Positions 1-64,000 of a stretch of DNA of 64,000 nt are shown piece after piece (the stretch's first letter is position 1; each line of letters begins with the position of its first letter). The DNA lies in contig MU831873.1 in NCBI GenBank assembly GCA_029204225.1, positions 35,247 through 99,246 of the forward strand, in the 5' to 3' direction. The notes beneath the pieces were generated by a model. The model was not told the DNA's origin. It made no database searches and saw nothing but the letters and a program-made list of their open reading frames with translations. This DNA is from Diphasiastrum complanatum. Its lineage: Eukaryota > Streptophyta > Lycopodiopsida > Lycopodiales > Lycopodiaceae. A program made the translations under genes and the position numbers.

Positions 1-2
1 TG

Positions 3-1196
3 TCCGTCGGGGGCCAGGAGTCCGGTGGGCCAAAACAGGCGCTCTTCCGGGGCAAACCTGTATTTGGTTTTTTGGTCTTGCTTTGACACATTATGGTCGC
101 TGACTCTGATGCCAGCATGGCAATGATGCAAGTCATTCTGCAAGCCTATAGATAGTTCTTAGGGTAGTGACAGACAGCCCGTAAATCGGAGGTCAAAAAC
201 TCATTATGGCCATTGTGCCTCCCATATCAAAATTCAAGGTTTCACATGCTGCATTTCATGCCCGTTCCTCTGATAACGGGTGAGATGGCATGTGTGACAC
301 GTCGTCATGACTTGTGGAAGTCCATCGAGTCTGTTTACGACATCCGTCGGGGGCCAGGAGTTCGGTGGGCTGAAACGGGCGCTCTTCCAGGGCAAACCTG
401 TATTTGGTTTTTTGGTCTTGCTTTGACACATTATGGTCGGTGATTCTGATGCCAGTATGGCAACGACGCAAGTCATTCTGCAAGCCTATAGAAGGTTGTT
501 AGGGCAGTTACAGACGGCCCATAAATTGGAGGTCAAAAACTCATTATGGCCATTGTGTTTTCCATGTCAAAATTCAGGGTTTCACATTGTGCAAAAAGCC
601 GCATTTCATGCTCGTTCCTCTGATAACGGGTGGGATGGCATGCGTGTCATGACTCGTGGAAGTCCATCAAGTCCGTCTATGATGTCCGTCGGGGGCCAGG
701 AGTCTGGTGGGCCAAAACAGGCGCTCTACATTTGAGCTGGAGACAGAGAAGTATTTCATCTTCCGATGCCTTGTATACTATGCAAACGAAGTGAAAATGC
801 CATTATTTAATCAGAGAGCAACCAGACATTCGTTATTCTTGATTTAATACGTTCGTCGAGGGCCAGGAGTCCGGTGGGCCGAAACAGGCGCTCTTCCGAG
901 GCAAACATGTATTTGGTTTTTGGTCCTGCTTTGACACATTATTGTCTGTGACTCTGATGCCAGTATGGCAACGACGCAAGTCATTCTGCAAGCCTATAGA
1001 TAGTTCTTTGAGCAGTGACAGACAGCCCGTAAATCGGAGGTCTAAAACTCATTATGGCCATTGTGTTTCCCATGTCAAAATTCAGGGTTTTAGATGGTGC
1101 AAGAAGCTGGATTTCGTGCCCGTTTCTCTGATGATGGGTGGGATGGCATGCGTGACACATCGTCATGACTCGTGGAAGTCCATCGAGTCCATCTAC
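3..1196. repeat. Satellite-like tandem array, ~341-bp unit
   Basis: Units begin with TCCGTCGGGGGCCAGGAG or a variant at about 3, 343, 685 and 851. Units 1 (3-342), 2 (343-684) and 4 (851-1196) are full length at 340-346 bp. Unit 3 keeps only its first ~42 bp (685-727) and is followed by a unique 123-bp spacer (728-850). Units differ by scattered substitutions and small indels, for example variants of GGTGGGCCRAAACAGGCGCTCTTCC. The array begins at the window edge, so it probably continues to the left. The short ORFs in it are not conserved between units, so I see no coding role. Confidence 0.9.
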
Positions 1197-2319
1197 GGAA
1201 AAATGAGAAAATGAGAAGTGTTCATTGTGAGGAGTTGCAAGACTGGAAAGATTTCTAAGTTGATTTACTTCTATACTACCTATAATTATGCAAGATCGTT
1301 GGCATACTTCTTTGAGCATAAATAAATATAACCACATGTTTAAGACCATGGTATTCATCACCCACATGTCAAAACTTGTAGACATTCATTACACTTGGTC
1401 CATCAAAAATTTGTCAAACAAAAACCATAAGACTAGTTGCTCTGAATTTTTTTTCTCAAAAAACCATAAAATTAGTAGCGCAAAAAACCGTTGCTTGAAA
1501 AAAATGTATTTTGGAGTTCCCATTCATGTTTCCTCTGCTTCCCTGCAAAAACGTAGCCATAGTCAGTAAGGACTCTTGTACGTATAAATCACAATTACTT
1601 GTAACAACAAAATGACAATGAGAATAGGCCTTGAGCCTTCATTCTTGATCTTGCTTTAATAATCTCCAGACACTGTGTTACTATAAACTCATCATTTTCC
1701 ACATTGATGCAATGCATGTTGTTATGCCAAGACTCTTCAGCCATATGGCCTACACCAACAAATTATCAAAAATCACGTCCCTGGGCAATGTACAAAGCTC
1801 AAGCATAAATCTGCAAGAAACATATACTTATTTAGCTTTCCTAACCATAGTATAAACTAAACATGTAAACTAAAATATGGTCCATACATCTAGTCAATTT
1901 ACATACCTGCAGAAGCTCAAGGACCTCTCTGCACCACCACGACATGCGACATTGTTCATGGTAGTGCAATCAGAGTTTAGTGTCAAGGATCTTACTGGCA
2001 GTATAGTTAGCTAATTTGCAAGCAAACTAACATCAGTCAGATAAGCAGTAAAGAGAGATCACACACCAGCCCAAGAGAACACTTCTGAACTGTATTAACA
2101 AAAGAGACTGAAAGGTACATATACACAGTCTAATTTTTGTGGGGTACCGATGCATGGCAGTTTGGTCCCGATTACGGGTTGCATGTCCCAACTTACACTA
2201 CATGTGTCGTTAAATTGACACTCATGCATACTATCACAAAAGTAGTAAAAAACTCAAAATCACTGCTAAACATGGAAAGTCATGAACTGTAAGAGAAACT
2301 CGAGCTTACTTATTCTAAC
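1197..2319. other. Non-coding stretch, probably partly LTR
   Basis: AT-rich sequence with no supported gene. The right part must contain the 3' LTR of the minus-strand copia that starts at 2320, but I could not find the far LTR end. On the minus strand, CTGCAG followed by GTATGT at 1912-1901 is a good splice-donor consensus, so a small exon relic is possible; nothing else supports it. Confidence 0.4.
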
Positions 2320-2320
2320 A

Positions 2321-2330
2321 CTCTCCCTTA
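2321..2330 (-). other. Polypurine tract and 3' LTR start of element A
   Basis: The minus strand reads TAAGGGAGAG and then TGTTAGAATA, a purine run followed by a TG-starting LTR. It lies just after the RNase H stop, where a copia polypurine tract is expected. Confidence 0.65.
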
Positions 2331-2334
2331 AGCC

Positions 2335-3410
2335 CTAGTTTATCTTTCTTACAAGAAGTTTTTCTCTAAATAACTGAAACTTATCAGTACTTAAAGGTTT
2401 AGTGAATATATCAGCTAACTGATTCTCTGTCTTACAATGCACTACGTCTATTTCATTAGATAACAACTTCTCTCTAATGGAATGATACTTAATTTCTATA
2501 TGCTTCATGCGTGCATGAAATACAAGATTGTTAGCTAGCTGTATAGCGCTCTGGCTGTCACATCTGATCACAGTAGGCTTATTCTATGGAATTCCAATGT
2601 CTTCTAACATTCTTCTTAGCCAAATTGCTTCCTGCGTAGCTGAAATTGTGCTTTGTATTCTGCTTCTGTAGTAGAAAGAGAAACTGTGTCTTGTTTCTTA
2701 CTTGACCAAGAAAATACACCATTACCATCATGAAATACATAATCTGTGGTAGATCTCCTGTCATCAATACAGCCTACCCAATCTGAATCACCAAAGCCCT
2801 GTAAAATTGGTAAAGTATGTTGCCTCTCATACAACAATCCATGGGTTAACATGCCCTTCACATACCGAAGAATTCTCTTCGTTGCTTTTTAGTGAATCTC
2901 TCTAGGAGTAGCCATGAATTGACTTACAACGCTTACATCACAACTTATGTCAGGACGAGTAGTTGTGAGATAAATCAGCGAACCAACTAATTGACGAAAT
3001 AAAGTGGCATCAACTAGTGCACTCTCATCCTAGTTAGATAGTTTCTTACCAACCTCCACAGGTGTGGATACTAGCTTGTTATCGCACATTTTGAAATGCT
3101 TCAAAATCTCATTCACATACTTTGTTTGTGCTAGTGCGATACTACTGCAACCTTGCCATACTTCCACTCCCAAACAGTAGTGCATCAAGCCAAGATCAGT
3201 CATTTCAAAACTAGAAGATAAGTCCTTCTTGATTGCACCAATCAAATCATCATCATTTTCTGTGATTATGAGGTTGTCTACGTACAGCACAATCAGTGTG
3301 ATACTAGAGTCACGAGCAAAGTAGTAAAGATTGAAATCTGAAGAAGTGCGTATCAAACCTCTAGATAGGAGATGCTCATCAAAGTGGCTATACCAATCTT
3401 CTGAAGGCCA
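2335..3410 (-). pseudogene. Copia RT C-terminal part and RNase H (element A)
   Basis: The RT part (about 3356-2870) shows the active-site strand as YVDN instead of YVDD, followed by EMTDLG and a YCLGVEVW-type segment. The TRPDI motif and the DSDWVGC / SLSTTEAEYKA RNase H signatures follow in the interval 3000-2616. The last part (2571-2335) carries CDSQSAIQLANN and ends with DIFTKPL, typical of the copia RNase H C-terminus. Frame changes near 2870 and 2600 and in-frame stops near 2888 and 3030 break the reading. The N-terminal RT is missing through the deletion near 3400. Confidence 0.88.
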
Positions 3411-3896
3411 TGAACATACAACACATTTTCAATTACCTTCACAGGTCACTGCACCAACTCCATGAATTTGACACTTGTCGCCATTCGCCTACGCAACTCT
3501 ATCTCCATCATCAGTAAGCTCTAGGTTTTTAAACCATGATTTGTTTCCAGTCATGTGTCTCGTTGCTCCTGAGTCCATGTACCAATGCGTGTGATCAATG
3601 GAATGTTGTGATGCAAATGCTGTCGCAAATGTCGTGCCTTGATCTTTGTTATCACTATCGTTATCTTCTTTGACAAAATTGGTCAACTCCTTCACTTTGC
3701 CCCTCTTAATATCCACCTTTTTCTTGCGACAATCTCTTGCCCAATGTCTAGGCTTTTGGCAATAGAAACAATTGCCTTTCTTCTTCTTGTCTAATGTGGA
3801 TCCTTGATTGTCATCCTCCACATTCGACTTCTTGCATTGTTTCTTGTATTTATGCTTCCCTTTGGCTAGCATTGCTTGATCTTTCGATGTGGGAAG
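3411..3896 (-). pseudogene. Copia CCHC zinc knuckle and protease start (element A)
   Basis: The zinc knuckle CFYCQKPRHWARDC (CX2CX4HX4C) lies at about 3770-3729, followed by a lysine-rich linker. The protease active site is YMDSGATRHMTG at about 3585-3550. The reading continues through a KEVLYV-like segment and then jumps into RT. The frame is the same as the gag ORF upstream; the two are separated only by a TGA at 3899-3897. Confidence 0.88.
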
Positions 3897-4489
3897 TCAA
3901 GTTTTTACCACTTCACACCTTTGTTCCTCCTGTAGGATGATGCCATGAAGATTTTCAAATGTTGGTAGCCTCTCCCTCAAAGCAATGCCACTTGCAAACA
4001 TTTGGAAATTTTCAGATAGGCCATTTATAGCTGTGTGAACTAGCTCAACATCTCTTATTGGCTCTCCAATGGCTGTCAACTGATCTCGTAACTCCTTTAT
4101 TTGTGTGAAATAGGACCCTATGCCCTCATTCTCCTCCATGCGAACACTTATGAGTTTGGTCCTCATTACATCATTCAAGAGGGGTTCGTCGTCTAAAATA
4201 GTGTTTTGAGTGCATCCCAAGCGCCTCTTTCTGATACAACTTCACTAATGTGAGCAATGACATGATCCTTCACTGACAAATTTATCAAGGATAAGGCGTT
4301 CTGTGCCCTTTTGTCAAATGCACAAATATCGGCTGGAGTTGTAGTTGGCCGTTATTCCACCTCAGTGACAATGTCCCACAGCTCCTTTTCCATGAAAATA
4401 CTTTTCATTTTGAATTTCCAAATGCTATAATTGGATACCCTGTCCAATCTACTAGCTTCTCCAAGCATGGATTCCTCCAATCCTGCCAT
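3897..4489 (-). pseudogene. Copia gag, N-terminal part (element A)
   Basis: An ATG at 4489 opens a UBN2-type gag with the NYSIWKFKMKS motif, as in other copia gags in this window. An in-frame stop occurs near 4355. A frameshift near 4205 moves the reading into the stretch 4220-3897, which holds EGIGSYFTQIKELRDQL and a LPTFENLHGIILQEEQR segment. Gag forms the virus-like particle in this family; this copy cannot encode it. Confidence 0.8.
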
Positions 4490-4904
4490 TTCGCCAAAAG
4501 TTGCTCCTATAGCGCCTTAATGAGGCCCAATGACAAGCTTATAGAGCAATTTAGACTTCTAAAACTCAACTTTAAGGTCTGACCAAAAAAGTTTCAGGAC
4601 CTTCCGCCGCTTTTCCGCCAAATCGGAAGCCCAATCCGTGTCATCCTCCGAAATGCCCTTTGTCACCAATTCTTAACTACTTGCCCACTGGAATGGTAAA
4701 ACGACTTTTGGTGCGCTCCAAACACTTTCTCCGCAGCAATCTCTCTGTTTTTAGGTACCGTACTTGCAGGGTGAAGTCCCTTCCTACCCTTAATTTGGAG
4801 GATTTTGGCTTTTGGACGGCCCTAAACGGAGAAAAGAGCTAAAAGATAAGGGCCTTTGAAGAAAATGCACTATTTCTTCACCTTGAAGTAAAACTTTTCT
4901 TTAA
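4490..4904. other. No supported gene
   Basis: This lies between the gag start of element A (minus) and the SWIM relic (plus). No primer-binding site, LTR end or conserved ORF was seen. Confidence 0.4.
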
Positions 4905-5762
4905 ATGAATTTAAGCTTTTGGGTCCCTTTCAACTTTAAAATTTTTAATGAAATTGAAGATTACAATGCACGTGACACTTTTTGGGCAATTAGAAGAACT
5001 GTTTTAAATAGTCATGTAAAGTGCTTGGATTGGCTACCACGACAAGGCAAATGTGGTAAATTAATTTCAAATTCAACAAAAGGGGCTCCCGCCCCATGTA
5101 TTCTATCCACAAGAACACATCCCAATGGCAAGACACAATAAATGATGTGGTTTTGCAATATTGATTGCACTCACACGTGGCATCCAGACAAATGTATCTC
5201 TCCAACACCAGCAAAGGTGCCCAACATTTGGCCTGTCTCTTGTGGCACAAATGTAACACAAGCAAAGGTAGACATGCTCACCTTGGGGGGTTTTCAACTT
5301 GAGACAAAGTCACACCGCAAAGGAAGTGGGCCATCAAAAGCCCAGGCACCCCAACCAGGACACGATGGCACTCAGCCTTCAACTTGACCTGCCACAAATG
5401 ATGCTCACAATCCAAAGTATAGGCTAAATGTGTCACTGGTTGCACTAGAACAAATAAAAAGAGCACTATCATTGAATGCACGTGTATTGACGGAAAAGGT
5501 CATGGAGGAGTACAAGCATGAAATTTTTGTGATTGAGACAAATTTCTCTAAGGCAAATGGTAATTGTTATGATGTGCATATAGCCAGTAAGCCTATTTGC
5601 ACATGTCCTAATTTTCAATAGCGTCTCTTGGAGAAAAAGCCCTATTTGGCATGCAAGCACATCTTATATTTTCCTCCAAGTCATGGGCCTGGACCAAAAT
5701 TCCAATATGTTCATCTATTAGCCAATGTTGAAGGATGGGGAACTTCTTTTTGCACTATCCTG
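4905..5762 (+). pseudogene. SWIM zinc-finger protein relic
   Basis: One frame reads from the ATG at 4905 to about 5768 with only three stops inside (5139, 5385, 5619), so it looks like a decayed coding sequence. Near the end it shows ICTCPNFQ, a stop, then YLACKH, which together fit the CXCX(n)CXH pattern of a SWIM zinc finger. The upstream part includes a possible WL..GKCG segment that I cannot assign. SWIM domains occur in MULE transposases and FAR1-type plant proteins, and no MULE ends were seen. I infer a degenerate transposase-derived or host SWIM gene. Confidence 0.5.
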
Positions 5763-6650
5763 ATGTAGAACATATGCTTGACATGTAAACATCATGGTCA
5801 CGAAAAGAGTTTTGGAACACTAAACCCTATGGAAGAGGTGTAAATGTCATATCAGTTGATGAAATTTTCAGACTTGTAGTTTATTTCCAACATGAAATAT
5901 TCATCCAGTTTATGCAAGCTTCTTCTATTTGACATTTCTTTTTGTTGGACCTAATAGCTCTACACCAGTGTGTCTTCTTGTACCTGTTGTCGTCGATCTT
6001 AAGATTTGTGTTTCCCACCATACTTCAAGCATGTTTGTGGATGAGTTCTAAATATTGCTGGTATCGAGGATATGAAGAAATAATTAATGGGTATTGCCAC
6101 TTTGTTGGTTGTGTATAGACATACTTGAAATATAATCCTCACTGCCTACATATTTGTCTACTTTTGAAAAGGAGTGATGGACTTTAGTGGACAGTTATTG
6201 CTTGAAGGCCAGATCTTTTCGAAGTGCTAACCAACAAGAAGATAGTGACATAACAAGTAGTGATTGTAGTTGGTAACAAAGAGCCACATGTGATTTGGAG
6301 TTAGAAGGAAAGATTGAATAATAATCAACTTCTATGCTGCAAACTACAAAGTTTAATAACTAAAATATACTAACAGGATCTAGTTGTTCATCAACACAAC
6401 CAATATGAAAACTAAGTAATCATATAATTCATCGAATTTTAATAATACACGAAAACCTCAAATGATAAATTTTTTGCTTTGTCATCTATAACCTCCAAAC
6501 ATACTAAAATTGCTAATGTCATCAAAGTACTTGAATATATAAAAAGTGAAAAAACCAGGATGAAGGGCGAGCGAAAGACTGGGATGAAGGATGAGTGGGT
6601 GCTCAAGATGCTCATCTTTTTCATGAAACTGCTCGCCGGGAAATGCTCGC
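5763..6650. other. AT-rich, no supported gene
   Basis: No conserved ORF, LTR or RNA gene was recognised. Short ORFs at 6439-6757 overlap on both strands and look accidental. Confidence 0.4.
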
Positions 6651-6654
6651 CAAA

Positions 6655-7010
6655 AATCATTCCCCGCAATCAAGGAGAAGCTTCCAAGCCTGGAGGCACT
6701 ACAAGGAGTTCTCATTTCCGAGGAGTGTAAGCAAGAGAACAAGCTATCGAAGATCAATCAACTTTCCTTGAAGGATGGTGGAGAGGAAAAAGCTTTCTTC
6801 TCAATGGACAAGCCAAGAGAAAGGAGAAAAGAGCAACATCAACATTTCAATAAGGACATATCCGAGGAGGAGAGTGATGAGGATTCATCAAAATTATCAA
6901 CAAGTTGCAAATCCAACAAGAAGTGATTTTTTTTTTGTGATAAGAGGGGCATTTTGCTTCTAATTGTTTCAAGAAGAAAAAGTTCCTCAAGCAAGCTAAT
7001 CTTTTTGGAC
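6655..7010 (+). pseudogene. Copia gag C-terminal fragment
   Basis: It matches the gag linker and knuckle of elements B and C: a LPSLEALQGVLIS-like segment at about 6672-6715, ENKLSK, then a lysine-rich stretch and a broken knuckle at about 6930-6985 where CDKRG and HFASNCFKKKK are in different frames. There are at least two frameshifts. It is an isolated fragment of the B/C-type gag. Confidence 0.65.
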
Positions 7011-7517
7011 TCCTTCAACAAGTAAAACTTCAATATAATGGTGCCTAAGCCTCACAAAACCAAATTGGATACATGATGGCTCAAATTAGAGGCAATCGAT
7101 CATATGTTTCAGCTTGTAACAAGATCCCCATATGAGAGTTATTCATGTTCAAAAGTCCCAAAAAAAAATACGCTAATTTTTAACTTTTTGAGACTCTTAA
7201 TGGTGTCCAAAAACTTCATGAAAAACTTGGGAAAGCTTTATTACACTTCTTAAAATGTGCATAAAAAGTATTGGCCAGGAATTTTATGAAAAACCCCAAA
7301 ATTAGTCCAAAAACCATGTTTTTTGACCAAAATTTGTGGATCAAATCCACAATTAAATCTTGTACTATTCTTTTCATCACTAATGTAATTCTATGGTGAT
7401 CTCCTTGTTTCTAGCTTTCTATGAACATGCTATCTTGATTGTCTTGTTCTCTTCTTGCTTTTAGCTTTACTTCATTGTTATTGCTATTAGATTGGAATTT
7501 GGCACATGGCATTGTTT
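7011..7517 (+). repeat. Probable U5 end of a copia LTR (element L)
   Basis: The stretch just before the primer-binding site at 7518 should be the 3' end of a 5' LTR. It is T-rich, as LTR ends often are. No matching second LTR was found in the window, so the start cannot be set. Confidence 0.35.
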
Positions 7518-7529
7518 TGGTATCAGAGC
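7518..7529 (+). other. Primer-binding site (initiator tRNA-Met)
   Basis: TGGTATCAGAGC, the usual plant copia primer-binding site for minus-strand cDNA synthesis. Confidence 0.75.
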
Positions 7530-8780
7530 ATAGATCCTAAATTCATGATGATTCTATGTGAATTTCATTAGATCTGATAAGTTTATTGCATTTGTAGCTT
7601 TTGTTTTGGTAATTTCGAACTTTGAAATTTTCAGATCTGTTCAAATTAATTTTCGATATTCAATTTCATTTTTCATTTTTAATTTGACTCCATAAGTTTG
7701 TAGAGCTTTGTTTTATCTTTAATTTGCACTAATTTGCAAGCCATTCCAAAAAGCTGTCAAAATAGGTGACTAGAATTTTCCTTTCACTTTGTTTGATTTT
7801 TTTAGATTTGATTTGAGTCTTTATTTCAAGTTTCTTTACATAAAATTTTAGAGCATTGTGTAGCTTTTATTTGATCTATATGGCAGGTCGTTTGGATTAG
7901 TATTCAAAGAGTTATGACAAATTTTGATTTCTAGCCTAGCTTTGCTAATTTTCTTCTTTCAAAATTTTCAGACCTATTATGTGGTTAATTCAACATATCA
8001 AATCACATTCAATTATTGATCTAATGCATAGCCTGATAAAGATTGTTGTTAGATTTTTAGAGGTATCGAGTTTGTGTGATTTGGATCAATATTAAGAAAG
8101 TTATGATTAAATTAGTAAAGATGAGTCAGATTTGCCAGAAACCTAAAAATTTTCTTTTGGATTTTTTTCTAAGTGAGAGAGAAACATTTCATTTTTTTAA
8201 ATCTGAAGTTTCATTTCTCCTGTAAATTTTTTTCAGCCTTCCATTTTGAAATTCGCCAGTCAAACTCGCACAAGGCCGGTCAAAATTGCACAAAAAAATC
8301 CTCATTATTAGGAAAAGCCGACAAGTATAGGAATCGAATCGACATCTTTTTCCAAAAGTTAACTTTGTAAAAAACTTGTAGCAAATTGACTTTTACAAAA
8401 TTGACAACATTTTTGAGATGCAAGAAACTTTTTGTTTATTGTTTTCAAATGCAAGAAATTTATGTGTAGTAAAGTAAGTAGGTTCATATAACGCTTATGT
8501 TACATAGCTTTATTGACAATTTGATTGCCGACAAAATATTACAAATTTACATTAATAGAGTTAGTTAATGTAAATTCGTAATATTTTGCCCACAAGCAAA
8601 TTGAGATGCAAGATTCATTTCTTGATGCAATAATCAATATCAAATTGTTAAATTTGGTGGGCCACTCAAATAATGTATTAAAGCCTAGAGCTAAACTAAT
8701 TATTTCTAAAACCTTGAACCGAAAACAATATATATGAAAATAAAAACCTTTTGTTTAGTATTTGATAGGCTCATAACCTA
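7530..8780. other. Leader of element L, non-coding
   Basis: AT-rich sequence with no supported ORF. At 8540-8590 there is an inverted pair around TTACATTAACTAAC/GTTAGTTAATGTAA-like sequence. Gag N-terminal coding is absent. Confidence 0.4.
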
Positions 8781-8814
8781 TAAGTGCTCAAACATGTAGG
8801 TTATGAGAACCTAC

Positions 8815-9697
8815 AAAATGTAAAAAGGGCCATTGGAAGAGTGAATGTCGCAAATTCTTGGCAGAACAAGACAAGGGAAAACCAAAGCAAGCAGGTAACC
8901 TTGTTGATGAGGGTGAGATTCAAGAATCTAGCATCTTCATATCTGCATTGTCATCTAATCAAGATGATCAAGCATGGTATATTGACTCGGGAGCCACAAG
9001 ACATATGACAGGTAACAAGAATTGGTTCAGTAGCTTGAAAGTGTTGGATAATGGAACATCCATTTCACAAGCAAATGGTGATGTGTGCAAGATCAAGGGG
9101 ATAGGCACTGCTTCAATCCAACTACCTGATGGCAAAAGTAGGATGATCAAGGAGGTACTTTACGTACCAGGTTTGAATAAAAATCTACTTTCTATTGGAG
9201 TCATTACTGATCAAAAGTTGAAAGTAGAATTGGCCCATGATCGTTGCTTTGTGAAGGATTTGAACCAAAAGTTCAAAGTTATTGCGAATGGAGTAAGGGA
9301 GCCCAATACTAAATTGTATAGGTTGAATGCTACAATCAAGGGGCAACATGGACTGGTCACTTGAACTTAGGAAGCCTCAGTTTGATGAGAAAATTGGAGA
9401 TGGTAACAAGATTGACTACCATAGAAGACCACTTGAAATTGATGTGCGAATCATGTGTATATGGGAAGCAGCATCAAGAGAAGTTCAATAAAGGTGGTGT
9501 TACAAGGGCAAAGAACATCCTGGATTTGATCCACACAAATTTATGCAGGCCTATGAGGACTATGTCCTTAGGTAAAGCCTTCTATTTCATGACCTTTATT
9601 GATGAGATGTCACGTAAGACATGGATCTACTTCTTGAAGAAGAAATCGGATGCATTTGACAAGAAAGTTCTCTTCCAAGTTAGATCCAAATTTGGTG
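8815..9697 (+). pseudogene. Copia knuckle remnant, protease and integrase start (element L)
   Basis: The second half of a knuckle (GHWKSEC) is at about 8826-8846. The frame 8858-9364 contains the protease site WYIDSGATRHMTG and a KEVLYVPGLNKNLLS motif. After a frameshift at about 9355, the frame 9361-9705 carries GHLNLGSL and CESCVYGK (HHCC zinc region) and the first integrase Asp context (DLIHTNLC, FMTFIDEMS). The second Asp and the Glu are missing because the sequence ends at the junction with element B. Confidence 0.85.
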
Positions 9698-10190
9698 CTA
9701 GATAGCTTGTTTGAAAGCTAGTTTTGTCTAGTTTTTGTAGCAGTTTGTTTCAATCCATTTGGTAGAGCCAGTCAAAAGTTATAATATTTTTAAGAGGGTT
9801 AGGTAGGGCACCTAGACCTGTTTGATCATATCTTGCTAGTTTGACCAAAAAATTCAAGAAGAGGCTTGCCAATGTCATCTATTTGAAATATAGTCATCAT
9901 TTTGAAGTCATAGCCACTTTCTTTCATACAATGGGCTTGTATTTGAGTCATTTGTGGATTCTTGGAGTGTTTCACATGTGCCAAAGATATTTTGACCCAA
10001 ACTTGTCCTATACTCCATCAATTGATGAGAGGTTGATCTAGTTTGAGAGAGATTGGTAGAGCTAGTGAGACCCATCTCACATTTTGTTGCAAGATCTTGC
10101 ATAGGAGTTGGTAGTACACCTTTCAAGGATCCTGTAGTGAGAGAGAAGCAACATTTATTGTCTCATTACAAGGAGTCTTCACTACTTTTG

Positions 10191-12853
10191 ATGGCATCCA
10201 TGGGTTCCTACCTATTGGAATCTAGTGAAAGACTATTCTATTTGGAAGGTTAGAATGGAGTCAATCTTGATATTCCAAGATGTGATGGACATTGTACTTG
10301 GGATTGAGGAGGAGACTCAATTCCTTCAAGAAGTACAAAAGTATAATAAGAGAGCTAGGATGGCTCTCCATTATATTGAGATGAATGTCTCCAATGAGAT
10401 TTTGAGAGAGATTGGTGCATGCACATCGGCCAAGGATGCTTGGGATACTCTCAAAGCTATTTATGAAGCCAAAAATACCTCTAGGCTCCTCACTCTTAGA
10501 AATGAAATCTTCCAAAGTTCTCAAAAGAGTGATGAGAGTGCCTTAATTATGTTTTGAGAGTGAAAGATATTCATAGGGAGCTTGCTTGTATTGGAGATTC
10601 CATCAAACAAAAGTGAGCTAGTCCAAGTCATACTCAATGGCTTGATGGATGAATATGAGAATCTTGTCCAATCCTATGCTATCAAGGAGGAGCTACCAAC
10701 CTTGGAGGCTTTGCAAGGAGTGCTAATAGCTGAAGAATCAAGGCATGAGAACAAGCTATTAATGATGGACAAATTGTCACTCAATCATAATGGTGATGAC
10801 AAAGTTTTATTTGCCAAGCACAAAGAGAGGAGCAAAAAGCAACACCAACACTTCTCTAAGGACAAAGCAAATAAAACAAGCTATTAATGATGGACAAATT
10901 GTCACTCAATCATAATGGTGATGACAAAGTTTTATTTGCCAAGCACAAAGAGAGGAGCAAAAAGCAACACCAACACTTCTCTAAGGATAAAGATGAAGAG
11001 GATCAGGATTCCTCTCAAGATACTACTTCAAAGAAGAAGAAAAAAGATGTTAAGTGCTTCTTTTGTGGCAAGAAAGACCACTATGCCACCAATTGCTTCA
11101 AGAAGAAGAATCAATTCAAGCAAGCCAACATCTCTCATGAGAAAGAAGACTTTATTGCAAGTGATAGAGAATGCTCACTTATGGCATCAAAATTCTCCTC
11201 TTCCACCTTCAATATGGATGACTCTTGGTATATTGATAGAGGAGCATCTTCACATATGTATAGATCCAAGGATTCCTTTTCATCTATTATGCCTTATGGA
11301 GGAATCAAGAAGTCCATATATATTGCAAGTGATCAAGAGTGCAACATTGAAGGAGTAGGGACTATTCCCTTGAAGCTTGCATCATCAAAAGTTCTATATC
11401 TTCACAAGGTTCTTTTTGTTCCCAAGCTTACAAAGAACCTTTTAAGTGTTGGCCAATTACTTGATAGTGGCCTTGATGTCAATTTCCATATTGACAATTG
11501 TGTGATCAAGAAGGATGGTGCGATCCTTGCACGTGGATCAAGATTTGAAGGCATCTACAAATTGGATCCAAGAGAAAGTTCAAATTCTCTTGATGTTGCT
11601 TAAATGTCCAAGCTTTCTAAGGAGGATGATCACACAAGATGCACATATCTTCTTTCTTCAAGATTTATGGTGCATGATTATTTCCTATTATTCAAAGCAT
11701 ATATTGAGATGTGAAGATTAAAGCTTTTAGGAGTGGTGGAGTTCTTGGAGGAAATACACCATATGAAATATTATTGAAGCCTAAGGTTGATTACCTTAGT
11801 GTGTTTGGAAGTCTTTGCTTTGCACATATTCTCTTGGAAACAAGGAGGAAGAATGATCCAAGCTCATGGATCATGGTTGGATGCTTATCCACCAAGGAGG
11901 CCTTTAAAGCCTTTATACTCTCTATTTCAAAAGTGATTGAGAGTAAAGATGTCATACTTTATGAAGGTCTACATTCAACCTTGGAAGGGGCCGAGATCAA
12001 GGCATCTCAAGATGCATCTCAAATCATATCTATTGAAGACTATCAAGATGTGATGGGGTCAAGGTTTGAGGAGGAGCCTCCTCAACATATGTATTCAAGG
12101 GGATCTTCAAGAGGCAAAGTTGAGTCTTTATGGCTCATTTTTTATGGTAAAGCGAGGCAGGTTTCAGGCGGTATTCACTCCAACATTCTCATTTATGCTT
12201 CTCTTCCATTATTTGATGCACTATCTTGTTGTATTGAGATTTCTACATCTCAAAGTTCAAGAGAGGCAATACTAGTTTTGTATGATGCTTGAAAGGCTTG
12301 TCATGAAAGGATTAGATATGTTTCCAAAGTTCCTTGAAAGCAAGAGATTGTGTTATCAAAAGTATGCTCTTGGATTTTTCAATGCAAGATTGAGTTTGCT
12401 ACTCATAGTTTGAAAATTCATGTTTTTACATGTTTTGAGACAATTTGTAAACTTCTCTTGAGATTAAGTGAAACATCCAAAGAGGACACTTACATCCTTG
12501 AGCAAGTGTTTAGTCTCAAAAAGCTCAAGATTGCATTTCATTTCAAGATTAGATCCATCATGGATAAAGTTCATAGTATATGGACTAGTCAAGCTGGTAT
12601 GCTTAATCTTGAAGATCTACACTTTTGCTCATCTTATGATCTTGATCTCTATGATCTTTGTGATCTTTATGGGGCATGGAAGCCTCTAATTTTCATCATG
12701 GTGCAGCCATCTTCATGGAAATGGTACTTTCAAATCAAAGATCATCATCAAGCATGGAGGAAGCACATGGATATAGTGGCAAAGTGGTGGAATGATGTTC
12801 AAAGGTGTTGACAAATGATTTCTACCAAAAAAATATTATCATGGATTTGGTGA
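10191..12853 (+). pseudogene. Gag-protease-novel domain polyprotein of element B, broken
   Basis: The ATG at 10191 matches the start of the C polyprotein (SYLL..SERL). A small deletion near 10245 shifts the frame. Gag continues through 10225-10557 and 10582-10870. The frame 10887-11603 has the knuckle CFFCGKKDHYATNC and a protease site YIDRGASSH, in which the residue after Asp is Arg. The frame 11711-12292 holds the integrase tail (NTPYEILL, FAHILLETRR) and the start of the novel domain. The frame 12350-12811 holds CKLLLRLSE..KEDTYI, and after a TGA the final LSWIW. Several frameshifts and stops make it a pseudogene. Confidence 0.85.
10751..10992 (+). repeat. 125-bp tandem duplication in gag of element B
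   Basis: ACAAGCTATTAATGATGGAC begins at 10751 and again at 10876. Each copy runs to CTCTAAGGAYAAAG. The second copy restores a long frame that runs through the knuckle. Element C has this segment once. Confidence 0.9.
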
Positions 12854-12875
12854 GTTGCTTCGGAAAAAATTCGCG

Positions 12876-13332
<457 letters not shown>

Positions 13333-15262
13333 ATTTCTTGCATTCGCAAAAATACCTTAAAAATATTTTCTGGAGGGGAGGCCTCGAAAATATCGCAACA
13401 ATCAGCGAATCCTCGTGAAGCCTTCGCAAAAATCGGCACACAAAAATTTTCGCAAAAATCCCAATGCCTTCTCAAAAATACTTCAAAAATTTTCATGTTT
13501 CAAGGTATTTTCACGAGGTCTTTAGAGAAATTTTTTGTGGGCATTGATTTCGTGAAAATTTTGCAAAAATCTCCATGCGCTCGCAAAAATACCTCGAAAC
13601 GTGAAAATTTTTGAGGTATTTTTGCGAAGGCATTGGGATTTTCGCAAACGATTTGTCGATTTTTGCGAAAGTATCGAGAAAATCGGCAAATCCTCGCGAA
13701 GCCTTCGTGACAATCGGCGAATCCTTCGAGTTATTTTTTCAAGGTATTTTCACATTTCTAGTTATTTTCGCGAAGGCATCAAAATTTTCGTTAAATTTTC
13801 GCGAACGGCCTTCAGGGATTTTCACGAATGGCCTTTAGGAAAATTTCGTGAAATTTTGCAAAGGCTTCAGTTATTTTCACGACACTGACCCTCGAAAGAA
13901 AGGCGACACTTGAGGGGGAGGGCCCATGTCGCCAAAATTTCTTGAAATTTCCTTGAAGGTTTCACGAAAATTACTGAAGGCTTCGCGAAAATTTAGCGAA
14001 AATTCCGATGCCCTCGCAAAGATACCTCGAAACGCGAGAATACCTTGAAAATATTTTCTGGAGGAGAGGCCTTAAAAATATCGCGGAAATCGGCAAATCC
14101 TCGTGAAGCCTTCGCGAAAATTGGCAAATTCTTTACGAAATTGGCCCACGAAAAATTTTCGCAAAATTTTTGCAAAAATCCCAATGCATTAGTGAAAATA
14201 CCTCAAAAATTTTCACGTTTCGAGGTACTTTTGCTAGGGCATCGAGATTTTCGCGAAAAAAATTTCATGGGCATTGATTTCATGAAGGCTTTTTCCCAAT
14301 GCCCTCACATTTTTCTTGGGGGGGGCAATGTCGCGAAAATTTTCCTGAAGGTTTCACAAAAATTTTGTGAAAATCACTGAAGGCTACGCGAAAACATTTC
14401 GAAAAATTTTCCTGAAGCCAGTGTCGCATTTACTTCGAGGTATTTTCATGTTTCAAGTTATTTTTGTGAATCGAAATTTTTGTGAAAATTTTGCAAAGCC
14501 TTCAGAGATTTTCACGAACGGCCTTCTTCGTGAAATTTTCGCGAAGGCTTTAGTTATTTTCGCGACACTGACCCTCGAGAAAAAGGCGACACTTGAGGGG
14601 AGGGCCAATGTCGCGAAATTTTCCAAGGAAAATTCATGAAAATTTCTCAAAAATCACTGAAGGCTTCGTGAAATTTTTGCAAAAATCTCGATGCCTTCAC
14701 GAAAATACCTCAAAAAGTTTTGCAAAATTTTCGCAAAAATCCCAATGCCTTCACGAAAATATCTCAAAATTTTTCACATTTTGAGGTATTTTTGCGAGGG
14801 CATCGAGATTTTTGCGAAACCTTCTCAAAAACCTTTCGTGGGCATTGATTTCGCGAAGGTTTCGCGAAAATCCCAATGCCCTCGTGAAAATAACTTGAAA
14901 TGCGAAAATTTTCGCCAAGGTATCAAGATGTTCGTGAAAATTTTTCGTGGGCCAATTTCACGAATGATTCGCCAATTTTCGTCAAAATGTCACAAAAATC
15001 GATGAATCCTCGCGAAAATCAGCGAATCCTTTGCAAAAATACCTCAAAATTTTTTGCATGTCGAGGTATTTTCGCGAGGGCATTGGGATTTTTGCAAAAT
15101 TTTCGCAAAACCTTCGCGAAATCAATGCCCAAGAAAATTTTTTGCAAAGGTTTCACAAAAATCTCGACACCCTTGCAAAAATACTTGGAAACGTGAAAAT
15201 TTTTGAGGTATTTTCACAAAGGCATTGGGATTTATGTGAAAATTTTTGTGGGCCAATTTTTG
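13333..15262. repeat. CpG-rich, hairpin-dense repeat array (~685-bp higher-order unit)
   Basis: The stretch is built from short blocks of TTTTCGCGAAAA, GCAAAAATACCTC, GAGGTATTTTCGC, GGGCATTG and CAATGCCC types in both orientations. A larger unit repeats: TATTTTCTGGAGG occurs at about 13364 and 14052, and ACTGACCCTCGA at 13884 and 14567 (periods 688 and 683). A clear hairpin has arms TCGCAAAAATACCTC (13581-13595) and GAGGTATTTTTGCGA (13613-13627) with a 17-nt loop. Variants recur near 14200, 14755, 15030 and 15176. The many short ORFs are low-complexity Phe/Lys/Ser products and not genes. Confidence 0.85.
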
Positions 15263-15292
15263 ACTTGTCGTATGATCGAGAAGACGACAAAC

Positions 15293-18200
15293 AAGTTGTT
15301 GACAGTCGGATGTAGAGAAGGAAACTCTACCAGGCCAAAATAATCAACAACTCTGAAAGCATATTAAATGCTTCAAAAAACGAAGATCAGCTCTGGCATA
15401 GAAGAATGTATCATCTGAACATGCGGAGCCTGTATGACATGAGCAGAAAGGACATTGTCACAGGTCTCAAGATTTCAAGGCCAGAGGCTGAATCTGCGAA
15501 GCTTGTCAGAAAGGCAAGCAACATTGAAATCCATTCACACACGAGAGAAAAAGAGCCAAAGAGGTTCTTGAGCTCATCCACTCTGATGTGTGTGGACTGA
15601 TGAAAACATATTCGCTCTCAGGTTCGAGATATTTTCTAACGTTCATAGATGATTACAGCGGAATGACCATGATCTACTACTTGAAGAAGAAATCCGAAGT
15701 ATTTGATTCTTTCAAGAAGTTTGCGGCATTCGCAGAGTGACACACCTCAAAAAAGATATAGATTCTTAGATCTGACAATGGAGTGAATAGAAAAGCACAG
15801 AATTCTCAAAATTCTGCGAAGAACAGGGGTTCGAACACCAGTTCACTCCTGCATACACACCAGAATACAACGGTGTGGCAGAAAGAGGAAACAGACCGCT
15901 AGTCAAAGGAGCCAGATGCATGATGGCACATGCTCAATTGCCAGGTCAATTTTGGGCCGAGGCTATAGCTGCAGCTGTACACCTGCAGAACAGATCTACA
16001 ATGACAGCGCTGGAGAACAAAACACCATACTAAATGTGGACAGGCAGAAAGCCTGATTTGTTATACGTATGAGTGTTTGGATGTGCAGCATACAAGCACA
16101 TTCCAAAGAAAAAGAGAAGCAAGCTTGATGACAAATCTGAACAAACAATCATGGTCGGCTACTCGAACGAAACACATGTGTACAGACTCTACGATCCAAC
16201 CACGAAGAAGGTTGTTTCGAGCAGAGATGTGAAGTTCGACGAGTCCACATTCCCTGGACTGAAAGACGAAAGAGGCCATGAGATCTTCACACTGTTGCCT
16301 ATTCAAGAGAGAGATCGAGGACATCCATCAAATCATAATGTAGAACCCCAGATTCCAGAGCAGCAGGAAGCAGAGGATCGATCCCACGAACAAGAAATGT
16401 TCGAACAGCGACGAAACGAACCTTGAAGGTCAACAAGACAAAGAAGAACGCCAGACCGCTATTCTGACAATCTTCAATGGAGCGAAGACACGCAGCTTGA
16501 GTACTGCAGCTTCACAGAAGAGCCAACAACATACCAAGAAGTTATCCAGAGTCCAGAGGGAGAATTTTGGAAGCAGGCAATGTTAGAGGAGATCGAGTTG
16601 ATGAGGCAAAATGAGGCATGGACATTAGAGTTACTGCCAAAAAACAGAAAAATAGTCGACTGCAAGTGGGTGTACAAGAAAAAGCTAAAATCAGATGGCA
16701 CTATTGGCCGCTACAAGGCAAGGCTTGTCGCAAAGGGCTACATGCAGAGATATGGTGTCGACTATTTTGACACATATTCGCCCATGGTGAAGATGACAAG
16801 CATAAGGCTACTCCTTGCATACGCCACACAGTACAGTCTGGAAATTCACCAGATTGACGTGAAAACAGCCTTTTTCCATGGAGATCTAGAGGAGGAAATC
16901 TTCATGAAGCAACCTAAAGGCTATAAAGACCCCGACAACAAACAATATGTCTGTCGATTGTAGAGATACATCTACGGTCTAAAACAGGCATCACGGGCCT
17001 GGTACAAAAAGCTTGATGGTCTTCTTAAGTCTCTAGACTTTAACCCTATTCAACTAGACTGTAATCTCTACATCAAAAGAGTAGAAAAAAATTTTGTGAT
17101 ACTGACCATTTTTGTGGATGATTCGATGATGATAGGAAATTCCTTGATGCTGATCAAAGACACGAAGAGTCAGATTTTTGAAAGCTACGAAATCACAGGT
17201 CTTAGAGAAACAACAAAATGCCTAGGGCTGGAGATCAGAAGAGATTGAACAAATGGCGAAATGCACTTGAGTCAATTAGAATATGTCAAAAAAGTGCTAA
17301 AGCAGTACCACATGATGGACTGCAAAGAAAAGCCCACACCAATGATAGCTGGAGCCAAGCTCACGAAATAGGATTGCCCAAAAACAGAAGAGGAAGAACA
17401 GAAGATGGCAGGTATACCCTACCAGAACTTAATCGGGAGTCTGATGTACTTGAGAATTTGTACCAGACCGGATCTGGCCTTCTCTGCTTATGCATTGAGC
17501 CAATTCTGTTCCAATCCTGGTCTAGCACATTGGCAAAAGGTCAAACGAATCCTACAGTATCTGAAGGGTACCCAAAATATTGGATTAACCTCCAGATCTA
17601 GAAACGAGAAGAAAGGATTCGAGCTGCATCACTATAGTGATGCGAGCTGGACGAGCTGCAAGGATGACAGCAAGTCCATTACTGGAGGATGTACAATAGC
17701 GTGCGGAGCTGCAATTAGCTGGATATGCAACAAACAAACCCTGGTAGCTCAATCCTCTTGCGAAACTGAGTATGTTGCAGCCTCAAAAGTGGCAAATGAG
17801 GTAGTGTGGCTGCGGATGATGTTGGAGGCAATCGAGATACCACAACATGATGATGATGGACTCCAAGAGTGCTATCTATCTGTCCCAGGATCATGTCTTC
17901 CATTTAAAGAAGAAGCACATTCCTCTGAAGTACCATCACATTCGAGATTCGATCTCAAAAGGAGAGCTCCAGGTCCAGTTCATAAAATCAGAAAGTATGG
18001 TTGCAGATCTCCTCACGAAACCGCTCGACAAGCCACTCTTTACCAAGCAAAGAGAGGCAATTGGATTGAACGAACAAAGCTGCAAGGTTCAAGAGGGAGT
18101 GTCAGAAATGGTGAACTCCTACAACTTTGTCGCAGCACGAACAAGACACGAAGGTCAAACAAGAACAATTCACGATAGTCAACGTGTCTTTGACTCGAAG

Positions 18201-18332
18201 CACGAACGATTCGCGAATCAATCACGAATCATAAACACACCTCCAGGACCGCAAAACGAAAAGAACGAAACAAGCGAAGAGAAATCCTTCATGTTGCCAG
18301 TTGGCAGCTCAACGGGCTTCATGCCCAGCTGA
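15293..18332 (+). pseudogene. Copia integrase-RT-RNase H (element D), frameshifted
   Basis: The HHCC region starts with LWHRRMYHLN (about 15395), and CEACQKG follows after a frameshift near 15495. The integrase catalytic core shows HSDVCG and FIDDYSG, RSDNGV near 15772 and GVAERGNR near 15870, so all three acidic residues are still readable. RT has KARLVAKGY, DVKTAFFHGDL and FVDDSMMIGN (about 17109), with a stop at 16961. RNase H has SDASWTS and SSCETEYVAAS, then DSKSAIYL after a frameshift near 17850, and ends in LLTKPL. Multiple stops and shifts show it is dead. Confidence 0.9.
18091..18099 (+). other. Polypurine tract of element D
   Basis: AAGAGGGAG lies immediately before the TGTCAG start of the 3' LTR. 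Confidence 0.7.
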
Positions 18333-18663
18333 AACGAATAGCAACGACCGAGACTAACTAACTAGTTGATTAGCGTTAACTAGTCTTGTGATTCTACGTT
18401 TAGCTATCTTGTAAAGTCCACACAGTGGAGGTATAAATGATCCTCTATGATCATAACTATGTAAGAAAAAGAGAAAAAGGAAGAGAGATAGTAATACAAA
18501 GATCTGTAAGAAACAGAGAGAGATGTAGCGAATAGAGTAAGAAAGCAAAAATACCATAGTTGTGCATGAAAGTTTGCCAATGAGCAGAACAGAGTGAAAG
18601 AGTAGAGAGTCAATCCGCCAACGTGCGAGACACTGACGATCTCGTTCTAAAACCAAACTGACA
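18100..18663 (+). repeat. 3' LTR of element D
   Basis: It begins TGTCAG and ends CTGACA, a 6-bp inverted terminal pair, with a length of 564 bp. The first ~460 bp match 27144-27602 at high similarity, which confirms the start. No partner 5' LTR exists for D, so the flanking duplication cannot be tested. Confidence 0.8.
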
Positions 18664-19678
18664 ATATAGTCGTTCTATATTTCATGTATCTCTTGGCCTT
18701 GTGCCGTATCTCTTGATTGCTAGAATAAAATATGTTATGTGATGTGTAATTGAGTGTCTGGGATCCCGTAAGAGCTTCTGCACGAAAAAAAAAATTCAAA
18801 AACAGAAAATTGTTTGCGAATCAGAAGAGAGGACGAACACAAAACAAAGAAAGAAAAAGCTTCCACGACACATGTCTCATACCAAAGGAATCTATTTCAA
18901 TAGAATCCTATAAAGGAGTCAAGAAAATAAATTAAGAATGATAGATAATAATACAAACTCAAACTTCAACACAGTGCTTGAATAAAGAAAACAACACAAT
19001 ATCAATACCGATATAATATCTACTTACCATATCATAATCATCGTATTCAACGATGTTTGTTCTGCAAATGTCATGTCCTCCAATGGCCTCTACATTGTCC
19101 GAGGGGATATACTGAGTCCTTGGAGGATATTTTTTTTGGAATTCCAAAACTTCCTCCTTCGTAGGCAAAGTTTTTTCAGAGGCTTTCAATTTTCAATTAT
19201 GGCCTCCAATGCCTCATTGCCCACCACTTAATAATTTTATTCATATGTTAAATATCTCCTTGTTAGCAAACTATGATTCATAAATACAAATAAATGTTGT
19301 CTTTATATGTATTATAGACAAGACATAACTGACTACCATGTCTGTACATATTCTAGAATGAATGTTAAGGTTGACAACATTGATCATGCATACATGTTGA
19401 TAGTAAACACATAACCAAGCCTTGCCATCATGTGAAACCAAGAAAACCCTAACCCATGGTATCAACTAAGCATTTCAAATATCCAAACTTGAAACGATCA
19501 AAATGTGCTCAAATGTTTGGATAAATCAACCAAACATTTGAAAAAAAAATTCAATTATGGGGCTTTCAAAATTGAATTCCATCAATTCAGTAAAACTTGC
19601 TCATTGATGGTTATAGGATATATATATCTATCTATATAGATATAAAGATATTTGTATGTCACATTTGTGCCTATGCAT
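18664..19678. other. Intergenic, one exon-like stretch on the minus strand
   Basis: On the minus strand, 19178-19032 reads KTLPTKEEVLEFQKKYPP and then YIPSDNVEAIGG and NIVEYDDYDM, followed by GTAAGT, a perfect donor consensus. It looks like a single exon of a host gene, but I do not recognise the protein and found no partner exon. The rest of the region is AT-rich and has no supported gene. Confidence 0.35.
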
Positions 19679-19807
19679 GGGATAGGAGGATGCATGGGTC
19701 TTAACCCATGCATCTTCCTACCCCGTGTACTTTTTCAGAAAAACTAACTAAAATTCTTACATGCATGCATGGGGAGGTGGATGTATGCATCCTGCCCCAT
19801 GCATGCA
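19679..19807. repeat. Two ATGCATGC-centred hairpins
   Basis: The first runs over 19679-19723, with ATGCATGGGT and ACCCATGCAT facing each other across CTTA and imperfect extensions on both sides. The second has perfect 13-bp arms TGCATGCATGGGG (19762-19774) and CCCCATGCATGCA (19795-19807). They lie directly upstream of the aspartic protease relic and could be a folded mobile element remnant. Confidence 0.7.
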
Positions 19808-19933
19808 CATTGTTCCCGCTCTCCTAATTCAAACGGACCTCTCTTGATCCTCCCCCTCTCCCTCTCTCACGATCCTCCTTCTGAGATCCATCTCTGTCTC
19901 CTCTCTATCTCTCTCTCCTTCTTTCACCTGCTT

Positions 19934-20773
19934 ATGGCCTCTCTCCTTCTCCTTCTACCTTCCCTCTTTGCCTGCTGCCTGGCCCCGCTCTCCTTGTTGG
20001 CTTGCTCCTTCTCACACTCATCACTTGTGTGCAACACTCATCTCTTGTGTGTAGTTTCTACGTGTTGTATTTGGGTGTCGGATGACAACTTCAATGATTC
20101 TGGAGGGGTTCTTGGTCTAGGACAGGGTGACATATCCTTCAGCTCGCAAATCGGCCACAAATTTAGTAAATTCTCCTATTGCTTAGGGGACTATCTCAGA
20201 TCCAACTCAGCCAGTAGTCTGCTGCTATTTGGAAATGTAACTCAGAATTTATCACATGCTATCATCTTTCACTATATACCTCTGGTTAAGAATTCTCTAG
20301 CATCAACGTTTTACTATGGTGGAGTAGGTGAGTGTTGGAGAGGAGATTCTTTCCATTCCTAACAATGCGTATCTTTTGGGCAATGGTGCAACTATCTTTG
20401 ATTCTGGCTCTACTCTTTCTTTCTTCAAAATGCCAGCCTACCTTATCATTCTTGTCGCTGTTCAAAGGAAAATCTGTTATCCTCGTAGTCATTCCTTCTA
20501 AGATTTAGATATTTGTATTAATGTGTTAGGCATCTCTCAACTTCCTCTGCCTGCCTTTCCATCTCATTTGAAGAATCTTCATTTTTCCAACCTCTGTCTT
20601 CCAAGTACTTCGTTGAAGTTGCCGAGGATGTTAAATGTCTCACTATTCAGGGGGTCATATCACCTTTCGCATTCAACACTATCGGTAATTTGCTCCAACA
20701 AAATTTCTACATCAAATTTGATCATGGTAATGGCCAACTTGGCTTTGCACAAGGAGATTGCATAGTCTTATGA
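19934..20773 (+). pseudogene. Pepsin-type (A1) aspartic protease, C-terminal lobe, pseudogene
   Basis: An ATG at 19934 is followed by a Leu-rich segment that resembles a signal peptide. From about 20095 the sequence reads GGVLGLGQGDISF, FSYCLGDY and LLLFGN, typical of plant nepenthesin-like proteases. After a frameshift near 20330 come LLGNGATIFDSGSTLSFF, with the second catalytic Asp in DSGST (about 20400), and CYP. Two more frame changes and a stop near 20500 are passed before VEVAEDVKCLTIQG and GNLLQQNFYIKFD..NGQLGFAQGDC, which ends at TGA 20771-20773. The N-terminal lobe with the first DTGS site is absent. Such enzymes are secreted endopeptidases; this copy is inactive. Confidence 0.8.
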
Positions 20774-20810
20774 AAGTTTTCCACCTTTCATCTCTTAAAA
20801 AGTGTCCAGC

Positions 20811-20815
20811 TTCAT
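20811..20815. repeat. Target-site duplication of element C, left
   Basis: TTCAT directly before the 5' LTR, repeated at 25908-25912 after the 3' LTR. Five bases is the usual LTR-retrotransposon duplication size. Confidence 0.85.
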
Positions 20816-21638
20816 TGTGAGAAATTGGCAAAAATCTAGCTTGGTATTTTTTATGATAGAAGTTTGTAAGTGAATCTCACATGTGTGGAGGATGTTCCCA
20901 CATGTGGAGAATTGTAAAGTAAATAAAAATGTTTGATATAGGGGTCTCATAGAATTTCATAGTCAAACATTTAGGTGTAGGATGTTGATAGGGTCAAATT
21001 TGGCATAGATGGCAAATTATCCATTTCCACTTGTAATGCCACTATTGAGCCAAAATAGAGTAGGAGGTCAAACTTGTGCCAATTAGAGTGTAGACAAGTG
21101 TAATGCTTTTGTTTGATGAAGTTTAAGAGGTCCAATAGGATTTAGAGGTGGAACCATGAGTGGTCCAATAGAATTTGAGGTTTGCTTGAAAATGGTCCAA
21201 TAGAATTTAGAGGTGCATGGATCAATGGTCCAATAGGATTAAGAGGTGGCAAAGTGTGGTCCAATCATAGTTAAGCATAGTTGTAGCTCGTGGATCTACT
21301 AGTATCATTGTACTCCTCATTTGGATCTAATTGATTTTGAGATTGAGTGGATTTTGAGTGTAAGTGATTTTCTAGCTTTCTCTCTCTACTTGAGCCCTAT
21401 TGATGATTTTCTCTCTCTAACCGAGGAGAGCAGCTTGTTTTTACTTATATTACTTTTGGAACACTTCTCACACGTGTGAGTGAGAGTTGGAAGTGATTGA
21501 ATGCATGTAGTAGTGTGTTTTTGCCATAGAATCAAAGATAGATCTTGAACCTCAATCTAGTCTTGATCTTGGTGCATCTACACATCTTAGGAGATCACAA
21601 GTACATGTTGTGGACAGTCCACACGTGTGAAATCAACA
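20816..21638 (+). repeat. 5' LTR of element C
   Basis: It begins TGTGAGAAATTGGCAAAAAT and ends GTGTGAAATCAACA. It matches 25091-25907 along its length; the main differences are a 6-bp insertion near the start and scattered substitutions. It contains the perfect palindrome CTCACACGTGTGAG at 21467-21480 and a second CACACGTGTG near the end. Confidence 0.93.
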
Positions 21639-21651
21639 TGGTATCAGAGCC
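21639..21651 (+). other. Primer-binding site of element C
   Basis: TGGTATCAGAGCC directly after the LTR, complementary to the initiator tRNA-Met 3' end. Confidence 0.9.
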
Positions 21652-22393
21652 TACCTAAGGTTACCATGCATTTTCATCCATTTGAGTGAAAATTATTCAT
21701 CAATCTTGAGCTAGAAATTGTCAAGGCCCATTTTTCTAGCTGTCTTGTCCAATTTTGGATCAAAAGAGATCAATAGGGCATTGATTGGGTCTGAACTGGT
21801 ACTGTACGGAATCAGGTGCTCAAACATGTGTGAGGAACATCCAATTTCAGTTTGGGAGTTCTCTTTCCTGGTTGATCCAAAAAATCTTGCTAGATAGCTT
21901 GTTTTGAAGCTATTTTTGTCTAGTTTCTAATGCAATCAGTTTCATTCCATTTGGTTGTGCCAATCAAAAGTTATAAGCTTTTGAAGAGGGTTAGGTAGGG
22001 CACCTAGACCTGGGTGGACACATTTGGTTTGGTCAAGAGATTGCTTGTTTGATCCAAAATCACAGTTGAATGCTTACCAATCTCATCTATATGTGATCTA
22101 GGCACTGTTTTGAGATCTTAGCCATTTTGTTTCATGCAATATCATTGTATTTGAGTCAAATTTGGTTTCTTAGTGTATTTCACACGTGCTAAGAGTGTTT
22201 GATCCTAACTTTGCCCATACTCCATTTGATGTGAAGTAGATCTAGTTTTGGAGAGATTGAGATAGCTAGTGAGAATCATCTCACAGTTTGTTGCAAGATC
22301 TTGTATAGGAGTTGGTAGCAAACGATTATTGGATCCTATAGTGAGAGAGAACCAACATTTTTTGTTCATCACTTTTATTTATCTCCACTTTAC
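21652..22393 (+). other. Leader of element C
   Basis: A 742-bp untranslated region between the primer site and the ATG. Its second half is shared with 9698-10190 in element B. It probably holds packaging signals, by analogy with other LTR elements; no ORF is seen. Confidence 0.6.
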
Positions 22394-24967
22394 ATGACTT
22401 CAATGAGTTCATACTTGTTGCAACCAAGTGAGAGATTGTCTACTTCCAATTATTCAATATGGAAGTTGAGGATGGAGTCCATCTTGATACTCCAAGATGT
22501 GATGGACATTGTACTTGGGATTGAGGAGGAGCCTCAAGTCCTTCAAGAAGTACAAAAATACAAGAAGAGAGCTAGGATGGCTCTCCACTACATTAAGATG
22601 AATGTCTCTAATGAGATATTGAGGGAGATTGGTGATTGTTCTACATCCAAGGAAGCTTGGGATTGTCTCAAGTCCATCTATGAGGCTAAGAACGCCTCTA
22701 GGCTCCTCACTCTTAGAAATCAAATCTTCCAAAGTAGTCAAAAGAGTGATGAGAGTGCATCTAATTATGTTTTGAGAGTCAAGGATATTGATAGGGAGCT
22801 TGCATGTATTGGTGACTCAATCAATCAAAGTGAGCTAGTCCAAGTCATTCTCAATGGCTTGAGAGATGAATATGACAACCTTGTCCAATCCTATGCCATT
22901 AAGGAGGAGCTACCAAGTTTGGAGGCCCTTCAAAGTGTGCTTATTTCTGAAGAATCAAGACAAGAGTACAAACTCTTGAGGATGGACAAGCTATCACTCA
23001 ATCATGATGATGGCAAAGTTCTATTTGCCAAGCACAAAGAGAGGAGTAAGAAGAAACACCATCACTTCTCTAATGACAAAGCTAAAGACCAAGATGGAGA
23101 AGAGGAGGATACCTCTCATGCTTCTAGTTCAAATCTCAAGAACAAGAAGATCAAGTGCTTTTATTGTGGCAAGAAAGGCCATTATGGCACCAATTGCTTC
23201 AAGAAGAAGAATCAACTCAATCAAGCCAACATCACCAATGAGAAAGAAGACTATATTGCAAGTGATGGAGAAGGCTCTCTTATGGCATCAAGCTTCTCCT
23301 CTTCCACCTTCAACAAGGATGACTCATGGTATATTGATAGTGGATCATCTTCACATATGTGTGGCTCCAAGCACTCTTTTTCATCTATTATGCCTTATGA
23401 TGGAGTCAAGAAGACCATATACATTGCAAGTAAGCATGAGTGCAATATTGAAAGAGTAGGGATTATTCCCTTGAAGCTTGCATCTTCTAAAGATCTCTTT
23501 CTCAACAATGTTCTTTTTGTCCCAAAGCTTACAAAGAACATCTTAAGTGTTGGCCAACTTCTAGATAGTGGCTTTGATGTCGATTTCAATATTGACAATT
23601 GTGTGACCAAGAAGGATGGTGAGATCCTTGCATATGGATCAAGATTTGAAGGCATCTACAAATTGGATCCAAGTGAGAGTGCAAACTCTCTTGATGTTTC
23701 TTATATGTCCAATATTTCAAAGGAGGATGATCACACAAGATGCACATATCTTCTCTCTTCAAGTATTATGGTGTATGATTATTCCTTATTATTCAAAGCA
23801 TATGTTGAGAAGAAATTCTCATTGAAGATCAAAGCTTTGAGGAGTATTGGAGCTCTTGAAGGAATAGCACCATATGAAGTTTTATTCAAGATGAAGCCTA
23901 AGGTTGATCACCTTAGTGAACTTGGTAGTGCTTGCTTTGCACATATTCTCTTGGAAACAAGGAGGAAGGATGATCCAAGCTCATGGATCATGATTGGATA
24001 CTCATCCATCAAGGAGGCCTTTAGTGTCTTTACACTCTCTATTTCAAAAGTGATTGTGAATAGAGATGTCACATTGCATGAAGATTCAATCTTGGAAGTG
24101 GCTGAGATCAAGGCTTCTCAAGAAGCATCACAAGTTATCTTTTTTGAAGGTATTCAAGTTATGATGGGGCCAATGTGTGAGGAGGAGTTTCTTCTTCATA
24201 TGATTTCAAGAAGATCTTCAAGATGCATGGCTGAGTCTTTATGGCTCAGCTTACATGGAAAAGAGGGGCATCCTTCATGTTGTATCTACTACAACACATT
24301 CATATATGCTTCTCTTCCTTTGCTTGAAATGCTATCTTGCTTCATTGAATTTTTTGGATCTCAAAATTCAAGAAAAGCTATACTAGTTTTGTATGATGCT
24401 TATAATATGGACATGTTTCTTGTCATTATTGACTTAGATGTGTTTCCAATACTTTTTGAAAGCAAGATATTGTATTGTCAAAAGTATGCTCTTGGTTCTA
24501 GTGAGAACAAGATTGAGCTTGTTACTCACTTTTTTGAAAATCATGTTTTCACATGTTTTGAGGCAAATTGTAAACTCCTCTTGAGATTAAGTGAAGCATC
24601 CAAAGTGGACACTTACATCCTTGAGAGAGTAACTAGCCTAAAAAAGATCAAGATAGTCTTTGATATCAAGATTAGATCCATCATGGATATAGTTCATTGT
24701 ATGTGGACTAGTCAAGCTAGAAAGCATAATCTTGATAATCATCATTGTTTCACATCTTATGATCTTGATCTCCATGATCCTTATGAGGCTTGGAAGCCTC
24801 AAATTTCTCTATTTATGGTGCATCCATCATGCAAGTGGAACTTTCAAAGCAAAGATCATCATCAAGCATGGAGGAAGCCCATGATCATAGTGGCATATTG
24901 GTGGAGCACTCTTCAAAGCCATTGGCAAGAGATCTCTACTAAAGAGATCTTATCATGGATATGGTGA
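22394..24967 (+). CDS. Gag-protease-novel domain polyprotein (857 aa) of element C
   Basis: The intact ORF runs from the ATG at 22394 to TGA at 24965. Residues 1-240 are a UBN2-type gag (NYSIWKLRMES, LLTLRNQIFQSS). A CCHC knuckle CFYCGKKGHYGTNC lies at about 254-267 and the protease site DSGSSSHM at about 316. From about 450 to 600 there are integrase pieces (TYLLSSSIMVYD, FKAYVEKKF, APYEVLFKMKPKVDHL, FAHILLETRR), but the HHCC zinc region and the second Asp and Glu of the catalytic triad have been removed by in-frame deletions. Residues 612-857 form a domain I do not recognise: AESLWLSLHGK, SRKAILVLYDA, CKLLLRLSEASKVDTYI and a terminal LSWIW. Gag and protease should act in particle formation; the role of the new domain is unknown. 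Confidence 0.92.
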   Translation: MTSMSSYLLQPSERLSTSNYSIWKLRMESILILQDVMDIVLGIEEEPQVLQEVQKYKKRARMALHYIKMNVSNEILREIGDCSTSKEAWDCLKSIYEAKNASRLLTLRNQIFQSSQKSDESASNYVLRVKDIDRELACIGDSINQSELVQVILNGLRDEYDNLVQSYAIKEELPSLEALQSVLISEESRQEYKLLRMDKLSLNHDDGKVLFAKHKERSKKKHHHFSNDKAKDQDGEEEDTSHASSSNLKNKKIKCFYCGKKGHYGTNCFKKKNQLNQANITNEKEDYIASDGEGSLMASSFSSSTFNKDDSWYIDSGSSSHMCGSKHSFSSIMPYDGVKKTIYIASKHECNIERVGIIPLKLASSKDLFLNNVLFVPKLTKNILSVGQLLDSGFDVDFNIDNCVTKKDGEILAYGSRFEGIYKLDPSESANSLDVSYMSNISKEDDHTRCTYLLSSSIMVYDYSLLFKAYVEKKFSLKIKALRSIGALEGIAPYEVLFKMKPKVDHLSELGSACFAHILLETRRKDDPSSWIMIGYSSIKEAFSVFTLSISKVIVNRDVTLHEDSILEVAEIKASQEASQVIFFEGIQVMMGPMCEEEFLLHMISRRSSRCMAESLWLSLHGKEGHPSCCIYYNTFIYASLPLLEMLSCFIEFFGSQNSRKAILVLYDAYNMDMFLVIIDLDVFPILFESKILYCQKYALGSSENKIELVTHFFENHVFTCFEANCKLLLRLSEASKVDTYILERVTSLKKIKIVFDIKIRSIMDIVHCMWTSQARKHNLDNHHCFTSYDLDLHDPYEAWKPQISLFMVHPSCKWNFQSKDHHQAWRKPMIIVAYWWSTLQSHWQEISTKEILSWIW

Positions 24968-25079
24968 GGGTGCTGCTATGATGGATCCCTTGGCTGATCT
25001 TCACTTCTTATGCATACCAAAGGATCCACTCAAAAAGATTTACAAACTTCTCAAGTGATCTAGTACCTTTCCAAGCTAT

Positions 25080-25090
25080 ATTTTCAGGAG
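25080..25090 (+). other. Polypurine tract region of element C
   Basis: TTTTCAGGAG immediately before TGTGAGG. The AGGAG|TGTGA boundary is the same in elements G (50366|50367) and J (62948|62949). Confidence 0.65.
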
Positions 25091-25907
25091 TGTGAGGCAA
25101 AAATCTAGCTTGGTATTTTTTATGATAGAAGTTTGTAAGTGAATTTCACTTGTGTGGAGGATGTTCAAACGTGTGGAGAATTGTAAAGTAAATAAAAATG
25201 TTTGATATAGGGGTCTCATAGAATTTCATAGTCAAGCATTTAGGTGTAGGATGTTGATAGGGTCAAATTTGGCATAGATGGCAAATTATCCATTTCCACT
25301 TGTAATGCCACTATTGAGCCAAAATAGAGTAGGAGGTCAAACTTGTGCCAATTAGAGTGTAGACAAGTGTAATGCTTCTGTTTGATGAAGTTTAAGAGTT
25401 CCAATAGGATTTAGAGGTGGAACCATGAGTGATCCAATAGAATTTGAGGTTTGCTTGAAAATGGTCCAATAGAATTTAGAGGTGCATGGATCAATGTTCC
25501 AATAGGATTAAGAGGTGGCAAAGTGTGGTCCAATCATAGTTAAGCATAGTGGTAGCTCGTGGATCTACTAGTATCATTGTACTCCTCATTTGGATCTAAT
25601 TGATTTTGAAATTGAGTGGATTTTGAGTGTAAGTGATTTTCTAGCTTTCTCTCTCTACCCAAGACCTATTGATGATTTTCTCTCTCTACCCGAGGAGAGC
25701 AGCTTGTTTTTACTTAGATTACTTTTGGAACACTTCTCACACATGTGAGTGAGAGTTGGAAGTGATTGAATGCATGTAGTAGTGTGTTTTTGCCATAGAA
25801 TCAAAGACACATCTTGAATCTCAATCTAGTCTTGATCTTGGTGCATCTACACACCTTAGGAGATCACAAGTACATGTTGTGGACAGTCCACACGTGTGAA
25901 ACCAACA
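25091..25907 (+). repeat. 3' LTR of element C
   Basis: It begins TGTGAGGCAAAAATCTAG and ends GTGTGAAACCAACA, 817 bp. In this copy the first palindrome reads CTCACACATGTGAG, one base changed from the 5' LTR. Confidence 0.93.
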
Positions 25908-25912
25908 TTCAT
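25908..25912. repeat. Target-site duplication of element C, right
   Basis: TTCAT, identical to 20811-20815. Confidence 0.85.
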
Positions 25913-26260
25913 CACTAATACACAGAAATATTTTTTTATTTGGCTTTTCCAAGCGACCCAGAATATCTGATAAAGTATTATCGAAATCCTGTAGCAAAGC
26001 CAAAACATCAGGATAGGGAGGAACACACCGTAGAATATAACTTGGCCATTGACGAAGCATTGAGTGAGAATCCTTAGAGCAACTTGAGCATTGCCAAGCT
26101 TTGGTAGCAGATCAGCATGACGAAGATGTGCGTCCAAAGTGTCCCGCAAAGAGGAAGCCACAAAATCCGAGAAACCTATAGGAATACCAAGCACTCTAAT
26201 CCCATCAACCGGAGTATTGAAACCTGTAGGTAAAGGGAGCTCAGGAAGGAGCTCCCTTTA
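25913..26260 (-). pseudogene. LINE reverse transcriptase fragment, minus strand
   Basis: The minus strand reads LPLPTGFNTPVDGIRVLGIP, then DAHLRHADLLPKLGNAQVAL and, after a frameshift near 26045, ILRCVPPYPDVLALLQDFD. This is the C-terminal (thumb side) part of a LINE reverse transcriptase that normally lies just ahead of the segment found at 28590 on the other strand, so both may come from one family. The fragment ends at a perfect 12-bp inverted repeat at 26231-26260. Confidence 0.7.
26231..26260. repeat. Perfect 12-bp inverted repeat at a LINE break
   Basis: TAAAGGGAGCTC (26231-26242) and GAGCTCCCTTTA (26249-26260) are separated by AGGAAG. Confidence 0.9.
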
Positions 26261-27143
26261 CAAAAAGCAATACTATGTGTTTAATTTGGTCAATGGAGTT
26301 TATGCAAAAGTCAACGTTAAAGTTAATGTCTTAAATCATAAGGTTATGTGCACACAAAGAGCATTGTCACATTGGTAAGGACTTTATTGCGAGAACTCCG
26401 TTCATTACATGCACCTTTGTATGCAAGTCTTAAATAGCAAAAAATATATGTCCCTCTCTTTTTCATGCATGCGTGCATGCCCATGCTTTAGGTCCACCTT
26501 TATATGTAGGTCATAAATAGGAAAAAGTTTGTGTTCCCTTCTTTTTTACAATGAGCATGCTTTCAACTTACATGACGCACCAACATTATCACTAATAATA
26601 ATAATCAAATAAAGATTCTCTCTTTGCATTCATAAAATCATTTCATCTATGTTTTTAGATGTGTTGTGATAGCACTATGCTATTGTGATGATTTGCTAAA
26701 AGTTGAGGTGTCATTCCTAGATCATTTTGAGCATTGAAATGAGATTATTGTACAACAAGTAGTAGGTTGAGCCTAAATGAGAACACAAGGCTCCAAGATA
26801 GACAAATGACAACAAAGGGCATCCACCCTATAATCATGTTATAGAAATTTATCTCCTATGTAACTCGTCGTGCTGCCATTTAGTGATACATTTTTCAACT
26901 TTTCATACTATATGATGTTATCATTTTTTGTGATGCCTATGCATATATCTCATTCATAATATCACATACATAAAAAATTGTCAAGCTAAAAATATTTGTA
27001 TACCTACCGACACTGAGTTTAAACAATACAAGTTCTTGTATGCACCTCAGTTGAGTTTGACGTCAAAACATTGAGATCTAATGCCCGTGTAGCATAATAA
27101 TGAGATAGAGACACATCCTTTCTCCCGGCGGATGCCTCCATGT
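26261..27143. other. Intergenic, no supported gene
   Basis: AT-rich sequence with ATGCATGC-type motifs near 26465. No conserved coding, LTR or RNA gene was recognised. Confidence 0.4.
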
Positions 27144-27602
27144 TGTCAAAAATGGTGAACTCCTGCAACTTTGTCGCAGAACGAACAAGACACGAAGGTC
27201 GAACGAGAACAATACGCGACAGTCAATGTGTCTTTGACTCGAAGCACGAACGATTCACAAATCAATCGTGAATCTTAAACACACCTCCAGGACCGCAAAA
27301 CGAAAAGAACGAAACAAACGAAGAGAAATCCTTCGCACTGTCAGGTGACAACTCAACGGGCTTCATGCCCAGCTGAAACGAATAGCAACGACCAAGACTA
27401 ACTAACTAGTTGATTAGCATTAACTAGTCTTGTGATTCTACGTTTAGCTATCTTGTAAACTCCACACATGGAGGTATAAACGATCCTCTCTAGATCATAA
27501 CTATGTAAGAAAAAGAGAAAAAGAAGAGAGATAGTAATACAGAGATCTGTAAGAAACAGAGAGAGACGTAGCGAATAGAGTAAGAAAGCAAAAATACCAT
27601 AG
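27144..27602 (+). repeat. Truncated D-type LTR
   Basis: It begins TGTCAAAAATGGTGAACTCC and follows 18100-18555 closely, then stops at AATACCATAG, about 105 bp before the LTR end seen in element D. Confidence 0.88.
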
Positions 27603-28590
27603 CAAGATCTACTCATGCAGATTGAAGACTGCGAAAGCAGCCATGCAGCGTGGGAAAGATTAAAACAGAAGTATGAAGTGAGGACTGCAGCTTCAGTCAT
27701 GCACCTTCACAATCAACTACAATCCATACGGTGGGATGACAACCAGTTAGATCAGCACGTTGAGAAGATCAGAACGATCTTCGCTCAACTCGCTGCATCA
27801 AGATAGGAGCACCAGATCCCATCACCACAGCAGCTGATGTACTTCATGATATCTCTACCGACGTCCTATCAGCCGCTGAGAATGCTCATACTGAGTCTAC
27901 CAGATATGACATTCGACATATGTCAGTCTTGTCTTGTCGCTGATGAGAGACTGATGAGAGACGAAGGAGAGGGAAACAGTGATCAAGAGAAGGCTCTCTT
28001 CACGAAAGGAAGGAAGAAAAGCAAAAACAAGCCAAGATTTGAGAAGACAAAGTCCTCGAATCAAAAATCTTCTTCTTGCGATCACTACCACAAACCAAGC
28101 CATACGGCCAACAAATGCTGGTTCAATCCAGCAATACCTTGCATGCACTACAAGAAGAAAGGACATTTTGCATACGACTGAAGATTCAACCTAAAAATGA
28201 AAAACAAAACTGAAAAGACAAACGTTGCAGAGTCATCAAAGGATGTTGAAAGAGGTGACGAAGCTTTCACGATACTCGACGAAGCTTCGACAAGCTACTC
28301 TGAACACGACTATGATGTAGTCATCGATTCAGGAGCAACATCTCACATAACCTACAACAAGAAGATCTTGATCAAATTTTGCGAACTCAAAAACGACAGA
28401 GCAGTGATTCTAGGCGATGGAAGCAGACACAATGTCAAAGGCATCGGCTCTCTACAGCTACGAACACTGTCAGGCCAAGCAGAGCCACCAGGAGCACTCT
28501 ATGTGGCCTCACTCAGAAAGGATCTGCTATCTGTCTCCAAGATGGCAGATCTAGGCATTCAATCGTATTCCCAATGGTCAGTTCGTTAAG
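27603..28590 (+). pseudogene. Copia gag and protease (element F)
   Basis: Gag (UBN2 type) reads AAWERLKQKYEVRTAASVMH, with a stop at 27804, then continues in a new frame with LMYFMISLPTSYQPL. Knuckle-like cysteines appear as CDHYHKPSHTANKCW and CMHYKKKGHFAYD, where the expected second or last Cys is replaced. A stop at 28180 precedes the protease part with VIDSGATSHITYN at about 28323 and ALYVASLRKDLLSVSKMADL. There are several breaks. It belongs to the same family as element D, which has the complementary 3' half. Confidence 0.85.
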
Positions 28591-29760
28591 CAACAAGTCT
28601 CTCTTCCCGCTTCGTCTGGAGGTGTTGGTCTTTCTTGCACAACTTCTACAGCTTCTATTGCTTTTATGAGAAGTTGGGCCCTTGTTGCCTCTGCACTTAT
28701 CTCTCGGTTTCAGCAGGACAACAAGCCCATTCTTCTCGATTCAGTAGCTCATGTGGAAACAGACATTCTTCCTTTCCAACAACATCTTCGTGCGGCCAAG
28801 GATCTCATTCCTCCACCTATGCGAGCTTCTTTGCCTCCCTTTGAATCTTTGCTTAGCCTTCAGCGTGCTCATTTTCAGAAGTATCTTTTGGAGCGCTTCC
28901 ACTCTCATGCTTTCACTCAGCTTCTCATTGATTCACCTTCCGATGAGACTTGGGCTCGTCTTTTGTCTTGTGCAGGCCCGGGTGCTGGTGCTTGGCTTGT
29001 TGCGCTCCCTGTTGTTCCACACTGATGCCTTTCTTCAGAGTTGTTTCTCACCGCTCTTCGGGTTAGGTTGGGTCTCCCTCATCCAGTGTTGGCAGGTTTG
29101 ACAAAATGTTCTTGTGGTCACCCTGTTGATCCTATTGGCACTCATCTCATGCGTTGCCCTTCTGGCGGAGAGCGTACTGCGACTCATGATTCCATTCGTG
29201 ACGTATTGGCATATATTGCTCATGAGTGCGGCTTTCATGTTGTTTGGGAGCAGACCCACATCTTGCCTGTGTCTGATTCACAGTCGCCTCGGCGTCGAGT
29301 TGATCTTGTTCTTTCGCGCGAGGGGATTCGCACGCTTGGGGATGTTGTTGTTGCTGATCCTTCGCGGCCTGACCTCCTTCGTCGTGCTTCAACTACTCAT
29401 GGTGCCGCTGCTTCTCATGCAGCTCTAGATAAAGAGTGAGATTATTCACATCGCACTCCTGGAGAAGGCTTTATCCCTTTTGCTTTGGAAACATTTGGAT
29501 GCCTGCATAAGAAATTCGATGATTTTCTATCCTCCTGTACAGGTTTTGCAGCGAAACTCCAAGGTCGTGGTGCCTCACCTTTATCTATCATTACGGCTTA
29601 TTATCGTCAACGAGTTTCAATGACTTTACAACGCACTCAGGCACTTGCAATACTTCGACGTGCCGTAGTTGCAGGAACGGCTGCTTCACAGCTTCCTGCA
29701 CTACCTAAACTTCCAACTGTCTTAACTAGCGACTTACACCAAGCAGTAGGCTTTATGTAG
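28590..29760 (+). pseudogene. LINE RT C-terminus with Cys/His motif and endonuclease-like region
   Basis: The frame starts with VSLPASSGGVGLSC and AFMRSWALVASALISRF, typical of the region after the RT domain. After a TGA at 29023 it reads GLPHPVLAGLTKCSCGHPVD and THLMRCPSGGERTATHD, a CXC...HXXXC motif. RRRVDLVL and DVVVADPSRPD follow, a pattern resembling the PD-(D/E)XK restriction-like endonuclease placed C-terminally in some LINE clades. After a second TGA at 29437 comes FIPFALETFG, a conserved tail. Two in-frame stops make this copy inactive. The endonuclease assignment is inference from motif order. Confidence 0.72.
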
Positions 29761-29853
29761 ATACTTTGCGAGATTGTTGCTTTGTTATACTTGTACAATA
29801 TCTCAATTCGCCTTATGGCCTTTATGCTTTTTACATGCATTCCTTTGTACTCT

Positions 29854-29869
29854 GATGGGTTTTCCCATC
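29854..29869 (+). other. 3' UTR hairpin of the LINE
   Basis: GATGGG, TTTT, CCCATC form a 6-bp stem with a 4-nt loop just ahead of the AATAAA tail. LINE machinery often recognises a 3' stem-loop; here that is inference. Confidence 0.6.
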
Positions 29870-29890
29870 TTTTATTAATAAAAACAGGAA

Positions 29891-30177
29891 GTTCTCTCTT
29901 TTTGAAAGGCAATGCCAAATAAATTCATTCTAATGCTCTAATTCACCTAAGAGTGACATCTCCTCTTTTAGCAAATCTTCATAACAACTTAGTGCTATCT
30001 ATCTTTACTGACAAAGAGCTAAGGATTTGTCTTTGAAGGAGGGACATGTTGTGTTGGGTAAAATGAGACATTTTAGAATATGTATGCATGTAGAGATATA
30101 TGATAGGGTTGGATGTTCATTTTTGTCGGTTTATTAAGAAAGGCGGCAGCAGCTGGCAGGCAAGGAACACACACACA
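29891..30177 (+). promoter_or_regulatory. Presumed upstream region and 5' UTR of CIA30
   Basis: An AGATATATGATA stretch at about 30092-30103 could serve as a TATA-like element about 75-85 bp ahead of the ATG. The 5' UTR end is purine-rich and CA-rich (GGCGGCAGCAGC, then ACACACACA). No transcript data are available, so promoter and start site are inferred. Confidence 0.35.
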
Positions 30178-30223
30178 ATGTTAAGGGCACTCCTTCGCTC
30201 CTCCATACACGCTACTCGCCGTG
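30178..30223 (+). CDS. CIA30: CIA30 exon 1
   Basis: ATG at 30178; 46 nt ending CGCCGTG before GTATTAC. It leaves one base (G) that combines with CG of exon 2 into an Ala codon. It encodes the presequence-like N-terminus. Confidence 0.85.
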
Positions 30224-33200
30224 GTATTACTCTCTAACCAAAACAAAGTTTTAGATCTCTTTTTCAAAATTTGTGAGCATTTGTGGAAGATTGCTCTCCA
30301 GATCTAGCCAGCACTGAGTGACCCAGCTTCTCCATGTACTTATTGGCTCAAGCATTTTTGTTTTGTCGAGCTCGTCACTAGAAAAATTTGTAGTTTCTCA
30401 AAAGAGATTCGAAAAATCAAAAGAACTAACAAGAATTAAGTATTGATCAGTTTGGGCAGAGTCATTTAGGGACAAATTATGGACACATTAGTACTAATCG
30501 GAAAAACCGGCTGCAATAACAAAACTTGTCTCGTCATGTTTTTATTGTTGAAATAGCAATCAGGTGAGATCATCGTGGTTGTAAAGAACTCATTTTTCAG
30601 AAGTAGCTTTATACTTTTGACGTGCCAAAACTTCCTCTGGAAAGGGTGCTTGCTGAATTATTGAACAAATAAATCTAGTCTCTTTGACCTAGCCCTTCAG
30701 TAGCATTATACTTGTCGCAGTACATCATATCTTCTCTTTGCAAAGTTTTCTGCAATTTGGTATAGCTTTTGAATGTGGTAATTATCATGTGCAGCGGTGG
30801 CATGGAACTTGCAAGACCTTAGCCCACCATCTGAAAAACACCTTTTCAAATATTCTGCTCAAAGTGATCTCAAACTTTGGGAGGTGTATGGTGACTCAGA
30901 ACATGGAGGTGCATCCATTATAGTAACCTTGTAATGAGCGTTTATCGTTTACCTTGTGGAAACTTACATTGTGTCTTCGTAATATATCTCTTTTGTACAT
31001 AATGTCGCATTCTTGAATTTTTGAACAATTCTGACTAGCACTTCCTACTTATTGCTGTCTTAATTTCATAATCAAGTTATGTATTACAAAGGTGCTTCTA
31101 TTTGTACTGTCATCCAAGTGGCACCCCATCAAAAGACAATGTATACCATATTTTAATAATCACATCCAATGGGGTGTTGAAAAGAAGCTAGTTTTGTGAA
31201 ATTATCTATAAGCTAGGCTCGTGTTTCTATGGCTTGCACGAGAGCCGTGTTTGTATTTTATACCATTCCACTTATGCAATTGGCTTTTGTTAGTTAGAGA
31301 CCCTTTACTTTGAAAACCAAGATTCTTTGATTCGAATTGATCAAATATTGTGGTTACGAAACTAGTATAGAGCCGTCAATTGTACCATCAATTGTAACCC
31401 CCAACCGACTTGATAGACCATAGATCTATACAAATGGAATAATGCTATCAAAGAGTAGCAATGAGATGAACCAAATGTTAGAAAAAGGCAATAATACTGC
31501 TATTGGCTAGGAAAGTTGCTTAAGAGTAAGATGTATAATCACCTAGTTTATAAGTGTGGACCAACAATGTTGCATGAGAATAATAATGTCCCAATGTACT
31601 TCTAGGGTACCATGAAAGAGTTTGAGCAGTATACTCATAAAGATACACTGTATGAGTAACATATAAATCATGAACAGATTCACAAATATGGCATTGCATA
31701 ACGCATAGAAAGCTTCATTCGATGAGCTATGAACAATCTCCTTTAAAACAATGGGCTGGTGGTTCTTCAGTGATGCTATTAGTACTCTTTGAAGAGTACT
31801 AATAGCCTCACTGACATGTTTAGAGAAGATTAAATTATGCATTCCACCCAGACTGTAGAAGATCAACCTGGGGTGTACATCAGGACTATTTACCAAACAG
31901 TAGTTATCTTAAGTTTAATGGCCAATTTTTTTTGTTTTTGGTGGAAAAAAAATTTCTGGTCAATTTTTGTTTTGATAGTTTAGTACTAGCTAAACCCTGA
32001 TTGGATGGTGGATATGATGGATGATTACAATCCAAGATTGGAGTTGAAACAACAATAGACTCTGTTACAGATGGCATATGAAAGAAGATTAGAGACTCCT
32101 GACACAGAGAACTCACACACACATGACTGTTTGAAGGGATGCTTATGCTTATGCGTCTGAGATGGGTGCTTATGCTTCATAATTGTTTCGGTTTGCTTTC
32201 ATTCAAAACGGTTCCATGTGATTTCATTTCACATAATACAGAAATAGAGATGCTCGATAAAGAATCACTTAATGGCCCAAAATTGGACCGCACTCTTGGA
32301 ACTCCGAGAAAACTAGATAAGTGAATTGCTCTTGAAAGTACTTTTAATCTAGGACTTGCTGCTCTCTAGCTGATTCTAGACGGGTAGATTTGGATTCACA
32401 AGAAATTGGGGCTCCGTCTGATTTACACAGTCCACTGGCTTTTAGCACCTATTGTGTGGAAAATGTTTCTGGATTGGTTGTTTGTTGGTCATGAGTTTTA
32501 GTATGGTTTACATCTGTATATTTCATGCATGCAGGTTTGTCAACGGCATCATTGCAATCAAATGGAGGGATAGGTACTGAAAGATGAGGATTGAAGTATA
32601 GCCGTCGGTGTGCAGATAATGAATTAATTTCTCTGATTGCCTTACTGTGTAGCATGGGCTCGAACACAATGGCCTGCCACTCAGACAAAAAAACATGTTG
32701 TTCTTGCATTTTTTAATGCTCATTTTGCTTCTTGTTTGCAAACAAGTATGCTGGAAATTGAAAGAAGAGTGAGATGTCATGAATCTTAAAAGTTCAATCA
32801 AAATTTTTCCACAATGACAGACTACATGAAGTAGGTAGTCTCTTTTGAAAATTTCAAATTTGTAGAGGTAAACCATTGTGGGCTAAGGTAAAATAGAACA
32901 TTTGTCCTACGGGATACTTGATATAGCAGGTACAAATGGCCATCAGATTACTGAAATCCAGAGTAGCCTTAGCTATCAAGCTTATTGTCATTCCTATTAA
33001 ATGAGGTTCTGTAATATGCAAATAAAAAAGCTTGTTGGAAAGACCAAGCCGTCTGTGCACTAATTTTTTTCCACAAATTTAATGAGAGCTTTGGAGGCTG
33101 ATTGTTTTGTAGTAACAAACACGTCATTGGGGATATTTCACAAGCAAACAAATATTGAGATCTTCATGTCAGTAAAGTTGTATTATTTTGAGAGGCAGAC

Positions 33201-34890
33201 TGAAACTTCAATAACAGCAATTGTTTCCCATGAATTGTTGTATTATTGCAATAATACCATTGAGTGGCATGTTTGTTCTATATTCACTTTTCCATCACAC
33301 CCTTGAAACTGAAGCTTGTGGTGGATCACAAAAAGCTCCTGAAAATTTCACCTCAGCCAAGATTTACTTCACCTCAATGTATGACATGTTGCATGTCAAA
33401 ATCGATGTAAATTGCATACCGGACAAAGTCCTAGAGCTCATAATGGTTTGATGTCTATATTGTAGGGATTTTTTCGGGAAATCTTTCAGAAGCTCTGTCC
33501 AATAATGAAGCTGTAAAGATCAAACGCAGTGGCTTTTCTGGCTTTAGGACAATAGAGGTGATTCCTTGGATTGTTGGCTGCTTTAAATGTCTTGTGAATT
33601 TTCTATGCATCAAGATAGACTTGATCATGATTTTTCTGTTTTCAGTTTCTCTTGTGGATTTTATTACAATAAATATACCATTCTTGAAGCAGATTGCACC
33701 ATTTTTGCAGCATCTTGCGATCTGCTTCAAAAATGTTCCAGAACGTTAACGATCCACGACCAGGATCGCCAAAAAGAAAAAAATTAGATCTTTTTGGGAA
33801 AAGGACGAATGGCTGGAAATGTTTTTTGAAAGTTTCGATAGTGTTAGTCAAACTCAGAAATAATCAATCAACGCATCAGAAGAAGAATGTACTGATAAAC
33901 TGGAAAGAGGCAAAACTAACAGCAAACAGAGCTTTATTGATCCAGTCAATTATAGACATAGATACACTGTATACAAAAAACATGTTGTAGTGAAAACGGT
34001 TAATGTTACAAGCTTGCTCTTATCTAACTAAATAGAAGTATATTGGTCCCGGATAGCATGAGTCCATAGGCCTTCATAGAACCGTTTTGGGAGCTCAAGT
34101 CAAGGATTGTTTATAGGTTGTGTATGGCTGAACTTCAACCACCTGTCAGATCCAAGTTCCAGAGGAAAAAATTAGCTCATTTATCCATGTCATGATTTCT
34201 TTATTACTAACAGTTCATCCATAAAGTAGGCCATTAAATTGTCTTTCAGAAGTGCATCTTGATCCTCACTCATCATCCATAAATTTGGGAGCCAATAAGC
34301 ATTAAGAGTGATAACTACTTGCAACAGTTCACGATTTCACCCTTCTATGTAGTTCTCCTAAAAGATTTCAAGGAAAATCAAAAACATCTCAAGGAAAAGT
34401 AAGGGAATAAATTTGAATTTTTTTTTGCATCCCGAATAGCCCTAATTTCAATTTTTGGAAACCCAATGCATTCTAGATCATATGCATGCAACCATGAATC
34501 AGACATGAGGGTCCGGGCCGGACGCGGGCTTTTCGCGGAAGCATCTATTTTTTTTTTTTTTGGACGCGTCCAGCGTCTCGGACGAGGATGTGTCCGGGGC
34601 CCAGAACGCGTCCAGGCCCCGGACGCGTTTTTTAAAAATAATTAAAAAAAACAAAAACAAAAGGCCCGCGCGTGGGCAGCAGAACAAAACACAGAAAGAG
34701 AGAGCGAGAGAGCGCGGGAGAGAGAGTTATGGTGAGTGAAAGAGAGAGAGACATGGTGAGTGGGGGTTTGAGAGAGAGAGTGTGTGCATGTGGGTGGGTG
34801 AGGGTGTGATGATTTGTGTGAGTGTGTGTGTGTGATGATGTGTGTGTGTTTGAGTTGATTTGTGTGTGCATGTGTGTGTGTGTGGTGATT

Positions 34891-34960
<70 letters not shown>

Positions 34961-35039
34961 TGTGTGTGTGTGTGTGAGTTTAGGATTTAGGGTCTGCGTG
35001 CTTGGGTTTAGGGTTTAGGGGGGAGAGAGAGAGTAGATT

Positions 35040-35124
<85 letters not shown>

Positions 35125-38100
35125 CGCTCATCCCATTTGGGATGAGGTGGAGTTGTTGCCCGACAAAAATTGCGGTCCGACCCACAGGGGGACGCTACGG
35201 GATCGGCGTTTGTATGGTCATCCCCTCTACGGAGAGGGCTTGCATTCTTGAGACATATGCTGAGCTAGGTGCTGAGGCCGGCGAGCCATCCACAGATGCC
35301 GCGGACGCCGCTTCCACAGGTGCACCCACCGCCCCCGCCCCCGCCCCCGCCTTGGCACTTGCCACCACCACCGCCTTCGCCACCCCCTCCGCCAGTACTC
35401 CCCATGGATCCACAGCCTGTGCTTCGCGGCCCTTTGCTCCAGGAGCGGGTTGCATCCGTCAAAGAGAGACTAGCATCGTTGCAGGAGGCCTGGGATAGAT
35501 ACGGCTGCTCCATCATGGCTGATGGGTGGACTGATCGTCATAAATGTCCACTCATCAACGTGATTGTTTCCAGCTGCTATGGTTCTATGTTCCTCCGCAG
35601 CGTTGACGCCTCTGAGGCAGGGAGAGTGCACACGGCCGAGTACATCTACGACATCATCCGCGTGGCGATAGAGGACGTCGGGCCACAGCGCATTGTCTAG
35701 GTACAATTTTGTTCATTAGTTGCTTGATCATTTACTGCGCAATGTTGATACAAAGGTTTCATTAGTCTTCGATTGATTGCAATGTGTTTTCAAGCTGTGC
35801 ATTAATCGTATCAACTGTTCGCGATAGGTTGTGACGGACAATGCGTCCAACTTACCGTGGTATGGGGGAGCTTCTTACGGCAGAGTCCCCCTCCATTGTG
35901 TGGACTCCATGTGCCGCACACTCACTGGACCTCCTCCTGCATTCCATCGGGCGCCTGCCTTGGGTCAGTGAGATTCTCACGAGAGCACTTGCGGTTGTGG
36001 ACTTCGTCACACGCAAGCGCTGCACCATTGCCCTTTTCCGCACATTCAGCAGTAAGATGCTACTTATTTTTTGGCTCGTTTACAGTTCTGTTGCACACGC
36101 CAATAATTCCAGGGTTTAGGATTTAGGGATGCGTTGGGGTTTTCATGTGTGCCTCTTATTCTGTTTTTCAATGCAGGCTTGACTTGAAGAAGCCCGCTTG
36201 CACCCGCTTCGCCTTCTAGTTCATCATGCTCGAGTGGCTACACCGGCTCAAGGGTGATTTGCGGCGCATGGCTACTTCTGCAGAGTTCACGGCCATGGAA
36301 CTGTCTCAGACCCCGCAGGGCTTGGCCTTCCACGAGATCCTCTTCATGGAGACCTTCTGGGTTGATATGCAGCAGCTCATGGATGTCATGCGCCCCATCT
36401 ACTCTGTTTTGAGGCTCATTGATCGCGAGGGGTGCACAATGGGCCTCATATACGAGTTCATGGACCGCATAGGTGAGTCTCTCCAGCGTTTTGAGCTGGA
36501 CCCTGCCAGGTATAACTTTTTCCGTCTCATGAACTTTCCTTCCATTCGCACTCTATTTCGTCTTGGTGCCGCAGCACGCAATTGTGTAATTGTTGCCTCC
36601 ACATGGTATGTTCCACAGGTTGGAGCCTATTAGGCGGTTGTGGCGGCGACGATGGGATAAGTTTCACCGGCCCATTCGCAGTGTAGCCCACATATTGCAT
36701 CCGCTGTTTCAGAGCGAGAGGCAGTACGATGATAGAGAGCTACGTGCGGACTGGTTCTCATACATCCGCCTCCTCAGCAACGACACTGGTTTCAGTAGCA
36801 GGCTCGAGGAGCAGAGGCTGAGTTACAGGAAAACTCTTGCTCTACCCCTCGCTCGCTCGCTCAACTATCTTTCACTGGCTCAATTCAACCTCCCTTCGCT
36901 CACTGGATTGTACTCACGCACATCATTGCTCAATTTCAGGCACTGCTTGGGGTTGTTCGGCGAGGACCTTGCTACTCTCTGAGAGAACATGCTTATGCCT
37001 GTATTATGGTGGGATAGCTACGACGTTGGACAGACAGAGCTGAGGACGCTCGCGTTTCGAGTCCTGTCACAGGTATGTTATCTAATCTCATTCATCCAAA
37101 CAGTTTCCACATTGTCTCTATAAGGTCGCAACTCACTCGAGTGGCTGCCAATTAATGCAGGATTGTTCTGCTTGCGTGTGCGAGCGGAACTGGTCAGCGT
37201 TCAGCCTTGTTCACACGAACATGCAGAACGACCTCACGATTGAGCGATGCAATGACTTGGTGTATTGCAACACCAACACCAGGGTGGTTCGATGCATCGC
37301 GGACAACATGAGAGTAGGAGGCGTGTGCGCCCTACTGCTACAGGTATATTTCTATGCTCTATCGTTTGCTTTCGTGTTATATCAAACAATCAGTTTAATG
37401 CCCTCACGGTTGCTTCGACTATTCTGACGAATGATTGACTTGTGTAGGTCAATCCCGATGATTGCCTAGTTCCAGCGGCCGATACTGAGGCAGAGCCAGA
37501 GGTTGATCCAGATGAGGCCGCTCAGCGTGCTCTGCGGGGTGATCTTGGGGATGATGCTGACACCGAGGAGCCTAACCCCCTCCCTGTTGACGTTCCATTG
37601 CCCTCCTCCTCTGATGAGCCTACATATGATTCAGACGAGACGGTCGACATCGCAGGGGATGGTCCACGTGCCCCAGCCAGTACTTTCGCTACACGGACCC
37701 TTTCAGATGATGGTTGGACAGAGTTTGCGAGGGAGGCAGAGGCTGCCGCCCAGAGACACACCGCTCAGAGACGACTCAGAGCATCACAGGCAGGTGGTTC
37801 CCAGAGACCCCCTCGTGGCAGCGGGAGACTCCCAGGAAGGAGTGTACCACAGAGGGTTCCTTCCGACAGACCCAAAGGCAGAGACCAGCCAAGAGGGAAC
37901 GCACCGATGATTTTTCTAGAGTCCCAGATGCCTCTAGACTCCTAGCCAGACTTTGTATTTGACACAATTGTAGATGCATCTGGCACGCAGAGGGATGATT
38001 TTTTTAGCACAGACTTGTAGATATTGATACACACAGAGCATCATGTACATTGGCATCAGATGATATGTATATATTTTTTAACAGTTTATTCGTGTCATGG

Positions 38101-41100
38101 CTAATTTATCAGGGTTGGTTACAAATGGTTAGCTTTGTGAAATTTGAATGGTTAGTTAGAAATGGTTTGCTCTGTGCAATTTGAATGGTTAGTTAGATAT
38201 GCATCCTTGGTGTGTCATAGGCATTGCACCACAGGTATGTGCAAATTCAACATCAAAGCAGCACTTGTGTAGCATACACTTAAACTTGTGTAGAATGCAT
38301 TTGGAATCGACCAAAATGGTCCAGGAATACAGTCCGCAGGTTCGTGATCCCGATACGAACCCAAGGGATCGAGCTTGGCTCGATTTGGGTATCGTTCGTT
38401 CAAAATGGCCCTTCGACGGGAGAGAAATGCAATTAGGTCTAGCAAAGTGGACTAGTTTTGCAGCTTTTCAATTGACGGCCCCGTTCATCCGAACGGGGTC
38501 CATTTCAGGTGCCGTCTGTTTCGGCCAATGGACAACCTCGATTGGCCAGTGTGTACCATAAGTAATTAGTAAGCTATTGAAGTTCATCCACGGAGAAACC
38601 CATCTCATCAACCAAGACATAGTAGTGTGTAGGTCTTGTGGTTCCCTGTAGTGAATGACACAATTTTGCATAAGTAATCACCAAGTTGTTGAAGTTCCTC
38701 CGGGGGAAAACCGATATCATCATATAAGACATAGTAGTGTGTAGGTCTTGTGGTTCCCTGTCTTGAGTGCTTGTCACTCTTCTGGTGAGCATTCATTTCT
38801 CCCAGAAACTTGTCACTCTTCTGGTGAGTATTCACTTCTCCCAAATCCTCTGCTGAACTTGTCTTGAGAGCTTGTCACTCTTCTGGTGAGTATTCACTTC
38901 TCCCAAATCCTCTGCTGAACATTCAATTCCCTTTCTGAAGCAAATTGTATAAATCGATAAAGTCAATTTGGCTACACTTAAGATCCACATTGCCAAAACT
39001 AGTAACCACATCCACTCCCTTTGCGCCATGGTTTAGGGTCACCAAATGGTCGGTGCAAGCTGAGCTTAGTTGTGTAAGTTGCGAGCAACCCTTTCGCTCT
39101 TCAAAATGTCTCTTCTTTGCGACAGTCACTGATGCACGCTCCAAGCTTTCGCTCTCATCCAAGCTAACCCTTAACCCTTTCTTTGCCGCTTTTTTCGCTT
39201 TTTTATGAGCTTAGTTCCCAATGAAAGTTCATAATAATTTTTGGATTGCTCATTAGTCATTGTTGTTTGGTAATATCTTAGTTATGGCTCCGCATGGGCA
39301 GTGGTTAGGTTTGTTGCAAATTTTTTTGCAAATTATGTTTGGTACCTTTTTCGTTTTTCTTAACAGGAGGGGGCAGGTATGTGCCAGACACTCTCTGATA
39401 ATTAATTCCGGGGGGTTTGTTTTTGGGCATGTGGGAGCGAGCCGGGAGGGGCCTGTTTTTTTTTTTTTTTGAAAAAAAAAATTTGAAAAAGGGTGGACGC
39501 CCCCGGACGCACCTCCTGGCGCGTCCACGTCCGGACGTGGACGCGGACGTGCGTCCGCGTCCACCATCCGCTTCCTTAACCATGAATTATATGCTATCAA
39601 TACATGATTTTTTACCTTAGAAACCAGGTTCGCCCTTTTGGGCCGGAATGTACTGCACGTTCCAGAACGTGCTGTATGGAAGGTTTTTTTGTTAAATTTA
39701 ATTTTTTTTTAAAAATATCTTAAAACATGTATTAAGGCACCTGCTGGCTGTATCTTCCTTCTTTTGAGGGACGCATCTTGATATGCGAGAAATGTGTAGA
39801 GTTTTTTGTGAAAATCTTGTTGTATCTGTTTATCTAGTCAGAATCAAACTTCTTTAAATTCACATATAATTACTTGAAATTTTCTTTTCACATATTATGC
39901 ACATGATGAACGATTTGAAAACATAGCATAAAGAACATTTGAAAGTAGCAATAAGTGTTAATAAATTGATGATTCTACAACAAAGGAATCACGGAACTGG
40001 ATGGTTGTCTCAATCGCGCATATCTATCCCCCCCCTTGATGGTTGTCAAAATCAACCTGAAAACCATATGTCAGGTGATGGCATAGCATGCAGTCATCGC
40101 GCATATCTGGATGGTTGTCAACCATTCAGATCGCCAACGTAATTTTTTATAGGTTGAAGACTCGGTATCGCTTTTTTTTTCTTTTTTAAGAAAGTATGTT
40201 TTTTTTTCTAAAAGTTTGGTCAGGTTACGGAATGGAGTGCACTTCAGAACGCGTTCCATTTCAGAACAGGCAACTATGGTTGTTACTATGACTTTGATTG
40301 TACATATGAAAAGGGATTTCAAGGCTGATCTCCTTATTCTGTTTTTTATGCAATTGACAACTTTCAAAGAAAATTGATCTAAAGGCAGGCAGCTGGATGC
40401 ACGATTATCCTTTCAGGTTTGGATGCAGTTATTAGGGTGTAACTGTTACGAGACCGTATCAGTGCCGACCCTACATCTGGGAATAGCTAACCACCAGAGG
40501 GCAGAGGACAATGTGAGTCAAGGGCATGCATGCATACCATGCAATCGGTATGTAATGCCCATGTGGACACATGCATACGCATGCAGACACATGCGGACAC
40601 ATGACGCATGCATGACAATTAGGGGCCATGCAATCCATCAATGATGGACTGGGACCCCACATGCAACAGTAATCTAGTGCATGCAGCATGAACAGTGGGT
40701 GTTGGCAATAACTATACTTATTTCTGAAAGAATTGGGCGCTGTTTTCTGCCCAATCAGCGCATTAATTTTAGCTTGACCAACAAAGTTTCGGATGCAAAA
40801 AACGTTGCTTGGATTCTGATCCCTGTTTCTAGTTATTTGGGTGCAATCTTTCCAAGTCCTGTCAGCACATTTTCTTGCTAGTTTCTAGCGAGTTTTTCAA
40901 GGCGAATTCAAGCACCTGATCTGAAGGACAAAATTCAGTAGTAAAGATTGTTGGCATTATAGTGCTGTGGAAATAACTGGCCAGAGTTCTGATTTTTGGA
41001 GTACTGTCCTTCTCTATTCAAAGCTTGGAATTTTCAGTACACCATTTTGGAGCAAAAATTACGATTTCACGCAAAGGTGAAAGACCGAGGCCTTACTTCT

Positions 41101-44100
41101 ACGACTGTTTACAAGCTGAAGAGTATTCTTGAGATCCAATTGGAGAGTGGGCTTTCGCTTAGAGCTAAGTCTTTCTCCCTTGTTTTTTCCTTTTGGTTTG
41201 TTTTACGTTTTTGCTACTCTCTTTGACCTTCGACATGACGACTCCCGAGGAAACTCCAATTTCCCCAGGAAACGCCACTGATGAGCTCAAAGAGGAAGCT
41301 TTTGGTTTTCAAGAGGAAAAGGTAGCAATGGATGTTGATGAGGAATTTGAGACTTTTAATGAAAATGATTTTGTTTCTAAAGAATAGTATCAGAAATTAG
41401 AAACTGAGGTCACTAATCTAAAACAGACTTTAAACAGCATGCAAACGAAACAGGATAAATCATTTGCAAAACTTAAAAGCCTGTCAGCTTTAGTTTCAGT
41501 ACCTATTGTATCTCCATTACTTGTACCTCCCGCAGTTCCTACCCCTTCGGGAGATACCAAAATAACCCCCAGTTTATTTAAAGATTTGAAACCACCAATC
41601 TTTAACGGAGAAGAAAAAGACAGAAATATTTTTCAAACTTTTTCTAGCAAATGGAAGAATATAAATGCATTGAAACAAACTCCAGACCATTTACAAGCCT
41701 TAGAAGCTAGCTTATCCCTAGGTCCCATGGCCTACAAGTGGCATAGGTATATAGTCTCTTTGGCGAAGGGTCAAGAAAGTGTGGGAAACCATGGTCAATA
41801 ATTTAGGTCTGGAAATTCAAGGTTATCAGGAAAACCTGAATTTTCAGATCATGCATTTGGACCGTACCGACCTAGTACTAGGGAGGGATTGGCTCTACAA
41901 TTTGGGCGCCACTCTCCAACGAAATAATCAAGATAATACCCGCAGTTTTCAGCAAAACGGTCAGGAGGTTTATCTGCATGGGGAGCATGGAGTTCCCAAC
42001 ATTCCCTTAGTGTGCAGCTCAGAGCTTGTTCAACTTATGGAGGATGATCAGCATGAGGTACTTCTTTGTGACTTACAGTTTATTTCTGATGACTCTGTTT
42101 GCAGTAATATTTTTCATGAAAAGAAAAAGTTAGATAATTTGTTAAGTATGTTGATGTTTTTCCTGATGATTTGTCTAGTGGTTTACCAACTCTGGAGCTC
42201 TAATGGTCGTTTTTGTCGGAATAAAGTGCTGCCATTTTGGTCAAACGGTCAACTGTGACCCATATAGCATCATGACCCTTCTGGGTCTTAGGTAGGCCTA
42301 CTATAAAATCCATGGAAATACTTTCCCATTTACCAGCTGGTATTTCTAGGGGCTGTAACAAACCTCCTGCCTGGAGACGCTCTGCTTTATTTATCTGACA
42401 CTTCTAGTAACTGGTTACATACTGTTGGACGTCCTTTTTTATACTAGGCCAAAAGAATTGCCTACGAAGAAGCTCATAGGTCTTCTGAATTCCTGGGTGT
42501 CCAGCACTAGGGCTGTCATGACATTCATATAATATTTGGTGCCTAAAATCCTCTAAGTTGGGAACACATATTTTGTTTCTGTAAAGTAGATACTCCCTGA
42601 ATGGAATACTGTTTCCATTTGAACTGGATCCCTCAACCAATTGGTATGCTTGGGATCTACAGACTCAAAATCCTCGATGCAAGTTGACGTATGCTTGGAT
42701 TCTTCATCATCCTCAACGAAAACTGTCGTATACTTGGACGAATCTTCCCCAGGCCTAGGAACTGGTTCAGAAGTTTGTACATCTTTGTTCTGGACTGCTT
42801 TCCAGATTATGGAAAAAACAAATCACTCTTGCAGGTCAGCTTTTGATATAGAGATGCTACTCGACAATGGGTTTAAGGCACAGGTAGTTAGTTGTCAGTG
42901 TGGGATGGTTGTCGACTATAAGGGTTGTTGATCAGAATGGCAAGTTGTTACCAGGACAATATGTTGCTTGACAGTGAAAGCACGGTAGTTGGATGAATGT
43001 CTTTTGTGGGCTTATTCTATGATAGATCTATCATGGGCGCAGCTAGGTAAAGTTCCTATGTCCAGTCTCTAGGGGGTGTGACTTGAGTGGGGGAACTCTC
43101 TATGTTAGCTAGTGTTTGTATGTTTGTTTGATGTGTGCTTGCTTGGACCCAAATAGCTTGTTTTCCACTTGGATTACTCATGATTCGCATATGCAAAACT
43201 AAAGAGATGTTCTTGTCATTTTAAACCAAAAATTGTGGGGTCTAGCTTGCAAAGGGAAAAGTTTTAAGAAGCAGTTAAGGTACGATTGTCCAGAAAACCT
43301 GAGACGGTCAAAGCTCATTTGAGTTTTGAGGCTTACAACATAAGGATACTGTTGACATGTATGATCTTCGTTCACTCAAAATCAGGCAGTTTTGCCTGTT
43401 ATATGGCGCAGTTTTTCTATTCAAATTTGAAACATTCAAATTGGTGCAGTTAAAGTGAATCTTAAATGCTGTTTTTGTAAGCTTGATATATCCGTATATC
43501 TATCGAGGTCAAGTGAGCACATCATTGTTGCTTGGTCATGGTCATAATAGTTAACAGTGGCAGATTGTGGCAGGTTTTGTTGAATTGTAGAAAGGTCTAG
43601 TTAATGTTACCAGCTTTTAAGGCCAAATATTACAAACCCTCAAGGACTGCTCAAAATACTGCAGACATCGATTTTAATGCACCTGTGGAAAGCAATTCAG
43701 AGATGCGATAATGACGATGTGAGACAGTAGTGCTGTAATGATATATATAAGTCTTTTATGCTATACAAGCATTTTGCCCATGAAAGATCTAAATGCTGCT
43801 GTGCATACCTGTTCGACAGGGATTAGGGCGACTTGATTTGGAGCCTTTTGACACAATCTGCTTGCGATTGAAAGGGGATGGTCGGTGCTATATCTCAAAT
43901 GTAACATCCTTCTCAACCCAATTCCAACAGAGACGTTTTCTGGTTTTTACTTTTGGTCATAAGGCTTCTCCAGTTTTCTTGAATAGAATCTCTTCACTGC
44001 TCTGAAGATTTTCTGAAATCAGCGTCATACTTTCTTTGATAGAAAATAGTGAAATGCATGGAATATTTCATCTGCGTAGCTTGGCTTAATGTGTATCAAT

Positions 44101-45427
44101 CAGAAGAGCATTTTGGTTAGCGTCCTTGGAATTCAAGCATATTACTAGCCTATGGGGGCTTAAAAAGTGGAGAAAATTTTGGGAATCTTTGACTATGGTG
44201 AAAATTGTACTGCTTAATATTTCAGTCACCAAAAATATCACTTTTTGAATCATAGTCCAAAGTGGGAGTACATCAGTTTTTTGTTAAGCATACTGAGTTA
44301 TATATTTTAATACATGCTTGTTTGGCTGCTGATGCATTTTTGGCACATTCCAGTTGACTTTATTTTACTCTCTGTGGGTTGTGATATAGTTGGTAGTACT
44401 CATCTTGGGATTTAGATAAATTTGATTTGATAAACGGTGCTACCCATGTTGTTGAAGCATCCTTTTTTTAACTGACACAGAACTCCATTTTTCTTCTTTA
44501 TTTATTATCCATTACAGAAGTGAACATTTGCAACTCTTACCAGACTCAAATTCAACCATGTTACCTCTTTGTTGTTGCCTGCACACATGATCTACAGGAC
44601 TATTAACAATGCTAGGAAGGTCTCCCAATAAGGTTTTGGTCAGAGTGTAGTCTATTGCTTGTGTTAAGCATTGCGACAACCTTACCTTGACTCTTTCAGT
44701 CATCTCTCCCTGTATGATCTCTTTTTTTCCTCTTGGATTATGAAGTTAATTCTTAAATGCATTTCCAGCATAATTGCTGAGAGAGGTATCCTTTGACCTT
44801 ACGATTTAGATAGTAAAAAGTCGATCATCTTTGCACTCAGGGAACAACAAGTCCTGATAGCATCACAATTGCTAGCTAGGTATCAGTTCTAGTTACCCTT
44901 TCCAGAATAGTCACATTAATGGTTCTTGTAATCTCACTGCAGCTGCGTACCGAAAGTTGGGTTGGAGGGCTTACTGAAGCCGAAGACAATACATGGCAAG
45001 CTTTTATTTTTGCCCCAAAGGATAAATGGTGTGAACTACAGGTAAAAAGTTCAGGACTGAGACTGAATTCTTATGGCCGTGTGGGATTTTTTTGTTGAAC
45101 AATCATTACTGTTTCCCTTTGAAAAAATTACAAACACAAATTGCTTTCTCTATGAACCAGGTTTTACTGTGAATTTTCAAATGAAGTGTTTAGTTAGTAT
45201 TCAAGTGGTCAGGATATCTTAAAAGCACATTTCTGCAGATTTCTTTTTCACACTATCTTCCTACTTGGAAAGGGAGGCTTTTGTATGCAAAAACAGAGAT
45301 GAATCTTGCACGGGTAACAGGTATCGGATTCTCTCTCACCTCTACAGGTGGACCGGAGAGTGTTGTCTATGGTCCTGGCCCATTCAAGTTGGAGCTGGAT
45401 TGGATAAAGGCTTTACGAGTTGGTTGA
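30178..45427 (+). CDS. CIA30: Mitochondrial complex I assembly factor, CIA30/NDUFAF1 type (7 exons)
   Basis: Exons join 30178-30223, 30795-30908, 32535-32573, 33466-33557, 43820-43900, 44943-45041 and 45239-45427. Total CDS is 660 nt, 219 aa, with all six introns GT-AG, all phases consistent and no internal stop. The N-terminus ([15 protein letters not shown]) is Arg-rich and lacks acidic residues, fitting a mitochondrial presequence. The body shows the CIA30 fold signatures in order: [63 protein letters not shown] and the terminal [10 protein letters not shown]. Family members bind early membrane-arm intermediates of NADH dehydrogenase. The length is close to the plant homologues I know (about 225 aa). 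Intron 4 is 10.3 kb and contains transposons. Confidence 0.93.
30224..30794 (+). other. CIA30 intron 1
   Basis: 571 bp, GTATTAC...CATGTGCAG. No other feature was seen in it. Confidence 0.8.
30795..30908 (+). CDS. CIA30: CIA30 exon 2
   Basis: Acceptor GTGCAG, donor GTGCAT; 114 nt encoding [15 protein letters not shown] to DSEHG. The donor choice is set by phase: it gives Gly with exon 3 (G + GT). Read-through would meet TAA within 20 bases. Confidence 0.88.
30909..32534 (+). other. CIA30 intron 2
   Basis: 1626 bp. The small ORFs on both strands have no recognisable homology. No mobile element was recognised. Confidence 0.75.
32535..32573 (+). CDS. CIA30: CIA30 exon 3 (39 nt)
   Basis: Acceptor CATGCAG, donor GTACTG. 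It encodes [12 protein letters not shown] between the HGG and GIFSGNLS motifs. It is very short, and gene predictors could miss it. Phase 1 at both ends. Confidence 0.85.
   Translation, partial: VCQRHHCNQMEG
32574..33465 (+). other. CIA30 intron 3
   Basis: 892 bp, GTACTG...TATTGTAG. No gene or element recognised. Confidence 0.75.
33466..33557 (+). CDS. CIA30: CIA30 exon 4
   Basis: 92 nt encoding (G)[16 protein letters not shown] and [13 protein letters not shown]. Donor GTGATT. This is the conserved FSGNLS / RSGF.G.R strand pair of the CIA30 domain. Confidence 0.9.
34512..34630. repeat. Left subterminal GGACGCG cluster of the hAT element
   Basis: Several GGACGCG or CGCGTCC heptamers in about 120 bp, mirrored at the right end (39492-39570). 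Confidence 0.65.
34891..34956. repeat. (TG)n(AG)n compound microsatellite
   Basis: TG dinucleotides switch to AG dinucleotides at about 34910. A similar compound tract is at 35038-35119. Confidence 0.95.
35038..35119. repeat. (TG)n(GA)n compound microsatellite ahead of the transposase ATG
   Basis: (TG)n to 35059 and (GA)n from 35060 to 35119. The ATGGCCGCTCAT of the transposase reading follows immediately at 35120. Confidence 0.95.
35120..37945 (+). pseudogene. hAT transposase (DUF659 / dimerisation type), broken
   Basis: A short frame from 35120 stops at 35249; a Pro-rich segment (about 35290-35400) follows. Then come [20 protein letters not shown] and [12 protein letters not shown], the DUF659 signature. 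The expected intron sites are readable: 35701-35827, 36052-36176, 37073-37160 and 37344-37447. Downstream are [47 protein letters not shown] and [13 protein letters not shown] (hAT dimerisation region). Breaks: a TAG at 35698 where Gln is expected before the donor, a one-base insertion near 35846, a TAG near 36221 and a TGA near 36979. The acidic C-terminal tail ends at 37945. No BED finger was seen. Confidence 0.85.
37946..38558. other. hAT 3' internal region with hairpins
   Basis: Non-coding. It contains CCCCGTTC (38479-38486) and GAACGGGG (38491-38498) around ATCC, and a longer imperfect fold around GATCGAGC..GCTCGA near 38365-38390. Confidence 0.55.
38559..38920. repeat. Direct repeats in the hAT 3' region
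   Basis: A ~92-bp unit ending in GTAGGTCTTGTGGTTCCCTG occurs at about 38559-38650 and 38670-38761. A shorter unit, CTTGTCACTCTTCTGGTGAG plus TATTCACTTCTCCC, occurs three times between 38769 and 38920. Confidence 0.85.
39492..39570. repeat. Right subterminal GGACGCG cluster of the hAT element
   Basis: Dense GGACGCG and CGCGTCC motifs including CGTCCGGACGTGGACG, matching the left cluster. Confidence 0.65.
39588..41234. other. Intronic filler with palindromes and ATGCATGC-rich tract
   Basis: GCACGTTC/GAACGTGC face each other near 39655-39672. A stretch of overlapping GCATGC/ACATGC motifs runs over 40520-40620. Possible small inverted-repeat element, boundaries not resolved. No gene seen; 40996-41226 is probably leader of the gypsy relic. 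Confidence 0.4.
41235..42203 (+). pseudogene. Ty3/gypsy gag and protease end
   Basis: The ATG at 41235 opens an acidic gag N-terminus; an in-frame TAG lies at 41385. The gag core reads [20 protein letters not shown] and [18 protein letters not shown]. An internal deletion near 41780 then joins it to a protease C-terminal part with the motif [17 protein letters not shown], typical of gypsy elements. The reading ends near 42203, where the sequence switches to the opposite-strand integrase of the same type. Confidence 0.75.
42204..42930 (-). pseudogene. Ty3/gypsy integrase zinc region, inverted
   Basis: The minus strand reads [43 protein letters not shown] and, after a stop, [20 protein letters not shown]: the H2C2 zinc domain of gypsy integrase. 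It continues into [20 protein letters not shown] with the first catalytic Asp. Upstream (42640-42930) is an acidic linker with no recognised domain. RT and RNase H are absent. Confidence 0.8.
42931..43819. other. CIA30 intron 4, 3' part
   Basis: AT-rich, no supported gene; ends with the acceptor TTCGACAG. Confidence 0.5.
43820..43900 (+). CDS. CIA30: CIA30 exon 5
   Basis: 81 nt, phase 0 at both ends, encoding [20 protein letters not shown] and GRCYISN. Donor GTAACA. The [11 protein letters not shown] motif is diagnostic of the CIA30 family. Confidence 0.93.
43901..44942 (+). other. CIA30 intron 5
   Basis: 1042 bp, GTAACA...CACTGCAG. No element recognised. Confidence 0.8.
44943..45041 (+). 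CDS. CIA30: CIA30 exon 6
   Basis: 99 nt encoding [20 protein letters not shown] and [13 protein letters not shown]. Donor GTAAAA; phase 0. Confidence 0.93.
45042..45238 (+). other. CIA30 intron 6
   Basis: 197 bp, GTAAAA...TTCTGCAG. Confidence 0.85.
45239..45427 (+). CDS. CIA30: CIA30 exon 7 and stop
   Basis: 189 nt from [12 protein letters not shown] to [12 protein letters not shown] and TGA (45425-45427). The C-terminus has the conserved LDWIKALR end of plant homologues. Confidence 0.93.
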   Translation: MSFSHYLPTWKGRLLYAKTEMNLARVTGIGFSLTSTGGPESVVYGPGPFKLELDWIKALRVG

Positions 45428-45518
45428 GACACCAAGATTCACAGGCATTCAACTGTGAAACTATAAGACCCGTTTTGATTTAGAGTCAGTTGTGTCCTGC
45501 TAGATTTGAAGAGACTGT

Positions 45519-45524
45519 AATAAA
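45519..45524 (+). terminator. Poly(A) signal of CIA30
   Basis: AATAAA 92 bp after the stop codon, in an AT-rich 3' UTR. Confidence 0.6.
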
Positions 45525-45549
45525 TTTCATATAAATATTCATAACACGT

Positions 45550-46549
45550 GTTCAGGCTACTGAATGGTATGGCTACTGAATGGTAGGCCCGTTTTTCTTT
45601 CTCTGTTGAAAGCTTTGACCCTCACAAATCAATCGGATTTCTTCCTTCAAGTTTTAAATTGGGACAAGTATTATTGAATAGGGCTGCGACTATGTGTAGA
45701 GGTGCTCTATTTGTTTGTGAAGGAAGTGATACTACAAACATGTAACAAAATCCAGTCTCTAGGGTTACATGATGGAGGAAGTGACATTTGCAGAATAGAC
45801 ATTAAAATTGACAGATACATATTGATGAAAGCAGGTAAAATGTTTTGCAGATGAACTGCATGAGTATTTCAATGCTAGCCATGATCTGCTGAACTATGTG
45901 TATTTTGTTGAGATAACGCAAAATGCACACATAAGGCTTTTTGACAATGAAATTTGTTGATGAAATGAAGTTTTCAAGTGTCCTTGACCTGCATCATAAT
46001 CTTGTAATCATTGGAATAGAAGATTTTATGAGGAACATGAAGAAATAAAAAACTCATCAATCTTCTCTAAATTTATTATGAGCTTGAAAAACAAACAGTT
46101 CAAGCTGATTGGCTTATTGACATGTATGGTCACACATGAGGAAGAACGAAGAGTATTACATCGGTGACAATCTGATTTTTTTGCAAACAAAAACATACAA
46201 TGACGTTAAGCACATTTCTCATCATACGGATAGTTGGAAATGCATGGAGAATCCATTCTAGTCGTGTGTTCCTGGATGCTACTTCATGCCACAGGCTAAG
46301 ATCCAATTGTACACGTGGCATAAATCCAGTTGTATAAGAAGTCCAATAGCCTTGAACTCAGAGCGACTAATGCATAGCGAATGATGGAAGAAAGAAAGTG
46401 CAAAGCGCAACATGGCAAAAAACAAAGAACAAGTTTTGCAAAATAAAAGAGAAGAAAGAGACAGAAGCCAAGAGATGTAGATTGCTGTGCAATCAAGCAT
46501 ACATTACGATCCAATTAAAAGAGATGCTCATTTTGATAGGACATTGTAT
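45550..46549. other. Intergenic, no supported gene
   Basis: AT-rich; only short overlapping ORFs (46130-46616) on both strands with no recognised domain. Confidence 0.4.
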
Positions 46550-46718
46550 CAGAAAGTACACTTACCTTCAATTAATGATTGTTCTTGTTAGGATTTTGTG
46601 TCTAGAATTGATCTAGATTGATCTTAATCTGAAGTAGATTGATAGATCAAGTAATCTGACAACCAATCCCTCTTGAGGATCAGATTAGGATTCACTCTTG
46701 GTCCTTTTTGTACTTTTT
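46550..46718. repeat. 169-bp direct repeat, left copy
   Basis: CAGAAAGTACACTTACC...TTTTTGTACTTTTT. It matches 51026-51194 with one mismatch in 169 bp. It sits exactly before the primer-binding site of element G. Confidence 0.92.
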
Positions 46719-46724
46719 TCCACA

Positions 46725-46737
46725 TGGTATCAGAGCC
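46725..46737 (+). other. Primer-binding site of element G
   Basis: TGGTATCAGAGCC preceded by ACA. Confidence 0.8.
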
Positions 46738-48396
46738 TAGTACAAGAGTTTTTGTTGAAATTGATAGGGTTAATCCAAATCAAAGCCAAAATTAGCAGTT
46801 TTTTGGAAAGTAGTCAAATTTTGTGTAGCGAGTTAGATTTGATAGCTATCCTCAAAATTTTTGGTCCAGATCTTGTTGTGGGCTGTAGGAACCCTTTTTA
46901 CACGTGTGAGGCCGTACAGCCCCGGTTTTGACTAAGAAATTTCAGAAATTTGTAGAATTTGACTCACATACCCAATTTGAGTGATTTTTGGTGCAAAATC
47001 AAGCATTTTCTATAGAGAATCTAATCCCTTGATTAGTTCTTGGATTAGATCAGCCAAAAAATTAAAATTGAAGTTTGAATTAGGTGCATTAATTGATCTT
47101 CTCTTATTTTTTGAGTGTATGTTGAAGTTAAGAGAGATTTTGCTAAAAATCATAGATTAAGGAGTGATATGCAAGGTGAGAGGTTGAAATCCATTGTACC
47201 ATCACTCTAGATTTGTTCAAGAGTGATAGGGTCAAGTTTAGAAGCATCAATTTGCTAGAAAACATCTTTGGATTTGTTCTCCAAGTGAAACCTTTGAGAG
47301 TTTCTAGTGCATATAGAGCATCTATGCAAATCTTTTGTAGAATTTGACATAGATTGGCTTCAATTGAGAGTTCTAGAAAAGAGATTGAGATCCAAGTCAC
47401 ATTATTCAATCCTACTCAATTTGTTTGAGTGTTTGTGAGGTTTGAAAAGAGTCATTAAGGTGTCTATGGCAAATGTATAGAGAGAGATCCAATTTTCTAA
47501 GAGTTCCTTCCTTTGTAGAAGGCAAGATCTAGAAGCTCATTTTGTGTTGTTATTGGTGGAAAATTTGTATTCTCCTAGGTGATCAAATCTTTCTAAGTGG
47601 CATTAGCTCTTTGAAGCACAATATCTTAGTGAGAAAAGTCACAACTTTTGATTTTGAATTTCATTCCAAGTCTTAAAAGGTAGAGTAATTGGTGGAATCC
47701 AATAGGGCTGATTGAATCAATTTATTGAGCAAAAATTGACATAGTATGTATGAAACTCAAATTAGTTCTATTCAACTTTCTTTGTGAGAGTGTGAGGGTT
47801 AATTTGAGATCTCATTGGATGTCTAGAATGAGGAGTCCATATTTGAGTATTCATGCATGGTTGAGATCTTTGTGAATCTCTAGTTGTCTAATTTGTTAAG
47901 CTTTGTGAAAATTGGTGGTATAGTTTGTTGTCAAATCAAATCAAATTCATTCTAAATCTCAAGTGTGAGATTATTTGGGTCAAGAGTGAGTCCAAAAGAA
48001 GTGATTAAGTTTGATTTTCATGTATTTGAAACAAAACCCACCTTTTGTTCAAGAACCTTAAGTGTTGAGAGAACTAGTCAAGTGAAAAGGAAAATCTAGG
48101 TGTCAAATCTTTTTCATATCCATTTCAATTTTCAAAAGGAAGAGTCATTGGTATTTGATGAGTCCAATAGGAGATTGGATCTGATTTCTTTAGTTATTTG
48201 ATTCAAAGATTGTGTGCTTTTGTCTTAGTGATCAAAGCAAAGTTTCCAAGTGACTAGTCATTACTGTGAAGATTGATTCTTAGGTTTGTGAGCTAAATCT
48301 TTTGTAGATCCTTCTAGATTGTTGAAGATGTTCAAATCTAGTCTCTTGAAAGTCACAAATTACATTTGTAGAATCATATCACAGTTTTTTATTCAC
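46738..48396 (+). other. Leader of element G
   Basis: AT-rich, no supported ORF. CACGTGTGAG occurs at 46901-46910, as in the LTRs of this lineage. Confidence 0.5.
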
Positions 48397-50229
48397 ATGG
48401 CATCAATAGGTGGCATCCTATTGAAGGAAGGAAAGGATCCTGAGTGCAACCTTTGTGGCAAGGGAGGATATTTTTTCTCAAGATGCTACAAAAAGAAGAC
48501 CAATCCATCCAAGGAGAACCAAAGCAAGGGGGCCGAAGTGAAGGATGGAACTTTAAGTTCAAAATGCAAATACAAGAAGGACAAGTTCAAGGAAAGGTGT
48601 TTCCTTTGTGGAAAGGTGAATGAGGCTTGGAGTCTCACAAGGACTTGCAACATTTGTCTTCAAGAGTCCATCACAACACATGTCAAATCTTTTGAAATTT
48701 TTCATTTGGAAGTGCATTGTTTGGTTCAAGATGCAAAGATAGATGTCACTTTCATGAAAGTAACTTGGATTTATCTTATGTCCTTGGAAAGTATTTTGCT
48801 TGGAACTTTGGACAAGTTCAAACTTATTGTTATTATCCAAAAGAAATCAATCAAGAATAAGGAGCAATCACAAAACAAAAATAGTTTCATTTATGCTCTC
48901 ATGTCAACTTATGAAAAACCATTTTGCTTTGAAGAGATTTTTGTATCTCAAAGGTGGATTAAGGCAATACTAGTTGAGTATGATGCCTTGAAAGATAGCA
49001 AAATATGTTTTCCTTGTAAGCTTACATTAGTTATGAAGTCAAGGAAATGGAAATATCTTCATAATGTAGGATCTTTTGGTTTCAATAAGATCATGAATGA
49101 TGTGTTCATTCATAAAGATGAAAATTGTAAGTTTTCAATCTTAAAGACAAGTTGTAAACTTCTTATGAGAATAAGTGAAACATTCAAAGTGGACACTTAT
49201 ATCCATAAGCAAGTAGTTAGCCTTATTAAGATGGAAATACCTTGTGATTTCAATATTGGAAAAATCATGCCAAGTTGTGGTGATTTTTGGACTTATGTTT
49301 CTAGCATAAGTAATCTTGATAATCATAGGAAGTGAATATTGAATGGTCATACTTGTTGTGATCATTATGAGACATGGAGGTCTCGGATTTTCATCAAGAA
49401 GGAGCATCACGAAGAAGATCTTAAGGAGTCATCTCAAGGTTCAAGTGTGCCAAGGATTGAGGAGGAGAGACCTTTTCAAATTGTGATTTCAAAAAGAAAC
49501 TCAAGAAATATGGGTGAGTCCATGTGGCTCACATTTCAAGGGAAAGAGGAGCATATCTCATGTGGTATACATCTCATACTTACTTCTCTTATGTCATTTG
49601 ATAAATCAATTTGCTTTAGTGAGATCATTGCATCTCCAAAATGGAGTAAAGCCATACTAATTGAGTATGAAGTTTCTCTTGAGAACATAGATGATGTTCT
49701 TAAAAGGTTGAAATTGATTTTAAATCAATTAGAAAGCAAATGGTTATTTCATCAAATGTATGCTCTTGAGTCATGTAAGAGCAAAAGTGATTTGTTTACT
49801 CATAGTTTGAAAATTTGTATTAAGGCAAATTGTAAATTCTTTATGAGAGTAAGTGAATCATCTTTTAAAGACACTTATCTCCATAATGAAGTATTTAGCC
49901 TCATTGGATCTGAGATTAGCATGGTAAACAAGCATGAAGATATGATGCAAACACTTTGTTATTATAGCATGCATAGTCTTGCCAATCTGGATAAGTCTAA
50001 TTCTCTAGATCATGGTAACATGATGTTAGATCTTTGTGATACTAATAAGTCAAGAAGAAATCTTTGTTTTCTCATGGAGGAGCATGCACATGAAGAAGGA
50101 GCAAGTCTCAAAGTCAAGCATCTACATGAAATTTGGAAGGAATCAATTTCGAAGATGCTAGGATGGTGCAAAGCTCTCAAGTTCATCAAAGATGTCAACA
50201 TCAGAGAAGCATTATCATGGATATGGTGA
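48397..50229 (+). pseudogene. Knuckle plus two tandem novel domains (element G), one in-frame stop
   Basis: The ATG at 48397 opens MASIGGILL, like the starts of B and C, but the gag body is deleted and the reading goes straight to knuckle-like sequence CNLCGKGGYFFSRC, where His is replaced by Tyr. A second, disrupted knuckle follows (CFLCGK). Domain copy 1 (about 48870-49335) contains CFEEIFVSQRWIKAILVEYD and CKLLMRISETFKVDTYI. A TGA at 49333 is the only stop. Copy 2 (about 49505-50229) contains GESMWLTFQGK, SPKWSKAILIEYE, CKFFMRVSE...KDTYLH and ends ALSWIW. The frame is open for 611 codons except for that one stop, which suggests a recent loss or read-through. Function unknown. Confidence 0.75.
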
Positions 50230-50360
50230 TTTCAGATCAACATCAAGCTCATTGGCGGATCTTCACACCTTTAAAACCAGCAAAGACCAATTCAGCCCAT
50301 GGAGTCAAGTTCAAGATCATCATGTTTTTCATCAAGCTAGATTTACCAAGCTAGATTTTT

Positions 50361-50366
50361 GAGGAG
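50361..50366 (+). other. Purine tract before the 3' LTR of element G
   Basis: GAGGAG directly before TGTGAAAAATG; same boundary as elements C and J. Confidence 0.6.
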
Positions 50367-51027
50367 TGTGAAAAATGCAAAAATAAGCTTGGTAGAGGCC
50401 AAAAATCTTGTATATAGATAAACACACATGTGTGGAGCCTGTTCCCACGTGTGAAAATAGTGTACTTGTCATGTACCATAATCATATAGGTTGTACATAT
50501 GATTTAATTCAAGTTCTAGTGGCTAAAAAGGCCAAAAACTAGTTGTCTAGACATATGACACATGGCATCAATCTATTGATTGCATGAGCCACATCCTTTG
50601 GTTAGGTGTCATATACCATGTGTAGAGGACAGCTCACATGTGTGAAATAAGCTGAAGTAGGCAAATTTTGACTTCTAGAAGATTTTCAAGTAGATCTCCA
50701 TATAGAAGAAAAATGGACCAAAAGTGCTCAAAATAGAAGGTTTTGTCCAATTGTCAGTTTTGCATGATGAATCATCATATGACAAAGCACCTTCACACAT
50801 GTGGGATCATAGGGATGATCAGTACCACGAGCTCCCACTTATTGTATATATAGAGCCACATTTGGCCATAATCAATGTGAGACACAAATCTTGGTTTTGG
50901 AAGCAATTTTGAGTGATTCTCTCCATTTGTCTACATTTGTTTTTGATTGTTTTGAGGTTCTATCAATGTGTACTTGATTTTCAGGTTGGAGTCCATACTT
51001 AGACAGTGTTTCACACGTGTGAAACCA
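50367..51027 (+). repeat. 3' LTR of element G
   Basis: Starts TGTGAAAAATGCAAAAATAA. It contains CACATGTGTGGAGCCTGTTC and CCACGTGTGA, which parallel the LTR of C. It ends near the 16-bp perfect palindrome TTTCACACGTGTGAAA (51009-51024). The end is inferred by comparison with C, because no second LTR is present. Confidence 0.7.
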
Positions 51028-51194
51028 GAAAGTACACTTACCTTCAATTAATGATTGTTCTTGTTAGGATTTTGTGTCTAGAATTGATCTAGATTGATCT
51101 TAATCTGAAGTAGATTGATAGATCAAGTAATCTGACAACCAATCCCTCTTGAGGATCAGATTAGGATCCACTCTTGGTCCTTTTTGTACTTTTT
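51026..51194. repeat. 169-bp direct repeat, right copy
   Basis: Second copy of 46550-46718, one mismatch (GGATCCACTC against GGATTCACTC). It overlaps the end of the minus-strand ORF described next. Confidence 0.92.
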
Positions 51195-51660
51195 GCACAC
51201 AATCTTGCTGCATCAGAAAGTCCATAGATCTGCAATATTTGGCACTTTCTTGCACGCAAAGATCGGCACTTGTTTTGTACTTGTGACCGAAGTCGAGTAA
51301 CTGCAGCCTCAGATCATTCGAGAAGGTTCTCTCTGAAATTCCCGGAATGACTGGCCAGTTTACCAACTCCACTCGTGGCTTTTCTACCAGCCATGGATTT
51401 TTGCGTTTGAGTGACATGTAGAAGGGATCCACTCGCTTCCATGTCGGTGCTTTCAGATACTCTTGGAGTCGTCTGCTATCCTTCAGGACTTTATTTCGCC
51501 ACTCCGGTTGCGGTTGTTGCGCTGCGATGATATCGGCCCTGGTGGAGTATTGGCTTTGATCTACGTCCTCTTTGCCTCCCCTCATGTTGGGAGGGTATTT
51601 CCTCTCAAACTTTTCTGACTCTCTTGTGTCAGCCAATTTGCCTCTGGGCCTGGTAGGGGA
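51100..51660 (-). CDS. Unidentified ORF fused behind a copia gag, minus strand
   Basis: The minus-strand frame is open for about 185 codons (51660-51100) without a clear ATG. It is charged and Trp-rich, with segments KFERKYPPNMRGGKEDV, PTWKRVDPFYMSLKRKNPWL, LVNWPVIPGISERTFSNDL and SAKYCRSMDFL. I do not recognise it. It follows directly after the gag end of element I in another frame, so it may be a captured host exon or an unusual element-specific sequence. The last ~30 codons lie in the 169-bp repeat and are probably not original coding sequence. Confidence 0.4.
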   Translation of the reverse strand, partial: SPTRPRGKLADTRESEKFERKYPPNMRGGKEDVDQSQYSTRADIIAAQQPQPEWRNKVLKDSRRLQEYLKAPTWKRVDPFYMSLKRKNPWLVEKPRVELVNWPVIPGISERTFSNDLRLQLLDFGHKYKTSADLCVQESAKYCRSMDFLMQQDCVQKVQKGPRVDPNLILKRDWLSDYLIYQSTSD

Positions 51661-51667
51661 AGTTGTC

Positions 51668-52042
51668 CTACGCGATTGGAATGGTCTCGCCAGATAAAGT
51701 CAGCTGATCTTCCAGCATCATAATCTGACTTATTGATTTTGTCTGAAATCTTGTGAGCGGTGCATCCCACATCTCGTTAGCTTTGGAGAGTGTAGCCAGG
51801 TCAAGTGTAGGGCTATCTTCGATGGAAGATGATAGCAAAGCTACTGCCTTGTCGTTTTTCTCCCTCCATTTGCGTAGCTCCTTGTCTGTTGTCGTAGGCA
51901 TTTCTTCTGTGCCATCCACCCAGGGGAAGAGTCCTTCGCCCTTGAGTATCAAAGATGTCTTAACTTTCCAGGCTAGAAAGTTAGATCCTGAAGAATTAAG
52001 TATAGTGCAGATCTTTCTTTGCATGCTGCTGATTGAAGCCAT
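51668..52042 (-). pseudogene. Copia gag N-terminal part (element I)
   Basis: ATG at 52042. It reads LNSSGSNFLAWKVKTSLIL, KWREKNDKAVALLSSSI and FQTKSISQIMMLEDQLTL, the usual UBN2 gag layout, and stops at 51668 after about 124 codons. It is much shorter than a full gag, so it is truncated. Confidence 0.75.
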
Positions 52043-52131
52043 TACTTCTTGAAGTCTGTTTTCTTGTTGATGGTTGATTGTCTGAATGCTTGGCCTCCTA
52101 GCTTCTTGGCTATGTCAGAATATGGTAGGGT

Positions 52132-52175
52132 GGCTCTGATACCACTGATGAGAATCGTGAGATGCTCTGATACCA
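52132..52175 (-). other. Duplicated primer-binding site (element I)
   Basis: TGGTATCAGAGCC lies at 52144-52132 and TGGTATCAGAGC at 52175-52164 on the minus strand, each inside CTCATCAGTGGTATCAGAGC. The period is 31 bp. Confidence 0.85.
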
Positions 52176-53130
52176 CTGATGAGACTAGGGGAGAAAATTC
52201 ACGAAATAGTTGCAACTCCCTTTTAAGATTCGGATGGAGTTCAGATGCGTTCGCTGGGCACTGCCAGCTGAAACACTCCTACAATCCTCCAGAGAGTAGT
52301 CAGTTACTATTGATCTACGTTCATAAAATTAATACAGCATTTGACTTAATTTCAACCAAGGTGCGGAATTCAAAGGGAACAAGAAAACTCAGACATATGA
52401 AATAAACAACATAAGCATTCAACATCCAAGATCAGACACAACTAGAAAATAATCTATATTGATTTTCTCTGATTTCTTCAGGGCACTACATGCGAATCCA
52501 CGTAGTGCATTGGCGTGAGAGAAGCACGGTTCTCTCACGAGTAGTAGTCTCGCTTCACTAGCGGACAATTGGATCTTAGGATCCTAGACAAAATTATCTT
52601 CTCGCACGCAGGTGGATCTTCTGTCTATGTTCGTCTTGATTGCTTACTAGCATCAGACTTCTTCAGTGTCTCTTCTCTTGTTACACTCGGTGTATCCTGT
52701 TCTGATATATGTCAAGTATTATTCAGTAAGTACGGTCTCTCTATGTAAACCTAAGATTAGAGTGACTATACATCTACAACTAATCAGGGAATTACAAGAG
52801 TCGCAGATTAGTCACGACCTAGGAAGTATTTGCTGACGTCATGCCATCAAGTCAAATCTCTGTACTTTTGGGTACTTGCGTGATCTCTGGTGATACTCCT
52901 TGGAGCGTGAGGACAGAATGGGTTTCGTTTCCACCGTTGGTTTCGTTTATCTCGTCTGCCTTTCTCTCTTGCTGGACCGCAAAGGAATCTCGTTCGTGGA
53001 TCCTTTGTGTTTGCAAACCGTTCGTCTTCATCCCCGTTGACTTTCGTGTTCGCAAAACTCTTCGTGTTTCGTGTCTCCAAATGTTTGAGTTCGTGAACAT
53101 CTTCGTCAGGTGGAGGGCTGAAAACTAGCA
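52176..53130 (-). repeat. Probable 5' LTR of element I
   Basis: The region upstream of the primer sites on the minus strand. It contains ACGAAC/GCGAAC-rich sequence similar in style to the D-type LTR, but its borders cannot be set without a second copy. Confidence 0.45.
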
Positions 53131-53526
53131 AGGCTTTGTAATCAGAAACACTTTGTTTCTTCAGAAGATAGATTATTTTTGGAGCTCATTGGCAATCTCA
53201 AACTAGTTCACTGTGTACATTGAGTTTTTGTGATCCAGATGAAACCAAATCAATTTCTACTTCATTCTCAATCTACGGGCCGTACATCAGGCTGTGTCTT
53301 GCATGTGTGGGCTTGGATTTCAATGTTGATCAATGCTTTTGATTGTTAATGCTTGTTGTTTGTCAAATTGCCAATCTAGATCAACTTATTTGTGTCTAGT
53401 TTTTTGATAGATTGTTAAGCAAGCATCCAATCACTCTTGTAGATCTTTTGTAGATCCATTTATGTCCTAAAGTACAGTACTTTCACATTTAGCTCCATGG
53501 CTACAGTTGGCAATTCATTAGTAAGC
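53131..53526. other. Intergenic, no supported gene
   Basis: Some similarity in style to LTR U5 sequence (TAGATCTTTTGTAGATCC), nothing conclusive. Confidence 0.35.
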
Positions 53527-54099
53527 TCATGGGCTAATTACATGTAGCACATGACACACCACAGAGGGGCTAGGGAATTCCAAATAGGATTCCATGATTT
53601 GGCTCATGAGGTTAGATTGTATGCGCTCCTTGCGCACTAGGAAGTTATTTAGGAGATATGTGGCAGATTGAATGATGGGGTTATTGATAGCCTCTATCAA
53701 ATCACCATTGTTAGTTTTTAGTTGGGTGTCAGGACCGAGTGGAGATAGAAATGGTTGGATGAGGGCAGGGGCACCACGATGAGAGGGTTTTTGGCGGGTA
53801 CCAGTAACAACTCCTATTGTTGCCAGCAAGTTAGTGTTGACACGCACACGGTGTAGTTTGTCTTGGTATTGAATGTAGAAATGACTTTTCTTTTTGTCCC
53901 ACCTGGCATAGGCCATGAGGACGAGTTGCATATTAAGGGCGACAGAGAAAAGCTGTGGGTAAATGCCCATTGCTTGCAGGATAGGTCCGGCTGCCTGGAC
54001 CCATGGTGTGACCAAGGATCAGTGGCCAGATTTGCATGTCAATATAGTTTTGTCGAATGTACTGGATGGTTGGTTGTGAGGGCTAGAAGCAGAAGTCAT
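53527..54099 (-). CDS. Unidentified protein (~190 codons) with one in-frame TGA
   Basis: From the ATG at 54099 the minus strand reads MTSASSPHNQPSSTFDKTIL and continues in one frame to a stop at 53527; the only interruption is a TGA near 54019. Later segments are LVTPWVQAAGPILQAMGIYP, ALNMQLVLMAYARWDKKK and LLATIGVVTGTRQKPSHRG. I do not recognise the protein. It has no transmembrane segment that I would defend. TATA-like sequence (CTATATAAGG on the minus strand at about 54416-54407) lies about 310 bp upstream. It may be a gag-like or accessory ORF of a gypsy element, because a gypsy integrase tail lies upstream on the same strand. Confidence 0.4.
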
Positions 54100-54985
54100 A
54101 ATGTTAGCGGATCAGATTAAAAGTAAAAGGACTGTGGTAGAAGATGGAGATAGAAAAAATAGGAAAAGGCTTTCAATAAAGGGAAAAAGATGTAAAAACA
54201 GTAGAAAAGACTAGAAAAAATTGAAAAGGTGGATATCATGTGAACGGGACTAGAAATGAGTGTGTTGAGTGTATGGCAGGTGGTTATGATAGCAGATGGA
54301 GGTGTACGCAAAGTTTGGTCACAATCAGAAAGCTTTGAAATTTTATGGAAAATCTCGACAGAGCTTCGCTGTGTGAAGTGCCAAATGCATCGAATTTCTC
54401 CCTTATATAGAGCAAAATTAGAGTGCGTATTAGGAGAAGTGCTCTTTTTACATCTCAGTTCCTTCCAAAAATTGGTAGGGACCCTCTTCACACAATTATA
54501 AAATCCAGAAAAATCTACGAAGGTTCAGTAGGTGTTTTGACTGCCTTGCGAAGGTTCTGTGAAGGTTCAGTAGGTCCTACGAGGGTTGAACTCTCTCAAG
54601 AAAGGAACTCTTGCACCACTTTTTTATATATCTGATTTTCAAGATCTGTCAAATCCACTATTTTGATTTCATTTTTGCTGTCTGCGAAGGTTGGTTTCGA
54701 GATCTTGATGCTCTGCGAAGGTTCCAAAGATTTTGGCTTTTTGAACCCTCACATACATCCAAATTTGATGATTCTTCCCATGAGTTTTGGAGGCTGATTG
54801 TTGTCATCTGATGATCTGTTGTCTTTTGGATCCTATTTGGATCTGGATCTCACTTGGATCTTGTCAGACTTGATCAAATTTTGCTGAATTTTGATGGATC
54901 TGGCTTGATCTGACTAGATTTCACTAGATCTAGTTGCGATGACTTTGAAAATGTGATCAATGTGTGGCCTTGTCATCACTATCCT
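54100..54985. other. Probable LTR-like non-coding region with GCGAAGGTTC repeats
   Basis: GCGAAGGTTC or close variants occur several times between 54515 and 54725, sometimes as GAAGGTTCAGTAGGT. A TATA-like CTATATAAGG is on the minus strand near 54410. It fits the LTR of a minus-strand gypsy element, but borders are not resolved. Confidence 0.4.
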
Positions 54986-54989
54986 TGAT

Positions 54990-55235
54990 CTGCTTCACTA
55001 AGGTGGCTAACAATTGTGTAATCGACTATCGTTGATGGGTGTGTCGAATGGAGTCCCATCTAACTATTCGAGGTTCATGGCTCCATGGCTCAGGATTTCC
55101 TTTACACGATATGGGCCTTCACTTGTGAACTTCAACTTTCCCTTGATCGACTTAGTTTTGTACATAAGGACCGGATCTCCAAAATGAAAATCCTTCTTGT
55201 GTAACCGACGATCGTGTGCAGCACAGACGTCAAGA
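54990..55235 (-). pseudogene. Ty3/gypsy integrase C-terminal (GPY/F) fragment
   Basis: The minus strand reads HDRRLHKKDFHFGDPVLMYK, KGKLKFTSEGPYRVKEILSH and GAMNLE, a stop, then LDGTPFDTPINDSRL. This is the GPY/F module with the typical D.VL and EGPY motifs. It is isolated. Confidence 0.75.
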
Positions 55236-56296
55236 CGACAATGGCAAGTAGAGTAGGTTTTTAAGTTTTAGTTGATGTGAGAGCATTTTTAAGTTAGAGA
55301 GAGTGCAAAAGCAGCAATTTTGTAATACATTGATTATCAATACATGATTTTCATATATGGAATGTTATTGATTTTTGTATGTGGAATGTTGCACCAAAAA
55401 ATGCAATGTCGAAATTCGAAATATGGGCAATGTCGGATTTCAAGATGTGCAATGTAATAACTAATTAAAAATTTCTTGACTATATGCAATGTCGAATTCC
55501 AAAGAACAATGTCATATATATTAAACAAAATATAATTCATAACGTGCATGAAGTAATGTAATAAAGTATTGCAATTCATAATGTGTGTGAAGCTATGTAA
55601 TAAAATATTGCAATTCATAATGTACATGTACAAATGAATGAATAGAAAGTATATCATGATTTCTTAGCTTGCTATTTGATCCAAATGTCCATTGCAATCT
55701 AAAAATATTGCTTCAAAAGCATTCCAAAAACAGTGCATCTCCAAAAACATGTTTCCAAAAATAGCTCGATAAAAATGTGCGCGTTGTTTTTTACGCATTT
55801 TTTTATTTGTTTTACCTAATAAGGGACGTCGAAATTCGACATCCCTACTCGTCAGGCATACATCAGATGGACATTGCGGACAACCATCGGGACGTCATCA
55901 GACATGGTTCTATAATAAAAATTGCTAACGGAAGTTGATATCTGACATCCAATGGGACGTCGCATTGCAACATTCACTTTTTGAGATGGAGGTTAGCTCA
56001 ATATCATTGCTTATGGAGAAACCTTAACTAGAACAAAGCAAAAACATGGAAACTAGAAATAAAAAGCAAAACATGACAATAGCATAAGCAAGAGTGATTA
56101 ACAAATGAGGATGCTTGAGCTCTCAAAATAGTAGAGTCTCCTCCTCTCTATTAAACATCAAAATATGGTACAAATGGTGCCTTTTTATGGATGGGGAAAG
56201 CCCTTGCCCCTTTCTCCTATTGGCTATTCTAAGGAAGGTGGGATTGAAATCCACACCCTTCACCAAAAACGCAAACTAATCAATGGTGGAGAAAGA
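55236..56296. other. AT-rich region with short tandem repeats
   Basis: Two and a half copies of a ~39-48-bp unit (AATTCATAAYGTGYRTGAAG plus ATGTAATAAARTATTGC) lie at about 55530-55630. CGAAATTCGA motifs recur at 55410 and 55830. No gene seen. Confidence 0.5.
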
Positions 56297-56776
56297 AACA
56301 CACTTCACCTACCACCAATTGGCTTTGACTAATTAATCAAACTTAGGAACTTAAGTTTAAGCTTAACTTTGGCCTTCTACTATAATTTTTTATTACATGG
56401 CCCAAAGTCAAGTTTATGCCCAAAATTATTTATTTAAAAGTGCTCATTGAGCCATGGGCTTATACATGCAGGATGCCACAATCCTCGCAACTATTTCTAT
56501 TTTTCTGACTTTATTTATTTACAACATGTTGGGAATAACACACTTCACCTACCACCAATTGGCTTTGACTAATTAATCAAACTTAGGAACTTAAGTTTAA
56601 GCTTAACTTTGGCCTTCTACTATAATTTTTTATTACATGGCCCAAAGTCAAGTTTATGCCCAAAATTATTTATTTAAAAGTGCTCATTGGGCCATGGGCT
56701 TATACATGCAGGATGCCACAATCCTCGCAACTATTTCTATTTTTCTGACTTTATTTATTTACAACATGTTGGGAAT
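56297..56776. repeat. Recent 240-bp tandem duplication
   Basis: AACACACTTCACCTACCACC starts at 56297 and at 56537. The two copies appear to differ at one position (ATTGAGCC against ATTGGGCC), so the duplication is young. Confidence 0.92.
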
Positions 56777-56786
56777 ACTCCCAACA
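56767..56786. repeat. Palindrome at the LTR border
   Basis: TGTTGGGA, ATAC, TCCCAACA: an 8-bp inverted pair directly before the LTR of element K. TGTTGGGAATA is also a common copia LTR start, so 56528-56786 might be a solo LTR. Confidence 0.7.
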
Positions 56787-57270
56787 TGGTGTTCACGGAG
56801 GAACTTTGATTCACGCTTTCGTTGATGTCGATGATAGAATTTTGGCTCATCTTTGATTGATTGATTTATTGTGTATATATGTACACACATCAGCTGTAGT
56901 GATCGTGAACATTACAACTGTACCATTTAGTGTAAATTGTGAGGGTAACAGTCGTAAAGTGGTGCAATTACTGCATAGTGAATGGTGACATAGTCTGTAT
57001 TGGATAGAGCAGAGGAAGAGCTCCATTTGAGTGGTGATAGTCGACAGACATCGAGGGAGTCGAATGAGTTGAGTCGATTGTTTGCCCTTGAGTCGATGTC
57101 GATGGAGTCAGAGTTGGGTATGTCAAGTCGATCCTGCTCTACTTCAAAGTCGTTGTATATAAAGACTGTTCAACTTATGCGAGTAAGGCTACATGCTGCT
57201 GTAGAGAGAGAATATTTACATACTCATGAGATAAATTCAGATGAGTAGGAGTAAATATTAAACTCCAACA
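56787..57270 (-). repeat. 3' LTR of element K
   Basis: 484 bp, similar to 60440-60938 along its length with many point differences. Confidence 0.88.
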
Positions 57271-57282
57271 TTCCCCCTTAAG
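57271..57282 (-). other. Polypurine tract of element K
   Basis: The minus strand reads TTAAGGGGGAA before TGTTGGAG. Confidence 0.7.
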
Positions 57283-57289
57283 CTTAAGT

Positions 57290-60200
57290 CCTAGGATCCC
57301 AGATGAAGTTTAATATGTTTGCTTATGTTTTTCCCTTGACAAGGGTTTTGTTAGAATGTCAACCAACATACTATCAGTATGACAGTAACTTAATTCAACA
57401 ATTTTGTTTAGAACTTTCTCTCTAATAAAATAAAATTGAACTTCAATATGCTTAGTTCTAGAGTGAGTTCGTGGGTTCAGAGATAAAGTAATGCAGCTAT
57501 GATTTTCGCAATAGAGTATAGTTGGTCCGATTTGAGAGAACTTTAGATCCTAGAGCAATCTTCTGAAGTCCAAATAATCTCCTTTACTACAGAAGTAGTT
57601 ACAACATATTCGGACTCTATGGAAGACAAAGAAATGCATTTTTGCTTTCGACTATTCCAAGGAATGGATTCTTATGCTAGAAAGGATAGGTGGCCAAAAG
57701 TGGATTTTCGAGTGTCCACATCTCCAGTCCAATTAGAGTCAAAATAAACATTGAGAATTAGAGCGTCCTTTGTCTTTCTATTATAGCATAGAGCATAATG
57801 CTTCGTGGGTTGAATGTACCTTAATGCTCTCAATAGAGCCTTCTAGTGAGGTAGGTCGAGATTCATCATATATTGTGACTTTGTGTTGACTGTCTAGGCA
57901 GGATCGGGTCATGTGCAGACCATGGGATAGATGATCTGACTATCAACTGACAGGAATATTTGCACTTTTTTTTTTTCTCTGCTTCAATCTTCATACACAT
58001 GTCTTTTGATAGCTTGAATCCTAGATCCATGGGCGAGTCTATCAACTTGTAGCCTTTCATGCCATACTTGTAGAGTATATTGGTTAGATATTTTTCTTGG
58101 CTTATCATGATCCTTATATTTGCTCTGTCTCTATCTCTGATTATCTCGATCCCAAGAAGGTAATGCACTGAACCTGAATCGGTCATTTCGAATTCCTTCG
58201 ATAAAAGAGACTTTGTCTCTTGTAGTAACTGATTTGAATTGCTGATGATTAGAGAGTCATCAACATATAGAGCTATTACAACATAGCTTGAACCTCTATG
58301 CATGAGTAGAATTTGAAATAAAGTTGTGTTGCAACAAGAATCGATTGATTCTATCAAACCAGGCCCTTGGAGCTTGCTTCAGCCCATAGAGAGTTTTTTA
58401 CAACTTGCATATGTTGTGTTCTTGGCCTTGAAGGACATAACTTTCGAGTTGATAGATATAAATATCTTCTTGTATATATCCGTTCAAAAATGTTGTCTGA
58501 ACATCCATCTAGTAACCTTCTAGATCTTTGGCAACTGCAATAGCAAGTAAAGATTGAATTGACTGAAGTCGTACTACTAGACAGAGCGTCTCAGTGTAGT
58601 CAATCTCGTAAGTTTGTTCATATCCTTTGACGACTAGTCGAGCTTTTCATTTGGTTGTCGAACCATATGGATTGAGCTTCAACTTGAAGAACCACTTAGT
58701 GTCGATGATCTTTGCATCAGGAGGAGGCTCGACAAGACACATGCCTTGTTCTTCATCAATGAACTATATTCATCATTCATGGTTTGCACTTGAATTTGAC
58801 ATTGCTTCTGCTACTAAGGAAGGTTCATCATAACTGATGAATGCTTGAGAGACATAAGGATAAGGCTCATGTTGATGTCAAGGAGAACTTTGAACAGTAG
58901 TCGGTTTCTGAGATGATGACTCTCCTAGCTGTGCAACATGAATATCTTTGATATTTGTCGGAACAGGCGCAAGTAAAAGCTTGTTGATGGTGATTGGAGT
59001 CGTTGGAATGAACTCTGTATTGGTTGCTTCTGCTTGAAGTCGTAAAATTTGTCTTCGAGGAAGACAACGTCTCAACTGACTGTGATTCATCCTGATTCAA
59101 TATCGTAGATCCAATAGGCTTTTGTGATGTCGAGTATCCAATGAAGATACTTCTGCAGCTAACAGGACCGAGCTTCTTTCTTAGGTCAGAAGGAATTTGC
59201 ACATAACAAAGACAACCAAACACTCGAAGGTTCTTCACCCTCGACTTGCATTTATAATAGGCTTTGAAGGGAGCTTTTGGGTTGACTGCTGTGGTGCTTG
59301 AGTAATTCAGTAGATAGCAAGTAGTTGAAATTGCTTCAGCTCAAAAATAGTTGAGCATTTGATAGCATTGACCGCGTCACATTGAGTAATAATTGGTTCT
59401 TCCTTTCGGCTACTCCATTCTATTGTGGTGTGTAGCTGGTGGAAAACTGATGATGAATGTCACATGATGATAAGTAGTTGGACATTTCGTTTAACATATA
59501 CTATCCCCCACTATATGTGCATAGGGTCTTGAGCTTTCGAGCAATCTGTGTCTCAACAAACTGCTTGAATTCTTTGAAGCAGTTGAATGCCTCATACTTG
59601 TTCTTGATGAACATAATACTGGTGAATCTCGAATAATCATCGATAAAAGTGATAACATATAGTGTTGGAACCCAGAGAGGGAGTAATCATAGGACCACAC
59701 AGATCACTGTGTGTCAATTCTAAAATGGACTTAGCTTTAACATCTTGCCTCTTAGGGAATCTTGATCTAGGTTGTTTGCCTAGTAAGTACATCTCATAGA
59801 CATGTCGAATGTCAGTGGAGGCAGCATTAATGCTAAGATCCTTAATCATGCTATTGTGATGCATGTACAAGATTGATCTCATTTTTAAATGTCCTGGTCT
59901 TTGATGCCATAACTGAGCATTTGAAGTATGCACATTGGTAGAAAGTGCATACTCATGACTCAAGATGTACAAATTACCTTCTCTATTTGTAGAGAGGATT
60001 TCATTTTGATCTTTATCCAAAATAGTACATTGCTTTGAATTGAACAAGGGTCTACAACTCTGATCTGTGATCTTGTTGACATACAATAAATTCTTTGTTA
60101 GTTTGGGTACATAAAGGACATCCTTAAGCAATGTTGAATTATCATTTGGAAGATGAAGACGTATAGATCCTTGGCCTTCAATCTGATGTGTACTTGAGTC

Positions 60201-60310
60201 ACCGAAGTACATGTACTTTGAATTTGCTAGCATGAGTTCTTCATAAAGGAATTTGCATGGAGTCATGTGCTGAGAAGCACCAGAATTGAGATAACATAGA
60301 AGGGCACCTC
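57290..60310 (-). pseudogene. Copia protease-integrase-RT-RNase H (element K), broken
   Basis: The protease site at about 60290 reads NSGASQHMT: the catalytic Asp is Asn. The stretch 60266-59637 has KDVLYVPKLTKNLLYVNKIT, LWHQRPGHL (HHCC region) and LTHSDLCGPM with the first integrase Asp. NLRVFGCLCYVQIP (59235) is the integrase end. RT is read at 58357-57866 with ALYVDDSLIIS and EFEMTDSGSVHYLLGIEI. RNase H is heavily degraded (57866-57290). Many frameshifts. Confidence 0.85.
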
Positions 60311-60339
60311 TACTTTATTGATCTTGTACCATTAGCAGT

Positions 60340-60425
60340 GTTGGCTAGTATGATCTTTATGGTGCTATTGTGCTTAGGAGATCAAGAATACATGTGTAGG
60401 GCATTCCACACGTGTGAATTCAGCA
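60340..60425 (+). repeat. C-type LTR end (U5) fragment inside element K
   Basis: GCTTAGGAGATCAAGAATAC and CCACACGTGTGAATTCAGCA follow the last 90 bp of the element C LTR (CTTAGGAGATCACAAGTACA, CCACACGTGTGAAATCAACA), in plus orientation. It lies where gag of K should be. Confidence 0.7.
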
Positions 60426-60427
60426 AT

Positions 60428-60439
60428 TGTCTGATACAA
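60428..60439 (-). other. Degenerate primer-binding site of element K
   Basis: The minus strand reads TTGTATCAGACA directly after the 5' LTR, two to three changes from TGGTATCAGAGC. Confidence 0.6.
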
Positions 60440-60938
60440 TGGCCCAGTTCACAGAGGAACTCTGATTCACACTTCAGTTGATCTCGATGATAGAACTTCA
60501 TCTCTTCTCTGATTGATTGATTTATTGTGTATACATGTACATACATCAGCTACACTGATCGTGAAGATTACAACTATAACATTTAGTGTAAACTGTGTAG
60601 GTAACAATCATGAAGTGGTATAGTTACTGCATAGTGAAAGGTGACATAGTCTGTATTGGATAGAGTAGAGGAAGAGCTCCATTTGAGTGGTGATAGTCAA
60701 CATATGTCGAGGGTGTCGAATGAGTCTAGTTGACTGTTTTCCCTTGAGTCGATGTCGATGGAGTTGAAGTTGGGTATGTCGAGTCGATTCTGCTATGTTT
60801 CAAAGTCATTGTATATACAAAACGTTCGATTTATGCGAGTAAGGCTACATGCTGCTGTAGAGAGAGAATATTTTCATAGTATAGGTATATTCAAGAGATG
60901 AATTCCTGTGAGTAGGAGTAAAAATTAAACTCCAACAC
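60440..60938 (-). repeat. 5' LTR of element K
   Basis: 499 bp, begins TGTTGGAGTTTAATTTTTAC and ends GTGAACTGGGCCA on the minus strand. Confidence 0.88.
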
Positions 60939-60944
60939 CTCCTC

Positions 60945-61250
60945 TTGTTTACCTCTACTAGACTTGATAGATTCTATCTTTCGAATAAAGGAAATTGGAC
61001 TAGTCCCATTTCCTATGCCATTATTCCCTTTTTCGTCTTTAAGATCACTTCTCTGTTAACCTTCACTTCATACTCTTCCCTACCAAAATTGCCAAACCAC
61101 ACTCTGTCTATATTGTGCACGATTCCCTTATTTGGTAGAAAGACATCGGTTGCCGATAAGATCCCTTCTCTTTCGGACTTGGGAAATATCATTGACTGCT
61201 CATGTTCCTTCATTTGCTAGCAAGAAAAACTTTCCAGATCCTCTACCTCT
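60945..61250 (+). pseudogene. Possible LINE endonuclease fragment
   Basis: It reads TRLDRFYLSNKGNW and, in another frame, DHFSVNLHFILFPT, resembling the RLDRFL...SDHFPV motifs near the end of APE-type LINE endonucleases. Too short and broken for certainty. Confidence 0.4.
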
Positions 61251-61444
61251 ATCCTCGAGTCCTCCCTCAAGCAAACCGTCTCCTTAAGATCTCTAAATAG
61301 GGCTTGCGTTGTTGACCCATCCCTTCGTGTGGATGAATTCCTTGCTGCCTCCAACTAGCTCAAAGAACAAGGTCCAATATGGCCTAAAATAACTGACAAA
61401 CTTATGAGTGTGAGGGTGTAGAGAGTGAAAGAGAGGATTCATCA
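61251..61444. other. Unassigned spacer
   Basis: Joins the LINE-like fragment to element J. A GAGAGTGAAAGAGAGGATTC tract precedes the first protease codons. Confidence 0.4.
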
Positions 61445-62866
61445 ATGATGTCTACTTTTTCATCTTTCCCTTTTAAGAATGAAGAAGTCTGGTGGATAGA
61501 TAGTGGAGCTAGTTCCCACATGTCTAGTTCTAGGAACTCTTTCACTAATCTCATGCCATATTTAGGTGCAAAAAGGTCAATCTATACTGCTAATGATGTA
61601 GAGTGTAGGATTGAAGGAATATGTAGTATTCCATTACATGCATCATCATCAAAATTTTTTTGCTACCTAAATTGACTAAGAATCTCATTAGTGTAGGACA
61701 GTTGTTTGATAGTGGATTGGATGTCAAGTTTCAAGTTGAGTGTATAATCTCAAGAGAAAATGAAGTTATTGCTAGAGGATCTAGAATTGGTAAGTTGTAC
61801 AAACTAGATTCTAGGGAGAGTGCTAATATTTCAGATATTGCTTATGAGACCAAGTTTCTACAGGAGGATCTGCGGCATAAGAGATTGGGTCATCCCAATT
61901 TCAAATCCATGCAATCTATGGTCAAAGAAGAAAAAGCTGTTGGTCTACCAAAGACTTGTCAAAGGAGCTTCTACCTTGTGAAGCTTGTGTGCTGGCAAAG
62001 TCACACAAAAGGCCTTTTCCTAGATCAAGTATCAAGACAAAGCAACCATTTGAACTTGTACACTCAGATGTTCATTTCTCATCAACTAAGAGCAAAGGAG
62101 GAGCCAACTGCTTTGTCTCTTTTGTAGATGATTATACAAGACATTATTGGATCTATATGTTGTCTTCAAAATCCATGGTTTATGATGTTTTTCTTACTTT
62201 TAAAGCTTATGTAGAGAAGCAGTTTCCTTTCAAGATAAAAGCTTTAAGAAGTGATAGTGGAGAGAATACATTTCCAATAAGTTTAAAGACTTTTGTGAGA
62301 GAGAGGGTATTCAAAAAGAGTTTTCTTGTTCATATACTCCTCAGCAAAATGGAGTTGCTGAGAGAAAAAATAGAACTTTGTGTGAATGTGCAAAAGCCAT
62401 TAGGCTGGAAGCTTCTCCGCCTAAAGAATTTTGGGGAGAGGCAGTTGCATGTGCAAACTATCTTTGTAATAGGCTTCCAAATCTTGCAATAGGAGGAAAG
62501 ACACCATTTGAGATGTTGTAAATGAAAAAGCCTAAGGTAGATCATCTTAGGATTTTTGGCTGTGTATGCTTTGTGCATGTACCTATAGAAACTAGGAAGA
62601 AGGAAGATCCTAGTGCAGTGAAAGGAATTTTTGTAGGTTATGTATCTACTAAAAAATCATACAAGATTTATTTGCCCTCTATTTGACAAAAATGTTGTTA
62701 GTAGAGATGAAGTCTTCCATGAAGATCAAAAATTTAACTTGGATGATGTCCAGATCAAAGAGACTCATGCAAGTTCAATCATCAACCTTGATGTTGTTCA
62801 AGAAGAGGTGAGGCCGAGGCTTGAGGAGGAGCAGATTCAAGCTATCACACCAAGAAGACCTACATG
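61445..62866 (+). pseudogene. Copia protease and integrase (element J), frameshifted
   Basis: Protease: WWIDSGASSHMSSSR, LPKLTKNLISVGQLFDSGLD. Integrase HHCC: LRHKRLGHPNF and, after a shift, CEACVLAKSHKRPF. Core: LVHSDVHFSS and FVDDYTRHYWIYML (61956-62492 frame), RSDSGENTF for the second Asp, and NGVAERKNRTL for the Glu in another frame near 62345. The end has KKPKVDHLRIFGCVCFVHVP and VSRDEVFHED. At least four frameshifts. The C polyprotein keeps only short parts of this region. Confidence 0.85.
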
Positions 62867-62948
62867 AGTTATTAAAATATTATCTTCCTATCTCGAGTTT
62901 GGGATCATGACCATGATAATTTCCACTAGTTGTTGTACATATAAGGAG

Positions 62949-63583
62949 TGTGAATTGAGCAAATATCCTTCTAGTGTAGTTCGGATTTGAGTTAGATAGG
63001 TTCAATTGTAATGACATGTAAATGTTTTGATAGCATGCAAAGTCTTACTGTATGCATGCAAGCCACATGCAATTAGTGCATGCAACATGCAAAGTAGATT
63101 CTGTGATCTACACATGTCTAGGCAATTTTTTGAGTTGACATGCAGTACATGCACCGTACATGCATGCAGTTACACATGTGGATCTCTGGTAGGTGAATTA
63201 GTTCAGTTAAGTGGACTTTCCATGCAACTCCACTATAGGAATTCGAGTCTCTATCATGTAGGGAAAGCTGGGCATGTTTTGCCATATTGTGAATATTGAG
63301 ATTTTGGTGTTTTGGACTCATTCTCTCTCTACCCGAGTTTTTTTGTATGATTTTCTCTCTATACCTGAGAGCAGCCTCTTTTTCCCATACTGAACACTTA
63401 GAATTATTTCTGACATTCATTTCTCATAGTGAAGAGTTAGATTTTTCATCAGATGTATGCCATTGTGCTCTTGTCTTATATTTTTCAAGCATACTGTTCT
63501 TTGATCAAACTTGTGCAATCACAACACCTCAGTAAGATCCTGTAGGGTGTGTGGTGAAGTTCACACGTGCTAAAAACTTCACA
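62949..63583 (+). repeat. 3' LTR of element J
   Basis: It begins TGTGAATTGAG and probably ends CTTCACA, giving a TGTGAA/TTCACA terminal pair; length 635 bp. A purine run (AAGGAG) precedes it. The 3' end is an inference. Confidence 0.65.
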
Positions 63584-64000
63584 TCTTTTTCTCATTGGGA
63601 ACCTTCGCAAGAGCACACTAACTCTTGCAAGCTTCTCTGTGTCCTAGTCTCATAGAGATGGAACTTCAAAGAGCTTTGCGAGAGTTCTTATGCTGATCTA
63701 AATTTTTTTGTTTTTTACAAGGGTTTTTTGAATTTTTTTATGGTTTTTCTCTGATTTTTCAAGATTTGCTTGGAACTAACTCTCGTAAACTTCTATGCAG
63801 GTCCGGGATAGTACCTTGGAGCTGTTGTCAATCATGCGAGGGTTAGTTCACACTGGTTTTGGAGAAAACAAAATTTGATGAGAATTTTGCCTCTTTTCCC
63901 TCCAAATTGCAGATTTGAGTGTTTTTATGGGTTTTCAAGATTTTGGCTGGATGTCAAGCCCTTAGAGGCTATTTACGGCCTCCTCTACCCTCTCACACCT
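63584..64000. other. Unassigned flank with GCGAGAGTT/GAACCTTCGC motifs
   Basis: GAACCTTCGCAAGAG, TTTGCGAGAGTTC and ATGCGAGGGTTAG recall the GCGAAGGTTC repeats at 54515-54725 in inverse orientation, so it may be part of the same LTR family. No gene seen. Confidence 0.35.

Follow-up and report, generated by a model that had tools for sequence, protein, structure and literature searches.

Non-autonomous retrotransposons whose only coding region is gag are already known. Athila elements are of the Gypsy type. Pol-less Athila families of Arabidopsis are described as non-autonomous, long diverged, provided with intact ORFs, and dependent on enzymes from other families, and purifying selection was reported for the Athila Gag and Env ORFs (PMC2410132). 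In case of the Copia type, AT5TE33540 of ATCOPIA63 is described as an element with one gag-bearing ORF and without reverse transcriptase (RT), which transposes in Arabidopsis ddm1 and for which a related autonomous element is thought to supply functions (PMC8704663). In the genome analysed here, the persistence of long, seemingly useless frames in such elements becomes testable. It contains families (C, G, and B-like) that are related to each other at various depths, and gag provides an internal control; selection for an open frame is therefore separable from selection on the protein. The window, i.e., the whole stretch of 64 kb that was analysed, is part of contig C355 of an assembly of 1.74 Gb in 5176 contigs; the features of element C and of its relatives B, G, and H are given in Table 1.

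Structure of Element C

Element C is a Ty1/Copia LTR retrotransposon, as given by its LTRs, primer-binding site, target-site duplication, and copia-type gag and protease. The LTR pair is 97% identical, with 24 differences over 813 aligned nt. As originally predicted, one intact ORF of 857 codons was found, which comprises gag, a zinc knuckle, protease, an integrase remnant, and a tail of ~250 residues, for which neither Pfam nor PDB gave a match. The protease region contains a DSG motif. Compared with the frames of H, most of the integrase core is missing by deletion. A Pfam search of the 857 codons revealed neither an RT nor an RNase H family, and no Pfam family matched residues 566-857.

Table 1. 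Features of element C and of related elements within the window.
Feature	Position	Strand	Basis or remark
Target-site duplication TTCAT, left	20811..20815	.	same 5 bp as 25908-25912
C 5' LTR	20816..21638	+	ends TGTGA...ACA
C primer-binding site TGGTATCAGAGC	21639..21650	+	identical 12 bases 3' of the G and L030 LTRs
C single ORF, 857 codons, one frame	22394..24967	+	ORF list
C gag (Retrotran_gag_2)	22472..22966	+	Pfam, residues 27-191, E 5e-28
C CCHC zinc knuckle	23150..23200	+	Pfam below cut-off (18.1 vs 20.8 bits), residues 253-269
C protease region (Pol_BBD)	23327..23575	+	Pfam, residues 312-394, E 4e-21
C integrase-end SH3-like remnant (SH3_retrovirus)	23888..24088	+	Pfam, residues 499-565, E 4e-12
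C tail part 1, putative decayed integrase-RT junction and RT start	24209..24490	+	hhalign, DNA profile
C tail part 2, origin without match	24491..24964	+	no RT/RNase H resemblance, no Pfam or PDB match
C 3' LTR	25091..25907	+	starts 123 nt 3' of the stop codon
Target-site duplication TTCAT, right	25908..25912	.	5-bp copy of 20811-20815
B, degenerate relative	9666..12853	+	tail about 12110-12853
G frame	48319..50229	+	comprises a knuckle-like part and tail copies G1 and G2; gag absent
Tail copy G1	48880..49413	+	tblastn
Tail copy G2	49426..50226	+	tblastn
H, related element	61404..62948	+	RT-RNase H deleted, no tail; LTR from 62949

Relatives in the Window and in the Host Genome

The predicted recurrence of the tail in B and twice in G was recovered by tblastn. 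The C tail matches B at 11981-12850, G1 with 36% amino acid identity (E 2e-19), and G2 with 32% amino acid identity (E 2e-26), and the rest of the 64-kb window contains no tail match better than E 0.3. The presence of two tail copies in G stands, except that the start assumed for the second copy (49505) is out of frame, the frame of G2 being 49339-50229, and that both copies belong to a single G frame broken by one TGA at 49333-49335. A gag match is absent from the G frame in the Pfam search. The terminus LSWIW is common to C, B, and G2.

The tail of B is interrupted by in-frame TGA codons at 12290 and 12809 and by frameshifting deletions. B has no 5' LTR, and its leader starts at ~9666, directly within another Copia element (8822-9700, with a protease-like ORF at 8858-9364); it appears to be chimeric, composed of two elements. 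The 5' LTR of G (46550-46718) is reduced to its last ~170 bases, which share 99% identity with the terminal part of the 3' LTR (51026-51194). Near-identical counterparts of C, G, B, and H are each located on contig C21 at ~2.41-2.47 Mb; this points to a second haplotype or to a duplicated assembly. Further repeats of the window are two head-to-tail copies of 240 nt (56297-56776, 99.6-100% identical) and a cluster of dense inverted and direct repeats with 65-87% identity around TTCGCGAA-rich sequence (13345-15246), which is adjoined by a long CT run (12878-13031).

In the host genome, at least 150 copies were obtained with the C tail as query (best 150 of 11,534 first-look candidates), all at least 95% identical and 146 of them stop-free. 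The G2 query gave at least 144 copies with 90-100% identity (best 144 of 21,894 candidates), and the B piece at least 150 copies with 72-100% identity (best 150 of 10,233 candidates). These copy numbers are lower bounds, because scoring covers the best candidates only, and some of the matches appear to represent one locus duplicated on two contigs. An LTR lineage without RT-RNase H that carries a shared, uncharacterised open tail, as had been proposed, is present in many copies. LTR pairs could be used for dating in 15 C copies; the divergence between both LTRs is 0.2-2.2% in 12 of them and 4.4, 11.9, and 15.1% in the remaining three, with one LTR matched partially in case of the two highest values. 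The C family was recently active.

Origin of the Tail

With the integrase of H as genome query, the elements L029 and L030 were obtained, which possess gag-protease, integrase, RT, and RNase H, lack the full tail, and are both disrupted by stops or frameshifts. Their gag-protease shares 57% identity with that of C over residues 6-445 and 59% over residues 1-313. The integrase-RT linker and RT start of both elements can be aligned with the beginning of the tail, e.g., 'RQVEGETSCHALSISDEEPKDVQEAFQSKEWVEAMTQEFEAL' of RT with 'RQVSGGIHSNIFSHASLSLLDVPSCFYEVSTSHSWSEVM' of a B-like copy and 'FIYALMSTYEKPFCFEEIFVSQRWIKAILVEYDAL' of G1.

Comparison of a profile of 16 tails with the two RT starts by hhalign gave a score of 31.0 (E 6e-4), and the match is located where it would be expected. 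The probability assigned by the program itself is 29% in this comparison and 22-29% for the RT match overall. None of 300 column shuffles reached this score (maximum 26.8), and the reversed profile scored 12.7. Control scores were 11-13 for L029 (integrase, RNase H, and pieces from further along RT) and 12-14 for C (gag, protease with 12.2, and knuckle-protease with 12.1); the integrase remnant of C gave no score. With the linker removed on both sides, a score of 24.9 was obtained, which was matched by none of 200 shuffles (maximum 21.5); in the strictest comparison, with L029 alone as template and tail residues 19-111 without linker, the score was 17.3 and was equalled by one of 200 shuffles. 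G1 and G2 alone scored 24.6 against the RT start (0 of 200 shuffles). In case of the B-like rows alone, the RT start is not the best match; another RT motif, CKWVFRIKYNH, scored highest, near the tail end, and barely exceeded the shuffles (28.2 vs 28.1). A DNA profile of 19 tails matches the integrase-RT junction of L030 (E 7e-9) and of L029 (E 4e-5), both matches taking in the true integrase linker, and the RT ORF of L029 is the best non-self match among 1920 ORFs (E 8e-4).

Since the alignment places the first ~95 residues of the tail at the junction of integrase and RT and at the RT start, RT seems to have been eroded in place and not replaced. The original prediction of a domain in place of RT is at odds with this resemblance, which appears in both the protein and the DNA profile and stays short of a Pfam RT match. 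A putative RT-start origin of tail part 1 is supported, not proven, and two of the four blocks ascribed to the supposed domain, (A/G)ES(L/M)WL..GK and KAIL..YDA, are very probably RT leftovers. The profile match to a known RT, named beforehand as a result that would speak against a novel domain, was obtained, short of a Pfam match, for the first ~95 residues and not for residues 112-265. In the latter, an RT or RNase H origin was rejected because 64 of 100 shuffles scored equally or better against RT (KARL to palm), and 91 of 100 against RNase H.

A source of the last ~150 residues, which include the blocks CK..SE..DTY and LSWIW, was not found. The C tail alone matched no Pfam family, and its best PDB chain has an E value of 0.36. 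The 16 tail copies searched singly against Pfam gave nothing useful, RT included (PGAP1_3rd in one member, E 0.052), and the same holds for the 16-row tail profile against PDB. A terpene-synthase match of a piece of B (E 0.015) was judged to be noise. One scan of viral contigs with tail alignment A2 resulted in 23 pattern matches, none of which was confirmed. A comparable tail was not found in a literature search, which proves no absence.

Residues 112-265 might represent a fragment captured from a host gene or another foreign source and inserted into the RT region. The lack of RT or RNase H resemblance in this part would agree with such a capture, as would an RT-like motif (CKWYFQIKDHH vs CKWVFRIKYNH of RT; 24.4 vs a shuffle maximum of 20.7) which occurs again near the tail end, as if flanking an insertion. 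However, the motif comprises just 11-14 residues and was not used as evidence, and Pfam and PDB give no source. We regard a capture as improbable. A host source could not appear in the genome searches, because the best copies alone were scored.

Maintenance of the Open Frame

The C tail contains no stop in 249 codons, where 7% stops per codon would be expected from the base composition, and the other two forward frames of the same region contain 10 and 28 stops. The open frame of the C tail is not due to chance. C and G2 differ at ~40% of sites and are both open; at this distance, 13-14 stops are expected under neutrality and none of 2000 simulations was stop-free. The observed in-frame stops are 0 in C, 0 in G2, and 1 in G1. 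In eight G-family copies, the frame extends without a stop through at least 631-633 codons; since an open frame was the criterion by which the G copies and B-like copies were chosen, their stop counts are biased towards low values.

Five of the 19 gag-picked copies with tail sequence have stops in the tail. Together with the two stops and frameshifts of B and with omega values near 1 in several sets (see below), this would be in agreement with a dead sequence, whose open frames reflect young copies or similarity-based picking. The comparison of C and G2 contradicts this explanation unless both frames were re-opened, and we consider it very unlikely.

The distance from the frame end to the LTR is 123 nt in C, 137 nt in G, and 81 nt in H, and in L029 the end of RNase H is located 106 nt before the LTR start, as placed by alignment to H. 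The contents of these four elements differ, and the distance of the frame end is similar (81-137 nt).

Selection on the Tail Residues

Differences at codon positions 1/2/3 amount to 102/94/105 for C-G2, 70/71/76 for C-G1, and 73/62/70 for G1-G2, and a significant third-position excess was observed in none of six tail comparisons. Gag, protease, integrase, and SH3 served as controls, in which differences are most frequent at the third codon position in 13 of 13 comparisons, significantly so in 11. One further row, which crosses a frame break, was left out. Maximum-likelihood omega of the tail pairs in the window is 0.68, 0.68, and 0.72 (p 0.08-0.31 against 1), of which the value of 0.68 for C-G2 lies within the simulated neutral range. 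For C-B, omega is 0.57 in the tail (p 0.015), 0.12 in gag, 0.49 in knuckle-protease, and 1.14 in integrase plus linker. Controls from other elements gave 0.02-0.28 in eight of nine cases and 0.61 in one; several control values are rough due to saturated branch lengths. In simulations of 40 runs each, an omega of 1 was recovered as 0.64-1.14 and an omega of 0.5 as 0.38-0.63. A dN/dS near 1, the other outcome named beforehand as contrary to a selected domain, was approached with 0.57-0.72 in the window, which is near and not a clean 1.

Conservative changes exceed the neutral simulation in G1-G2 (2 of 200 simulations as high) and do not in C-G2 (64 of 200) and C-G1 (186 of 200). The assumption of mostly conservative changes, as in selected coding sequence, could not be upheld: the codon positions diverge equally, and a conservative excess is found in one of three pairs. 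In each of the three pairs, identity is distributed more patchily than in the neutral simulation (7, 0, and 4 of 200 simulations).

In the genome sets, the median omega of C vs 15 B-like copies is 0.65, and that of 28 pairs among eight of these copies 0.86; 36 G-family pairs have an omega of 0.60 with a third-position share of 0.40. From 20 gag-picked C copies, 14 were used (L056, L060, L066, L067, and L073, incomplete, and L069, without tail, were dropped), and their tail omega is 0.57 vs C and 0.93 among themselves (bootstrap 0.65-1.59). Of 19 tail-picked C copies, four (L010, L012, L021, and L028) were left out because their alignment was bad or partial. The gag omega of the other 15 is 0.43 (0.32-0.65); dN/dS of their tails (0.46 vs C, 0.34 among copies) was set aside as biased.

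The third-position excess and low omega of a protein domain under ordinary purifying selection were not observed in the tail; the open frame was. We read these values as an indication that the tail residues are probably under weak, patchy constraint. Omega is below 1 in most sets and identity is patchy, and room is therefore left for a constrained protein. The tail may be a functional accessory segment, i.e., a fast-evolving C-terminal extension of Gag with few critical residues, which in G would be a separate product and which would bind RNA or partner enzymes. The open frames of C and G2, the patchiness beyond neutral simulation, the invariant residues in tail alignments A2 and A3, and the shared LSWIW end are in line with this explanation, but the equal divergence of codon positions between C and G, which gag, protease, and integrase of similar identity do not show, the lack of conservative enrichment in two of three pairs, and the omega of 0.93 among gag-picked copies are not; we regard such a protein as possible but rather doubtful.

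For the knuckle-protease region of the C family (23114-23713), dN/dS is 1.21 vs C and 1.02 among copies, which were selected by tail similarity, and gag is constrained. The protease of the C family may be dispensable, too.

Proposed Mode of Persistence

We tentatively favour the explanation that C represents a gag-bearing non-autonomous Copia family that is mobilised by H-like elements and whose tail is mainly kept as an open translated frame. C would then form, with B and G, a large non-autonomous Ty1/Copia lineage. C would make its own Gag, and autonomous relatives of the H/L029 kind would provide it with RT, RNase H, and integrase. We infer trans-mobilisation of C by H-like elements from sequence features, and it fits the primer site and the boundary of GGAG and TGTGA, both of which are common to C and elements of the H/L029 kind.

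The 3' third of C would accordingly be an eroded frame and not a new enzyme. RT was probably cut and decayed in place, leaving the first ~95 residues recognisable, followed by ~150 residues without a known source, with the frame staying open up to the short interval before the 3' LTR. Selection would act mainly on a frame that is translatable to its end, by which ribosomes are kept on the RNA and the 3' UTR is kept short, resulting in less decay or silencing; on the residues themselves it would be weak and patchy. If 3' UTRs are abnormally long, nonsense-mediated decay can set in, plants included, with mixed transcriptome-wide support (PMC6173133). In Arabidopsis, translation of a Copia RNA can itself trigger silencing (PMC8892269). 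We infer an RNA-level reason for the open frame. It is conceivable, albeit unlikely in our view, that the lineage is selected for the frame being translated and not for the product, with stops being purged and residues drifting almost freely. If true, the genomic RNA would thereby escape decay or translation-linked silencing, and the most extreme example would be the G family, in which ~630 codons are open and gag is absent.

Comparison with Known Systems

Similar to AT5TE33540 of ATCOPIA63 (PMC8704663), C has one gag-bearing ORF and no RT; it differs in keeping protease and integrase remnants as well as a tail of ~250 residues, and in having a sister family, G, with a doubled tail and lost gag. 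With respect to TR-GAG elements (PMC8704663), C has a gag ORF between LTRs and no RT, but not gag alone, since its ORF adds the protease region, the SH3 remnant, and the tail. The C lineage resembles the pol-less Athila families (PMC2410132) as a likely parasite with kept ORFs, whereas its tail, unlike Athila Gag and Env, appears weakly constrained. In comparison to Copia RT (RVT_2), the first ~95 residues of the tail align with the RT start of autonomous relatives, but the remaining RT including the catalytic palm is gone from the tail, and a Pfam match is absent from every member. As a warning, where pol-less elements share an unknown domain, part of it may be a worn-down polymerase. Judged from sequence comparison, the lineage appears distinct from both TR-GAG and Athila by its long tail, in part RT-like and in part unexplained, and by the G sister family, in which this tail is doubled and gag is lost.
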